Positions 1 to 42,082 of a stretch of 42,082 nt of DNA are shown here, one piece after another. Positions within the stretch are counted from its first letter, which is position 1. The number at the start of each line of letters is the position of its first letter. The notes under the pieces are model-generated. The model was given only the letters and a program-made list of their open reading frames with translations, had not been told where the DNA came from and ran no database searches. The position numbers were made by a program, and so were the translations under genes. Source of the DNA: a virus; IMG/VR virus record IMGVR_UViG_3300017963_000417, positions 1 through 42,082 of that record. The stretch is one strand, 5' to 3'.

Positions 1-50
1 ATCCAGTGGAAGGAGACGGACTGATGACCAAGAGAGGAGAGCCGCAGTAA
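1..50 (+). CDS. 3' end of an upstream gene (partial)
   Basis: The frame beginning at base 3 is open to a TAA at 48-50, and the A of that stop is the A of the next ATG (TAATG), the usual coupling in this genome. A second reading is possible: the frame starting at base 1 ends with TGA at 22-24, which overlaps an ATG at 24 that opens an 8-codon frame (MTKRGEPQ) behind a GAAGGAGA ribosome site. Too little is present to choose between them or to suggest a function. Confidence 0.4.
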   Translation, partial: PVEGDGLMTKRGEPQ

Positions 51-319
51 TGGCAAGGGAAACACAGGCGACCATCCGCAAGTTCGTTGAGTCGGTCGCT
101 CGAGAAGTGTTCGGTGAGGCCGGTCGTGTGGTGCTCCACCGCAGCAAGCGGCTGTTGGAGCCGTACAGATGGCACTGCTGCATCCATCACCTCGACGACG
201 AACCCCACAACGTGTACCACAGGACGCTTCGCGAGATCCGGATCTACTTCAACGGGCTGCAGGAAGGGATCCACAAGGCACAGTACGCCGCCCGCAAGAA
301 GGAGGTGGCCCGTGGCTAA
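50..319 (+). CDS. Small basic protein of unknown function (89 aa)
   Basis: The 89-residue product starts at an ATG overlapping the preceding TAA, with GAGAGGAGAG upstream as ribosome site. It is moderately basic and mixed alpha/beta in appearance, with two neighbouring cysteines and a histidine-rich patch (WHCCIHHLDD) near residues 41-50. I do not recognise a family. It overlaps the next gene by 8 bases, so both are probably translated together as part of the early rightward operon. Confidence 0.7.
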   Translation: MARETQATIRKFVESVAREVFGEAGRVVLHRSKRLLEPYRWHCCIHHLDDEPHNVYHRTLREIRIYFNGLQEGIHKAQYAARKKEVARG

Positions 320-605
320 GGCCAAGAAGAGGGCGAAGGCGAAGGCGAAGGCGAAGCCGAAATCCAAGGCGAAGCCGAAGTCGAAGTCCAAGGCCAAGGT
401 GAACTACGGCATTCGCCAGGCGGTGTACTTCGCCACACAGGACGAGCCGGTCCTGAAGTGGGCCAAGGCCTACGCGGTGAAGCGACACGTGGGCTTCAGC
501 CGGATCGTGGTCGAGTCCCTGATGTCGTTGAGGGCAGGGCTGGACCCGAAGATCGACCACCAGCAGGACCCGGCCGAGGGACGGCCGGGCCCGGGAGATG
601 TGTGA
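312..605 (+). CDS. Lysine-rich tail plus ribbon-helix-helix-like domain (97 aa)
   Basis: The start is taken as GTG 312, preceded by AAGGAGG at good spacing. Residues 1-31 are almost only Lys, Ala, Arg, Pro and Ser, like the tail of eukaryotic histone H1 or bacterial AlgP-type proteins. Residues about 33-75 (GIRQAVYF, then two helices ending near ESLMSL) match the pattern of a small ribbon-helix-helix DNA-binding domain: a short strand, then two helices. The same arrangement occurs in the second half of the gene at 1215-1709. A DNA-binding, possibly DNA-compacting or regulatory role is inferred; the partner is unknown. The polar C-terminal 20 residues look disordered. Confidence 0.75.
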   Translation: MAKAKKRAKAKAKAKPKSKAKPKSKSKAKVNYGIRQAVYFATQDEPVLKWAKAYAVKRHVGFSRIVVESLMSLRAGLDPKIDHQQDPAEGRPGPGDV

Positions 606-661
606 AACCGCCTTATTAAGGAGGACGTTCCGCTGTGAAACCGCGCGTGTATACGCGCTAG
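601..661 (+). promoter_or_regulatory. Leader with mini-ORF, direct repeat and hairpin
   Basis: The gap before the next gene holds an 11-base direct repeat, TGTGAAACCGC at 601-611 and 634-644. Between the copies lies a consensus AAGGAGGA at 618-625. Nine bases after it a GTG at 635 opens an eight-codon frame (reading VKPRVYTR) that stops at 661, 14 bases before the ATG of the next gene. The mini-frame ends on a hairpin with GCGCGT (643-648) pairing with ACGCGC (653-658). This resembles a translational leader, but function is inferred only. Confidence 0.4.
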
Positions 662-675
662 AAAGTGTGGCTACG

Positions 676-918
676 ATGCAGTATAAGCGCAGGATTCTCC
701 GGATTCGGAAGCGAAAGCAGGGCAAGCGGCTGGCCGCCAGGCGCCGGGCCGAGCTGGCCAAGGCCCGTGTGGATTCACTGAAGCCCGGGCCGGGCATCAC
801 CGACGTCGCCCGCTGCTCGGCGACCACGAAGAGCGGCAAGCGCTGCAGCCGGAAGGCGGACCGCAACGTCGCCGGGTCCTGGCTCTGCTCCCAGCACGCG
901 AAGGCGGTGGTCGTATGA
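676..918 (+). CDS. Small basic protein with a Cys/His zinc-like motif (80 aa)
   Basis: The start is placed at ATG 676; GTG 667 is an alternative, and neither has a strong ribosome site of its own. The first 35 residues are very rich in Arg and Lys. The second half has the pattern RCSATTKSGKRC, then about 15 residues, then CSQH. That is a short C-C-C-H arrangement seen in many small phage proteins and likely to bind zinc. Nucleic-acid binding is a reasonable inference from charge and motif, but no specific function can be given. It overlaps the next gene by an ATGA-type junction. Confidence 0.7.
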   Translation: MQYKRRILRIRKRKQGKRLAARRRAELAKARVDSLKPGPGITDVARCSATTKSGKRCSRKADRNVAGSWLCSQHAKAVVV

Positions 919-1124
919 GCGGCTTCGAACCGAGGATCGAGATGTACGCCGTCATCATCGTCGAGCAGCTGCCGGGCGGTCACTACGTCATCCAGCGGCC
1001 GTGGCTCTACAACACGTACGACGAAGCGGAGCAGCACGCCGAGGCGTTCGTGAAGGGCAGGCACACCAGGCCACTGACCGTGTACTACGGCAAGGTCTTC
1101 GTGAGCGGCGAGGTGAACGGGTAG
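915..1124 (+). CDS. Small protein of unknown function (69 aa)
   Basis: The ATG at 915 overlaps the stop of the preceding gene (ATGA), so translation is probably coupled. The product is 69 residues, neutral to slightly acidic, with strand-rich stretches (MYAVIIVEQLPGGHYVIQ, then LTVYYGKVFV) around one central helix. It has no cysteines, signal peptide or membrane segment. The alpha/beta pattern is that of a compact small domain; the family is not recognised. Confidence 0.7.
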   Translation: MSGFEPRIEMYAVIIVEQLPGGHYVIQRPWLYNTYDEAEQHAEAFVKGRHTRPLTVYYGKVFVSGEVNG

Positions 1125-1136
1125 TGTCCTACAGAC

Positions 1137-1190
1137 TTGACCAGGGGCGTGAGAAAAGCCTTTGACCATGTCCCTGGTCAGGTCCATGAT
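1137..1190 (+). promoter_or_regulatory. Candidate promoter within a 9-bp inverted repeat
   Basis: TTGACC at 1162-1167 and CATGAT at 1185-1190 are separated by 17 bases, a fair match to a sigma-70 promoter driving the gene at 1215. The -35 box is bracketed by a perfect inverted repeat: TGACCAGGG at 1138-1146 and CCCTGGTCA at 1172-1180. The right arm sits between the -35 and -10 boxes, where a repressor could act. The repeat could also form an RNA hairpin. No start-site data are available. Confidence 0.4.
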
Positions 1191-1214
1191 CCACTCGTCG
1201 TATGGAGAACAACG

Positions 1215-1709
1215 ATGCCACGACGGACCTACAAGATCAAAGGCTCGCTGACCGGCTGGTGGAAGCCGTACTCCGGCCCGAAGTGCCCCAACATCAAGTG
1301 TCGATCCCAAAAGCGAGGCTACTTCGGCATCACGGTGCCGTGGGCTCGCTACGAGGTGCTCTGCTACGAGTGTGGCAGCCTCCAGTGGATGACGGCAGAT
1401 TCCAGGACTGTGCGACCACCAGAGGGGTGGACCCGCACATCGAACGGCGGTTGGGTGTCGCCTGAGGAGGCGGCGAAGACAAGGAGGCGTGAGATGGCAG
1501 TGGCGAAGAAGGCGAAGACGGCGAAGAAGGGCAAGAAGGGCAAGAAGGCGAAGAAGGCCTCGAAGGGCGAGGGCGTCCGGCAGGTGGTCTACTTCTCGGC
1601 GGACAACCTCGAGGTGTTCGAGGCCGCCAAGGGCTACGCCGAGGAGCAGGAACAGTCCTTCGCGTCCGTCGTGATGGAGGCGCTGAAGTCCTACCTCGAG
1701 ATCGAGTAG
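1215..1709 (+). CDS. Zinc-ribbon / lysine-rich / ribbon-helix-helix protein (164 aa)
   Basis: ATG 1215 follows a GGAG ribosome site. Residues 1-55 hold a possible zinc ribbon with Cys24-X4-Cys29 and Cys50-X2-Cys53. Residues about 94-117 are a Lys/Ala-rich H1-like linker. Residues about 118-164 (GVRQVVYFSADN, then two helices) resemble a ribbon-helix-helix DNA-binding domain and are clearly related to the gene at 312-605. A strong AAGGAGG at 1481-1487 with an in-frame ATG at 1494 should also produce the last 71 residues alone, so the gene probably makes two products. The frame is open throughout, so this is not a missed gene boundary. A DNA-binding regulatory or compaction role is inferred. 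Confidence 0.7.
   Translation: MPRRTYKIKGSLTGWWKPYSGPKCPNIKCRSQKRGYFGITVPWARYEVLCYECGSLQWMTADSRTVRPPEGWTRTSNGGWVSPEEAAKTRRREMAVAKKAKTAKKGKKGKKAKKASKGEGVRQVVYFSADNLEVFEAAKGYAEEQEQSFASVVMEALKSYLEIE
1494..1709 (+). CDS. Probable internal-start product (71 aa)
   Basis: This is the C-terminal part of the preceding entry, starting at an in-frame ATG with the best ribosome site in the area (AAGGAGG, 6-base spacer). The product would be the Lys/Ala-rich tail plus ribbon-helix-helix-like domain without the zinc ribbon, the same layout as the protein at 312-605. Whether only this form, only the long form, or both are made cannot be told from sequence. Confidence 0.55.
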   Translation: MAVAKKAKTAKKGKKGKKAKKASKGEGVRQVVYFSADNLEVFEAAKGYAEEQEQSFASVVMEALKSYLEIE

Positions 1710-1726
1710 CACACAGCGTCGCCGTT

Positions 1727-1764
1727 GTGGGGCCCTGGCGGTTGGGCGCCGGCCAGGACCCCAC
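1727..1764 (+). repeat. Long imperfect hairpin between genes
   Basis: TGGGGCCCTGGC (1728-1739) pairs with GCCAGGACCCCA (1752-1763) with a single mismatch, extended by one G-C pair at the base. The roughly 12-base loop is GC-rich. No T-run follows, so it is not a standard intrinsic terminator; it may protect or process mRNA or act as a weak terminator. The rest of the 104-base gap holds only the ribosome site for the next gene. Confidence 0.5.
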
Positions 1765-1813
1765 GATGGCAATCATGTGTGCTCGCACGGGGCGAGCTAG
1801 AAGGAGGCGAAGC

Positions 1814-2059
1814 ATGGCCGCGAAGACGAAGACGTCCAAGGCGAAGTGTGAGGGCGATCAGATCGGTCGCAACGTGTACACGCGGATCGAAGGCCGGAAG
1901 CTGATCGTCGAGATCGACCTCGACGCTCCGACGCAGAAGTCAAGCTCCGGCAAGAACGACGTGTGCGCCACCACCGGCGGCAACCAGGCGATCAACGACG
2001 CCGCCAAGGACCGGGTCGGGAAGCTCGGCATCAACTTCTACTTCCCGCCGGAGGCGTAG
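1814..2059 (+). CDS. Small protein of unknown function (81 aa)
   Basis: ATG 1814 lies seven bases after AAGGAGG. The first 12 residues are again Lys/Ala/Thr/Ser-rich, a shortened version of the basic tails in neighbouring genes. A strand-rich core (VYTRIEGRKLIVEIDL) follows, then a polar loop with one cysteine, and the chain ends GINFYFPPEA. No family is recognised. Gene position and basic N-terminus suggest it belongs to the same group of early nucleic-acid-associated proteins, but that is inference. Confidence 0.7.
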   Translation: MAAKTKTSKAKCEGDQIGRNVYTRIEGRKLIVEIDLDAPTQKSSSGKNDVCATTGGNQAINDAAKDRVGKLGINFYFPPEA

Positions 2060-2087
2060 CCTCACTATCACCATCCCCGTCGCACGT

Positions 2088-2132
2088 ACGGCCCCGTCGA
2101 CCCTAACCCGGTCGGCGGGGCCGTGCTCTTTT
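2088..2132 (+). terminator. Strong intrinsic terminator or attenuator
   Basis: The left arm 2088-2102 pairs with 2110-2124 as a 15-bp stem (nine pairs, one T-G wobble, five pairs) around a 7-base loop. It is followed by GCTCTTTT. The T-run runs directly into the GGAGG ribosome site of the next gene, so any transcript of the helicase gene must read through this stem. That arrangement fits partial termination or attenuation. Confidence 0.75.
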
Positions 2133-2141
2133 GGAGGCAGC

Positions 2142-3494
2142 ATGAGGACACGTGCATACCAACATCAGCGTGAGTTCATCAAGTGGGCACGCGATCGTCA
2201 GTTCCTGCCACTGCTGTCGGAGACAGGCACCGGCAAGACCTACATGGCCCTGAACTGGCTGGAAGTGAACAAGGCGAAGCGTGTCCTGTGGCTCGAGGAC
2301 CCGGTGTACATCGAGGGCGTGACAGACGACATCGAAGAGCTGTCCGGCTTCAAGACGACTGTGCTGAAGGGAACTAGGGAGCGTCGGCTCCGTGACCTGC
2401 AACAAGCCCCAGACGGCATCATTGTGACCAACTACGAGACCTGTAGAACAATCGGCCCTGCTCTCCGCTCACAGCACTTCGATGCAGTCGTCGCAGACGA
2501 GTCCACGATCCTGAAGAACAGTCGCACTGCTCGCTACAAGGCCGCGTACAAGTACCTGCACGATGTACCGTTGCGATGCATCATGACCGGCACGTTGGTT
2601 ACCAACAGCCTGTTCGACATCTGGGCACAGTACCTGTTCCTTGACCACGGCAGGACCTTCGGTCGGTCGTTTGTCAAGTTCCGCGAGCGCTTCTTCTATC
2701 CGGCCGGCTTCGACTGGCAGCTGAAGGCCGGAGCCGAAGAGCGGATCCAAACGATCATCAGTATGGGTGCCTACAGGAAGCTGAAGAAGGACTGCCTGGA
2801 CCTGCCGCCGAAGCTGTACAAGCGATTCCCGGTCAAGCAAACTGTCCGACAGCAGCGAGCATACGACCAGCTGTGGAACGACATGGAGTTGGAACTGGAC
2901 AACGGTGAGTGGTTCGAGACCAAGTACGTGTTGGCACAGTTGGCCAAGCTGCTTCAGATCACCAGTGGCGGACTCCTGCAGGACGGGAAGCTGGTCCAGA
3001 CCTATCCCTCCGGCAAGATCACAGCACTACGCCTGCTGCTGGGCAGACTGTTGGAGCATCACCAGGGCGTGGTCATCTGGGTTCGGTATCACTTCGAACT
3101 GGAGCAGATCATCAAGATGTGCCGCAAGGCCGGCATCCAAGGTGTGGCTCTCACCGCCAACGAGGACGCCGCCGAGTCTGTCCGCATCTTCCAACGTGAG
3201 AAGAACTGCCGCGTCTTCATCACGACCCTCTCCCGCGGCGCGCGTGCCCTCACCCTCACAAAGGCTTCTGCTGCGGTGTACTACAGTCGTGACTTCTCCG
3301 TCGAGCGGCGGATCCAGTCCGAGGATCGGACCCACCGGATCGGCTCTGAGAAGCACAGCGTCATCGAGTACTGGGACCTGGTCTGCAAGGGGACCGTGGA
3401 CGAGCGGACTGTGCGGGACGTCGCAGAGAAGCGGCTCCTCGGACGAAAGCTGATCGATCGAAAATCTATCCGCAAAATCGTAGCCGGTCACTAG
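2142..3494 (+). CDS. SNF2-family DEAD/H helicase (450 aa)
   Basis: This is a superfamily 2 ATP-dependent DNA translocase or helicase of the compact phage type. Visible motifs in order are: motif I SETGTGKTY (residues 26-34); a DEXX-box variant VVADEST (near 115-121); motif III MTGT (near 149-152); and in the second RecA-like lobe FITTLSRGARALTL (near 353-366) and motif VI QSEDRTHRIGS (near 391-401), typical of SNF2 proteins. At 450 residues it lacks the accessory domains of chromatin remodellers. Phage relatives are thought to act in replication or recombination. ATG 2142 follows TTTTGGAGG immediately after a terminator-like stem. It may remodel protein-bound or branched DNA before the recombination genes act. 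Confidence 0.9.
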   Translation: MRTRAYQHQREFIKWARDRQFLPLLSETGTGKTYMALNWLEVNKAKRVLWLEDPVYIEGVTDDIEELSGFKTTVLKGTRERRLRDLQQAPDGIIVTNYETCRTIGPALRSQHFDAVVADESTILKNSRTARYKAAYKYLHDVPLRCIMTGTLVTNSLFDIWAQYLFLDHGRTFGRSFVKFRERFFYPAGFDWQLKAGAEERIQTIISMGAYRKLKKDCLDLPPKLYKRFPVKQTVRQQRAYDQLWNDMELELDNGEWFETKYVLAQLAKLLQITSGGLLQDGKLVQTYPSGKITALRLLLGRLLEHHQGVVIWVRYHFELEQIIKMCRKAGIQGVALTANEDAAESVRIFQREKNCRVFITTLSRGARALTLTKASAAVYYSRDFSVERRIQSEDRTHRIGSEKHSVIEYWDLVCKGTVDERTVRDVAEKRLLGRKLIDRKSIRKIVAGH

Positions 3495-3575
3495 CCGGCA
3501 AAACGACACGCACCTAGATTCTCCTTGCTCTAACTTACAACAACTTGGTCGTATGAACACAGGAGGGAGGTATCC
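3495..3575 (+). other. Short AT-richer gap before the ribbon-helix-helix gene
   Basis: This 81-base stretch is visibly richer in A and T than its surroundings and ends in a strong AGGAGGGAGG ribosome site. A promoter is possible (for example TTGCTC at about 3526 with GTATGA further downstream), but spacing and match are poor, so none is called. No hairpin with a T-run was seen. Confidence 0.3.
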
Positions 3576-3773
3576 GTGTCTGAGAAGCAGGCGGCTGTCA
3601 GTGTCTACTTCAAGAGTGAGGACACCGTCGAGCGTCTGAGGAAGCTGTCCCAGGCCATCGGTGTGTCCGTCTCTTCGATTGTCAGCAGCATCGTGGACGC
3701 TTCGCTGCCGACACTCGAGGAGCAGACACCTCACAGCCGCGAAGTGGAACTGAAGGTGAAGGTGAGGATCTGA
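3576..3773 (+). CDS. Ribbon-helix-helix (CopG/Arc-like) DNA-binding protein (65 aa)
   Basis: GTG 3576 follows AGGAGGGAGG. The chain has the ribbon-helix-helix layout: a short strand (AAVSVYFKSE, residues 6-15), helix 1 (TVERLRKLSQAIG) and helix 2 (SSIVSSIVDASL). The C-terminus is charged. Such proteins bind DNA as dimers and usually repress their own operon or neighbouring promoters. It is the third member of this kind in the early region but lacks the lysine-rich tail of the others. It overlaps the nuclease gene by one base (TGATG), so it may control the recombination genes. Target sites are unknown. Confidence 0.75.
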   Translation: MSEKQAAVSVYFKSEDTVERLRKLSQAIGVSVSSIVSSIVDASLPTLEEQTPHSREVELKVKVRI

Positions 3774-4702
3774 TGCCATCGGACAAACTGGTCGTGACGA
3801 ACTCCTCCCGGGCCACATACCGTGAATGCCCGATGAAGTACTACTGGAGGTACGTTCGTATGCTGAGCTCTCCGCCGACAGCGACACTCGCAGTCGGGAA
3901 CGTGGTGCACGAAGGCCTGGCGATGCTCCTACAGAAGGAGAAGCTGGCCACCCTCCTGAAGAAGATGCGCGCGTTCATCAAAGAGAAGCGGGCCGAGCTG
4001 ATCGGACCCGAGCTGGACAAGTTCGAGAAGGACGCCACCATCCTCGAAGGGATGATCCTCGCCTGGGACAAGCATCGTGGCCTGATGGGCAAGGCCAAGG
4101 TGTACCAGTGGGACGGCGAACCGGCCGTCGAGGTACCGTTCGAGCTGGAACTGCCCACCTGCGTGTACGCCGGCAAGATGGACTCCGTCCATGTGATGAA
4201 GAAGCGCATCTGGCTCGGGGAGCATAAGACCGCTCAGATGGTGGGCACCGGCTACGTGGATCGTCTCACCGTCGATTGCCAGGTGGTGGGCTACGAGTGG
4301 GCCCTGGACAAGCTGCTGGGCAAGAAGTGCGCCGGCTGCATCTACAACGTCCTAGGCAAGCCGGGCATCCGACAACGGACCAAGAAGAATCCGGAGACGC
4401 CGGCCCAGTTCACCACTCGTCTGATGAACGAGTTCAAGACCAACGCTACCCAGTACCTGTACTCCACCGCCTTGGAACGACGCGAAGAGGACATCGAGCG
4501 CTGGCCGATGGTCCTCGCCGAGTTCGTCAAGGAAGTGGAGCACTGCAAAGAGATCGACTACTGGCCGGTCAATGACCGAGAGTGCGTCGGCTTCGGCACC
4601 TGTCCGTATCTGCCATTGTGCTCGCGTGGGGAGAGTAAGCTGACCCTCGGCCTGTTCACCAAGCGCGATGTGATGCACCCTGAACTGGAAGAGGAGGAGT
4701 AG
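3773..4702 (+). CDS. PD-(D/E)XK nuclease with Fe-S cysteines, Cas4/RecB-like (309 aa)
   Basis: The protein has the RecB/Cas4-type nuclease layout. A helical N-terminus has Cys19 in YRECPMKYYWRY; a VGNVVHEGL motif carries a histidine; GKMD has its Asp at residue 137; GEHK has Glu150 and Lys152; and a downstream glutamine lies in CQVVGYEW. Three cysteines close the chain (Cys271, Cys277, Cys283). Together with Cys19 they form the four-cysteine set that holds a 4Fe-4S cluster in Cas4, AddB and Dna2 nucleases. The expected activity is exonucleolytic resection of DNA ends. The following RecA-like ATPase and ssDNA-binding-like protein complete a recognisable phage recombination module. A Cas4 role in CRISPR is unlikely because no cas genes or arrays are present. 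Confidence 0.88.
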   Translation: MPSDKLVVTNSSRATYRECPMKYYWRYVRMLSSPPTATLAVGNVVHEGLAMLLQKEKLATLLKKMRAFIKEKRAELIGPELDKFEKDATILEGMILAWDKHRGLMGKAKVYQWDGEPAVEVPFELELPTCVYAGKMDSVHVMKKRIWLGEHKTAQMVGTGYVDRLTVDCQVVGYEWALDKLLGKKCAGCIYNVLGKPGIRQRTKKNPETPAQFTTRLMNEFKTNATQYLYSTALERREEDIERWPMVLAEFVKEVEHCKEIDYWPVNDRECVGFGTCPYLPLCSRGESKLTLGLFTKRDVMHPELEEEE

Positions 4703-4704
4703 AC

Positions 4705-5508
4705 ATGGGACTGCTGCCCACACTGAAGACCAAAGGCAAGCTCACGATCGAGACTGCCACTTGGACCGTATACGGGGCGCCGGGCATCGGCAAGAGTACC
4801 TTCGCCGCCGGCTTCCCAGATCCGTTGTTCCTGGCCACCGAGCTCACCCAGAAGCATCTCAGTCTCCACTTGGTGCCGATCGACAGCTGGGAGAAGTTCC
4901 TGAAGGTGGCCAAGGAGCTGCAGGACAACGGCGATCGTTTCCACACGGTTGTCGTGGACACCACCGACCTGCTGTACAAGATGTGCCAGGAGTACTGCTG
5001 CGCCAAGTTCGGCTTCGACCACCCCAGCGACGAGGGCTACGGCAAGGGCTACGACAAGGTGAACAGCGAGTTCTACCGCGGTGTGCTGATGCTGAAGCAC
5101 TTGGGCAAGGCAGTCATCTTCATCGCCCACTACACCGAGCGCGAGGACAAGGTCCGTGGCGTCACGTACAAGAAGACTGTGCCCAGTCTTCCTGGCGGCT
5201 GTTGGAAGATCGTCTCACGCGAGTCGGATGTGATCGCACTCTGCGACTTCGATCCGAAGCGACCGGACTTCCGGATCTTCCGCTACACACCGGAGATCGA
5301 GATCGAAGCGAAGGACCGTGGCGGTGTCTTCCCTGAAGGGAAGCTGCTGGCACTGGACTACAAGGCAATGTCCGAAGCCTGGGGCACGGGCCCTGGACCG
5401 CGGACACCAGGCAAAGCACTGGGCGGCCCGAAGCGTGCCGTCCGCAAAGGTGTCGTTCGGAAAGGGGGCACTGGACCGACACGCAAAGGGCCGAAGCGGA
5501 AGTCGTAG
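4705..5508 (+). CDS. RecA-like P-loop ATPase, Sak4/AAA_24-like recombinase (267 aa)
   Basis: Walker A is GAPGIGKS (residues about 27-34) and Walker B is TVVVDTTD (about 80-87). Overall length and layout match the phage P-loop family often annotated as a nucleotide-binding protein or Sak4-type single-strand annealing protein. These are reduced RecA-like proteins that pair homologous DNA with help from a phage ssDNA-binding protein. The C-terminal 45 residues are rich in Lys, Arg, Gly and Pro and probably form a flexible DNA-binding tail. It lies two bases after the nuclease gene and just before the ssDNA-binding-like gene, which supports the recombination role. Confidence 0.82.
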   Translation: MGLLPTLKTKGKLTIETATWTVYGAPGIGKSTFAAGFPDPLFLATELTQKHLSLHLVPIDSWEKFLKVAKELQDNGDRFHTVVVDTTDLLYKMCQEYCCAKFGFDHPSDEGYGKGYDKVNSEFYRGVLMLKHLGKAVIFIAHYTEREDKVRGVTYKKTVPSLPGGCWKIVSRESDVIALCDFDPKRPDFRIFRYTPEIEIEAKDRGGVFPEGKLLALDYKAMSEAWGTGPGPRTPGKALGGPKRAVRKGVVRKGGTGPTRKGPKRKS

Positions 5509-5547
5509 ACGTGAACCGGCAGCCACTTGATCGAAAGGAGATTCACA

Positions 5548-6849
5548 GTGGCAGGCATTACAAAGCAGCAGTTGAAGGACGCACAGTCGTTGTGGGACGA
5601 GGCAGAGGTTCCGGAGCAGCAAGAGTTCGATGACATCCCAGACGGGAAGTATCGAGCCGAGCTGGTCGACGGCGGCATGGAGTCGAGGGAGTGGAACGAC
5701 GAGAAGCACCTCCAGGTCTCCCTGCAGTGGAAGATCGTGGGCCCGACACACGAGGGCCGGCGCGCCTTCCAGAACATCGGCCTGGACACCAAGAAGGGCG
5801 CCGAGATCGCCAAGGGCACCTTCTCAGTCCTCGGCCAGACGCTCCCGAAGAAGGTGGACAAGATCGGTGAGCTGATCGAGGAGATGAAGGGCACCGTTGC
5901 GGAGATCAACCTGCGCCACGGCAAGAAGTCCAAGACCACCGGCAAGTCCTACCAGAACGTCTACGTGAACAAGCTCGTCACCGACGAGGACGGCGAGACC
6001 ACGGAGACCGAAGAAGAAGAGACTCAGGACCTCAGCGAACTCGAGCTGGTCGGACAGAACGTCAGCTTCGAGTACAAGGGCGAAGAAGTCGTCGCCGAGG
6101 TGACCGAGCAGACCGAAGAGGAGCTGACGGTCGAGGACGGTGACGGCGAGGTCTACACGGTCGCCTACGACGAGGTCACCTTGGTCGAAGACGAGGAGAC
6201 CGAGGAAGAGGAGACCGAGGAAGAAGAAGAGGAGGAGGAGACCGAAGAGGAGGAGGAGGCGGCCGAGATCGAAGTCGGCAGCCAGGTCCAGTTCGAGGTG
6301 GACGAAGAGACCGTGACGGGCGAGGTCCGGTCCATCGAGGACGACGTCGCCAAGGTCAAGCGGGACGACACCGGCAAGCTCCGGAAGGTCTCCCTCGAGG
6401 ACCTCGAGCTCGTCGCTGACGAGGAAGAGGAAGAAGAGGAAGAGGCCGAAGAGGAAGAGGCCGAGGAGACCGAGGGCGAGGCCGAGGAAGACGTCGAGTA
6501 CATCGGCAAGGCCGTCAGCTTCAAGGCGGACGGGAAGAAGCACACCGGCAAGGTGGTCGCCGACGACAACGACGGCAACATCACCGTGATCGACGACGCC
6601 GGTGAGGAATGGACGATGGAGTACGGCGACGTCACGGTCACCGGCGACGCCGAGGAAGCCGAAGAGGGCACCGAGGAAGAGGAAGTCGAAGAGAAGCCGA
6701 AGGCGGGCAAGAAGAAGATGGCCAAGAAGAAGACGGCCAAGAAGACCGCCAAGAAGAAGAAGACGGCGTCCTCCGGCAGGGCCAAGACCACCAAGAAGAC
6801 CGGCGCGAAGGCCAAGAAGAAGGCCAAGAAGAAGACGCGCCGCGTGTAG
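5548..6849 (+). CDS. ssDNA-binding-like protein with three barrel repeats and H1-like tail (433 aa)
   Basis: GTG 5548 follows AAAGGAG. Residues 1 to about 140 resemble the DUF669-type ssDNA-binding proteins usually found beside Sak4-like recombinases (DIPDGKYRAEL, then LQVSLQWKIVG and GTVAEINLRHG). Three units of about 47 residues follow, at about 167-213, 241-290 and 318-364. Each begins G-X-X-V-X-F and has five predicted strands, like KOW, Tudor or SH3 barrels. Glu-rich linkers of about 20-27 residues separate them. The last 50 residues are Lys/Ala/Thr-rich, like histone H1. Standard SSB proteins end in an acidic tail, so this layout is unusual. It presumably coats ssDNA for the recombinase and primase; roles of the repeats and tail are unknown. 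Confidence 0.7.
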   Translation: MAGITKQQLKDAQSLWDEAEVPEQQEFDDIPDGKYRAELVDGGMESREWNDEKHLQVSLQWKIVGPTHEGRRAFQNIGLDTKKGAEIAKGTFSVLGQTLPKKVDKIGELIEEMKGTVAEINLRHGKKSKTTGKSYQNVYVNKLVTDEDGETTETEEEETQDLSELELVGQNVSFEYKGEEVVAEVTEQTEEELTVEDGDGEVYTVAYDEVTLVEDEETEEEETEEEEEEEETEEEEEAAEIEVGSQVQFEVDEETVTGEVRSIEDDVAKVKRDDTGKLRKVSLEDLELVADEEEEEEEEAEEEEAEETEGEAEEDVEYIGKAVSFKADGKKHTGKVVADDNDGNITVIDDAGEEWTMEYGDVTVTGDAEEAEEGTEEEEVEEKPKAGKKKMAKKKTAKKTAKKKKTASSGRAKTTKKTGAKAKKKAKKKTRRV

Positions 6850-6855
6850 ACGTTC

Positions 6856-6905
6856 GGCACAGGGACCCGGGTGGCGTTGAAGCTGACGTCACCCGGTGCC
6901 TGTTT
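6856..6905 (+). terminator. Intrinsic terminator or attenuator before the primase gene
   Basis: CGGGTG (6868-6873) pairs with CACCCG (6890-6895), and an outer GGCAC (6856-6860) pairs with GTGCC (6896-6900) across a 7-base bulge. TGTTTTC follows. As at 2088-2132, the stem lies just upstream of the next ribosome site (GGAGCGGGAG), so it would modulate rather than end transcription into the primase gene. Confidence 0.65.
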
Positions 6906-6925
6906 TCTTGGAGCGGGAGTGGCCC

Positions 6926-9802
6926 ATGAAGCCAGACACCAAACGACTGCGCGAGGCCGTTCTACGCGAAGTCGATCCAACCACGTACTTCGAGGCCGAG
7001 ATTGGTTCCGAGGCTCACTTCGGTGCCAAGGACGAAGTGCAGGTGTGGTGTCCGTTCCACGAAGACCGCACTGGGAAGCACAAAAGCATGTCGCTTCACA
7101 AGAGCGGTAAGTTCTACTGCCATTCACCCTCATGTGGTGTGTACGGTGCGAACATAGTCCAATGGCATGAGAAGGCCCATGAGCTGAGCTTCGTCGCGGC
7201 CCTGCGGGATCTGTACGGGACGTACGTCGCGAAGCTGGTGCCGGAATCAACCCTGGATGGCTGCCAAGCCAACTTACTGAACACACCTGCAGTGATGCGG
7301 TGGCTGAGGACCAAGCGTGGTCTGGATCGCACTGCGGTAAAGACGTTCGGTCTCGGATTCGACAATCGTCGAGTCACCATACCGGTCTACGACGAATTCG
7401 GAATGCTGGTCAACCTTCGACGGTATGACCACACAGGCAAAGAAGAACACAAGATCATTTCCTACGGACCCGGGTACGGCGGGAAGCGGCTGTTCCCGAT
7501 GGGCAACCTGAAGTCCAAGACAATCGTCCTCTGTGAGGGCGAATTCGATGCGCTGGTCACCACTCACAAGGGCCTGCCGGCCATGACGTCCACAGGGGGC
7601 GTCGGCTCTTGGGACAAGGAGTGGACCAACCTGTTCAAGAACAGACGTGTGATCATCTGCTTCGATGTGAACGACGGGAAGAACAAAGGGCAAGAGGCGG
7701 CCCTGAAACGGGCTCAGATGCTGAGCCGAGTAGCAGACTGGGTGAAGGTGGTGGAGCTGCCGCTGAAGGAGAAGGGCGGCGATCTGACGGACTACTTCGT
7801 GAAGCACGGCCACAGCAAGGCCGACTTCCTGAACTTGGTCAAGAAGGCTCCGGTGATCCATCCAGTGGAAGGCGAGACGTACGACGAGGAGACCGACGAG
7901 ACCGTCTTCGAGGTCACGTTGGGCCAAGCATCGGCGGCACGATACTTCAACAGGCAGATCAGGACCCGCTGCATTGTGGCAGGCAAAGACTTGGCGCCCT
8001 ACCTGCCACCGAAGAAGGTACAGGTCCGCTGCCCGGGTGCCAGCGACAGTCTGTCGGAGTGTGCGGAGTGCATCATGTCTACGTACGACTTCGACCACGA
8101 GTTCGAAATAGCCGAGGATCCGAAACGGGCCCTGCAGCTGATCGATCGACCGGAGCACGTACTGAAGTCGCAGATCAAGACGCGACTGGGGATACCGAAC
8201 AAGTGCAAGGTCAGCATCGAGACCACAGAGACGTTCAACATCGAACACATTCAGCTGATCCCTGAGATCGACTACTCGGACAACGGCAATCCGTACGTAC
8301 TGCGGGACGCCTACTTCGTGGGTCACGGTCTGACGCCCAACCGTGGCTATGAGTTCGAGGGCTTCACTGTGCCGGAGCCGTTCAAGCAGTACGCCACACA
8401 CGTGTTGATCAAGAGTCGGCCAGCGCAGTCCAGCATCGCCACGTTCCAGATGACACCGGCACTGCAGGACCAGCTGGACGTGTTCCAACCAGAAGACGAT
8501 CAAGGGATCGAGGAGAAGCTGGAACACATCTACCGACATCTGGCGATCAACGCCACCAGGATCTTCGAGCGACCGTTGCTGCACGAAGCAATCGACCTGG
8601 TATTCCACAGCCCACTAACGTTCCGCTTCAACGGGGAGCAGGTACGGAAGGGCTGGCTGGACGTTCTGGTCCTTGGGGACACCAGAACGGGCAAAGGCTA
8701 TGTGGCAGAAGGACTGATCAGGTACTACCAGCTGGGAGAAATCGTGTCCGCTGAGAACTGCAGCTTCGCTGGCCTGGTGGGTGGCATGCAGCAGGTCCGG
8801 AATCGATGGGTGGTCACCTGGGGCAAGATACCACTGAACGACGGCCGACTGGTTGTGGTGGACGAGGCCAGTGCACTGAACGTTCTGGACTGGGAGCGAC
8901 TGAGCCGAGTCCGATCCGAAGGTGTGGGTGAGATCATCAAGATCCAGACGGAGACCACGACGGCAAGGACCCGACTGGTCTGGCTGGCCAACCCGCGATC
9001 GGGTGCACCAATGAACACCTACTCCACCGGCGTCGAGGCAGTCATGGAGTTGGTGGGCAAGACGGAAGACGTCGCTCGCTTCGACTATGCGATCAGCGTT
9101 GCTTCCAACGAGGTGCCCAGTGCCGTGATCAACAGGTCCTTTGCGGCGAAGATCAAGAGTCCGTACACACAAGAGCTCTGTCGCCAGCTGGTCCTGTGGG
9201 TCTGGAGCCGGAAGCCGTCCCAGATCCAGTTCGACCGGAAAGCGTCAAAGGCGATCCTGCGATCCGCCCAGGAGCTGGGCAAGGCCTACACCTCCGTAGT
9301 GCCTCTGATCCAAGTCGAGAACGTCCGCATCAAGCTGGCCAAGGTGGCTGCAGCGATCGCCGGCCGGCTGTTCAGCCATGATAAGACCGGCGAGAAGCTC
9401 GTGGTGACTGAGGAACACGTCCACGCGGCTGTGGCGTTCCTCAACAAGCTGTACACCAGGCCGTCGATGGCCTATGACCAGTTCAGCCGGACAGTGCTGG
9501 ATCGGACCACCTTGAAGAGCACCAAGGAAGTGGATCGGATGATCGACAACCTGGAAGGCCACGCCCTGGACTTCGTCGAGGGCTGTCTGGAACAGAATCA
9601 AATCACCTTGACCGACATCACCGACTACGCAGGTGTGGACAAGGATCGAGCGAGGGCGATCGTCAGCGCCCTGGTCCGGCAAAGGGCCCTGATGAAGGAA
9701 CACGGGGCCTATCGCAAGAAGCCGGCGTTCATCAACTACCTGAAGAAGCGGCGTGCCTACTACCTGAAGCACGGCACACCCAAGAACACGTTTGGAGGGT
9801 GA
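6926..9802 (+). CDS. Primase-helicase fusion: CHC2/TOPRIM primase with MCM-like AAA+ helicase (958 aa)
   Basis: The N-terminus has a DnaG-type zinc motif (Cys42, His45, Cys65, Cys70). A TOPRIM region follows (IVLCEGEFDALV near residue 200; ICFDVND near 250). The second half is an AAA+ ATPase: Walker A GDTRTGKG (about 584-591), Walker B VVVDEASAL (about 643-651), sensor 1 LANPRSG (about 687-693) and ARFD (about 717-720). The ANP and RFD motifs, and a winged-helix-like C-terminus (about 890-940), match MCM helicases rather than the RecA-like DnaB or gp4 helicases usual in phages. It should unwind the fork and prime the lagging strand. The region 300-560 is unassigned and includes clustered cysteines (ECAEC). 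ATG 6926 is chosen for its ribosome site. Confidence 0.82.
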   Translation: MKPDTKRLREAVLREVDPTTYFEAEIGSEAHFGAKDEVQVWCPFHEDRTGKHKSMSLHKSGKFYCHSPSCGVYGANIVQWHEKAHELSFVAALRDLYGTYVAKLVPESTLDGCQANLLNTPAVMRWLRTKRGLDRTAVKTFGLGFDNRRVTIPVYDEFGMLVNLRRYDHTGKEEHKIISYGPGYGGKRLFPMGNLKSKTIVLCEGEFDALVTTHKGLPAMTSTGGVGSWDKEWTNLFKNRRVIICFDVNDGKNKGQEAALKRAQMLSRVADWVKVVELPLKEKGGDLTDYFVKHGHSKADFLNLVKKAPVIHPVEGETYDEETDETVFEVTLGQASAARYFNRQIRTRCIVAGKDLAPYLPPKKVQVRCPGASDSLSECAECIMSTYDFDHEFEIAEDPKRALQLIDRPEHVLKSQIKTRLGIPNKCKVSIETTETFNIEHIQLIPEIDYSDNGNPYVLRDAYFVGHGLTPNRGYEFEGFTVPEPFKQYATHVLIKSRPAQSSIATFQMTPALQDQLDVFQPEDDQGIEEKLEHIYRHLAINATRIFERPLLHEAIDLVFHSPLTFRFNGEQVRKGWLDVLVLGDTRTGKGYVAEGLIRYYQLGEIVSAENCSFAGLVGGMQQVRNRWVVTWGKIPLNDGRLVVVDEASALNVLDWERLSRVRSEGVGEIIKIQTETTTARTRLVWLANPRSGAPMNTYSTGVEAVMELVGKTEDVARFDYAISVASNEVPSAVINRSFAAKIKSPYTQELCRQLVLWVWSRKPSQIQFDRKASKAILRSAQELGKAYTSVVPLIQVENVRIKLAKVAAAIAGRLFSHDKTGEKLVVTEEHVHAAVAFLNKLYTRPSMAYDQFSRTVLDRTTLKSTKEVDRMIDNLEGHALDFVEGCLEQNQITLTDITDYAGVDKDRARAIVSALVRQRALMKEHGAYRKKPAFINYLKKRRAYYLKHGTPKNTFGG

Positions 9803-9803
9803 G

Positions 9804-10253
9804 ATGCGAGTCACCAAACGATTCAGTTGGGCAATGGCCCACCGACTGGGCCAGGGCTACCCGAAGGCCTGCAAGAACATCCACGGCCACACGTACCATT
9901 GCGAGGTGACGATCGAGTCCAGCACCCCGAATGAGTACGGAATGGTGATCGACTTCGGGGTGATCAAGTCATCGCTGGCTGGCTGGGTCAACAGTAACCT
10001 GGATCATGGAGTGCTGTTGGTCTGGGACGATCAGGAACTGATGGATATGCTGGCCGCATTGGGGTCCAAGTTCCACATGATGCCGGACAAGTACGACAAC
10101 ACCACTGCAGAGAACATCGCTCACATGTTGTTCCACGTCTTCGCACCGATCGTTGAGGAGTACCAGGACACGGTGCTGGACGAAGTCAAGGTGTGGGAAA
10201 CGGAGATGTCCTACGCCGCATTCAGCAGAAGGGATCATTGGCGATGCGACTGA
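9804..10253 (+). CDS. queD: QueD, 6-carboxytetrahydropterin synthase (149 aa)
   Basis: This member of the 6-pyruvoyl-tetrahydropterin synthase family converts dihydroneopterin triphosphate to 6-carboxytetrahydropterin in the 7-deazaguanine pathway. The zinc-binding histidines are His13 (WAMAHRLG), His27 and His29 (IHGHTY). The catalytic cysteine is Cys23 (KACKNIHGH), and LDHG and a late glutamate (WETE) are in their expected places. Length is normal. It begins one base after the primase stop with GGAGGG as ribosome site, and overlaps queE by 10 bases. It is the first gene of the DNA-modification operon. Confidence 0.93.
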   Translation: MRVTKRFSWAMAHRLGQGYPKACKNIHGHTYHCEVTIESSTPNEYGMVIDFGVIKSSLAGWVNSNLDHGVLLVWDDQELMDMLAALGSKFHMMPDKYDNTTAENIAHMLFHVFAPIVEEYQDTVLDEVKVWETEMSYAAFSRRDHWRCD

Positions 10254-10963
10254 ACCTGAACGAGATCACCGTGCCAACCATCCAAGGCGAAGGTGCCTGG
10301 ATGGGCCGGCCGAGCGTCTTCGTCCGAGTCCAAGGCTGCAGCATCCGATGCGGACGCTGCGACACCAAGAAGAGCTGGGACCAGGACGAGGGCACCACCT
10401 TCAGCATCGAGGCGATCTTGGCGGTACTGAAGGCCAACCCTCGGATCGATGTGGTCATCACTGGTGGGGAGCCGCTGGACCCGATGCATGTCGAAGGCGT
10501 GGCTGCACTCTGCAAGGCGTTGTTGGTGGCCGAGCATCCGGTCACAATCGAGACGTCTGGGATGGTGCCGTGGTTCGACCAGATCGAGGACATGCTGCAT
10601 TGGGTGGATCTCTGGTCGATCTCCCCCAAGCTGAGAGGCATGAGCCCGATGGTCGGCTCCCAGTTCAATGACGAGCTGATCGGCAGGATGACATACGGCC
10701 GAGGGAACGTCCAGCTGAAGTTCGTAGTGGACGTCCGCTGCGCTCACGACGAGATCAAGGACATCGGCGAGCTGATCGGCGACGGTGGGCTGGAGTGTGT
10801 GGAGCATCTGATCCTTCAGCCGATGACACGACCCAACGACGGTGTGAAGGCGATCCTGAAGGCGTGGGCTGATTTGGCCAAGATCGTGATGGGCGTGCCT
10901 TGGCTGGTGAAGCTGAGGCCACAGATCATACCGCAGTGCCACAAGCTGGTAGGGATGGTGTGA
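10244..10963 (+). CDS. queE: QueE, 7-carboxy-7-deazaguanine synthase, radical SAM (239 aa)
   Basis: This radical S-adenosylmethionine enzyme makes 7-carboxy-7-deazaguanine (CDG) from the QueD product. The Fe-S motif C-X3-C-X2-C is at Cys32, Cys36 and Cys39 (QGCSIRCGRC). VPTIQGEG, conserved in QueE, comes just before, and the TGGEP motif follows in VVITGGEPLDP. ATG 10244 is preceded by AAGGGA inside the end of queD, so the two are translationally coupled. In this window CDG is the last soluble precursor made by a recognised enzyme because no QueC is seen. Confidence 0.93.
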   Translation: MRLNLNEITVPTIQGEGAWMGRPSVFVRVQGCSIRCGRCDTKKSWDQDEGTTFSIEAILAVLKANPRIDVVITGGEPLDPMHVEGVAALCKALLVAEHPVTIETSGMVPWFDQIEDMLHWVDLWSISPKLRGMSPMVGSQFNDELIGRMTYGRGNVQLKFVVDVRCAHDEIKDIGELIGDGGLECVEHLILQPMTRPNDGVKAILKAWADLAKIVMGVPWLVKLRPQIIPQCHKLVGMV

Positions 10964-10964
10964 G

Positions 10965-11420
10965 ATGAAGCCGAAGCTGATAGTGGACTGGGGCTCGTAC
11001 GACACAGCGGTGGAGCAGCTGGCGGAGCGGATCCGCCTGGCGGGTGTAACGCCCGGGGGCGTGATGGGTGTTCCGCGTGGCGGGTTGATCGCTGCAGTGA
11101 TGCTCAGCCACCAGTTGGACGTACCGTTCGTGCCGTTCCGGAAGGATCGGATCACCTCCGACTTGCTGCTGGTGGACGACATCTGCGACACCGGTCACAC
11201 ACTGTCCAGCATCCTCGGGCCGCAGGACGGGACCGAAGTGCAGTACCGACCGTTGGCGATCGGTGTGGTGGTCTGCAAACCGAAGGGCTACCGGTACCTG
11301 GAAGAAGGTCTGTGGGAGCTGCGCACGTTCTTCGGCATGGCCGCAGCGACCGAGGACTGGATTGTGTTCCCCTACGAGATCGCAGAAACGGAGGATGGCT
11401 ACAATGGCACTGCGGGATGA
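10965..11420 (+). CDS. Phosphoribosyltransferase (151 aa)
   Basis: This is a type I phosphoribosyltransferase by its PRPP-binding motif LLLVDDICDTGHT (about residues 67-79) and the upstream MGVPRGGLIAAVML loop. Length matches small purine salvage enzymes such as xanthine or hypoxanthine phosphoribosyltransferase. It lies between queE and folE in a tightly packed operon. That makes a role in 7-deazaguanine metabolism possible, for example converting a deazapurine base to a nucleotide, but plain guanine salvage is equally possible. Substrate cannot be read from the sequence. Confidence 0.82.
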   Translation: MKPKLIVDWGSYDTAVEQLAERIRLAGVTPGGVMGVPRGGLIAAVMLSHQLDVPFVPFRKDRITSDLLLVDDICDTGHTLSSILGPQDGTEVQYRPLAIGVVVCKPKGYRYLEEGLWELRTFFGMAAATEDWIVFPYEIAETEDGYNGTAG

Positions 11421-12015
11421 AGACATCAGGTTTGACGACAACCTGCGCCGGGACAGGGCGATGGGGGCGATCACGATGTTCCTTCAGGCCCTGGGCCTGG
11501 ACATCGATTGCGAGGATCTCAGAGAGACCCCTCGCCGGATCACTGACATGTACGCCACATTCTTCCGTGGCCTGCCGGATGTTTGGACCCACGAAGGGCC
11601 ACCGGAGATCACGACGTTCACCAACGACGAAGGTGTCGAGGAGATGGTCCTGTTGAAGGACATCGAGTACGTGTCCGTCTGCAGCCATCACTTCCTGCCG
11701 TTCCACGGCAAGGCGGCCATCGCGTACGTGCCCGCCAAGAAGATCATCGGCATCTCGAAGCTGGCCCGGGTCCTGGACTACTTCGCCGCTCGGCCACAGC
11801 TGCAGGAACGGCTGACCAAACAGGTCGCGGACGGCATCCAGGACCTGTTGAAGCCGTGCGGTGTTGCTGTTCGGATCTGGGGTACTCACGGTTGCATCTC
11901 ACAACGGGGAGCGAAGAAGCCGGACAGCGTGATGGTCACGACTGTGATGACCGGCTGCTTCAAGGACGAGGAACTGCAGTGGCGTGATGCGTTCCTCAGG
12001 GAGGTGAATTCATGA
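11404..12015 (+). CDS. folE: GTP cyclohydrolase I (203 aa)
   Basis: This enzyme opens GTP to give dihydroneopterin triphosphate, the substrate of QueD. Visible family signatures are CSHHFLPFHG (zinc Cys and catalytic His), IGISKLARVLDYFAARPQ, QERLT and THGCISQRG with the second zinc cysteine. Length is near the bacterial norm. ATG 11404 has GGAGG ten bases upstream and overlaps the phosphoribosyltransferase by 17 bases. Encoding its own first step makes the phage less dependent on host folate enzymes. Confidence 0.94.
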   Translation: MALRDEDIRFDDNLRRDRAMGAITMFLQALGLDIDCEDLRETPRRITDMYATFFRGLPDVWTHEGPPEITTFTNDEGVEEMVLLKDIEYVSVCSHHFLPFHGKAAIAYVPAKKIIGISKLARVLDYFAARPQLQERLTKQVADGIQDLLKPCGVAVRIWGTHGCISQRGAKKPDSVMVTTVMTGCFKDEELQWRDAFLREVNS

Positions 12016-12272
12016 AGCCTGTTGGGTTCCCAGAGTCCAACAAGACACTCGCTCCCCCGAGGGGCATGACCGAAGAGGAGTGCAGCACTCTGGAGGTGTA
12101 TACCGATGGAGAACAATGCATCTCCTGTTGGGAACTGACAGACGAGGAACTGATGGAAGTGCTGCAGACTAAGCGGATCTGGGTCCATGTGTGGTTTGGT
12201 ATGACCCAGCCGCCAATCGCAGCTAGTGGCAAGTGCCCGTTCAAACGGGACGGAGAGGAAGACGACCAATGA
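12012..12272 (+). CDS. Small protein of unknown function in the modification operon (86 aa)
   Basis: ATG 12012 overlaps the folE stop (ATGA) behind AGGGAGGTG, and its own stop overlaps the ATG of the DpdA-like gene. The 86-residue acidic product has four cysteines (Cys24, two in EQCISCWE, and one in GKCPF). These could bind metal, but the spacing is not a standard zinc finger. A tryptophan-rich strand (IWVHVWFGM) lies in the middle. No family is recognised. Its position between two pathway genes suggests a link to base modification. Confidence 0.7.
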   Translation: MKPVGFPESNKTLAPPRGMTEEECSTLEVYTDGEQCISCWELTDEELMEVLQTKRIWVHVWFGMTQPPIAASGKCPFKRDGEEDDQ

Positions 12273-13186
12273 AGCTCGCACTGATCACACCGACGTCGGC
12301 GTTGAAGGACTTCGCCGTCCAATCGGACGGTATCCATCTGTGCCTGGTCCAGGAAGTACTGCGGGACGAAGCCTACGCCAGTTTCTATCGGGAGCGTAGC
12401 GATGTCGGCGACACCATCATCTTGGACAACGGCACGTTCGAGATGGGCAAACCGGCGCCGATGGAAGACATCATCAGGGCAGCCGAGATCGTAGATGCCG
12501 ATGTCGTTGTGGCGCCCGACTATCCGGACAAGCCGTGTGTGGACACCTTCAAGGCAGCAATCGACTTCTCCGAGGTGCTGCCGGCCAAGTACCGGATGAT
12601 GCTGGTGCCACAGAGCCTGATCGGGGACGTGCGGGACTGGCTGGACGGCATGGAAGCGGTCCTCTGCACCGAACAGAAGGTGACCGATCTGCTGAAACCG
12701 ATCATCGATCGGATCGAGATGGTCGGTGTCAGCATCCTGTCCTGTCCGAACGCCTTCGGGCCGATGATCGGGGACACCGAGCCCGAGATCTGCCGCTTCA
12801 CCGCCTTCCAGTTCCTGAAGTGCGTACTGCCGTGGCGGAAGGGCGTACGGCCGATCAAGATCCATTGCCTGGGTGGTGGTGCACGTCTGGACCTGATCCG
12901 CTACTACGATTGGGCGTTCAGCATGGACACCTCCTCGCCTGTCTGGCACGGCTGGTTCGGCACCGCCTACGAACACGGCTTCCTGCCATCCGGCAAGACC
13001 AAGACGCCGGTCAACTTCCAGGCCGAATGCCCCGATCTGTACAAGGGCGTGATCCAGAAGAACATCCGGCAGCTGAAGGCGTCCGCCAAGCAGGCCGAGA
13101 GCACGGCGCTCCGTTGCGCCTCCGAACTGGAGAAGGTGAGACCATGTGTGTCAGCCAATATGTCGAAGTTCGATTTCAGGTCGTAG
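12269..13186 (+). CDS. dpdA: DpdA-like DNA guanine transglycosylase (305 aa)
   Basis: The protein resembles the tRNA-guanine transglycosylase (TGT) superfamily in the short phage DpdA form. Such enzymes swap guanine in DNA for a 7-deazaguanine base. Visible landmarks of the TIM barrel are IILDNGTFEMG (about residues 50-60), VVVAPDYPDKP (about 79-89), KIHCLGGGARLDLI (the loop matching HVLGIG of TGT) and FSMDTSSPVW, whose Asp is a candidate nucleophile. The Cys-rich zinc site of bacterial tRNA TGT is absent, as expected for DpdA. Start and stop overlap neighbouring genes. The operon with folE, queD and queE strongly supports DNA modification. Confidence 0.85.
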   Translation: MKLALITPTSALKDFAVQSDGIHLCLVQEVLRDEAYASFYRERSDVGDTIILDNGTFEMGKPAPMEDIIRAAEIVDADVVVAPDYPDKPCVDTFKAAIDFSEVLPAKYRMMLVPQSLIGDVRDWLDGMEAVLCTEQKVTDLLKPIIDRIEMVGVSILSCPNAFGPMIGDTEPEICRFTAFQFLKCVLPWRKGVRPIKIHCLGGGARLDLIRYYDWAFSMDTSSPVWHGWFGTAYEHGFLPSGKTKTPVNFQAECPDLYKGVIQKNIRQLKASAKQAESTALRCASELEKVRPCVSANMSKFDFRS

Positions 13187-13518
13187 GTTTCCACAGCTGG
13201 CCGGACGCACCGAAGGAGCTGCTGTTCCTTCGCAACGTCCACCGACACACGTTCCACTTCCGTGTGCGGGCTTCGGTCAAGCACACCGACAGGGCGATCG
13301 AGTTCACGGTGATGAAGCGCTACCTGTACGAGGTGATTATCAGTCACTTTGGGCCCAACTGTGCCGCGGACTTCGGATCCAAGTCCTGTGAGATGTTGGC
13401 ACAGTGGCTGCACGACAACGCCAAGGAGTACACCGATGAGATCGTGGAGATCGGTGTCTCAGAGGACGGCGAGTTCGAAGGGATACTCCAATGGCATCAG
13501 ACCGTACGCCCTGGATAG
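13144..13518 (+). CDS. QueD/PTPS-like paralog lacking the catalytic cysteine (124 aa)
   Basis: Lining up with the QueD at 9804 is straightforward: FLRNVHRHTFHF here against ACKNIHGHTYHC there, IEFTVMKRYL against IDFGVIKSSL, and SCEMLAQWL against TAENIAHML. The zinc histidines (His17, His33, His35) are kept, but the catalytic Cys23 of QueD is Leu29. It is therefore probably not a carboxytetrahydropterin synthase. It may catalyse another pterin or deazapurine step, or be a structural subunit. The gene starts 43 bases inside the dpdA end with an internal AAGGTGAG ribosome site and overlaps mazG, so it is made together with DpdA. Confidence 0.72.
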   Translation: MCVSQYVEVRFQVVGFHSWPDAPKELLFLRNVHRHTFHFRVRASVKHTDRAIEFTVMKRYLYEVIISHFGPNCAADFGSKSCEMLAQWLHDNAKEYTDEIVEIGVSEDGEFEGILQWHQTVRPG

Positions 13519-13832
13519 AGATGCTGGAGGACTTCTATCGAGCGCACGGCCTTCCCCTCGGGGACGGCTCGATGCAGAACGCGCACTTCCACATGCTTCT
13601 CCTCACCGAGGAGGTGGGCGAGCTCGCCTCGGCTGTCAACAAACGGAAAGAGAACAAGACGGTTCCCGACGAGTTGGCAGACGTGTTGTACGTAGCCGTC
13701 GGCATGGCGGTGTCGATGGGCATCGACATCGAGGACGTGTTCCTCAGGATCCACAACGCCAACATGCGGAAGAAGCTAGCGAAGTTGGAGGAGCTCCGTG
13801 GTCGCCATACGAAAGCCAAAGGCAAAGCGTAG
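13491..13832 (+). CDS. mazG: MazG-like nucleotide pyrophosphohydrolase (113 aa)
   Basis: The all-helical MazG signature is present: EEVGE followed by DELADVLY (about residues 40-65), giving the EXXE and EXXD metal-binding motifs. These enzymes hydrolyse (d)NTPs to monophosphates and pyrophosphate. In phages they may clean non-canonical nucleotides or act on ppGpp. Next to a deazaguanine operon and before the DNA polymerase, control of the nucleotide pool is likely. ATG 13491 lies within the preceding gene and the end overlaps the polymerase by 35 bases. Confidence 0.88.
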   Translation: MASDRTPWIEMLEDFYRAHGLPLGDGSMQNAHFHMLLLTEEVGELASAVNKRKENKTVPDELADVLYVAVGMAVSMGIDIEDVFLRIHNANMRKKLAKLEELRGRHTKAKGKA

Positions 13833-15711
13833 AGCAGCCCGGCTCCTGCCGGGGAAGGTGATTGCGGTCGACACCGAGACCGATGGCCTCAACGTCTATC
13901 GAGGCCATCGGCCGTTCCTGATCGTCTTCGCCAACACCGACGGCGAAACGCACATCACGTGGTGCGACAACAAGAAGGAGATGGCGTTGGTCCGTCAGTG
14001 GATGGCGGACCCCAGCATCGTCAAGATATTCCACAACGCGAAGTTCGACCTCAAGATGCTGGCCGCCGTCGGTGTTCAGGTGAAGGGCCGCATACACGAC
14101 ACGATGATCCTGGGCCATATGCTCAGTGCCCAGGGGCCCGCAGGACCGGACTACCAGGACAACTGCCTGGCGCGGTTGAAGATGGAAGTGCTGGCGGCCA
14201 AGTTCCTACCGGACCAGCGGAAGCTGACTGGACCAGCAGACTGGATCAAGCAGCATCGACACTCCTTCCAGAAGGAGCATGGCCGGCCGCCGAACTACTC
14301 GGACGTGCCACGGGACCTGATGGACGAGTACGCCCGACAGGATGCTTTGATCACACTGCAGTTGTTCTATCTGTTCTTCCCACACGTGAAGCGCCTGAAC
14401 CTGAAGGACGTCTACGACGTCGAGATGGAGTTGCTGCGCTACATCATCGAGATGGAAGACCGTGGCGTGATCATGGACATACCGTTCATGAAGCGCCGGG
14501 TGGTCGAGCTGACCAACCTGGCGGATGCCTCTGAGAAGAAGCTGCGGGAGATGTGCAAGCCGATCACCAAGTGGCGGAAGAAGACCCGACAGCGGCAGGG
14601 GCAGAAGTACAAGGTCCGTGTGAAGGAGATCATTGAGCCGAAGAACATCAACTTCAACTCCGATCCCCAGATGCAGGAGGTGATCTACGGCCAGTTGAAG
14701 CTGCCAGTGGTGGCCAAGACAAAGAGTGGTGCACCCAGCCTGGACGAGCGGGCCCTCAGCCGACACAAACACCCGTTCACCAAGGAGCTGATCCGCTGGC
14801 GGCAATACATCAAGGTGAGGGACACGTACTTCATCGGCTACCAGGAACGCATGGTCGATGGTGTGCTCCATCCCAACTACGCGCAGCAGGGCACCCAGTC
14901 CGGCCGCTTCTCGTCCTCGGACCCCAACCTGCAGAACATACCGATGGAGAGCCAGGTCCGTGAACGAGCTGGCGCCGATGTGATCTACAAAGGTGTGAAG
15001 CGGGCATTCATCCCTCGCAAAGGGTTCACCAACTGGCACTTCGACTACTCCCAGATCGAGCTGCGGCTGTTTGCCCACGAGTCCAGAGACAAGCGAGTAG
15101 TCGACGTGATGACCTCTGGCCGTGACCTGCACGACGAGACCTGCATCGCACTGTACGGCAAGCTGGACGAGAAGCTGCGGGTCCTGGCGAAGATCGTGAA
15201 CTTCGGCATCCTGTACGGCATGGGCCGAAAGACCTTTGCGTGGAAGCTCAAGTGTACTCAAGAGAAGGTCGAAGAGCTCCTCCAGATGTACTACAACAAC
15301 TTCCCTGGCGTCCGAGACTTTCAGCAGCGGGTGATCAGCCAGGTTCGTTCGCACGGGTACATCCACAACTGGGCCGGCCGCCGCTACCATATCAACCCAC
15401 AGTTCGCGTACAAGGGTGTGAACTACCTGTGCCAGGGCGGTGCGGCCGATGTCCTGAAGCGAGCAATGGTCCGAGTAGGCCGCTTCCTGAAGGGCCTGAA
15501 GTCCAACATGATCATGACGATTCACGACGAGATCGTGGTCGAGGTCCACGAGAGTGAGAAGCACTTCGTGCCGAAGGCGATCTGTCGGATTATGATGCAC
15601 AACCCACAGGTCAACATACCGTTGAAGGTGTCCGCCGAACGTGCGGACGGGTCCTGGGATACCCTGACCAAGGTGAAGCTGACCGAGCTTGGCCTTCCGG
15701 AGGTGAACTGA
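13798..15711 (+). CDS. polA: Family A DNA polymerase with 3'-5' exonuclease (637 aa)
   Basis: The N-terminal exonuclease domain shows Exo I (Asp25 and Glu27 in VDTETDGL), Exo II (FHNAKFDLKML) and Exo III (ARQDALITLQL). The polymerase domain shows motif A (DYSQIELRL, from about residue 416), motif B (KIVNFGILYGMG, about 465-476) and motif C (HDE, about 576-578). There is no 5'-3' exonuclease domain, as in T7-like phage polymerases. GTG 13798 has GGAGGAG upstream and lies inside mazG. It presumably replicates the phage genome with the primase-helicase at 6926. Modified bases are added afterwards by DpdA, so standard dGTP would be used. Confidence 0.95.
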   Translation: MVAIRKPKAKRRAARLLPGKVIAVDTETDGLNVYRGHRPFLIVFANTDGETHITWCDNKKEMALVRQWMADPSIVKIFHNAKFDLKMLAAVGVQVKGRIHDTMILGHMLSAQGPAGPDYQDNCLARLKMEVLAAKFLPDQRKLTGPADWIKQHRHSFQKEHGRPPNYSDVPRDLMDEYARQDALITLQLFYLFFPHVKRLNLKDVYDVEMELLRYIIEMEDRGVIMDIPFMKRRVVELTNLADASEKKLREMCKPITKWRKKTRQRQGQKYKVRVKEIIEPKNINFNSDPQMQEVIYGQLKLPVVAKTKSGAPSLDERALSRHKHPFTKELIRWRQYIKVRDTYFIGYQERMVDGVLHPNYAQQGTQSGRFSSSDPNLQNIPMESQVRERAGADVIYKGVKRAFIPRKGFTNWHFDYSQIELRLFAHESRDKRVVDVMTSGRDLHDETCIALYGKLDEKLRVLAKIVNFGILYGMGRKTFAWKLKCTQEKVEELLQMYYNNFPGVRDFQQRVISQVRSHGYIHNWAGRRYHINPQFAYKGVNYLCQGGAADVLKRAMVRVGRFLKGLKSNMIMTIHDEIVVEVHESEKHFVPKAICRIMMHNPQVNIPLKVSAERADGSWDTLTKVKLTELGLPEVN

Positions 15712-16019
15712 TGGTCGCTGTACGCAAGAAGAAGCAACCGGCCGGCCGCTACGAGTGCCCGGCACGTATCGAAGTGGATCGGCAAGGCAACGCTGTGATG
15801 GTACGTGTGTACCGGACTGACCGCGATCACCCGTACTCGTTGGCGATGTCCTTCTTCATCGACGACCCGACGATCAAGTCGGGCGACATGTTGATCGTGA
15901 CCTACGGCACCCTGCGGGACAACCTGCGGGCAATGGCCGGCCAGCTGCTGGGGAGTGAAGGAACCGCGCGGAAACGCGCTTCTAAACCGCGGAGAATCCC
16001 GCGAAAGAAGCGTGTCTAG
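15711..16019 (+). CDS. Small basic protein of unknown function (102 aa)
   Basis: The ATG overlaps the polymerase TGA (TGATG). The first residues (MVAVRKKKQPAGRY) and the last 20 are strongly basic. The middle has strand-rich segments (NAVMVRVYRTD, LAMSFFIDD, DMLIVTYGT) followed by a helix. No family is recognised. The 3' end encodes Arg/Lys codons inside two GC-rich stems: GCGCG (15966-15970) with CGCGC (15975-15979) around a GAAA loop, and CGCGG (15988-15992) with CCGCG (15999-16003). Confidence 0.7.
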   Translation: MVAVRKKKQPAGRYECPARIEVDRQGNAVMVRVYRTDRDHPYSLAMSFFIDDPTIKSGDMLIVTYGTLRDNLRAMAGQLLGSEGTARKRASKPRRIPRKKRV

Positions 16020-16020
16020 A

Positions 16021-16070
16021 GTGTGCTTCGCACGGGTTTTCAGGATCCGACCCGAAGAGGTCGGGGTATT
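16021..16070 (+). promoter_or_regulatory. Two tandem hairpins upstream of the resolvase gene
   Basis: A short stem GTGC-TTC-GCAC followed by GGGTTTT lies at 16023-16040. A second stem, CCGACC (16047-16052) with GGTCGG (16059-16064), is followed by GGTATTT. Both resemble weak terminators. They follow two more stems inside the end of the previous gene, so a stretch of about 100 bases is highly structured. It probably tunes readthrough into the last two genes of the arm. No promoter was recognised here. Confidence 0.4.
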
Positions 16071-16090
16071 TGAGCGGAAGAGGGCAATCC

Positions 16091-16618
16091 ATGACAGCTG
16101 TGCATCGGAAGCGACGTGAAACGCGCCGGGCAGCGATAGACCCAGGGACCCAGAAGATCGGCTGGGCTGCCGACTGGCAGGGCAGCATCGCCTACGGCGG
16201 CATCAAGGTGACCCGCGGTGACTGGATCCAACGATCGATGGCGATCCTGAAGGCCATCGGTGAGCAGGCTCGGCCGGTGTGCTATGCGGACGAGGTGATC
16301 ATCGAGATGCCTCGAGTATGGAACAGCCCCGGCGGGGTCCAGTCCGCGCTCAGCGGCTCGACGATGAAGCTGATGTGGTTCGTCGGCATGCTGACTCGAC
16401 ATGTGATGGCTTGGGCTCCACGTTTCCGCGTGGGCCTGTTGGGCGCCGGCATCTGGCAAGGCAACATGAGGAAGGAGCACATCTACAACCGGATGGACCG
16501 ACGCTACGGCCCGTTGAACTTCCCATCGAACGAAGCCCACTGGGACATCTCGGACGCGATCGGCCTGCTGCATTACAGCCGGACTGATTGCGAGGAGGAC
16601 ATACAATGGGTCTCATGA
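16091..16618 (+). CDS. RuvC-like Holliday junction resolvase (175 aa)
   Basis: The fold is RNase H-like with the acidic residues expected of RuvC: Asp17 in AAIDPGTQKIGWA, Glu in VIIEMPRVW (near residue 75), and Asp in WDISDAIGLLHY (near 160). Length matches RuvC (about 170). It should cut branched recombination or replication intermediates before packaging. ATG 16091 has AGAGGG upstream; a TTG at 16070 is a weaker alternative. It overlaps the glycosylase gene by 13 bases. Confidence 0.82.
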   Translation: MTAVHRKRRETRRAAIDPGTQKIGWAADWQGSIAYGGIKVTRGDWIQRSMAILKAIGEQARPVCYADEVIIEMPRVWNSPGGVQSALSGSTMKLMWFVGMLTRHVMAWAPRFRVGLLGAGIWQGNMRKEHIYNRMDRRYGPLNFPSNEAHWDISDAIGLLHYSRTDCEEDIQWVS

Positions 16619-17211
16619 CGGAACGAGTCCGATGCCGTAAGTGTGCGCTGGGCCAAGGACGACTGACGGTGCCACCCACTGGTGTCGATGGCAAGCAGTA
16701 CCTGACCTTTGTGGGCGAAGCTCCCGGTGCGAACGAAGACCAGTACGGCAAGCCGTTCATCGGCAAGGCCGGCAACATCCTGGTGGAGCTACTGGAGATG
16801 CTGGACCTGAAACGTGAGCAGGTGTTGATCACCAACGTCTGCAAATGTCGACCGCCGGCCAACAGGGACCCGTACGACGACGAGCGAGAAGCCTGCATCC
16901 ATCAATGGTTGATCCACGAGCTGACGGCCCGTGGCGATGATGGCCTGCGGCTGGTGATACCACTGGGCAAGGTGGCGATGACCGCCTTCCTAGGGGAGCG
17001 TTCCATCTACGACGCCGCCGGGCGGGTGTGGAGCACGGAGTACCTGACAGGAACCCTGTGGGATCGCCTCGTCCCGTGGGGTGCCCCCGTCCTGCGGGTC
17101 TACCCGTTGCTCCACCCCGCCTCGATTTTCAGATCAGGTGAGAACAGGAAGCGCTTTTGGGCCGACGCTGGAAAGCTGAAGCGCTTCCTGGTTGAGAAGT
17201 GGTGGCTCTAA
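16606..17211 (+). CDS. Family 4 uracil-DNA glycosylase, Fe-S type (201 aa)
   Basis: Signatures are CRKC near the N-terminus (the first Fe-S cysteines), VGEAPGANED and GKPFIGKAG (active-site loop), ITNVCKCRPPANRDP with further cysteines, and LLHPAS near the C-terminus. Length fits family 4 enzymes. It removes uracil from DNA. ATG 16606 lies inside the resolvase gene with GAGGAG upstream. A glycosylase is uncommon among phages, which more often encode inhibitors of the host enzyme. Its stop overlaps the stop of the convergent gene by four bases. Confidence 0.9.
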   Translation: MGLMTERVRCRKCALGQGRLTVPPTGVDGKQYLTFVGEAPGANEDQYGKPFIGKAGNILVELLEMLDLKREQVLITNVCKCRPPANRDPYDDEREACIHQWLIHELTARGDDGLRLVIPLGKVAMTAFLGERSIYDAAGRVWSTEYLTGTLWDRLVPWGAPVLRVYPLLHPASIFRSGENRKRFWADAGKLKRFLVEKWWL

Positions 17212-17405
17212 CGTGCGCTGCGAAGGCCCTCACGGATACGCTCGCGGGGCGTCATGTTGGCGATCGCTGCTCGCCCTTGGCGCTCCGCTGCGGCGCGGGC
17301 CCGATCTCGGCTGGCTTGATCACCCTCGGTGTACGTGTAGCACTTACCGCTGTCGCCCCACTTGAAGCCCGGCTTGCCATCTGACTGACATCGACGAACA
17401 GGCAT
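17208..17405 (-). CDS. Small Arg/Ala-rich protein (65 aa), last gene of the late operon
   Basis: ATG at 17405 follows GAGGAGG with a 5-base spacer; a GTG three bases upstream is possible. The N-terminal half has a compact motif with two cysteines (VRRCQSDGKPGFKWG, then SGKCYTYTEGD) that I have the impression of seeing in other phage proteins but cannot name. The C-terminal half is a charged helix rich in Arg and Ala. Function is unknown. It is the last gene of the leftward arm and converges with the uracil glycosylase gene. Confidence 0.65.
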   Translation of the reverse strand: MPVRRCQSDGKPGFKWGDSGKCYTYTEGDQASRDRARAAAERQGRAAIANMTPRERIREGLRSAR

Positions 17406-17424
17406 CACGTCCTCCTCTCAGGAT

Positions 17425-17469
17425 GCCTCGGGTGGTTCACGGCCCGGCAAACCGATCCCCACCCGAGGC
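17425..17469 (-). repeat. Perfect 11-bp inverted repeat between genes
   Basis: GCCTCGGGTGG (17425-17435) and CCACCCGAGGC (17459-17469) are exact complements around a 23-base loop. There is no T-run on either side. It lies downstream of the glycosyltransferase gene on the minus strand and may be a factor-dependent terminator, an mRNA-processing stem or a repressor site. It is the main feature of the 71-base gap. Confidence 0.55.
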
Positions 17470-17479
17470 GGACGGCAGC

Positions 17480-18196
17480 TCACCACGAGTTGTCGTCTTC
17501 CACAGTTTCCTTCCAGTCCTCCGGTGTCGGGTCCGGCCGGCCTTCGCGATCGGTCACTTGGCGAAGATGTGCGAGCATGTACCGAACCCGCTCTTCGACT
17601 CCGCGCCAGCCGGCGTAGTGGACCATCCGCACTTCCTTGCCGGGGCGGCCTTGGCTGACCCAGAGCCAGTTGAGTTGTGCCGGCAGAGACACAGCTTCGT
17701 CACGTAGGTGCTTCTCGATCGCCATGTTGATCGGTGTCTGCTCCCAGAAGAAGTAGGTGCGGACCGTCTTGCCGTGGGCCGGCATCAGCTTCTGTGCTTC
17801 CTTGAACATCGGGATGCTGTCCCGGCTGGCGATGAAGAAGCCGGTGTTGAAGTAATGCCTGGCGCCGGTCAACGTAGGCTCTTCACGTATGGCGGTCAGA
17901 GCCGCCTGAGGGCAGTCCGACACAGCAGCGAACGGCACCGGGTCCTTCGGCAACAGATCCATCACAGGCCTGAGAGGCACCATGTCCGCATCGAACCACA
18001 GGATGCGATCGACATCGTCCTCTACCAGCTCCCACAGGAACGGCTTGATCCAGGCTCCTCGCCAGAGGGGGAACGGCACATGTTCCGGAAGGATCAGCCG
18101 AGTCTCGATCTCGTTCAGCTCCCGAAAGCGATCGGTGATGATGTCGCGGATCGGCGCGTAGTGACCATCGCCGTACGTCAACGCTACGGTCTTCAT
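17480..18196 (-). CDS. Glycosyltransferase, DXD type (238 aa)
   Basis: The start is ATG 18196, overlapping the preceding stop (TGATG). The chain looks like a GT-A-fold sugar transferase: MKTVALTYGDG at the N-terminus, ILWFDADMVPL with a D-X-D motif (about residues 84-94), then HYFNTGFFIA and a late HYAGW, as in GT8 or galactosyltransferase-like families. It would move a sugar from a nucleotide-sugar donor; acceptor unknown. It sits with a pyruvyltransferase-like and a GT9-like gene at the end of the virion operon, so glycosylation of virion proteins or of host surface glycans is plausible. There is no signal peptide. Confidence 0.75.
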   Translation of the reverse strand: MKTVALTYGDGHYAPIRDIITDRFRELNEIETRLILPEHVPFPLWRGAWIKPFLWELVEDDVDRILWFDADMVPLRPVMDLLPKDPVPFAAVSDCPQAALTAIREEPTLTGARHYFNTGFFIASRDSIPMFKEAQKLMPAHGKTVRTYFFWEQTPINMAIEKHLRDEAVSLPAQLNWLWVSQGRPGKEVRMVHYAGWRGVEERVRYMLAHLRQVTDREGRPDPTPEDWKETVEDDNSW

Positions 18197-18999
18197 CAGA
18201 TGCCCAACCTCTCGCATACCTTCGCCTTGAACCTCACATTGGCCGCACGACATTCCTCGAGGGCCCCGGGGTAGACCGGAGCATCCTTCACACGTTCCAG
18301 CACGGCTTCGTCGGACAGCTTGGCCAGAGGCAGGATCAACGGGGCGTGCCGCATGGCGTAGAACTTACTGGAGAACGGCACGGCGATGACCTTCCGGCCC
18401 AACAGCGTTGCCCAGTACGTGCCGTGGTAGGAACTGGTCACCACACACTCGCCAGAAGCCAGATGACTGAGCACCTTGAAGAAGTGTTCACCGGTGCCGT
18501 CGTCCTTGCCCAAGGCCACGGTGGCGCGATCGAACGTAGTAGCCTTCCGAAGCGGACGGGCTGGCTGCTCGTATGCCACAATGGCCTGTGTGGGAGCCTT
18601 TGCGCGGAACAACTCGAACACTGGCAGCATACAAGTAGGACAAGGCACCCAATCGCAGTCGGGCATGCCCCAGTCTCGCATGCCTCGCAGCTCGCAGGCC
18701 ATCAGCCAGTCCGGGTAGTCCGCTTGTTCCTTTCCCCAGAAGTCGTGCCCGTTGGACCACAGGACACGAGTGCCCTGGCAGTCCGCCAACATCTGCTTCA
18801 GGCGATCCTGCCAGGGCTCGTGGAACATGCCACCGCCTCCTACGATCAGGTCGCCGTCGAAGGACTGGCCGCCTCTCTGCTTGGTGTAGTTGTCGAAGCC
18901 GATCACTTCGTCGATCGGCAGATCGGGGAACAACTGCCACATGCCGTACAGTCGATTGGCCAGGTTGTTCGGATGATCGTAGTAGACGTTGAGCAACAC
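18196..18999 (-). CDS. Polysaccharide pyruvyl transferase-like protein (267 aa)
   Basis: GTG 18999 follows AGGAGGTGA. The family pattern is visible in the glycine-rich DLIVGGGGMFHEP (about residues 50-62) and in VVTSSYHGTYWATLLGRK (about 200-217), which resembles the substrate-binding motif of CsaB/WcaK-type enzymes. These add pyruvate ketals to sugars of cell-wall polymers or exopolysaccharides. A CPTC motif near residue 117 could bind metal. It overlaps the downstream glycosyltransferase by three bases. The target is unknown. Confidence 0.72.
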   Translation of the reverse strand: MLLNVYYDHPNNLANRLYGMWQLFPDLPIDEVIGFDNYTKQRGGQSFDGDLIVGGGGMFHEPWQDRLKQMLADCQGTRVLWSNGHDFWGKEQADYPDWLMACELRGMRDWGMPDCDWVPCPTCMLPVFELFRAKAPTQAIVAYEQPARPLRKATTFDRATVALGKDDGTGEHFFKVLSHLASGECVVTSSYHGTYWATLLGRKVIAVPFSSKFYAMRHAPLILPLAKLSDEAVLERVKDAPVYPGALEECRAANVRFKAKVCERLGI

Positions 19000-19009
19000 G
19001 GGTCACCTC

Positions 19010-19480
19010 CTACTTGGCTTGCTTCGCTTCCCGCTTCCTGCGGTTCACAATGCCGGAGATCAGCGCCATCACCTTGGCCTGCGGCGTGGTGGCCATCAGG
19101 ATCTTGGCTCCGATCCCCATCGCGGACTTCGCTCGGTCCAATGCCAGCTCTCGGGCCTTCTGCTTCTCGTCTTCCTTCAGCTTCTTGCCGTCGAGCTTCT
19201 TCTCCTTGACGTACTCTTCCCAGGCGTTGTTGACGCCCACCTCGAGTCCGTCCAGCATTGCCTGGAGCCACGCCTTGCCCACGGCCTTCTTACCGAGCCA
19301 GGCAAACACTGCAGCGATCACCAACGACACCATCTGCCCCAGACCACCGCCCGGGATGGCGTCCAGCACGCCCTCGCCATCCGCAGCTACTTCCACGGCC
19401 GGCCCTGCCTCCTGGGCGAACACCACCATCGGAAGCAGCACAGCAAACGCCACGATCAACGCCGCCATCAGATACCGCAT
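19010..19480 (-). CDS. Exported or membrane protein, possibly holin-like (156 aa)
   Basis: ATG 19480 has GAAAGGAGGG upstream. Residues 1-22 form a hydrophobic signal-like segment (MRYLMAALIVAFAVLLPMVV) ending in a possible FAQ cleavage site. A second hydrophobic helix lies near residues 45-65 (MVSLVIAAVFAWLG). The rest is a long charged helix with many Lys and Glu, and a basic C-terminus. The topology fits some small phage holins of the LLH type, but no endolysin is nearby, so this remains a guess. An alternative is a membrane anchor for the neighbouring glycan enzymes. Confidence 0.6.
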   Translation of the reverse strand: MRYLMAALIVAFAVLLPMVVFAQEAGPAVEVAADGEGVLDAIPGGGLGQMVSLVIAAVFAWLGKKAVGKAWLQAMLDGLEVGVNNAWEEYVKEKKLDGKKLKEDEKQKARELALDRAKSAMGIGAKILMATTPQAKVMALISGIVNRRKREAKQAK

Positions 19481-19504
19481 GCGTCCCTCCTTTCAAGAGG
19501 TTGG

Positions 19505-20995
19505 TTACTCGTCACCGCCAAGCAGACCGAGGACCCGGCGTTCCACAAGCCGCGGCTTCAGGTCCTGCATCAAGCCACAGCCCCAGGAACACCAGTGCTT
19601 CCAGCCGTTGTCCTGGTAGTAGGAGCACCCAGTGCAGCTGCCCGGTGCCTGCATCACCTTCACTGTCGGCCAGCCACCGAAGACCACATCACCGTTGGTG
19701 ACACCGCAGATCGCCAATGCCTTGCTCTTCACCCAGCCGGCCAAGTGGGCCATGCCGCTGTCATTGCCCACCAGCACATCGGTCTGCTGAATCACGGCAG
19801 CGATGAGGTGCTCGTCATCGGACATGAAGCGACGTGCCGGGATACGGAACACGTGATGCTTCTTGTCCCGTGGCCGATCGATCAGGTAGACCGCTACGCC
19901 CTGCTTCTTCAGGCGATCGATCAGTTCGTGGTAGCAGCGCAAAGGCCATTGCCGCATCGCACTGTTGGCAAACGGTACGACAGCCACGATCGGCCGGCCG
20001 TCCCGTTTGGGCAGCTTCAGGAACTCAGCGGCCTTCTCACGGGCCTCGTTCCTGATCTTGATGTCCCAGCCCTCGATCTCATGGAACGGGATGTCGAACT
20101 GCTTGGCGAAGAACTGATGCCGGTTCCAGCCGTACAGCTCACAGGTGGCGTCCATCTCGATCATTCGCAATGGTGAAGAGTGGCAGGCGAACTCGCCCAC
20201 ACGACGATCCTCGTCAGTCAAGTCCAACACCGGGACCCGATCACAGGCCGCCAGACGAGCCCAGTGCATCCGTTGCGGCACCGTTGTTACGCGTACCTGG
20301 ATTCCCTGTGCCTTGTTGATACGGTCCAACGCCTGGACGATCACACCCTGCATCATCGTATCACCGATGCCGGCACAGTCGATCGCATTGCCGTCTGCAA
20401 TCCGGGCCGGGCCGATGAAGTCGAACGTCTTCGGTAGCGGCTCGTGCCGAGTCACCACGTGGATCGGCAGAACAACGGTGTCGAAGTACTTGCCAGGACC
20501 CCACAGGCCTCGAGGGCATCTGGACTGGACCCACTTGGCCCGCTCTGCTACGTTGCAGCCACAGCCGTAGCGTTCCGGATGCTCCAACGTAGCGTCGTTC
20601 TCCGGATCGCCACAGTAGATGTGGCCGTCCAACTCACGCTTGATCGGTTCCAGCGTGTCGTCACCGTTCTCATCCCACACCAACTGCTTGCAGACCTTGC
20701 AGATGTCCACACGCATCCGTGTGATGGACGGCTCTTCGCGACGGGGATGATCGATGTCCTCTGGCGGGTCCTTTGGCTCGATAGGCAGGACCTCGTTGCC
20801 GACGATCTTCTTCGGCTCGTCAGTCTGCTGACCGGAGATGTGCACTCCGTCGTGGGCGATGGTGATGACTGGCATTCGGTCACGCGGCGCCTCGGGCGCC
20901 TGCTTCTTCTTGCCTCCACAACCACCGCACGTCTTCCTGGTCTTCTTCCCAACCGGTTGCGTCGTCTTCTTCTCGCCATTCGTGTTGCCGGTCAC
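19505..20995 (-). CDS. GT9-like (heptosyltransferase-type) glycosyltransferase with Cys-rich N-terminus (496 aa)
   Basis: The C-terminal two thirds resemble ADP-heptose LPS heptosyltransferases: GPARIADGNAIDCAGIGD in the first lobe, VAVVPFANSAMRQWP, then TDVLVGNDSGMAHLAG (about residues 405-420) in the nucleotide-sugar lobe. About 190 residues precede this. They include a KTCGGCGGKKK cluster near residue 25 and further cysteine pairs (CKVCKQ, YGCGCN) that could bind metal. A last Cys-rich patch (GSCTGCSYY, HWCSWGCG) lies near the end. The start is GTG 20995. Its place right after the tail-hub gene suggests it acts on virion or host surface glycans; acceptor unknown. Confidence 0.75.
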   Translation of the reverse strand: MTGNTNGEKKTTQPVGKKTRKTCGGCGGKKKQAPEAPRDRMPVITIAHDGVHISGQQTDEPKKIVGNEVLPIEPKDPPEDIDHPRREEPSITRMRVDICKVCKQLVWDENGDDTLEPIKRELDGHIYCGDPENDATLEHPERYGCGCNVAERAKWVQSRCPRGLWGPGKYFDTVVLPIHVVTRHEPLPKTFDFIGPARIADGNAIDCAGIGDTMMQGVIVQALDRINKAQGIQVRVTTVPQRMHWARLAACDRVPVLDLTDEDRRVGEFACHSSPLRMIEMDATCELYGWNRHQFFAKQFDIPFHEIEGWDIKIRNEAREKAAEFLKLPKRDGRPIVAVVPFANSAMRQWPLRCYHELIDRLKKQGVAVYLIDRPRDKKHHVFRIPARRFMSDDEHLIAAVIQQTDVLVGNDSGMAHLAGWVKSKALAICGVTNGDVVFGGWPTVKVMQAPGSCTGCSYYQDNGWKHWCSWGCGLMQDLKPRLVERRVLGLLGGDE

Positions 20996-21014
20996 GATGG
21001 CACGCTCCTCTCCT

Positions 21015-23180
21015 CTACGTTGCCGACTGCAGCAGACCGTTGCTGAACGTCAGATCAATGGTGGTCAAGTCCAACGTGACCCAGCATTGAGAGCCGTTCG
21101 TGGTACACGAGGCAGTGACATCGGTCACCACACTGAATGTTCCCGTGTAGCCGCTGGTCTCGCAAGAACAACTACAATCACAGGAAGCGGACCCGCTCGG
21201 CAAAGTGCATGTCGCGCAGCTGGCCGACACCACCCTGCCTCCCTTGTCCACCTTAATCGTCTTGATGAAGCCCACCTGGCCGTCACCGCAGCCCAGACAG
21301 TCGTACGTAGTACCGCCCTCACCGCTGCCGGAACCCGGGTCCGGTGGACTACCGCTGCTGCCGCTGCTGGCTCCGCCATCACAATCGAACGACGGGTCGA
21401 ACGGATCGGGGTTGTCGTTCTCACAGTCCGCTTCGGTTTCGTAATCCCCACCACCATTCTCTCCGACCGGCACACAACCCACACACGGCACGAAGATCCA
21501 GCCGCCCAGGTTGTTGCAGTCCGCTTCACAGGCAGCCAGTGTCGGGTAGGCACCGAGGTTGTCGTTCCGTTGCTGACAGTTGCCGTTGGGCAAGCAGTCC
21601 CAGGTGGGGCCGTTCTGGCCACCACCACCCGGTGCACCCGGCCCCGGCCGAAGTGTGCCGTCCTCGTCTGTGTACAAAGGTCCACCACAGAAGCAGGACT
21701 GGTCCTCTTCGGGCTTCGGCAGATACCAGTTGCCTCCAAGCTCGCTGGCGATCTCCTGACGCCGTTGTGCGTTGAACACCTCGGACTGCAGAGGTCGGTT
21801 AGACGTCTCCAGGATCATGTTCCGAGTGATGAAGTCGTAGGTGATCCCGCGGATGGTGGTGCCGTTCAGGTCCGACGGGTCGTTGATCTCGGCACCCAAC
21901 TCCATATCCGGATCCAGGCCCTTGATGTGGGCCGTCAGATCACCGATCCGATCCGGACCCACACAGTAGCGATCATACAAGGCACTGAGCATCTCGTACG
22001 CCGCTGCGGTGAAGTCGATGGAGCAGCCACTGGCACCACTGTCGTAGTAGCGGTACAGCTCCGGATGCTGCTCGATGTAGGTGCCTTCGTCGACCAGTCG
22101 GGAATCCCCTGTGCTCAGACTGATCGTGAATGTGTTCTCCAACGCCGTGTAGGTGAACCAGCAGAGGATGACAGGCGCAGGCGGCGGCGACACCGAGAAG
22201 ATGCCGGTCCGGATGATCGTGATCTCGAAGTAGTAGTGCGCGTTGGCCTCGTCGTAGTAGATCGGGATGTTGTGCATATCGAACACGGTCTGGCCGATCA
22301 CCAGGTCTGCGGTGACCCCCAACTGGACTCGGACCCAGGCGTCCTCTTTACAGTTGCAGTTCTCGTCCAGGTAGCGGCTCACAGCGAAGTCGTCGGGGAT
22401 GATGTACTTGAAGATGTACTTGTTGCTCTGGTCCGGGTCCTGAGTCACGCTCTCTTGTGGGATGAACAACAGGTGTCGACGTTCATAGTTACCGCAGCCC
22501 TCGATCCGGACCTCACCGTACTTGTCCTCCAATGACTCGCCCAAGGCTCCCTCGACGATCAGTGGGCTGTCGTTCTCTGTCGGGTCGATCTGGTTGTAGT
22601 TGCCCTCCTGCAGATCCACTGTGCCGATGGTCGCCATCGAAGCGAACATCAGCTTCGGCTGCAGCTCGCCACTGACGTCCACATACTCGATCCAGCAGAC
22701 GCCGTCCTCGGTGTGGCGAAGCACCTCGTTGATCCAGTTGTCAATGGACTGACCACCTTTGTCCATCTTCGGCAACGGGATGTCCGGCAACGTGCCCAGA
22801 GCGTAGCCGCCAGGCAGCATGTCGGACGGCAGCTCGTCCAGCAGAGTGGTCAGCACGGTATGTGCAGTGGTGTTCTCGCTGAACCTGATCTTCGAGGACC
22901 CGTTGATGGTGGCTGGGGTCTTGACCAGACGACGGTAGCGGTCCGCGCAGAGGTAGATGATGCCTTCACCGTCAGACCACTGCTCACGGATGTCCACCAC
23001 ACGACCGCGGAACACAAAGCCGAGATCGTCATCGGTGTAGGTGACCTCAGTGCCGACCTGCAGAGCAGCTGGGTCGTCCTTCTTCAACGCGTGCTCCGCT
23101 TCCAGGATGCTTGCCTGGTTGAAGCCGCGGGTCAGTCTACGGATGGTCAGTTTGCTGACCGACTCCAGAGCCGTTGCCAT
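21015..23180 (-). CDS. Tail hub/baseplate-like protein with Cys-rich C-terminal extension (721 aa)
   Basis: The start is ATG 23180 with GGGAG upstream; an ATG at 23195 has no ribosome site. The first 150 residues (GTEVTYTDDDLGFVFRGRVV, then YLCADRYRRL) resemble the hub domains of phage tail proteins of the gp27/GPD type. Order supports this: tape measure, adhesin, then this gene. Residues about 480-700 are extraordinary: about 20 cysteines, with CEADC and CEND units after YPTLAA and YETEA stretches, Gly/Ser/Pro linkers, and a DCSCSCE cluster. These may be small disulfide or metal-bound modules on the tail tip. The hub call is from position and pattern only. Confidence 0.6.
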   Translation of the reverse strand: MATALESVSKLTIRRLTRGFNQASILEAEHALKKDDPAALQVGTEVTYTDDDLGFVFRGRVVDIREQWSDGEGIIYLCADRYRRLVKTPATINGSSKIRFSENTTAHTVLTTLLDELPSDMLPGGYALGTLPDIPLPKMDKGGQSIDNWINEVLRHTEDGVCWIEYVDVSGELQPKLMFASMATIGTVDLQEGNYNQIDPTENDSPLIVEGALGESLEDKYGEVRIEGCGNYERRHLLFIPQESVTQDPDQSNKYIFKYIIPDDFAVSRYLDENCNCKEDAWVRVQLGVTADLVIGQTVFDMHNIPIYYDEANAHYYFEITIIRTGIFSVSPPPAPVILCWFTYTALENTFTISLSTGDSRLVDEGTYIEQHPELYRYYDSGASGCSIDFTAAAYEMLSALYDRYCVGPDRIGDLTAHIKGLDPDMELGAEINDPSDLNGTTIRGITYDFITRNMILETSNRPLQSEVFNAQRRQEIASELGGNWYLPKPEEDQSCFCGGPLYTDEDGTLRPGPGAPGGGGQNGPTWDCLPNGNCQQRNDNLGAYPTLAACEADCNNLGGWIFVPCVGCVPVGENGGGDYETEADCENDNPDPFDPSFDCDGGASSGSSGSPPDPGSGSGEGGTTYDCLGCGDGQVGFIKTIKVDKGGRVVSASCATCTLPSGSASCDCSCSCETSGYTGTFSVVTDVTASCTTNGSQCWVTLDLTTIDLTFSNGLLQSAT

Positions 23181-23184
23181 TGTG

Positions 23185-25947
23185 CTAGCTCCCATATCCA
23201 GTGACGAAGGTCATGTCCACGCCCACACGGTCAGGGTAGGTCAGGTCACTCACAGCTACGTCCGCCAGATGACAGGTGCCCTCACTGACACCGTCGATCG
23301 CCAGGTCGCCTTCGGTGCCCAGCCGCTGGAACGCCCAGTCCTTCACAAACGCTTCCACACGACGACGCGATGCAACACGGCCACGAGCTGTGCCAGTCAG
23401 AGCAAGCATCGACGTGATACGAACCAACTTGAGAGGCGGCCCGGACTCGATACGGATCGGCGCTGCGCGGAACACGGTCTTGAACTGCGTCCGATCGGTG
23501 GCGACGTACTCGACGAAGAAGTCGCTGGCCTGGATCCGCTGACCGTTGAACACCAACTCGCGAGCCACTGCTGCAACGAACGCTGTGCCGAACTGGAGCG
23601 CGTAGATGATACCGGCGTTGTTGTCCACCGCTTCAACGGTCACCTGCTGCAGGACAACGTTCTCGATCGTCTGTGGGCGATCGGGCCCGATGATCAGATC
23701 GCCCCGGGTCCCCTGCATACGGGCCAGCTCCCGCAGACGGGCCTCGACCGCCAGGCGACGGTCCAGACCCCAGTCCTGCCCCACACCGATCGCTTCCCAC
23801 ACTCCGTTCAAGGTGACGGCCAACGTGCCGTCGTTGTTGTTGACGAACGTCACGTAGTAGTCCGTTGCAGCCAGCTGCACTTCCCCCTCGTCGGTCAGGA
23901 ACTGGATGTCGCGAGCGCCGTCCTGGTTGGTGAAGCTCGGCAACTTGTAGAAGTCCACCGAGTTGGCCAACATCTCGTACCACGTGGAGAAGAAGTCCAC
24001 GTCGTTCCGATCGACCCCCTTGTACACCCACATCTCCTGTACGATCGAGTCCACCGAGCTACCGCCGGCCACAGTATCGCCCACACGGGCGGCACTGCTG
24101 TCGCTGTTGGTGAAGTCTCCAAGCGTAGTGCTGAACGGGCCGTCCGCTGCTCCGTCCAAGAAGTGGAAGATGCTGTCCGGCGATCCGTTCTCGGCGCCGC
24201 CACCCAACTGGTGTGGGTTGGTGTCCACTGCCGTATCGGAGTCGTCGATGATCGCACCGGCACCGTCCGGCATCCGAGCGTGGAACCGCTGTACACCGAA
24301 GCTGCTGAGCATCTCGTGTTGGACCCGTTCAGTTGTGGTTGGGCTCCTGATCTCGATCAGACAACCACCGTTGCCGGCCTGTCGATCCACCCAGGCGTGC
24401 GTGGTGGCTCCGGACGCACCATTCACGTAGTCGCCGGACGGTAGGTCCACATACACACCAGAGGTCAGTTTGTAGCCTCGACCGACGCCGGCCGGCCCGT
24501 CTTGCCAGGTGTCCGTTGTGGCGCCGGTAAACACGCCGTAGTGCTTCCCCGGGCTGGAGTCCTTCACCCAGCCGTCGTCCGGATCCTCAAGGCAATGCAT
24601 CACCAGGGTGAAGTTCTCCCAGACCTGCCACTGGCCGTAGTCGTTGTCCAACGGCAGATGATCAGCGTTCGGGTTGCCGTACCACAGGTACAGATCGAAG
24701 TCCTCGCCAGCCACTGTGCTGGTGGGTCGGACCCAGACCATACACTCGCCGCTGTCCGGACTCCATTGTGCCACTTCAATGGCCAGCTGGTCCCAGCCCC
24801 AACGATCGGTCGTGGCTCGAAGATCGCCGCCGTCCATCCTCGCTGCCTCCAGTACGGAGTCCATACCCGGCGTGTCCTGTGTGAGGCAGATCTGCAGGCC
24901 GGATCCGGTGACGGTCATCTTCGCTCCGTCCACGGTGATCTTCCGCTGCGTGGACCAGGCCTGGCGTAGCTTCTCCTGAGCCTCGTACGGGCCGATGGAG
25001 TAGGCGTTGTCGGACCCGGGTCGTGCGTTCCCTTCCACGCCCGTACTGTTCTCCTCGATGGCAGGCGGCACACCATCACGAAGCAGGTAGGAGTCGTCGA
25101 ACGGTACGGCGAACAGCTTGTTGGTGGGGACGATGGACTGGAACTCGTCGGCAATGTCCTCGTCCTGCTGGTTCAACTCGCCACCGAATCCCAGCGCAGT
25201 GCCATCGTCGGAGACGTTGGCATTGGACGCCACGATCGGATCCGCCGTAGTCGGCAGACTGATGTTGAACGCTTCGTTGCTGCAGTCGAATGCAATGGAG
25301 TTCGTCACCTGGGTCGGCTGCCGCAGATACAGGCCATCGTAGCAACCAAAGAACATACAGTTGTCCACATACGCGGTAGGCTGGGCCACGTTGTAGGTGT
25401 TGAACCCGACCTTCACACCCCAGTGCGAGGTGCCCGGGAAGTTCAGGAACATCGAGTTCCAGATCCTCACATCGAACTCGTTGCACGTGTTGATGCCGTT
25501 GGCGGCCGCCACATCGTTGCCGTTGAAGATGCAGTCGACGACCTCAATGAACGCCGGCGGCTTGTCCGTGGCGTCCTGATCGAAACGCAGCATATCCACC
25601 TGGCCTGTGGGCGAGCCGCTTCGGGTCCAGTACTGATGCTCCAGGCGAACGGTGCCCTTCAACGAGCCGCCCAATCGAATGGTGATGGACGTGCCGCTGC
25701 TGAAGGAGTCGCTGATGTCGGTTTCAAAGCCGACAGCACCTTTGCCCTTCTGTGGGATGGCGGACGTGATCCTCAGCCGATGGCCGTTCAGATCGATGTC
25801 GTGCGTAGTGCCGGCCGAGATCGAGTACGGGCTGATCTGGACCAGATCGATGTCGCCAGTCAGACTGACGATGTCCGCCAACGCCGCTTCGAGATCGGCG
25901 TAGTCGCCGTTCTCGCCAACCAGGTACACGCCACTGGTGATTGCCAT
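23185..25947 (-). CDS. Tail adhesin: beta-helix, DUF2341 and lectin-like domains plus tail-tip domain (920 aa)
   Basis: ATG 25947 follows AGGAGAG. Residues about 1-260 look like a parallel beta-helix (repeating strands with NSMFLNF and DNCMFFG). Residues about 330-430 contain a DUF2341-type segment ending DLYLWYGNPNA. Residues about 440-660 look like a concanavalin/LamG jelly roll (FTLVMHCLEDPDDGWVKDSS). Residues about 680-920 form a different domain, probably anchoring it to the tail tip. Surface-glycan binding is inferred. It sits between the tape measure and hub genes, a usual place for tail-tip proteins in siphoviruses. Such a multi-lectin layout inside the tail core is unusual. Confidence 0.65.
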   Translation of the reverse strand: MAITSGVYLVGENGDYADLEAALADIVSLTGDIDLVQISPYSISAGTTHDIDLNGHRLRITSAIPQKGKGAVGFETDISDSFSSGTSITIRLGGSLKGTVRLEHQYWTRSGSPTGQVDMLRFDQDATDKPPAFIEVVDCIFNGNDVAAANGINTCNEFDVRIWNSMFLNFPGTSHWGVKVGFNTYNVAQPTAYVDNCMFFGCYDGLYLRQPTQVTNSIAFDCSNEAFNISLPTTADPIVASNANVSDDGTALGFGGELNQQDEDIADEFQSIVPTNKLFAVPFDDSYLLRDGVPPAIEENSTGVEGNARPGSDNAYSIGPYEAQEKLRQAWSTQRKITVDGAKMTVTGSGLQICLTQDTPGMDSVLEAARMDGGDLRATTDRWGWDQLAIEVAQWSPDSGECMVWVRPTSTVAGEDFDLYLWYGNPNADHLPLDNDYGQWQVWENFTLVMHCLEDPDDGWVKDSSPGKHYGVFTGATTDTWQDGPAGVGRGYKLTSGVYVDLPSGDYVNGASGATTHAWVDRQAGNGGCLIEIRSPTTTERVQHEMLSSFGVQRFHARMPDGAGAIIDDSDTAVDTNPHQLGGGAENGSPDSIFHFLDGAADGPFSTTLGDFTNSDSSAARVGDTVAGGSSVDSIVQEMWVYKGVDRNDVDFFSTWYEMLANSVDFYKLPSFTNQDGARDIQFLTDEGEVQLAATDYYVTFVNNNDGTLAVTLNGVWEAIGVGQDWGLDRRLAVEARLRELARMQGTRGDLIIGPDRPQTIENVVLQQVTVEAVDNNAGIIYALQFGTAFVAAVARELVFNGQRIQASDFFVEYVATDRTQFKTVFRAAPIRIESGPPLKLVRITSMLALTGTARGRVASRRRVEAFVKDWAFQRLGTEGDLAIDGVSEGTCHLADVAVSDLTYPDRVGVDMTFVTGYGS

Positions 25948-25956
25948 GTCTCTCTC

Positions 25957-28900
25957 CTATTTGGGCAGGCCGTTGGCTCCGCCGCCGGTCTGGGACAGTC
26001 GATCCACTCGAACCTTCAGGACGTCGATCTCCGCAGTGGCCTTGTCCAAGGTCCTCTTCTGCTGCGTCATCGTACTCACGACCTTCTCACCGAACGTGGT
26101 GACTGCCGGCGCGAACCGTTCGGTAGCCTGCAACATGTCCGCCAAGGCATTCTGGCTGGGCTCGAAGGCGGTCTGCAGACCTTGGAAGGTGGTCACTACT
26201 TCCTGCGCAGCCGGGATGATCACCTGCCCGTTCTTGGCCACCTCGACGTTCACCTGTGCGAACTCGTCCTTCACGTTGTTGATGAAGTCCGCCACCTGCT
26301 TTGCGGACTGACCAACGGCATCGATCTCCTTGCTGATCTGCTCTGCCCCGGGCAACGCCACCTGGGTGGCACCACGTGCCTCCTCCAGGGACTCGAGGTA
26401 TTGGCCACGCGCCTCCAACGCCTGCTGCTGTACCTCGGGGGTGATCTGAGCCCGGCCGACTTCCTGTGAGGCAGACGCAGCAGCCTTGGCGTACTTCTCG
26501 GCATTGTCCAGCACCTTCAGCTGCAGCTGGATGAACTTCTCTGTGGCCTTGATCCGGTCCTGCAGCTTGGAGTTGATCTCTGCTTCCTTGGCCGCGATCC
26601 GTGCCTCCACGGCCTCGATGTTCTTGTCCGCCGTCTCGATCTGCTTCTTGAGATCCAGGATCGCTTGGTCACGTTGCTTGAACGCCTCCACTGAGGCTTC
26701 GGCTGCCTTTGTGGCTCGATCCAAGATGGTAACGGCCTGTTTCTCACGCTCGGCTCGTTTCTGCTCTGCCGTGGCCAGCTCGTCCTGGATCTTCTTCTGC
26801 CGTTCCAGCAGCTGACTCCGCCGTTGCTGATTGTCGTCCCTGGCATCTGCAGTGCCCAGCTCCTTCTGGATCCTGGCCAGCTCCTCCTGCAGTCGCACCT
26901 CTTCCGCGGTCGGGCCAGCCAGCCGTTCCAACTCAGTACGCAGTAGGCCAACCACACGTGCGGCCTGCTCTGTACTAGAGATGCCGCCGGCGATCGCGTT
27001 GTTGAAGTCCTTCTCCAACTGGACCGCTTCCGCCAATGCCGGGTCCCTGCGGCGCAGCTGTGCAGCTTCCAACCGTTGTGCGAAGCGTTCGACTGCTTCA
27101 GTGGACTTACGACGTGCGTCCACCAACTTGTCGTAGACCTTCTGCAGCTCATCCAGCTTGTTCTGTTCGATCTTGATGACGTCCTCGGCCGCACTTCGAT
27201 AGGCATCGATCTCGTCCTGAGCTGCAGTCCGCAGATCGGCCACGTACTCACGACCGAGCCTGAGGATGTTGTCCCGCTCGACTGCGATCGCCTTGGTCAA
27301 CGTGCCGTAGGCCTGTGCGACATCGCCAGCGGCCTTCTCAATGTCCAGCTTGAACTGCTCCAGTTCCTTGGCACTGAGGTCCGTGCGGGAAGCCTGTGTC
27401 TGCAGTGCGGCCAGGTTGGCGTTGAACACCTGGAAGCGTTGCAGGATCACATTGAAGTCGGCCTCGAACTGCTTGGCGCCCTCGAGGACACCGGACAGGC
27501 CACCAGTCTGCAGTTTGGCGTAGGCGGTCTCCACTCGGCCCAGGATGCTGACCCACGCCTCCTGGGTCTGCTTGATGATCTGTGCACCATTCTGGAGAAG
27601 CTTCTGAAGCCGTACGGCCTTCTCCCTCTTCGCGTTGCTCTCGTCCGCCAACCGATTCAGACGAGCCTGTAGTGCAGCCAAGCGCTGCAGGTCCTCGACC
27701 GACGCCTTGTTGGCGTCCCTCAAATTCTCGAGGAACTTAGCTTCGGTGGCGATGCCGCCCAATGCGATCGAGTACGCTTGGGCCACGTTAGCACCCTTCT
27801 CCAAGTACTTGTTGAACGTGTCCATCGTGCCTTCGGCTTCCAGCATCTTCTTCTGGAGCTCGGTCAACGTGTTCGCTTGGCGGAGAGTCTCCTGAGCGGA
27901 TCGACGCTGATACTCGATGTAGAGACCCAACGGCGGGATCGCCACGGCGATGAACGCCTGCTTGATCTGGTCGCCCAGAGTCGCAGTGCCCTTCACGTAG
28001 CGTTCAGTGGCCTTCTCCAACTCGAAGAAGTTGTTGATCGCCTTGCCGATCTGCCAACCGGCGATCGCGGCACCCAGGGCGGCAGCACCTGCACTGGCCA
28101 AACTCATCTGAGCCACGTTCTGTGTGAGAATACCCTTCAACTTTGCCCACAACCGACCACCGGTCGCCAACACGACGTTCCGACGTTCGTGTGCTGCCGT
28201 ACTGGCATTGACTGCAACGGTTTCGGCAATGAAGCCACTGATCGCTCTGTACAGTCCAACGATCCAGGTCTTGAAACCTTCCCAGGCCCGAGAAGCGATG
28301 TTCACGACCCAGGCCTTTGTGTTGGTGTAGATCACACCAGTCTCGGTGCCCAACAGCGCAACGGTCGATCGAAGCAGCTTGATGACCGGTGACGTGCCGG
28401 CCGCCTGCTCTGCAGTCAGTTTGGCGTACCAGGCCTTCACGTTGGCCTTCAACGAAGCGCCCTCGAACGTCAGCACAGCGGTGAGAGCCTTGCTGAGGCC
28501 CGTGACCACCTTCATCGCAGCGGCCACCTGGCTGGCTACGATTCGATAGGTCAACCAAGCAGCGGCCAGCCCGCCAAGGACCAAGCTCAGCTTGACCAAC
28601 AGCGTGAGCAGCTGCCTGTTGTTCTTGACGAACGCAATGGTGCCCTCGATCAGCGGCTGCAGGGTGTTCAGCAGATCCGCACCGATGGCGGTGGCGAGGT
28701 TGACCACAGCAGTCCTCAGCAACTTCAGCTGAGGACCGGACTGCTGGAAGAACGCGTCCAGGCCTTCCTGGGTCCGGCCAGCAGCATCGCCGATCCCTTC
28801 GATCGCGTCCCCCATGTACTCCGCGTTCTGGATCAGGGCACTGATGCCACGGAACGCTCGTTGGTTGAACACCTGGCCAATCTCGATCCGACCGTCGGCT

Positions 28901-29826
28901 GCTGCTTGGGTCAGGATCTGGATCTTGTCCGCCAGGGTCTGGGACTCGAACGCAGCACCGCCTGTGGCAATGCCAATCCCTTCCAACGCCTCCCGTGCCT
29001 CCTTGGCCGGGGAGATGAACGAGATGACCGAATTGAACAGGAGCGTGGCCGCTTGCTCACCGGTCTGACCGGACTGTGTGATCGCAGCGAACGCGCCGCC
29101 CAGCTGTTCCAGCTCCAGGCCGGCCTGAGCAGCAGTGGGCCCGACAAGCGCTACGGCGTTGGCCACATCGGTCAGACTACCTCGTGTCAGGTCCGCGATC
29201 TTGACCAGCTTGTCGCCGGCTTCCTCAAACGAGAGGCCGAAGTTCACACCGGCCGTAGCGAGCGCGTTGAAGGACTCCGCTACGGTGGCTGTGGTCGGAG
29301 CGGCCACTCGTGCTGCGGCTGTTACAGCATCGATCGCTTCCTGGCCCTGAAGGCCAGCGGACGCGACATCAAACAGGGCTGCGGACACCTCGGTGTAGGT
29401 CAGCCCCACCTCGTCTGCAACTGCCCGTAGCTGCGCCTGGGTCCCAGCCAGCTCCTCGGTACTCTGGCCGAGGATGACGTTGGCACGAGCCAGGTTGGTG
29501 GACTCCTCGGCAGCCTGGGCAAAGCCGAAGCCAGCGAACAACGCCGCAGCTCCGGAAATGGCGATCAGGGTCTTCTGCATCTCCTGAAGACCAGCCTCCA
29601 CGTCCCGAATCCCGTCTTCGAACTGAGCCATTGACTCGTCGGCGATGGTAGCCATCGACTGTGCAGCACTGGCCACTTCGTTGGCCGCCTGCGCAGCGTT
29701 GGTGTTGATCGTGACGTCGACCTGCGTGTCCGCCTGCCCCTTCAGGGCGTTGATCTGATCGATCACCTTCTGTACGGACGCCTGGTCCAGACCCAGTGCG
29801 ATCAGGAACTCTTCGGTGGTGGCCAT
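25957..29826 (-). CDS. Tail tape measure protein (1,289 aa)
   Basis: It is the typical long helical protein that sets tail length. The N-terminal 400 residues contain the conserved tape-measure core (ANVILGQSTEELAG, VSAALFDVASAGLQG, GDKLVKIADLTRGS, FRGISALIQ). Hydrophobic helices follow around residues 410-430 and 570-590. Residues about 690-1250 are mostly coiled coil, broken by IKQAFIAVAIPPLGLYIEY near 640. ATG 29826 follows AAAGGAAG right after the assembly-chaperone GT stop. At about 1.5 angstrom per residue a tail of roughly 190 nm would be expected; this ratio is a rule of thumb. Confidence 0.93.
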   Translation of the reverse strand: MATTEEFLIALGLDQASVQKVIDQINALKGQADTQVDVTINTNAAQAANEVASAAQSMATIADESMAQFEDGIRDVEAGLQEMQKTLIAISGAAALFAGFGFAQAAEESTNLARANVILGQSTEELAGTQAQLRAVADEVGLTYTEVSAALFDVASAGLQGQEAIDAVTAAARVAAPTTATVAESFNALATAGVNFGLSFEEAGDKLVKIADLTRGSLTDVANAVALVGPTAAQAGLELEQLGGAFAAITQSGQTGEQAATLLFNSVISFISPAKEAREALEGIGIATGGAAFESQTLADKIQILTQAAADGRIEIGQVFNQRAFRGISALIQNAEYMGDAIEGIGDAAGRTQEGLDAFFQQSGPQLKLLRTAVVNLATAIGADLLNTLQPLIEGTIAFVKNNRQLLTLLVKLSLVLGGLAAAWLTYRIVASQVAAAMKVVTGLSKALTAVLTFEGASLKANVKAWYAKLTAEQAAGTSPVIKLLRSTVALLGTETGVIYTNTKAWVVNIASRAWEGFKTWIVGLYRAISGFIAETVAVNASTAAHERRNVVLATGGRLWAKLKGILTQNVAQMSLASAGAAALGAAIAGWQIGKAINNFFELEKATERYVKGTATLGDQIKQAFIAVAIPPLGLYIEYQRRSAQETLRQANTLTELQKKMLEAEGTMDTFNKYLEKGANVAQAYSIALGGIATEAKFLENLRDANKASVEDLQRLAALQARLNRLADESNAKREKAVRLQKLLQNGAQIIKQTQEAWVSILGRVETAYAKLQTGGLSGVLEGAKQFEADFNVILQRFQVFNANLAALQTQASRTDLSAKELEQFKLDIEKAAGDVAQAYGTLTKAIAVERDNILRLGREYVADLRTAAQDEIDAYRSAAEDVIKIEQNKLDELQKVYDKLVDARRKSTEAVERFAQRLEAAQLRRRDPALAEAVQLEKDFNNAIAGGISSTEQAARVVGLLRTELERLAGPTAEEVRLQEELARIQKELGTADARDDNQQRRSQLLERQKKIQDELATAEQKRAEREKQAVTILDRATKAAEASVEAFKQRDQAILDLKKQIETADKNIEAVEARIAAKEAEINSKLQDRIKATEKFIQLQLKVLDNAEKYAKAAASASQEVGRAQITPEVQQQALEARGQYLESLEEARGATQVALPGAEQISKEIDAVGQSAKQVADFINNVKDEFAQVNVEVAKNGQVIIPAAQEVVTTFQGLQTAFEPSQNALADMLQATERFAPAVTTFGEKVVSTMTQQKRTLDKATAEIDVLKVRVDRLSQTGGGANGLPK

Positions 29827-29828
29827 GA

Positions 29829-30194
29829 CTACTTCCTTTTCTGTCCTCTAGGAGGCAGGCCGGCGAAGAACTTGTCAACACTGACGATGTTCCGGCCGGC
29901 CGCCAGCTCGATCTTCCGCCACATCTCGTCCAGGTGTTTCAGGAACCCCTTGAACGACTTCCTGTCTCCGTTCTGGGCCAGTCGCAGCGCTGTGGCCCAA
30001 TGCTTGGTCTGTCTTGCCTGTCGCCTGATCAAGGCCTCGTAGTGCAGCTCCAGTTCCTCGATACAGTACTCATCCATCACCGCCGAGTACGGATGACCCG
30101 CTGCGATCAGCTCGGCGACGAGGTCGACTGTGGCGACTCCTTCTGGGCCCTGCTGCCGCTTACGTCGGCGGCGACCTTCTTTAGGAGTTCTCCT
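29829..30194 (-). CDS. Tail assembly chaperone GT extension, reached by -1 frameshift
   Basis: This frame has no good start of its own. It is joined to the G frame when ribosomes slip back one base at CCCTTTA (30200-30194). After the slip it reads RRTPKEGRRRRKRQQ and continues about 121 residues to the stop at 29829. The combined GT product is about 256 residues. The extension is basic at first, then helical (LVAELIAAGHPYSAV, LELHYEALIRRQ), as expected of T domains that contact the tape measure. It ends just before the tape measure gene. Confidence 0.85.
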   Translation of the reverse strand, partial: RRTPKEGRRRRKRQQGPEGVATVDLVAELIAAGHPYSAVMDEYCIEELELHYEALIRRQARQTKHWATALRLAQNGDRKSFKGFLKHLDEMWRKIELAAGRNIVSVDKFFAGLPPRGQKRK

Positions 30195-30598
30195 AAAGGG
30201 CGGAGATTCTGTCTCGCAATCACGATGAACAGCTCGACTGCCTCCGCCAAGCCCAGCGACTCCACCCACTCAGTGGCTGCCTCGAGGTCATCGTTGAAGT
30301 TGTTGTCCAACGTGCGGGCGAGGATCTGAACGATGCTGTCGATGTGCGGTGCGAGCAGCTCCTCCATGTCCATTGCGAGGACAGTGCCCAGATCCATTTT
30401 GAGGCTCAACGGCCCCATCGACTTCAGAACGTCCCGCACGATGTTGCCCAGCTTGCCGGACAACTCCAACGACTTCCGCAGGGCCCACTTGCACACGACA
30501 ATGTCTTTGCCGTCCAGGTGCAGCTCCTGGCGCTTCTTCTCCAACACGACCGCCAGCCGGTCTGGCTTCACGTCTCCCCGGCTCTCAGACTTCGCCAT
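30107..30598 (-). CDS. Tail assembly chaperone G (163 aa)
   Basis: ATG 30598 follows GAAGGGAAG. The product is 163 residues, mostly helical and fairly acidic, with SLELSGKLGNIVRDVL and LARTLDNNFND. It stands between the major tail protein and tape measure genes, the fixed place of lambda G-like chaperones, which coat the tape measure during tail assembly. The last 28 residues are specific to the unshifted form; most product should be this one. Confidence 0.85.
   Translation of the reverse strand: MAKSESRGDVKPDRLAVVLEKKRQELHLDGKDIVVCKWALRKSLELSGKLGNIVRDVLKSMGPLSLKMDLGTVLAMDMEELLAPHIDSIVQILARTLDNNFNDDLEAATEWVESLGLAEAVELFIVIARQNLRPLGELLKKVAADVSGSRAQKESPQSTSSPS
30179..30200 (-). promoter_or_regulatory. 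Programmed -1 ribosomal frameshift site CCCTTTA
   Basis: On the minus strand the heptamer C CCT TTA (30200-30194) lies in the zero frame of G, matching the X XXY YYZ rule. CTTTAGGAG (30198-30190) and CTCCTAAAG (30187-30179) form a perfect hairpin overlapping the heptamer. A further GC-rich stem is possible just downstream. Slipping gives codons AGG AGA ACT of the GT extension. Confidence 0.88.
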
Positions 30599-30622
30599 CA
30601 CTACTTCCCTTCAACGGTGGTC

Positions 30623-30647
30623 GGGGGCGACCCCAATGGCCGCCCCC
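30623..30647 (-). terminator. Hairpin downstream of the major tail protein gene
   Basis: GGGGGCG (30623-30629) pairs with CGCCCCC (30641-30647) around 11 bases. A second small palindrome, CTAGT-GG-ACTAG, overlaps the stop of the tail gene at 30654-30665. No T-run is present. It may stabilise the abundant tail-protein mRNA or cause partial termination before the chaperone genes. Confidence 0.5.
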
Positions 30648-30661
30648 TCGCACCTAGTGGA

Positions 30662-31666
30662 CTAGATGTCCTGGCCGACACCGAAGTGGCGGAACAGGCC
30701 GAACGGCGCCGTGGGCACCGCGTCGGAGTTGTCCAGCACCTTGAGGCGGAGCTGGAAGTTGGACCAGTCGGCGTCGTCCAACGAGAACGAGCCTTCCGGC
30801 TCCAGCTGGGCCTTGGCGAACGAGCGCATGAACTCGTTGCCGGTGTCCGAGACGCCGAAGAACAGCGCCTGCCCGATGACCTCGAGCTTCGTCGCCGGGT
30901 AGAAGAGCTTGTTGTCGCGCGTCTCGTAGTCATACGACACGCGGACGAAGTCGCCACTGGTGATGCCGCCGCCAGCGATCGCCTTGATGCCCTTGTACCC
31001 GCCGATGATGTCCACCTCGGAGTAGTCCGTGTCCTTCACGTAGGTGGTGACCCCGGTGATGTCCTTCACGACGATGCTCTCGCCGTTGTAGGAGTTCCCG
31101 AGGACCCGCACCTCCGTGTCGATCAGCTGGACCACTTCGTCCGTCACCTGCTGGATGGCGTACGCCGTCCAGGTCACGGTGGCGTCCGACGTGGTGGCGC
31201 CTTCGGTGGTGTTCCACGTCGGTTCCGATGCCCCCGACGTGCCGGCGACCGTGCACTTGTACACGTTGCCATCCGGAGTCGTGGGCTCCACGTAGTCGCC
31301 GACCACATACGCCGTGGTCGCCTGCCACGCCGAAGCCGATGCGGGCCTGCCGACGACAGAGGTGACCGCGTCACCTCGGAAGAACGACCGCAAGTTCTCG
31401 GTCGAGAGCTCGTCCAACGTGAAGACGATCTCCTCAGAGATCTCGGTGACGAGCGACCGGTCCTTGCGACGCGTCCCCGTCTTAGCAGAGAAGTGGTCCA
31501 GTTCCTCGATCGCCTGCTCCGAGGACGAGTCGACCACGTTCCCCATGTCCCTGAACCCCTCATAGGTGTTCGGGGTGACGGTGTCATCGACAAGGCGGTT
31601 GAACCAGAAGCGAGCCCCGCCGATCGTGTAGTTCGACGGCGAGCCGCCCTGATAGAATGCGCACAT
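30662..31666 (-). CDS. Major tail protein with an inserted repeat domain (334 aa)
   Basis: ATG 31666 follows AAGGAGG. The gene lies directly before the assembly chaperones, as tail-tube genes do. The body is strand-rich (GGARFWFNRL, EEIVFTLDEL, DFVRVSYDYET, LFFGVSDTGNEF, FQLRLKVLDNS). Residues about 111-168 form a separate domain (W-X-TTAYVVGDYV, then SEPTW and TVTWTAY) that recurs in the major capsid protein at 39177-40271. It looks like an exposed decoration domain, perhaps binding carbohydrate, on each tube subunit. Confidence 0.85.
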   Translation of the reverse strand: MCAFYQGGSPSNYTIGGARFWFNRLVDDTVTPNTYEGFRDMGNVVDSSSEQAIEELDHFSAKTGTRRKDRSLVTEISEEIVFTLDELSTENLRSFFRGDAVTSVVGRPASASAWQATTAYVVGDYVEPTTPDGNVYKCTVAGTSGASEPTWNTTEGATTSDATVTWTAYAIQQVTDEVVQLIDTEVRVLGNSYNGESIVVKDITGVTTYVKDTDYSEVDIIGGYKGIKAIAGGGITSGDFVRVSYDYETRDNKLFYPATKLEVIGQALFFGVSDTGNEFMRSFAKAQLEPEGSFSLDDADWSNFQLRLKVLDNSDAVPTAPFGLFRHFGVGQDI

Positions 31667-31683
31667 TCTAAAGCCTCCTTGTC

Positions 31684-32142
31684 TCAGCGCCTACGGCCGC
31701 GGCGACGGAATCGCCTGCGTACCTCCGGAGGCGCATTCTTCCAATGGAACGCCAACACCCTGGCACGTACGGGGCGGATGATCTTCCCGCCTTTGGTTCC
31801 TTCCTCGACCCACCGCGCGTACCGGGCTCCGAAACCCACAGTCCACACCAACGGCCGCACCCGACGAGCGCTGCCGCTTGCCCGCAGGTGTCCTGTGTCC
31901 GCCGGTGCCTTTCGCTGAGCAGCTGTCAGCGTTGTGTAGACCGCAATCCTGACGGCATCCTCAAGCCGACGCATAAGGACACTTCGTCGCAGGCTGCGTG
32001 AGGTGGCGATCACGTGCCGGACTTGCTGTGTCAGCACTCGCTTGCCGGTCTCGAAGGCCGGCATCAGGAACGGCTGCGCCGGGGTAGCTCCCCGGGTGAC
32101 GAACCTGAAGAATACGAGCGGTCCTCTGCGTCGTCTGGCCAT
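31684..32142 (-). CDS. HK97 gp10-like head-tail/tail completion protein (152 aa)
   Basis: The central part matches the gp10-like pattern: AQRKAPADTGHLRAS, then VGFGARYARWVEEGTKGG. Both ends are strongly basic (MARRRRG and RRRFRRRGRRR). It lies just before the major tail protein gene. Such proteins take part in joining or completing the tail at the neck. ATG 32142 overlaps the preceding TAA (TAATG). Confidence 0.8.
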   Translation of the reverse strand: MARRRRGPLVFFRFVTRGATPAQPFLMPAFETGKRVLTQQVRHVIATSRSLRRSVLMRRLEDAVRIAVYTTLTAAQRKAPADTGHLRASGSARRVRPLVWTVGFGARYARWVEEGTKGGKIIRPVRARVLAFHWKNAPPEVRRRFRRRGRRR

Positions 32143-32552
32143 TACGGTGCCTCGATCATGCGAACGTCAAACGTCGTCGCTGCTTGCCACCGATCGCCGT
32201 CTGTGGTTCCGACATCGGTGAACGTCACTTCGTCGAATCGATGGACCACAACCGGACTGCCGGCGTAGCTCAACGATCTTGCGGACAAGGCATCACGGAC
32301 CAGATCAAGGATGTCGTTCGCCAACACCTTGTTGTCCACACTGGCCGCGACCAACGCAAGTACCCCCTCTCCTCGTCTTGCCCGCTTGTCCACCCGGCCG
32401 GCCTGCCAGGTGTATGTGATCGTGTTGCCGGCGGCCGGCTGCGTCGGGTCCTCTGAAGGCCTGATGTTCGCAGCTGGCACAACAGCGGTGATGGCCGCCG
32501 TACCGTCCAGTACGTGCTTCAGGGCCTCGAACAACTTCGGATGCAGGCTCAT
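32142..32552 (-). CDS. Tail terminator-like protein (136 aa)
   Basis: Length, order and pattern fit the DUF3168/tail-terminator group: an N-terminal helix (HPKLFEALKHVLDG), strand-rich middle (NTITYTWQAGR, GVLALVAASVD), a helix (ANDILDLVRDALS) and a closing strand (AATTFDVRMIEAP). These form the ring that caps the tail tube and docks to the head. Neighbours are a head-closure-like and a gp10-like protein. Assignment rests on pattern and gene order. Confidence 0.65.
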   Translation of the reverse strand: MSLHPKLFEALKHVLDGTAAITAVVPAANIRPSEDPTQPAAGNTITYTWQAGRVDKRARRGEGVLALVAASVDNKVLANDILDLVRDALSARSLSYAGSPVVVHRFDEVTFTDVGTTDGDRWQAATTFDVRMIEAP

Positions 32553-32905
32553 TTCCTACCGTCCTTCTGCAGGACCACTTCGTTGTGGTCGTACTCTCCC
32601 TGGAGCCTGGCCTTCGGCTGTGTGGCCAGCACAACGAACTTGTCGGTCAGCCAGGGGAGCGCTACGTCGACCCGATCGTTGGGAGCGATCACCGTGTCCA
32701 GGGTGTAGAACATGGCGTCGTAGTTGTAGATCTGCCCTTCCTCACCGACCGCAATGGACCCACCACGGATCTGGAGTAGGCCATCAACGTCCCGGGTACT
32801 CACCGGCGAAGCGTAGTCGTACCTGCTGGCCCCGGTCGCTGGGTCGGTGGTGACGGTCGGTTTGATGACCGACACACGATGCGGCGTATGGCGTAGCGTC
32901 CCCAT
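32549..32905 (-). CDS. Head closure (stopper)-like protein (118 aa)
   Basis: The small beta-barrel pattern resembles head-closure proteins of the SPP1 gp16/HK97 gp7 kind: HRVSVIKPTVTTDPATG at the start, a long acidic loop, then DTVIAPNDRVDV and DKFVVLATQPKAR. It overlaps the terminator gene by four bases. It would seal the portal after packaging and provide the tail attachment site. Confidence comes mainly from gene order. Confidence 0.6.
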   Translation of the reverse strand: MGTLRHTPHRVSVIKPTVTTDPATGASRYDYASPVSTRDVDGLLQIRGGSIAVGEEGQIYNYDAMFYTLDTVIAPNDRVDVALPWLTDKFVVLATQPKARLQGEYDHNEVVLQKDGRK

Positions 32906-32915
32906 TGCTGGCTCC

Positions 32916-33437
32916 TCACCCGACGATCTTGTCGGCGTCGATCACTCGGTAGTTCGCATCGTCGTCGTCCAGCTTGACGTGGAACTTGCCCTCGAGTGCC
33001 TTGACGATCTCGCCGGTCCGGACTTCGCCCTTGTAGTCCACCACGACACTGGACCCGGGGCCCAACGGCGGCTCAGAGGCGATGCCGTCGTCCTCGTCTT
33101 CGTCGTCCTCGTCCTCGTCGTCGCCCAGCTCGGCTGCCTCCTTCGCCGCCTGCGCGGCCATCTCCGCCTTGACCTTCGCCTGGCGTTCCGCTTCGGCCTT
33201 GGCGGCCATGTCCGCCATTGCGCGTGCCTCAGCGTCCTTCTCGGCGTCCGTCTTGTCGTCACCCTTCGTGGGCTCTTCGGCGTCCATCTCCTCGATCTTG
33301 ACACCGGGGAACAGCGCCTCCAGGCGACGGAACATGAAGTGGTCCCGCGGCAGGTCCGTCTCTGCCACCGACGCTGTGAAGTCCAGCCCACAGGCGACGC
33401 CGGTGTAGTTCCTCTCCTTCAGTGTGACTCTGATCAC
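32916..33437 (-). CDS. Charged coiled-coil protein with barrel-like C-terminus (173 aa)
   Basis: Residues about 55-110 form a long Ala/Lys/Glu-rich helix. An unbroken acidic run (EDEDDEDEDD) follows. The last 50 residues begin SSVVVDYKGEVRTGEIV and end DADKIVG, a small barrel pattern very similar to the three repeats of the protein at 5548-6849. No family is recognised. It sits among head-tail and small membrane protein genes; it could be a virion component or an assembly factor. Confidence 0.65.
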   Translation of the reverse strand: MIRVTLKERNYTGVACGLDFTASVAETDLPRDHFMFRRLEALFPGVKIEEMDAEEPTKGDDKTDAEKDAEARAMADMAAKAEAERQAKVKAEMAAQAAKEAAELGDDEDEDDEDEDDGIASEPPLGPGSSVVVDYKGEVRTGEIVKALEGKFHVKLDDDDANYRVIDADKIVG

Positions 33438-33748
33438 GACTCACCTCGCTTTCCTTTGCATTCCGCACAACCGGTCTCCACCTTGCTCAGTCGCTCGTAG
33501 ATCTCTGGCAGGTTGTGCACGATCTTCTTATCTGTGTCGGCGATGTTGGCTTCCGTTCGAGCGATCCGTTCACGGCTGGCACCCATGTAGTCGTAGAAGA
33601 TCCTACGAAGATCCTCATGCTTCACACTCTGCCGGTTGAAGCGCGAAGCAATCTGATGGGTCAGCGCACCGGCGAGGGCAATGATGACGGTACAGAGGAT
33701 CGCCACCAGCTGCCAGCTCGCGCCGTCACCAACCATGTTGGCCAACAT
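33434..33748 (-). CDS. Small membrane protein with cytoplasmic-like tail (104 aa)
   Basis: One strongly hydrophobic segment (WQLVAILCTVIIALAGAL, residues about 12-29) is followed by an amphipathic helical region and a C-terminal CAEC pair. Its ATG is at 33748 and its end overlaps the next gene by four bases. It pairs with the membrane protein encoded just upstream (33750-34112). A lysis-related or membrane-associated function is possible, but nothing specific can be shown. Confidence 0.65.
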   Translation of the reverse strand: MLANMVGDGASWQLVAILCTVIIALAGALTHQIASRFNRQSVKHEDLRRIFYDYMGASRERIARTEANIADTDKKIVHNLPEIYERLSKVETGCAECKGKRGES

Positions 33749-33749
33749 C

Positions 33750-34112
33750 CTAGTTGTCTCCGTTCCTGAAGCGGCCTTTGACCAGCACGTAGTAGCACGC
33801 CAGTACGCCCAGCAGGAACGTGATGCTCGGGTACTCCTTCAGCACGTTGGCGTGTACCCAATCGATCACGTTGTACAGCTTCCCTCCCAGCTTCTCGTTG
33901 AAGTCCAGCGCAGCGACGAGAATGGAGATGCCCAACATGATCCACCACGCGGTCCGGTACCAGTGGGGCCTCACGATACGCCATGCGGCGCGGGTCCTTT
34001 CGGCGAACGGTGGCCGGTAGTTCTTGTCCGGATGGCCGAACTCCTTCTGGATCTTCCCCATCTGTTCCGTGAGGCCGTCTTCGCCGGTGCCTTGTAGCTG
34101 TGTGTCAGGCAT
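33750..34112 (-). CDS. Small protein with two membrane segments (120 aa)
   Basis: After a polar 45-residue start there are two hydrophobic helices (TAWWIMLGISILVAAL, about residues 53-68, and ITFLLGVLACYYVLV, about 97-111) joined by a short amphipathic loop, with a basic C-terminus. Two membrane passes in 120 residues fit class II holins, but the long N-terminus is unusual and no endolysin is adjacent. Its neighbour is another small membrane protein. Confidence 0.65.
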   Translation of the reverse strand: MPDTQLQGTGEDGLTEQMGKIQKEFGHPDKNYRPPFAERTRAAWRIVRPHWYRTAWWIMLGISILVAALDFNEKLGGKLYNVIDWVHANVLKEYPSITFLLGVLACYYVLVKGRFRNGDN

Positions 34113-34137
34113 CCCTCATTCTCCCTTCGCTCTGCGA

Positions 34138-34575
34138 CTACGCCTCGTCCACGAGTCGGGCGCGGACTTCCAGCTTGACCTGCGCCTTCTTCCCCGCCGG
34201 GACTGCCGCCGGAAGATTGATGACGATCTGAGACTCTCCCGTCGGCACCTCGACCACCTGAGTGATCGTGGTCCAGGACCCGGCATCGGAGTCGGTGGGA
34301 TTCTCCCACTTGTAGGACAACTGCCACTTGGCATTGCCGGTGCTGGTGCCAACCGGCTTCCAGTGAACATGCGGCTTGACATCGCTGCCCTGACGGTAGT
34401 CGTGGTCGAACTGCATCGTCCACTTGAGCTCTTGGTCCTGGTTGTCCGCAAACGCCCAGGCATCGTTCGTGGCGTCCCATGTAGGAGAAGAAGCGCCGGG
34501 CGTTGCCCTTCCCGGCTCACCCTTCAGGTCTGCCCAGCCCAGGAACCCGCCTTCGTCGTTGGTTCGCGTGGTCAT
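34138..34575 (-). CDS. Beta-rich putative virion protein (145 aa)
   Basis: The product has regular strands with alternating aromatics (KPHVHWKPV, KWQLSYKWEN, ESQIVINLPAAVPAG, AQVKLEVRARLVD), like a jelly-roll or immunoglobulin-like sandwich. The aromatic His-Trp and Tyr-Trp pairs suggest a sugar-binding or decoration role. It is encoded just downstream of the spike gene and may be a partner of it. I do not recognise a named family. Confidence 0.6.
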   Translation of the reverse strand: MTTRTNDEGGFLGWADLKGEPGRATPGASSPTWDATNDAWAFADNQDQELKWTMQFDHDYRQGSDVKPHVHWKPVGTSTGNAKWQLSYKWENPTDSDAGSWTTITQVVEVPTGESQIVINLPAAVPAGKKAQVKLEVRARLVDEA

Positions 34576-34584
34576 GGCGGTCTC

Positions 34585-37500
34585 CTATGCGACCTTGTTG
34601 CCCGACTCTGTACGGTTGGTGCCGTTGAACGACGCACCGCCGGTCGTGTTCCCGCGAAGATGGTTCACACCGAACAGGTTGTAGTCACAGTTGGAATCCT
34701 CGTCGATGCCGTACAGTGCACAGCTCTCGCAGCGGTTGCCGTTCACGGCGAACTCGGTCACGGTGTTCAGGTCGATCCCGTCTTCCGCAGCGTTCTGCAC
34801 GTAGTTGTTGCTCACGATACCGTTGTCACTGGTCGTGACGGTGATCCCACTGCCGGTCGGATCGACGATGTAGTTGCCGTCCACCGTGCAGTAGTCAGAA
34901 CTGTTGATGTTGACTCCGTCCTGTGTCGTACCGTTCACATCGACGATGTGGTTGCCGCGCACCGTCGAGCTGTTGGAGCCGGACAGGACGATGCCATGTC
35001 CACCGGTTGTCTGGATCCTGTTGTTGCATACCTGAGCGAATGCTGCCGAGATGACGGTGATCCCGGTCGTGTTGGTGTTGTAGATCCAGTTGTCGTTGAT
35101 CTGGTGATAGGAGTTGTTCACGTCGATCCCATCACCGCCTGTGCCGTTGATGTAGTTGCCGTTGATCTGCCAGAACTGACCGTTGGACTGGATGCCGTCG
35201 CTTCCGGCGCTCAGGACGTAGTTGTTCAGGCATTGACCACGCAGCGCACCGCTTCCTACATAGATCCCGATGGACACAGGGTCGTAGACCATGTTCCCAA
35301 TGACCTGCACGTAGTCACCCGTGCCCACGTCGATGCCGTTGGCACCGGCAGAGTAGACGTGGTTGCCCTCAACGGTGGCCGCGTTGCCGTCGACTTCGAT
35401 TCCCGACCCGGTGGGGTCATAGACCATATTGCCGACGATCAACGTCCGGTGCGACGTGCCGTCTGAGTAGATGGCCTCGTCGGCTGCACCGATGACCAAG
35501 TTGCCGATGACCGAGACATCCTCCGCATCGTTGACGTAGATCGAGTCACCGCCGACGCCGTCCAGCATGTTGCCCTCGACCAAGGTCCGATCCGAACCGC
35601 CCTCGACGTGGATGCCGTTCTGAGAGGAGCTTCCCGAAAGGAAGTTCATCACGATCTGGCATTCTGCACCACCACAGTCGATGAGGCTCTCGTCAGTCCC
35701 CGCATCACCGATGATGTAGTTAGCCCAGAGGTGATTGTTGTCCCCATCGATGTCGATCCCACGATTCTCGGCATTCAGGATGAAGTTGCACACCATCTGG
35801 CAACGGTCTGCAGTCGCGTCCGTGTCCAGCCCGATGTTGCCGCAGTCCTGCATGTAGTTCGCCTGGACCTGACACTCCACACCCTTGATGTAGATGCCGT
35901 AGTTGCTGGCTGCGTGGATCATATTGCCGATGAGCTGGCACTGTGATCCATCCACTTCGATGCCGTCGGAACCGGCAAGATGGATGATGTTGCCTTCCAT
36001 CGAGATGTTCTGCGCACTGCTTGCAACGTAGATGCCTTCGTTGCCGGTGTTGTAGATCACATTGGCCAAGACAGCCACGCAATCCCCGGTTCCTTCAACG
36101 GTGATTCCTCGGTCAGCCGGACTGATGATGACGTTGCTGGCAATCGAAGCATAGTCGAGATCGTTCGCCCAGATGCCGTGGTCGCCAGCGTCTGTGATCA
36201 GGTTGCCCACGCACGAACAGCGGTCAGACCCTGACAGGTCGATACATGCCGCGGTGGCTGCGGCATCCTGTGCGAGTGAGTTCCCTTGGATGGTGCAGTC
36301 AGTACTCTCGCACCGCACTGCGGCCATTGCTCCGGTACCCGCTGCGCCTGCACCTTGAACGAGGTTCCCGTTGATTGCAGTGAACGGCCGGTTCGATAGA
36401 ATGCCGGCGTTCTGGCACCCATCGACCACGTTGCCTTGCACCACACAATGGTCGCCGCTGTCCTCGACAGCGATTCCGTTCGCTCCTGCGCCAACGATCA
36501 TGTTGCCTTGGACCGTGCAGTCGTACCCGCGGATGGACAGACCATCGTCCGACGCTTGGTTGTAACACACGTTCCCTTGGACCGTGACGTTGTTGACGGG
36601 GCTGGCTGAGTCACCAACTTCGATGGCCTTGCCCGAGCCGCCAACGATGAGGTTGCCCTGTACGTTGCCACGGTCGCCGTCCATGTTGATGGCGTCACCG
36701 GCAGCATCGTACACAACGTTCCCACAGATGGTGACGTCCGTGGCGCTCTCCACGTCAACACCGGCACCGCCCGGATCGTTGATGACGTTGCCGAGTACAC
36801 TGATCCTCGAGATGGCGGCTGCGCCAGCAGTGATCGAGATCCCCGCTGAACCGGCATCCACATAGTTGCCGCCGATCACACTGTCCGAACCACCGTTGGC
36901 ACCGGCGAGAAGGATGCCTTCGCTGCCCGCGGTGATGTGGTTGTGTGAGACGTTGGTGCCATCACCATCGACAGTGATGCCGTCACCGCCAGCAGAGACG
37001 ATGTTGCCGTCAATCACATGGCCAACACCGGACACCGTGATGCCGACGAGATTGTCAGAGATGACGATGTTCCCAGTGATCGTTGCGGTGTTGGTCGTGT
37101 CATTGCTCGACTGGATGCCGTTGCCGTTCGTCGAGTGGAGATAGTTGCCGGTGATGACCCAGCCCACACCATTGGATCGCATGTGGATGCCGATGTTGGC
37201 ATTGATGACACTGTTTCCGGTGATGGAGCACTGGTCCGTGTTGTCCAGATCCATCGCCTGACCGGTCACGTTGAAAACGTTGCCGACGATCTTCAGGTGA
37301 GTGCAGCCGTTGAAGTTGCACCCCACGCCGTCTCCACCGCCATCGAGCGTGTTGCCGTCGATCACCAACCGGTTGCTGCCGTGCACTTCGATGCAGTGGC
37401 TGGTGTGACCTTCCAGAGCGTTGCCCTGGATGACCGAATCGTCGGCATCGATCAAGATCGCAGTGTCGGTGGCATCGCGAAGTACGTTGCCTTCGATCAA

Positions 37501-38790
37501 GATCCGCACACCCTCATCGATGTTGATGGAACCACCGCTGAGGATGTTGTCGGCGATCAAGCAGTCCAATGCGCTACCGCCGGTGCCGGGGTTGATGTCG
37601 ATGAGTGCGCCAGCCTCCGACGCAGCCTTGACGATTCGACAGTCCCTGATGACGATCCCCGAGATGTCCTGCGAACTGCCGCTGGTGATCTCCACGAACT
37701 TGCTGGAGCGGAAGTCCGTCTCGCTGATGATCCGTTCGATTGTCCAGCCAACACGTGGCGCTGCCGTAGCCGTGAGCCACGGGTTCGTCCACGTCGAGGG
37801 AAACCGCCTGTCATGGATGTCATGGATGTGGACGTAATCCGCGGTGAACGGACACGCAATGACAGACTGGTTGCTCGCACACTGAATGCTGAAGTTCCCC
37901 AGCTCCGCGTAGTGGGCAGTGCTTCCGATCTGGAATGCGATAGCCGACGGTAGTACGAGTACCGTAGCGTAGCCACAACCAACCAACCGCATCCCCGCCT
38001 TCAACGTGATAGGACCGCTGAGCGTATGTGTGCCTGGTGCCGCAATGAAGCAGTCATTCGCTGACCCAGCGTTGACGATTGCAGCAAGGTCCTCGCTCGG
38101 ATAGACGACGCGAGCGCCAGCCGGATACAGCGATGCGGTTGCGCCCGCACCGTCAGACACGGGCACCGTGCCAACGGCTGCCGCCGTAGCGAGATTCTCC
38201 AACTGAACTTCGTCGGAGCCACCATCCTCGTGGCTCGATGCGTGAGCGAGCGGCGCACGTGCGTCGGAGAGTCGCGAGTCGTTCCCGGCACATGCTTGCT
38301 GGGCACCCGTACCCAGCGTTCGCAGTGAACCGGTTCCTACCGCAGCGTCGATCGCCATTGCGTCTGCGCCACCCGCATCGTGTGTGGTTGCGTGAGTCTT
38401 CGGAGGCTGCGGGTCTGCCAGCTCACCGCTGAGACCCGCGACGTCGATCTCGTCTGTCCCACCGTTCTCGTGTGTCGTGGCGTGGGGACCGAAGCTCTCC
38501 ATCACCCAGGCGGAGCCATTGTACGAATAGTACTCCGTCTCGGCGTTCACGTACGCGGTGAGACCGATGATCGCCGTGGTGAAGTCCCAGCCACCGCCGT
38601 TCCACTCAGCGATGTTGTTCTCCTGGCCAACCCAGGCGCCTGTGGCTACCGCAGCCACGATGTAGCGGTCACCCACACCCGGTGAACCGGGCGGGGTGGT
38701 GGTTGTCTTGTTGATGACCGGATCCACCCAGTGGGCGTCTCCGGAGTCCGCTCCCCTCTTGACCGGCGTAGGGAATCCTGAACGAGTCAT
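34585..38790 (-). CDS. Giant parallel beta-helix spike protein (1,401 aa)
   Basis: The N-terminal 95 residues resemble the DUF2793-type start of spike proteins (PGSPGVGDRYIVAAVATGAW). Three copies of H-X-T/S-X-H-X-X-G-G-X-D follow near residues 103, 133 and 184 (HATTHENGGTDEI, HATTHDAGGADAM, HASSHEDGGSDEV), a motif known from tail fibres. From about residue 240 to the end, dozens of 20-24-residue units of the type V-X-GN-X-I-X-X-A-X-X-X-GI form a right-handed beta-helix like pectate lyases and tailspikes. It presumably binds or degrades a host polysaccharide. It lies between capsid and head-tail genes, not next to the tail tip. Codon pattern and GC look like neighbours. Confidence 0.85.
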   Translation of the reverse strand: MTRSGFPTPVKRGADSGDAHWVDPVINKTTTTPPGSPGVGDRYIVAAVATGAWVGQENNIAEWNGGGWDFTTAIIGLTAYVNAETEYYSYNGSAWVMESFGPHATTHENGGTDEIDVAGLSGELADPQPPKTHATTHDAGGADAMAIDAAVGTGSLRTLGTGAQQACAGNDSRLSDARAPLAHASSHEDGGSDEVQLENLATAAAVGTVPVSDGAGATASLYPAGARVVYPSEDLAAIVNAGSANDCFIAAPGTHTLSGPITLKAGMRLVGCGYATVLVLPSAIAFQIGSTAHYAELGNFSIQCASNQSVIACPFTADYVHIHDIHDRRFPSTWTNPWLTATAAPRVGWTIERIISETDFRSSKFVEITSGSSQDISGIVIRDCRIVKAASEAGALIDINPGTGGSALDCLIADNILSGGSINIDEGVRILIEGNVLRDATDTAILIDADDSVIQGNALEGHTSHCIEVHGSNRLVIDGNTLDGGGDGVGCNFNGCTHLKIVGNVFNVTGQAMDLDNTDQCSITGNSVINANIGIHMRSNGVGWVITGNYLHSTNGNGIQSSNDTTNTATITGNIVISDNLVGITVSGVGHVIDGNIVSAGGDGITVDGDGTNVSHNHITAGSEGILLAGANGGSDSVIGGNYVDAGSAGISITAGAAAISRISVLGNVINDPGGAGVDVESATDVTICGNVVYDAAGDAINMDGDRGNVQGNLIVGGSGKAIEVGDSASPVNNVTVQGNVCYNQASDDGLSIRGYDCTVQGNMIVGAGANGIAVEDSGDHCVVQGNVVDGCQNAGILSNRPFTAINGNLVQGAGAAGTGAMAAVRCESTDCTIQGNSLAQDAAATAACIDLSGSDRCSCVGNLITDAGDHGIWANDLDYASIASNVIISPADRGITVEGTGDCVAVLANVIYNTGNEGIYVASSAQNISMEGNIIHLAGSDGIEVDGSQCQLIGNMIHAASNYGIYIKGVECQVQANYMQDCGNIGLDTDATADRCQMVCNFILNAENRGIDIDGDNNHLWANYIIGDAGTDESLIDCGGAECQIVMNFLSGSSSQNGIHVEGGSDRTLVEGNMLDGVGGDSIYVNDAEDVSVIGNLVIGAADEAIYSDGTSHRTLIVGNMVYDPTGSGIEVDGNAATVEGNHVYSAGANGIDVGTGDYVQVIGNMVYDPVSIGIYVGSGALRGQCLNNYVLSAGSDGIQSNGQFWQINGNYINGTGGDGIDVNNSYHQINDNWIYNTNTTGITVISAAFAQVCNNRIQTTGGHGIVLSGSNSSTVRGNHIVDVNGTTQDGVNINSSDYCTVDGNYIVDPTGSGITVTTSDNGIVSNNYVQNAAEDGIDLNTVTEFAVNGNRCESCALYGIDEDSNCDYNLFGVNHLRGNTTGGASFNGTNRTESGNKVA

Positions 38791-38799
38791 AGCTGCCCC

Positions 38800-39096
38800 C
38801 TATCCGGCCTTCGGCGTGTACCACAGCTTCGTGGCACCGCTCGCGAGGCACTGGTGCCGGATCTTCACACCCTCTGCCGGGACAGGCACCGTGTCCCCAG
38901 AGTCCAGCTCGATTTCTCCGTCGTGCTGCAAACCGTCCCGATGCAGCGCACCGGAACCCTCCATCGACAAGTAGACCTTCTGCGATCCAATGTTGGTGAG
39001 AGCGCCGCCGACGCCTTCGACGGTCAGTGTATGCACCGTGTCGTCGCACTCTACCGTGGCCCACTTGGAGTTGACTGTAAGGTCGCCAGCGGCCAT
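38800..39096 (-). CDS. Small beta-rich protein, possible capsid decoration (98 aa)
   Basis: ATG 39096 has GAGGAG upstream. The 98 residues are nearly all strand-forming (LTVNSKWATVECDDTVHTLTV, then KVYLSMEGSGA and KLWYTPKAG), with no membrane segment. The gene follows the major capsid protein, where many phages encode a cement or decoration protein. It also precedes the spike gene, so an attachment role is equally possible. Family is not recognised. Confidence 0.55.
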   Translation of the reverse strand: MAAGDLTVNSKWATVECDDTVHTLTVEGVGGALTNIGSQKVYLSMEGSGALHRDGLQHDGEIELDSGDTVPVPAEGVKIRHQCLASGATKLWYTPKAG

Positions 39097-39124
39097 GATT
39101 CAGCTCCTCTCCGATTACGGCGTA

Positions 39125-39157
39125 GGGGCGTCCGGCACCGAAGTACGCGGACGCCCC
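39125..39157 (-). terminator. Perfect 10-bp hairpin downstream of the capsid gene
   Basis: GGGGCGTCCG (39125-39134) and CGGACGCCCC (39148-39157) pair fully around a 13-base loop in the 80-base gap after the capsid gene. There is no T-run, so it may be an mRNA stabiliser or an incomplete terminator that lowers expression of downstream genes relative to capsid. Confidence 0.55.
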
Positions 39158-39176
39158 CTCATTCCGTGGACTCAGG

Positions 39177-40271
39177 CTAGTTGTTGATGCCCCGGACCTG
39201 TGCGAGCGCCAGCTCGGACTTCAACGCGAGGCCCGGATACCAGCGAACGCGATACCGCATGGCATCCTTGTCCTCCAGCGTGCCGACCGTGATGACCTGC
39301 ACACCGCCGTTGCGGCGCGCCATCAGGCCGGTGACGCCCTCTTCCTCGTCCATCGTGGCCAGCATGATCCGACACTGGGTCGCATCGCGCGTGGTCCACG
39401 TGACCGTGCCGTCCGAGGTCGTGTTGCCGGGCGTGGTGTCCCACGTCGGCTCGGACCCGCCGGAGGTGCCGGCCGTGGTGCACTCGAACAGCAACGTGGT
39501 GTTGCCGCTCGTGGCGACGACCTTGTCGCCGAGGACGTAGGCCGTGGTCGCGGCCCACGCGGACAGATCGGCACGCGAGGTGCCTTCGCTGTCCTCGTCC
39601 AGCGGGACCCAGTCGTTCTTGAGGATCGGGCGACCGCGATAGGTCATGAAGACCCTGCCACCGATCGACACCGTCTCCGGCTGGGTGCCGCCGAGAGCGC
39701 GCTGCAGCTTGATGTACGAGCGCAGCGTCCGGCTGTTCATCACGAACGCCGGGTTCTCGCCGATCTTGACCTGGTCGATCAGCCAGTCCAGGTGATCGTA
39801 GGACAGCGCCGCATCCGACGCGTCGCTGATCTGGCTGGCCTGGAGACCGTCCGCCAGGACCCGCAGACCATCGAACTCCTTCGGCCTGAGCGTCTGATTG
39901 CCGTTGATCAGGGCGTTCGCGTACTTGCGACCGACCACCTTGGACTTCTTGGCGATCTGGGTCGCGGCCTGATCGGTCTCGTCCGACATCGTGCTCTCGA
40001 GGAACTCGTCCACGTCCACCTGACCGATCAGACGGGTCAGCTTGGTCGTGACCTTGGTGAACGTCGCTGCGCTCTCGCCCAGCGTGTCGTTCACGTCGTA
40101 GAACTCGGCGTCACCGAGCGTGTTCTCTCGGTTGTACTCGTACTGCCGACCGGTGATCGGCATGAACGGCACGACGGAGAACAGCTCGTCGGACGTGATG
40201 ATGTTGTCGATCACGCCCTGCTGAAGCATGGGCAGCGAAAGCTTCTCTGCCTCTGCCTGGAGAAGCGCCAT
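39177..40271 (-). CDS. Major capsid protein with inserted repeat domain (364 aa)
   Basis: The gene follows scaffold, and the product resembles HK97-fold capsid proteins of the DUF5309-like or encapsulin-like kind: an N-terminal arm (LSLPMLQQGVIDNI), ELFSVVPFMPITGRQYEYNREN, an E-loop-like stretch, RKYANALINGN, and FVMNSRTLRSYI before GRPILKNDWVP. Residues about 236-296 are an extra domain (W-X-ATTAYVLGDKVV, then SEPTW and TVTWTT) almost repeated in the major tail protein. It lies after the ILKNDWVP strand and before the final strands, so it would project from the shell. ATG 40271 follows GAAGGG. Confidence 0.88.
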   Translation of the reverse strand: MALLQAEAEKLSLPMLQQGVIDNIITSDELFSVVPFMPITGRQYEYNRENTLGDAEFYDVNDTLGESAATFTKVTTKLTRLIGQVDVDEFLESTMSDETDQAATQIAKKSKVVGRKYANALINGNQTLRPKEFDGLRVLADGLQASQISDASDAALSYDHLDWLIDQVKIGENPAFVMNSRTLRSYIKLQRALGGTQPETVSIGGRVFMTYRGRPILKNDWVPLDEDSEGTSRADLSAWAATTAYVLGDKVVATSGNTTLLFECTTAGTSGGSEPTWDTTPGNTTSDGTVTWTTRDATQCRIMLATMDEEEGVTGLMARRNGGVQVITVGTLEDKDAMRYRVRWYPGLALKSELALAQVRGINN

Positions 40272-40283
40272 TGTGAAACCCTT

Positions 40284-40299
40284 CCCAGCAGCGGTGCTG
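40284..40299 (-). repeat. Short hairpin in the leader of the capsid gene
   Basis: CCAGCA (40284-40289) and TGCTGG (40294-40299) pair around a 4-base loop, seven bases or so upstream of the capsid ribosome site. Such 5' stems can protect abundant mRNA from decay. The effect is inferred. Confidence 0.4.
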
Positions 40300-40305
40300 G
40301 TACGA

Positions 40306-41199
40306 CTAGTCCTCTTTGCTCACCGTCTGCTGTGCCTTCAGCCCCGCCTTGATCTTGTCCTTGGCGGACATGTCCTTGCTACCGGACCCGTCGCCACTGC
40401 CAGGACGATAACCTGTTCCGCCGGGGCGATCGCTGACGAACAGGTTCGCATACTCCTTACGGCCCTTGAGGTACTCGACGTACTTGTCCACGGAGAGTTG
40501 CTTCTCCACGAACTTGCCGTCTTCCTCGACCGCCGTCTGCACGACGGTCTCGAACGAGTTGGGGATCACTTCGCCCTTGTCGTTCTTCCGCTGTACGACG
40601 TGCGTCAACGGGGACACCAGAGCGAGGAGCTGATCAGGATTGAAGGCTTTGTGCTTGGACGCCGCCGACATGATCGCCGTGTCCTTGCGTTCCTTCTCGT
40701 ACAGACCCTGCCACTGCTTGGCTTCCGTCTTCGTGGCCTCGAGCTCCTGCTGATGCTTGGTCTGGGAGCGCTTCTTCTCCGCCTCGGCCTTCTCGCGCTC
40801 GGTCATCAGCTCGGCCTCGAGGGCGGCTGCCCTGTCGTCCAGCTTCTTGCGCTGTGCCTCGGTCAGATCCTTGGCGTCCCGCATCTTGTTGAGCTCGTCC
40901 AGCTGCTTCTGGGTCTGCTCCTTGTACTTGCTCTCCAGCTTGGTCTTCTCGCGCTTGACGATGGAGTTCAGCTCCTCCTGGGTGAACGTCTTGTTGCCAT
41001 CGTCGCCGCCGGAACCGCCACCGGAACCGCCAGCGCCACCCGAGGCACCGCCACCACCGCCCCCGCCACCAACATCGCCGTCGTCGTCCCCGTCGCCTTC
41101 CATTCGTCGGAAGCGACGATGTGTGACGTACGACCGCATGTTCTGCTGACGGTCCACGAACCGCATGCCCAACAACCGCGCGAGCCTTCGACTATGCAT
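40306..41199 (-). CDS. Scaffold protein (297 aa)
   Basis: ATG 41199 follows AAGGGGAG. After a basic N-terminus there is a Gly/Asp/Ser-rich linker (about residues 36-67) with a run of eight glycines. Then comes FTQEELNSIVKREK, a motif common in phage scaffolds, and about 100 residues of charged coiled coil. The C-terminus (SAKDKIKAGLKAQQ) is a short basic helix that would bind the capsid shell. Its place directly before the capsid gene supports the call. No protease domain is visible, so the scaffold probably exits or is cut by another protein. Confidence 0.82.
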   Translation of the reverse strand: MHSRRLARLLGMRFVDRQQNMRSYVTHRRFRRMEGDGDDDGDVGGGGGGGGASGGAGGSGGGSGGDDGNKTFTQEELNSIVKREKTKLESKYKEQTQKQLDELNKMRDAKDLTEAQRKKLDDRAAALEAELMTEREKAEAEKKRSQTKHQQELEATKTEAKQWQGLYEKERKDTAIMSAASKHKAFNPDQLLALVSPLTHVVQRKNDKGEVIPNSFETVVQTAVEEDGKFVEKQLSVDKYVEYLKGRKEYANLFVSDRPGGTGYRPGSGDGSGSKDMSAKDKIKAGLKAQQTVSKED

Positions 41200-41225
41200 C
41201 TCAACTCCCCTTTCCAGGGTCTACG

Positions 41226-41276
41226 AAACCCGCTGTACACGCCCAGCGGTCAGGCTTGTCCGAGACCTTCTCGGAC
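41226..41276 (-). repeat. Two adjacent hairpins before the scaffold gene
   Basis: GTCCGAGA (41258-41265) and TCTCGGAC (41269-41276) form a perfect 8-bp stem that begins on the stop codon of the adaptor gene. A second stem, CCGCTG with CAGCGG, lies at about 41230-41249. No T-run follows. The 76-base gap is otherwise only the scaffold ribosome site. Partial termination or mRNA processing upstream of scaffold and capsid is likely. Confidence 0.5.
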
Positions 41277-41743
41277 TATTCTCTTGTGATGTCGATGCTC
41301 TCCATGTCCTCCAGCCAGGGTGCGAGAAGCTGTGCGGCCGTGATGCTCGGCAAGCCGTACGCTTCGTCGTACAACGCCATACCTCCTCTCCCTCCTTCGG
41401 CATACTCCGTTGAAGAGTCACCGACCCGTTCCGCAACCACACCGACTGCAGCTGACATCGTCTTGACCGTCTTCCCCTCGAGCAGAGCGATTGCGACCTC
41501 ACAGCAGGCCTGCATCACTTCATCAGGTACGACTCCGTTCTCGTCACACGAACGAGGGAATTGGTTGGCCTGTGTCTCGTCATACTTCGTTCCAACCAAA
41601 GGCAACAGGTCAATCATCTGGGTCGCCTGTTTCAGGGCCTTTTCCTTGTTGGCCCCCGTCCAGGCGTCAGCGCCAAGACGATCGGCGAAGTAGGCGTCGC
41701 CATACGCCACGTCCGCATACGGCACGATCGGTGTGTACGCCAT
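41276..41743 (-). CDS. Head-tail adaptor-like protein (155 aa)
   Basis: The N-terminal AYGDAYFADRLGADAW and KALKQATQMIDLLP match the all-helical DnaT-like/gp6-like proteins that sit under the portal in siphoviruses. Further helices follow (DEVMQACCEVAIALLEG), with a flexible Gly-rich segment near residue 118 and a late helix (AAQLLAPWLEDM). It overlaps the preceding gene (TGATG). Its position before scaffold, rather than after the capsid gene, is a little unusual. Confidence 0.7.
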   Translation of the reverse strand: MAYTPIVPYADVAYGDAYFADRLGADAWTGANKEKALKQATQMIDLLPLVGTKYDETQANQFPRSCDENGVVPDEVMQACCEVAIALLEGKTVKTMSAAVGVVAERVGDSSTEYAEGGRGGMALYDEAYGLPSITAAQLLAPWLEDMESIDITRE

Positions 41744-42063
41744 CAGTGAACCTCCTTGAGCTCAGTCGGCTTCGGAAGAGTCCGAGGCTCGACAATGGTC
41801 CATCCGGCCGCCAGCTGCCTGCTGAGCGCTGCCAACAGAAGTGGCCACGCTTCGTACAGACCGCTGATGTCGTCTGGCCGAACGCCACCACTGACGATCA
41901 GTTCCAGACTGTTGGTGTATGCCGCTTCCTCGACCACACGTTGGTCCGTCGGATGATCGAAGTCGATCTCCACAGCGGTGATCGACCACGACGCCGGGTC
42001 CAGCCACTCGAATCGGACTTCCCCGATCGCCCGGGTGCCTTCGAACACGATGATCCGTTCCAT
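41743..42063 (-). CDS. Small protein of unknown function (106 aa)
   Basis: The start ATG 42063 overlaps a TGA of an upstream frame. The acidic product has strands at its start (RIIVFEGTRAIGEVRFEW, SITAVEIDFD) and a helix later (LLLAALSRQLAAGW). The last residues (EPRTLPKPTE) are extended. No family is recognised. It shares start/stop overlap with the adaptor-like gene, so the two are probably co-translated virion or assembly genes. Confidence 0.6.
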   Translation of the reverse strand: MERIIVFEGTRAIGEVRFEWLDPASWSITAVEIDFDHPTDQRVVEEAAYTNSLELIVSGGVRPDDISGLYEAWPLLLAALSRQLAAGWTIVEPRTLPKPTELKEVH

Positions 42064-42082
42064 CAGTAGCCTCGCATCGTTG
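42063..42082 (-). CDS. 3' end of an upstream leftward gene (partial)
   Basis: Reading in from the right edge on the minus strand, the frame ending TMRGY-stop uses a TGA at 42065-42063 that overlaps the next ATG. This is the same coupling seen across the operon. Only six codons are visible, so no product can be named. Confidence 0.35.

What the first reader, a model, noticed from the sequence alone, without database searches (positions are those of the whole stretch)
9804..13518. 7-deazaguanine DNA-modification operon that stops at CDG (no QueC)
FolE, QueD, QueE and a DpdA-like transglycosylase lie in one tight operon with a phosphoribosyltransferase and two unexplained small proteins. Seen: the zinc, Fe-S and TGT-like motifs. 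Known: FolE-QueD-QueE make 7-carboxy-7-deazaguanine, QueC makes preQ0 from it, and DpdA-family enzymes insert deazaguanines into phage DNA. Inference: with no QueC or amidotransferase-QueC fusion here, the inserted base may be CDG or a derivative made by the unknown genes, unless QueC is elsewhere in the phage or supplied by the host. Such modification would protect against restriction.
Basis: partly seen in the sequence, partly recalled or inferred. Interest (0 to 1): 0.85.

Follow-up and report, generated by a model that had tools for sequence, protein, structure and literature searches.

The report
Phage operon for 7-deazaguanine DNA

Summary
The operon is real: eight overlapping or abutting genes at 9804-13832, QueD, QueE, a Gpt-like phosphoribosyltransferase, FolE, an 86-aa protein, a DpdA-like transglycosylase, a QueD paralogue and MazG. 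The record has no QueC, nor does the closest relative, a 52-kb contig.

The reading 'stops at CDG' is only partly supported. The 'unexplained small protein' at 13144-13518 is a QueD-fold enzyme: three zinc histidines and the substrate glutamate kept, catalytic cysteine lost, a new invariant Ser-Cys-Glu. It matches what I remember as DpdL, the predicted CDG decarboxylase of Cui et al. 2023 (paper not readable here). In IMG/VR it replaces QueC: of 41 DpdA-bait loci with at least two of FolE/QueD/QueE, 40 carry it and none has QueC; of 48 QueC-bait loci none carries it. It pairs with three different DpdA families (73 of 74 loci).

The transglycosylase has a TGT-like predicted fold and is homologous to a Campylobacter phage CP220 protein (DpdA3 class, from memory).

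Best explanation: GTP to CDG by FolE, QueD, QueE; CDG to 7-deazaguanine by the DpdL-like protein; exchange for guanine in DNA by DpdA. Chemistry untested. New member of a known kind.

The parts
9804..10253 (+). QueD (6-carboxy-tetrahydropterin synthase), 149 aa, with the CxxxHGH catalytic/zinc motif
   Evidence: Pfam PTPS 7e-29, PHROG QueD 8e-29; ATG after a GGAGGG-like site
10244..10963 (+). QueE (7-carboxy-7-deazaguanine synthase, radical SAM), CxxxCxxC cluster motif
   Evidence: PHROG QueE 1.4e-34, Radical_SAM 4.6e-9
10965..11420 (+). Gpt/XGPRT-like phosphoribosyltransferase (151 aa); proposed guanine salvage
   Evidence: Pribosyltran 6e-9, NCBIfam xanthine PRT 7e-9; detected in 22 of 80 DpdA-bait stretches and 25 of 74 DpdL-bait stretches
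11404..12015 (+). FolE (GTP cyclohydrolase I)
   Evidence: Pfam 1.8e-57, TIGR00063 over cut-off
12012..12272 (+). 86-aa protein, probably a passenger: a different gene fills this slot in the closest relative
   Evidence: PHROG 25433 7e-11; a homologue in Faecalibacterium phage Roos, not next to its DpdL-like gene; L010 has an unrelated 205-aa ORF here
12269..13186 (+). DpdA-like DNA guanine transglycosylase, 305 aa (DpdA3-like by homology to a CP220 protein)
   Evidence: AF2 pLDDT 91.3; Foldseek best hits TGT (2e-6), also DpdA 7ui4 (5e-5); D53, D84, Q115, H199, D220 invariant in 65 homologues; CP220 homologue at 2.8e-19
13144..13518 (+). DpdL-like QueD paralogue, 124 aa; proposed CDG decarboxylase
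   Evidence: AF2 pLDDT 88; best PDB hits E. coli QueD, 9.6e-7; H17, H33, H35, S81, C82, E83, E107 invariant in 60 homologues, QueD catalytic Cys position is Leu in all 60; mutually exclusive with QueC
13491..13832 (+). MazG-like nucleotide pyrophosphohydrolase, also next to the DpdL-like gene in L010 and phiST
   Evidence: MazG 7.9e-11

Best explanation
A phage 7-deazaguanine DNA-modification operon of the DpdL kind. FolE, QueD and QueE convert GTP to 7-carboxy-7-deazaguanine (CDG). The QueD-fold DpdL-like protein then removes the carboxyl group to give 7-deazaguanine, taking the place that QueC has in preQ0-type phages. The DpdA-like transglycosylase exchanges guanines in phage DNA for this base after replication, giving 2'-deoxy-7-deazaguanosine, perhaps with some residual carboxy form. 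The Gpt-like phosphoribosyltransferase probably turns the released guanine back into GMP. The loss of N7 would blunt host restriction enzymes. Shown here: genes, motifs, predicted folds, conserved synteny, exclusivity with QueC. Inferred: the decarboxylation, DNA as the target, the base, and the role of the phosphoribosyltransferase.
For: Operon and gene identities. QueC absent from the record, from its 52-kb closest relative, and from 53 of 55 records behind the loci; the two exceptions are short partial matches, one in an ORF with a degenerate PP-loop, SGIDS instead of SGGxDS. DpdL-like fold and residues. Exclusivity with QueC: 40/41 DpdA-bait loci with DpdL-like and 0 with QueC; 0/48 QueC-bait loci with DpdL-like; after thinning by bait protein 32/33 and 0/43; within DpdA3-like loci 40 DpdL-only, 16 QueC-only, 0 both, 1 neither, Fisher p 3e-13. 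In named phages, 9g, CAjan, nt-1, Dp-1, CP220 and phi38:2 have QueC and no DpdL-like match, while phiST, ACP17, PA5oct and seven others have the DpdL-like gene and no full-length QueC match. It pairs with DpdA1-, DpdA2- and DpdA3-like families in 73 of 74 DpdL-bait loci, as expected of an enzyme that makes the base and not the one that inserts it. DpdA-like fold and homology. FolE2 is found in 10 of 30 FolE-less DpdA-bait stretches and never beside FolE, which suggests an intact pathway from GTP.
Against: No enzyme activity or base was measured. The identification with published DpdL, and the statements about dDG, dCDG and DpdA3, rest on my memory of the abstract of Cui et al. 2023, which could not be opened; no text read here says that published DpdL is a QueD paralogue. 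Sequence-level matches of the DpdA-like family to DpdA1 and DpdA2 are weak (hhalign E 0.017-0.066), and its TM-scores to TGT are about 0.45-0.5 with long gapped alignments. The TGT zinc cysteine cluster was not seen by eye. The record is a fragment and its host is unknown.
Confidence: 0.7

Rival explanations
1. CDG itself is inserted: DpdA uses CDG and the DpdL-like protein has another role (chaperone, regulator, or an enzyme on another pterin).
For: No QueC. The 2019 survey suggested CDG for Mycobacterium phage Bipper, which lacks QueC (PMC6884629); Bipper also has no DpdL-like match. From memory, dCDG was later detected in phage DNA (Cui et al. 2023).
Against: A diverged enzyme with invariant metal and substrate residues sits in the operon and replaces QueC across phages with three DpdA families.
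Confidence: 0.15
2. CDG leaves the phage pathway and host QueC converts it, so that the DNA carries preQ0 or a derivative.
For: The host is unknown and many bacteria carry QueC (control genomes).
Against: Phages known or predicted to use preQ0-type bases carry their own QueC, and those examined lack the DpdL-like gene; this would leave the DpdL-like enzyme without a purpose.
Confidence: 0.07
3. The base enters at nucleotide level: the phosphoribosyltransferase turns the deazaguanine base into a nucleotide, MazG removes dGTP, and the polymerase incorporates it.
For: A Gpt-like enzyme and MazG lie in the operon, and phages that change dNTP pools are known.
Against: A DpdA-family protein accompanies the DpdL-like gene in 73 of 74 loci, while the phosphoribosyltransferase is detected in only about a third and also occurs in QueC loci. 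Post-replicative exchange is the known route for these bases.
Confidence: 0.06
4. An auxiliary set for tRNA (queuosine-type) modification, with the TGT-like protein acting on tRNA.
For: TGT fold; FolE, QueD and QueE are shared with the tRNA pathway.
Against: No QueC was found, and queuosine needs preQ0/preQ1. The transglycosylase has no Pfam match to TGT and its homologue is in CP220, a phage reported with deazaguanine in its DNA (memory; the 2019 paper mentions dADG in Campylobacter phages, PMC6884629).
Confidence: 0.02

Closest known systems
Phage DpdL/dDG-type 7-deazaguanine systems (Cui et al. 2023 NAR 51:9214; from memory, paper not held), with Cellulophaga phage phiST as genomic comparator
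   Same: phiST carries QueD, QueE, FolE, MazG, the DpdL-like gene and a homologue of this DpdA-like protein within about 4 kb, without QueC
   Different: Gene order and the extra phosphoribosyltransferase and 86-aa gene; protein identities are low, about 34% for the DpdL-like protein and 20% for the DpdA-like one
preQ0/G+-type phage systems (9g, CAjan, nt-1; PMC6884629)
   Same: FolE, QueD, QueE and a DpdA family member in one cluster
   Different: They have QueC and no DpdL-like gene; their DpdA1/DpdA2 proteins are only remotely related to this one
Campylobacter phage CP220 (DpdA3 class, from memory)
   Same: A 263-aa homologue of this transglycosylase with LDNSLFE, VPDALGD, HLLG and SLDTSNP motifs
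   Different: CP220 has QueC and no DpdL-like match
Mycobacterium phage Bipper
   Same: Described in PMC6884629 as lacking only QueC and perhaps modified by CDG; QueC absent here too
   Different: No DpdL-like or DpdA3-like match

Membership tests
Phage 7-deazaguanine DNA-modification (Dpd) system | CDG-forming enzymes FolE, QueD, QueE encoded together | tested here: met
Phage 7-deazaguanine DNA-modification (Dpd) system | A DpdA/TGT-family transglycosylase in the cluster | tested here: met
   Predicted TGT-like fold, conserved motifs, homology to a CP220 protein and the phiST protein; sequence link to DpdA1/2 is weak
Phage 7-deazaguanine DNA-modification (Dpd) system | 7-deazaguanine derivative present in virion DNA | not testable with these tools
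   Metagenomic record; no DNA to assay
preQ0/ADG/G+ subtype | QueC or amidotransferase-QueC fusion | tested here: not met
   PF06508 absent from the record and from the closest relative G001; the record is incomplete
DpdL (CDG decarboxylase, predicted) | Member of the protein family that the authors named DpdL | not tested
   Source paper not held; assignment rests on memory and on homologues in phiST and ACP17
DpdL (CDG decarboxylase, predicted) | QueC absent, CDG enzymes and DpdA present | tested here: met
DpdL (CDG decarboxylase, predicted) | Decarboxylase activity on CDG | not testable with these tools
   Needs enzymology
QueD (CPH4 synthase) | Catalytic Cys in CxxxHGH (second PTPS-fold protein, 13144-13518) | tested here: not met
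   Leu in 60 of 60 aligned homologues; motif LxxxHRH in 154 of 157 wider hits
DpdA3 | Membership in the published DpdA3 subfamily | tested here: inconclusive
   Profile match to a CP220 protein at 2.8e-19; that this protein is the published DpdA3 is from memory

The most novel reading that the evidence does not exclude
The DpdL-like enzyme opens a branch in which CDG is made into a base that is decorated further. A GT4-like protein lies beside the DpdL-like gene in 53 of 74 DpdL-bait loci (48 of 49 DpdA2 loci) but in 1 of 80 QueC-bait loci, so many such phages may carry glycosylated deazaguanine. This window lacks that family, but it has an unrelated GT9-like gene at 19508-20995.
Probability: 0.12. 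Interest if true: 0.8.

Novelty: new member of a known kind. Interest (0 to 1): 0.5.

Why it matters
It replaces 'a pathway with a missing step' by a testable branch point: after CDG, phages carry either QueC or a diverged QueD paralogue, not both, in every locus examined. If the paralogue decarboxylates CDG, that would be an unusual chemistry on the pterin-synthase fold.

Tried and rejected
Single-sequence scans of IMG/VR with the DpdA-like and DpdL-like proteins found nothing; alignments were needed. Pfam, NCBIfam and PADLOC did not identify the DpdA-like protein. Profile searches of PDB sequences gave only chance-level matches; fold comparison was decisive. The 86-aa protein was considered as a pathway enzyme and rejected: not conserved in the operon. 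The QueC matches in D479 and G029 were examined and set aside as short partial matches. The key 2023 paper and a 2024 review are not in the library.
Full report
What is there. The window is a 42,082-base IMG/VR virus record. On the + strand, 9804-13832 holds eight genes in one run: QueD, QueE, a phosphoribosyltransferase, FolE, an 86-aa protein, a DpdA-like protein, a second QueD-fold protein and MazG; neighbours overlap by 4-43 nt or lie 1 nt apart, and all frames are intact. The run begins 1 nt after a primase-helicase gene and continues into a family A DNA polymerase. QueD, QueE, FolE, the phosphoribosyltransferase and MazG are identified by profile matches.

The transglycosylase. It matches no Pfam, NCBIfam or PADLOC family. 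Its AlphaFold2 model (pLDDT 91.3) has tRNA-guanine transglycosylases as its 12 best PDB matches (best E 2e-6), with the bacterial DNA preQ0 insertase DpdA (7ui4) at 4.4e-5; TM-scores are modest, about 0.45-0.5. Across 65 homologues the residues D53, N54, D84, P114, Q115, S155, H199, G202 and D220 are invariant (numbers are for the full protein, one more than in the alignment). The motifs DNxxFE, HxLG and S-x-DxSS line up with DSGAFS, HxFG and SCDSS of phage 9g DpdA in a weak profile alignment. The family also finds a 263-aa protein of Campylobacter phage CP220 at 2.8e-19 with the same motifs, and proteins of Cellulophaga phage phiST and Chryseobacterium phage MA9V-3. From memory, CP220-type phages define DpdA3; I could not check this.

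The small protein that explains the missing step. The gene at 13144-13518 has a borderline PTPS match. Its model (pLDDT 88) has E. coli QueD as the best PDB match (9.6e-7). In 60 homologues the three presumed zinc histidines (H17, H33, H35), E107 and a new S81-C82-E83 are invariant, while the position of the catalytic cysteine of QueD (four before H33) is leucine in all 60. The operon also has a normal QueD with CxxxHGH, so this is a second, diverged copy with another job. Homologues occur in 26 phage records, among them phiST and ACP17.

QueC or DpdL-like, not both. Three alignment-based scans of IMG/VR with the DpdA-like, QueC and DpdL-like families as bait gave 80 loci each; 6 of the last set were already held, so 74 new ones were counted (a few of these lie in contigs of the first set). 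Among DpdA-bait loci with at least two of FolE/QueD/QueE, 40 of 41 carry the DpdL-like gene and none has QueC; among such QueC-bait loci none of 48 carries it; none of the 74 DpdL-bait loci has QueC. Thinned by similarity of the bait protein the counts are 32/33 and 0/43. Within DpdA3-like loci: 40 DpdL-only, 16 QueC-only, 1 neither, 0 both (Fisher p 3e-13). Relatedness among loci makes the p-value only indicative, and absence from a stretch is not absence from a genome. Whole records point the same way: QueC was found in 2 of 55, both short partial matches on inspection, while a PTPS was found in 38 of 55. Phages with full QueC (9g, CAjan, nt-1, Dp-1, CP220, phi38:2) have no DpdL-like match. 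Xanthomonas phage X1, which has the DpdL-like gene, gave one below-cut-off QueC match.

The DpdL-like gene goes with three DpdA families: DpdA2-like in 49, DpdA3-like in 13 and DpdA1-like in 11 of 74 loci, 73 of 74 in all. This fits an enzyme acting on the free base. FolE2 occurs in 10 of 30 FolE-less DpdA-bait stretches and in none with FolE.

Mechanism. FolE, QueD and QueE give CDG (established pathway; PMC13329287). Decarboxylation by the DpdL-like protein is inferred: no ATP-binding motif as in QueC was seen, the guanine/pterin-type glutamate and metal site are kept, and it replaces QueC. The phosphoribosyltransferase occurs with both QueC and DpdL-like sets, which fits general recycling of released guanine better than tailoring of one base; this is inference.

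Completeness. The record has tail, capsid, scaffold and connector genes, but no terminase or portal was found among the proteins scanned. The closest relative found, G001/L010 (52 kb; DpdA-like 47-48% identical), keeps the gene order, has a portal and head genes in the part missing here and has no QueC.

Known or new. A DpdA-inserted base without QueC was foreseen for phage Bipper (PMC6884629). From memory, Cui et al. 2023 found dDG and dCDG in phages and predicted a CDG decarboxylase, DpdL; the paper is cited in papers read here but not held. I therefore file this as a new member of a known kind. If the family described here is not the published DpdL, it would rise to a new variant.

Noticed in passing
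L194-L267, e.g. also L005:6957-7985, L099:6357-7448: A GT4-like protein family (weak Pfam support; Phosso copy annotated glycosyltransferase) lies near the DpdL-like gene in 53 of 74 DpdL-bait loci, almost always with DpdA2, and in 1 of 80 QueC-bait loci.
   Followed up: partly
L078:1879-2946 and homologues: A second conserved family with marginal glycosyltransferase matches lies about 1.7 kb downstream of the DpdA start in 49 loci, before the sliding clamp gene; it may be a phage core gene.
   Followed up: partly
L012:7429-8487 and nine other loci: FolE2 (GCHY-1) found in DpdA loci without FolE.
   Followed up: partly
window 18199-20995, - strand: A GT9/heptosyltransferase-like gene (7.6e-15) and a gene with a weak polysaccharide pyruvyl transferase match; the GT9 gene has no homologue in the other loci.
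   Followed up: no
window 12012-12272: The 86-aa protein has a homologue in Faecalibacterium phage Roos, not next to that phage's DpdL-like gene.
   Followed up: partly
L090:1336-2142: Vibrio phage D479 has a QueC-like protein with SGIDS in place of SGGxDS, outside its FolE/DpdL/DpdA cluster.
   Followed up: no
L003:2102-3253: In Vibrio phage Bakedbeans the DpdL-like domain is the C-terminal part of a 383-aa protein.
   Followed up: no

Follow-up and report, generated by a model that had tools for sequence, protein, structure and literature searches.

Background

The capsid protein of phage T4 contains a chitin-binding-like insertion domain, which stabilises the capsid (PMC3185693). In the tail tube of YSD1, domain 2 comes after helix alpha1 and lies on the outside of the tube (PMC7385642, PMC8718954). 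The C-terminal beta-helix and the distal beta-sandwich of the Pam1 tailspike have been proposed to recognise the polysaccharide of the host (PMC9382816). In addition, Ig-like domains on phage head and tail proteins are thought to help the virions to linger on glycans, and the case described here suggests the same use for a different fold. The window, by which we mean the entire stretch of DNA analysed, is a whole IMG/VR virus record of 42,082 bases from an uncultured tailed phage.

Results

The major capsid protein (MCP; 39177..40271, minus strand) comprises 364 residues and is of the HK97 type. The profile phrog_212 matches its core, residues 1-244, with an E-value of 1.9e-61, and phrog_31318 matches residues 297-364 (3e-22). 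The MCP profile also finds the SrpI encapsulin (1.4e-13) and other HK97-fold shells. Directly upstream of the MCP gene lies the gene of a head scaffolding protein (40306..41199, minus strand; phrog_206, 1.8e-15). The major tail (tube) protein (MTP; 30662..31666, minus strand) comprises 334 residues and belongs to the phage major tail proteins with an Ig-like domain, which are of the chi/YSD1 tail tube type (phrog_807, 5.3e-22). The profile of its family matches the YSD1_22 tail tube (6xgr) with an E-value of 4e-73 over profile positions 2-248 of 253. Directly upstream of the MTP gene a tail completion or neck protein is encoded (31684..32142, minus strand; phrog_5, 5.5e-12).

As the first-pass annotation had proposed, with coordinates that are off by a few residues at most, both proteins contain the same inserted domain. 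It covers residues 109-167 of the MTP (31166..31342, minus strand) and residues 234-293 of the MCP (39393..39572, minus strand). Aligned to each other by BLASTP, the MTP and the MCP share 40 identical residues out of 62 in this module (65%, E = 2e-19), which is far above chance, and the comparison gave no second significant match (next best E = 0.08). No third copy is present in the 42,082-base record, so that the module is found only at the MTP and MCP sites. At the DNA level the two copies are 70% identical across 171 bases (E 1e-15), with an identity of only 51% at third codon positions. The same codon is used at 21 of the 40 identical residues, and 17 would be expected from codon usage alone. 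The DNA likeness therefore adds little to the protein similarity, and judged from these counts it is near what a shared protein sequence and the codon bias of one genome give, and would mostly be an effect of the two.

In both proteins the module is an insertion and not part of the core fold, because relatives of either protein exist that do not contain it. In the MCP it is placed between ...KNDWVPLDEDSEGTS and RDATQCRIML..., and relatives of about 300 residues align on either side of the module and lack exactly that segment. Such module-free relatives include the MCPs of Pseudomonas PaMx11, Stenotrophomonas Sonora, Streptomyces Rowa, Gordonia Dogfish, and Paenibacillus Tripp. The MCP of the relative L197 does not contain it either. 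The closest MCP relatives (L003, L111, L112, L113, and L114; 57-67% identity) carry the module at the same site as the window. Between the window and L111 the modules are 84% identical and the cores 64%. In the MTP the module follows the helix STENLRSFFRGD and precedes immediately the segment that aligns with the start of YSD1_22 domain 2. This site is empty in L113, L114, and L197; in L113 it reads FFRGDTVTDIAAGTGTG-TVTDEVAQL, and in the window FFRGDAVTSVVGRPASAS-module-YAIQQVTDEVVQL.

A tree of 98 MCPs, built after the module had been cut out, requires two changes to account for the presence of the module. One concerns the clade of the window, whose six MCPs all carry the module; this clade is supported with 96/82 and is sister to the module-free L197 (100/99). 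The other is a separate insertion at a different site near residue 146, which is found in L032, L039, L061, L062, L092, and L103. L197, the closest outgroup, has both the MCP and the MTP gene and contains the module in neither of them. L113 and L114 contain the module in the MCP only, and among the relatives whose tail gene is available the module is seen in the MTP only in the window. Because L197 lacks the module and L113 and L114 have the capsid copy only, the simplest history is that the MCP copy came first and the MTP copy was added later on the branch of the window. We thus infer from the few relatives found that the capsid insertion is older than the tail insertion. The records of L003, L111, and L112 gave no match to the MTP; two of these are fragments of 6.1 and 17.8 kb, and in the 55.2 kb record (L112) about 3.3 kb separate the MCP gene from one of the ends. 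The tail copy may therefore go back further than the window itself.

The first-pass annotation had further suggested a duplication or an ongoing exchange between the two genes, and this suggestion is not supported. The MCP module appears to be the older one, the MTP copy is seen in the window alone among the relatives with an available tail gene and is closer to modules of other phages than to the MCP copy, and the codons give no clear sign of a recent exchange. For a duplication of the MTP copy from the MCP gene within this genome, followed by continuing exchange, one could point to the 65% protein and 70% DNA identity of the copies and to the 21 identical codons compared to the 17 expected. 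In addition, a clade of the tail and capsid modules is not rejected by the AU test (p-AU 0.11, 62-column alignment). However, five modules from other contigs (L040, L033, L036, L032, and L035) all rank above the window's own MCP module (63%) in the BLASTP matches of the MTP module. The one from L032 belongs to a capsid protein and is inserted at the site near residue 146; the ORFs of the other four match neither the capsid nor the tail-protein profile. The MCP module, in turn, is nearest to the capsid modules of its own clade. Its best match is the capsid module of L111 (84%), and in a tree of 66 modules those of the window MCP, L111, and L112 form a clade (99/86) that leaves the MTP copy outside. 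The module set was collected with the MTP module as first sequence, and such a choice favours tail-like rows. Therefore, the two copies are probably not the result of a duplication, an origin of the MTP copy from the MCP copy is disfavoured by these sequence comparisons, and we regard the scenario of duplication and exchange as rather improbable. A recent gene conversion between the MTP and MCP copies was also considered and is supported neither by the codons nor by the nearest relatives.

Concerning the nature of the module, the first-pass annotation had proposed a carbohydrate-binding domain, and the fold search agrees with a fold of this type. AlphaFold2, given the MTP copy aligned with 65 others and thus the module alone and neither whole protein, predicted a structure with a mean pLDDT of 94.8 and a pTM of 0.80; a prediction of the whole MCP from six sequences reached a pLDDT of 31. 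With Foldseek the predicted module is closest to a domain of the Pam1 tailspike (7eea; TM 0.68, probability 1.00). Next come CBM domains that belong to chitin deacetylases of Vibrio (TM 0.52-0.57, probability 0.96-0.99) and to chitinases. The CBM domains of 4nz4 and 9jeo match with TM 0.55-0.57 (probability 0.99) and 2d49 with TM 0.43. None of the PDB fold matches reached E <= 0.001, the best Foldseek E-value being 6.9e-3. When the profile of the 66 modules was compared with PDB sequences, the first two matches were the ChiA1 chitin-binding domain (E 0.023) and 7eea (E 0.17). W7 is conserved in 61 of the 66 modules, and positions 44 and 59 are aromatic in all 66. The module is thus predicted to be a self-contained, all-beta unit of about 60 residues with a small beta fold of the CBM5/12 (chitin-binding-domain) type. 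At E <= 0.1 Pfam CBM_5_12 (PF02839) is matched by 26 of the 66 modules. Because the window's own copies score below its curated cut-off of 26.2 bits (MTP 19.2, MCP 11.5; as isolated modules 20.6 and 13.7), we call the module CBM5/12-like and not a member of this family. An Ig-like fold (BIG1, BIG2, or FN3) was considered as well: none of the listed PDB fold matches is described as Ig-like, and Pfam gave a single Big_4 match (0.018) on the 66 modules. The C-terminal domain of PHROG 20658, which is annotated as head decoration, matches both MTP (6.5e-14) and MCP (1.8e-11) at profile positions of about 131-198 of 211. This name does not make the MTP or the MCP decoration proteins, because only the module part is matched.

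The module is widespread. A single peptide pattern retrieved 358 confirmed module loci from IMG/VR, 80 of which were kept. Among 45 other module-bearing ORFs, all of which match PHROG 20658, are baseplate hub proteins (10), minor tail protein L (4), P22-type stabilisation proteins (2), a tail sheath protein, and a LamG-domain protein. The module is located C-terminally in the MTP of Mycobacterium phage LilSpotty and in the MCP of Glutamicibacter phage Voltaire. Cyanophage Cy-LDV1 has it in a different loop of the homologous MTP and in a second protein of the tail region. Among the records searched, many of which are fragments, only the window has the module in both the capsid and the tail tube. 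No relative of the MCP could be confirmed in genome contigs, from which a host might have been identified via a prophage. In the pair of the window and L111 the modules are closer to each other than the cores, and a quartet count differs between module and core (Fisher p = 0.024); this is a weak hint of recombination that transfers the module among related phages. In general, the module seems to be mobile and to circulate among the virion proteins of tailed phages.

Discussion

The position of the module on the virion can be approached by homology. Because the MTP module directly follows the helix that aligns to YSD1, and domain 2 of YSD1 lies at the outer surface of the tube, the MTP module is likely to face outwards. 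The MCP insertion is found about 30 residues after the segment aligned with Gly194 and Pro196, the axial pore residues of SrpI. This alignment suggests that the MCP insertion is in a loop of the A-domain, where it probably resides, and, read from homology as well, it may face outwards on the shell. The module would have entered the MCP first, in the probable A-domain loop, and the second copy would be a later and probably independent arrival in the MTP, at the base of the outward-facing domain 2. Since each of the two proteins is encoded by a single gene in the window, the module is expected on every capsid and every tail-tube subunit, which would amount to hundreds of copies per virion. Such an array would most likely bind weakly and multivalently to a polysaccharide, be it the capsule of the host, an extracellular matrix, or a chitin-like polymer, and would concentrate the virions in the vicinity of their hosts ahead of the contact with the true receptor.

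We infer weak multivalent glycan binding as the most likely role because the fold is CBM-like, because such modules are used in tail fibres and in a tailspike, and because the module has been inserted repeatedly into unrelated virion proteins. The fold in itself does not prove adhesion, because the chitin-binding-like insertion domain of T4 stabilises the capsid. Taken together, we consider the module to be a mobile CBM5/12-like display module, of which the capsid copy was acquired first and the tail copy later, and which would serve weak multivalent adhesion to glycans, and we assign a probability of about 0.6 to this reading.

The main rival to glycan binding is a stabilising clamp that has no ligand and bridges capsid neighbours and tail rings in the manner of the T4 insertion domain or the BIG2 domain of phi29. 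These two are precedents for such a role (PMC3185693), there is a weak Foldseek likeness to the T4 structures 6uzc_C, 9mkb_Ao, and 8gmo_0 (TM 0.45-0.48, E 1.3-4.9), and domain 2 of the YSD1 tail, at the root of which the MTP module is inserted, stabilises the ring. However, the module is found at unrelated sites in unrelated proteins, so that a subunit interface common to all of them cannot account for it. In addition, most relatives of the MCP and MTP assemble without it. We consider a clamp less likely than adhesion, though it should be taken more seriously than the duplication discussed above. It is much harder to imagine that this phage simply tolerates the module as a mobile passenger on its surface that has no function. 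That it occurs in many proteins and at many sites would also be expected of a domain that is just harmless in surface loops, but the core aromatic and the glycine and proline positions are conserved in nearly all 66 copies, each of the six clade members has the capsid copy, and the pairwise dN/dS of the capsid modules is below 1 in 15 of 15 pairs (0.18-0.92). In most but not all of these pairs the module dN/dS exceeds that of the core. We consider a mere passenger very improbable.

The insertions of the module are located inside the proteins and not appended to them, and the events can be ordered from the relatives, with no module in L197, a capsid copy only in L113 and L114, and both copies in the window. 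The series from L197 via L113 and L114 to the window would be a natural one for relating a glycan-binding coat to adsorption. The module is also a compact insertion unit with natural sites in one capsid and one tail protein. More tentatively, and with the odds slightly against it, CBM5/12-like modules could be a general type of phage display module beside the Ig-like domains, which was here taken up separately by the two most abundant virion proteins and so gave a single multivalent glycan-binding coat over head and tail.

The Pam1 tailspike domain (7eea residues 493-544) is the closest known structure, with the best fold match (TM 0.68) and 36% identity over the aligned columns, and it shares the signature AGTTGATAPTH...TVSDGGVNW with the module. 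However, it is part of the receptor-binding region of a tailspike, whereas the module of the window is contained in capsid and tail-tube subunits. The CBM5/12 domains of ChiA1 (1ed7), Streptomyces ChiC (2d49), and the Vibrio chitin deacetylases (4nz4, 9jeo) have in common with it the signature AWQxxTAYxxGxxVxxxGxxYKC, the predicted fold, and the weak Pfam matches, but the phage module has an additional half, AGTSGxxEPTW...T.DGTVTW, that is absent from the aligned part of ChiA1. In T4, too, a chitin-binding-like domain has been added to an HK97-type capsid protein, but this domain was compared by fold alone and matches the module weakly (TM 0.45-0.48, E 1.3-4.9), and its role is capsid stabilisation. 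The Ig-like display domains (YSD1 domain 3, lambda gpV, T5 pb6, SPP1 gp17.1*, and Hoc) are likewise accessory beta domains on tail-tube or head proteins and have been proposed to bind surface carbohydrates weakly. However, Ig and FN3 domains have a different fold and are C-terminal in the tail proteins compared, whereas the module is internal in both proteins of the window. The tail proteins of LilSpotty and Cy-LDV1 and the MCP of Voltaire belong to the same module family, but as far as searched none of these phages combines a copy in the capsid with one in the tail tube. In the open-access literature searched we met no precedent for one phage with a CBM5/12 module in both its capsid and its tail tube. 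Head and tail proteins with accessory domains such as the Ig-like domains and the T4 insertion domain are already known, whereas the feature of this phage that appears to be new is a CBM5/12-like module inserted, probably separately, into both of its main structural proteins.

Comparison of module and core in the capsid protein

Identities of the CBM5/12-like module and of the core were compared for the major capsid proteins (MCPs) of the window and of L111, L112, and L003, close relatives carrying the module at the same site. The MCPs of the window and L111 are 84% identical in the module and 64% in the core, and those of L111 and L112 are 75% identical in the module and 84% in the core. This disagreement between module and core identities is a weak sign that these related phages exchange the module. 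In six other members of this capsid protein family (L032, L039, L061, L062, L092, and L103), the module is inserted at a different site, near residue 146.

A cassette of variable content separates the capsid gene from the genes for the connector. It encodes a 1401-aa β-helix tailspike-like protein with Beta_helix and NosD matches in the window (34585-38790), three consecutive, similar ORFs of about 250 aa each in the relative L113 (11536-13847), and a repetitive 1684-aa ORF together with a 265-aa ORF in the relative L114 (2251-8819).

Other module-bearing phages

Within the stretch read, Tunturiibacter phage Tunturi_3 (L014) has the module in three separate ORFs. Three copies are found in a tail-region protein of about 1200 aa in both the cyanophage Cy-LDV1 (L013; 17832-21431) and the record L066 (7439-11062), each of which also encodes one copy in its major tail protein.
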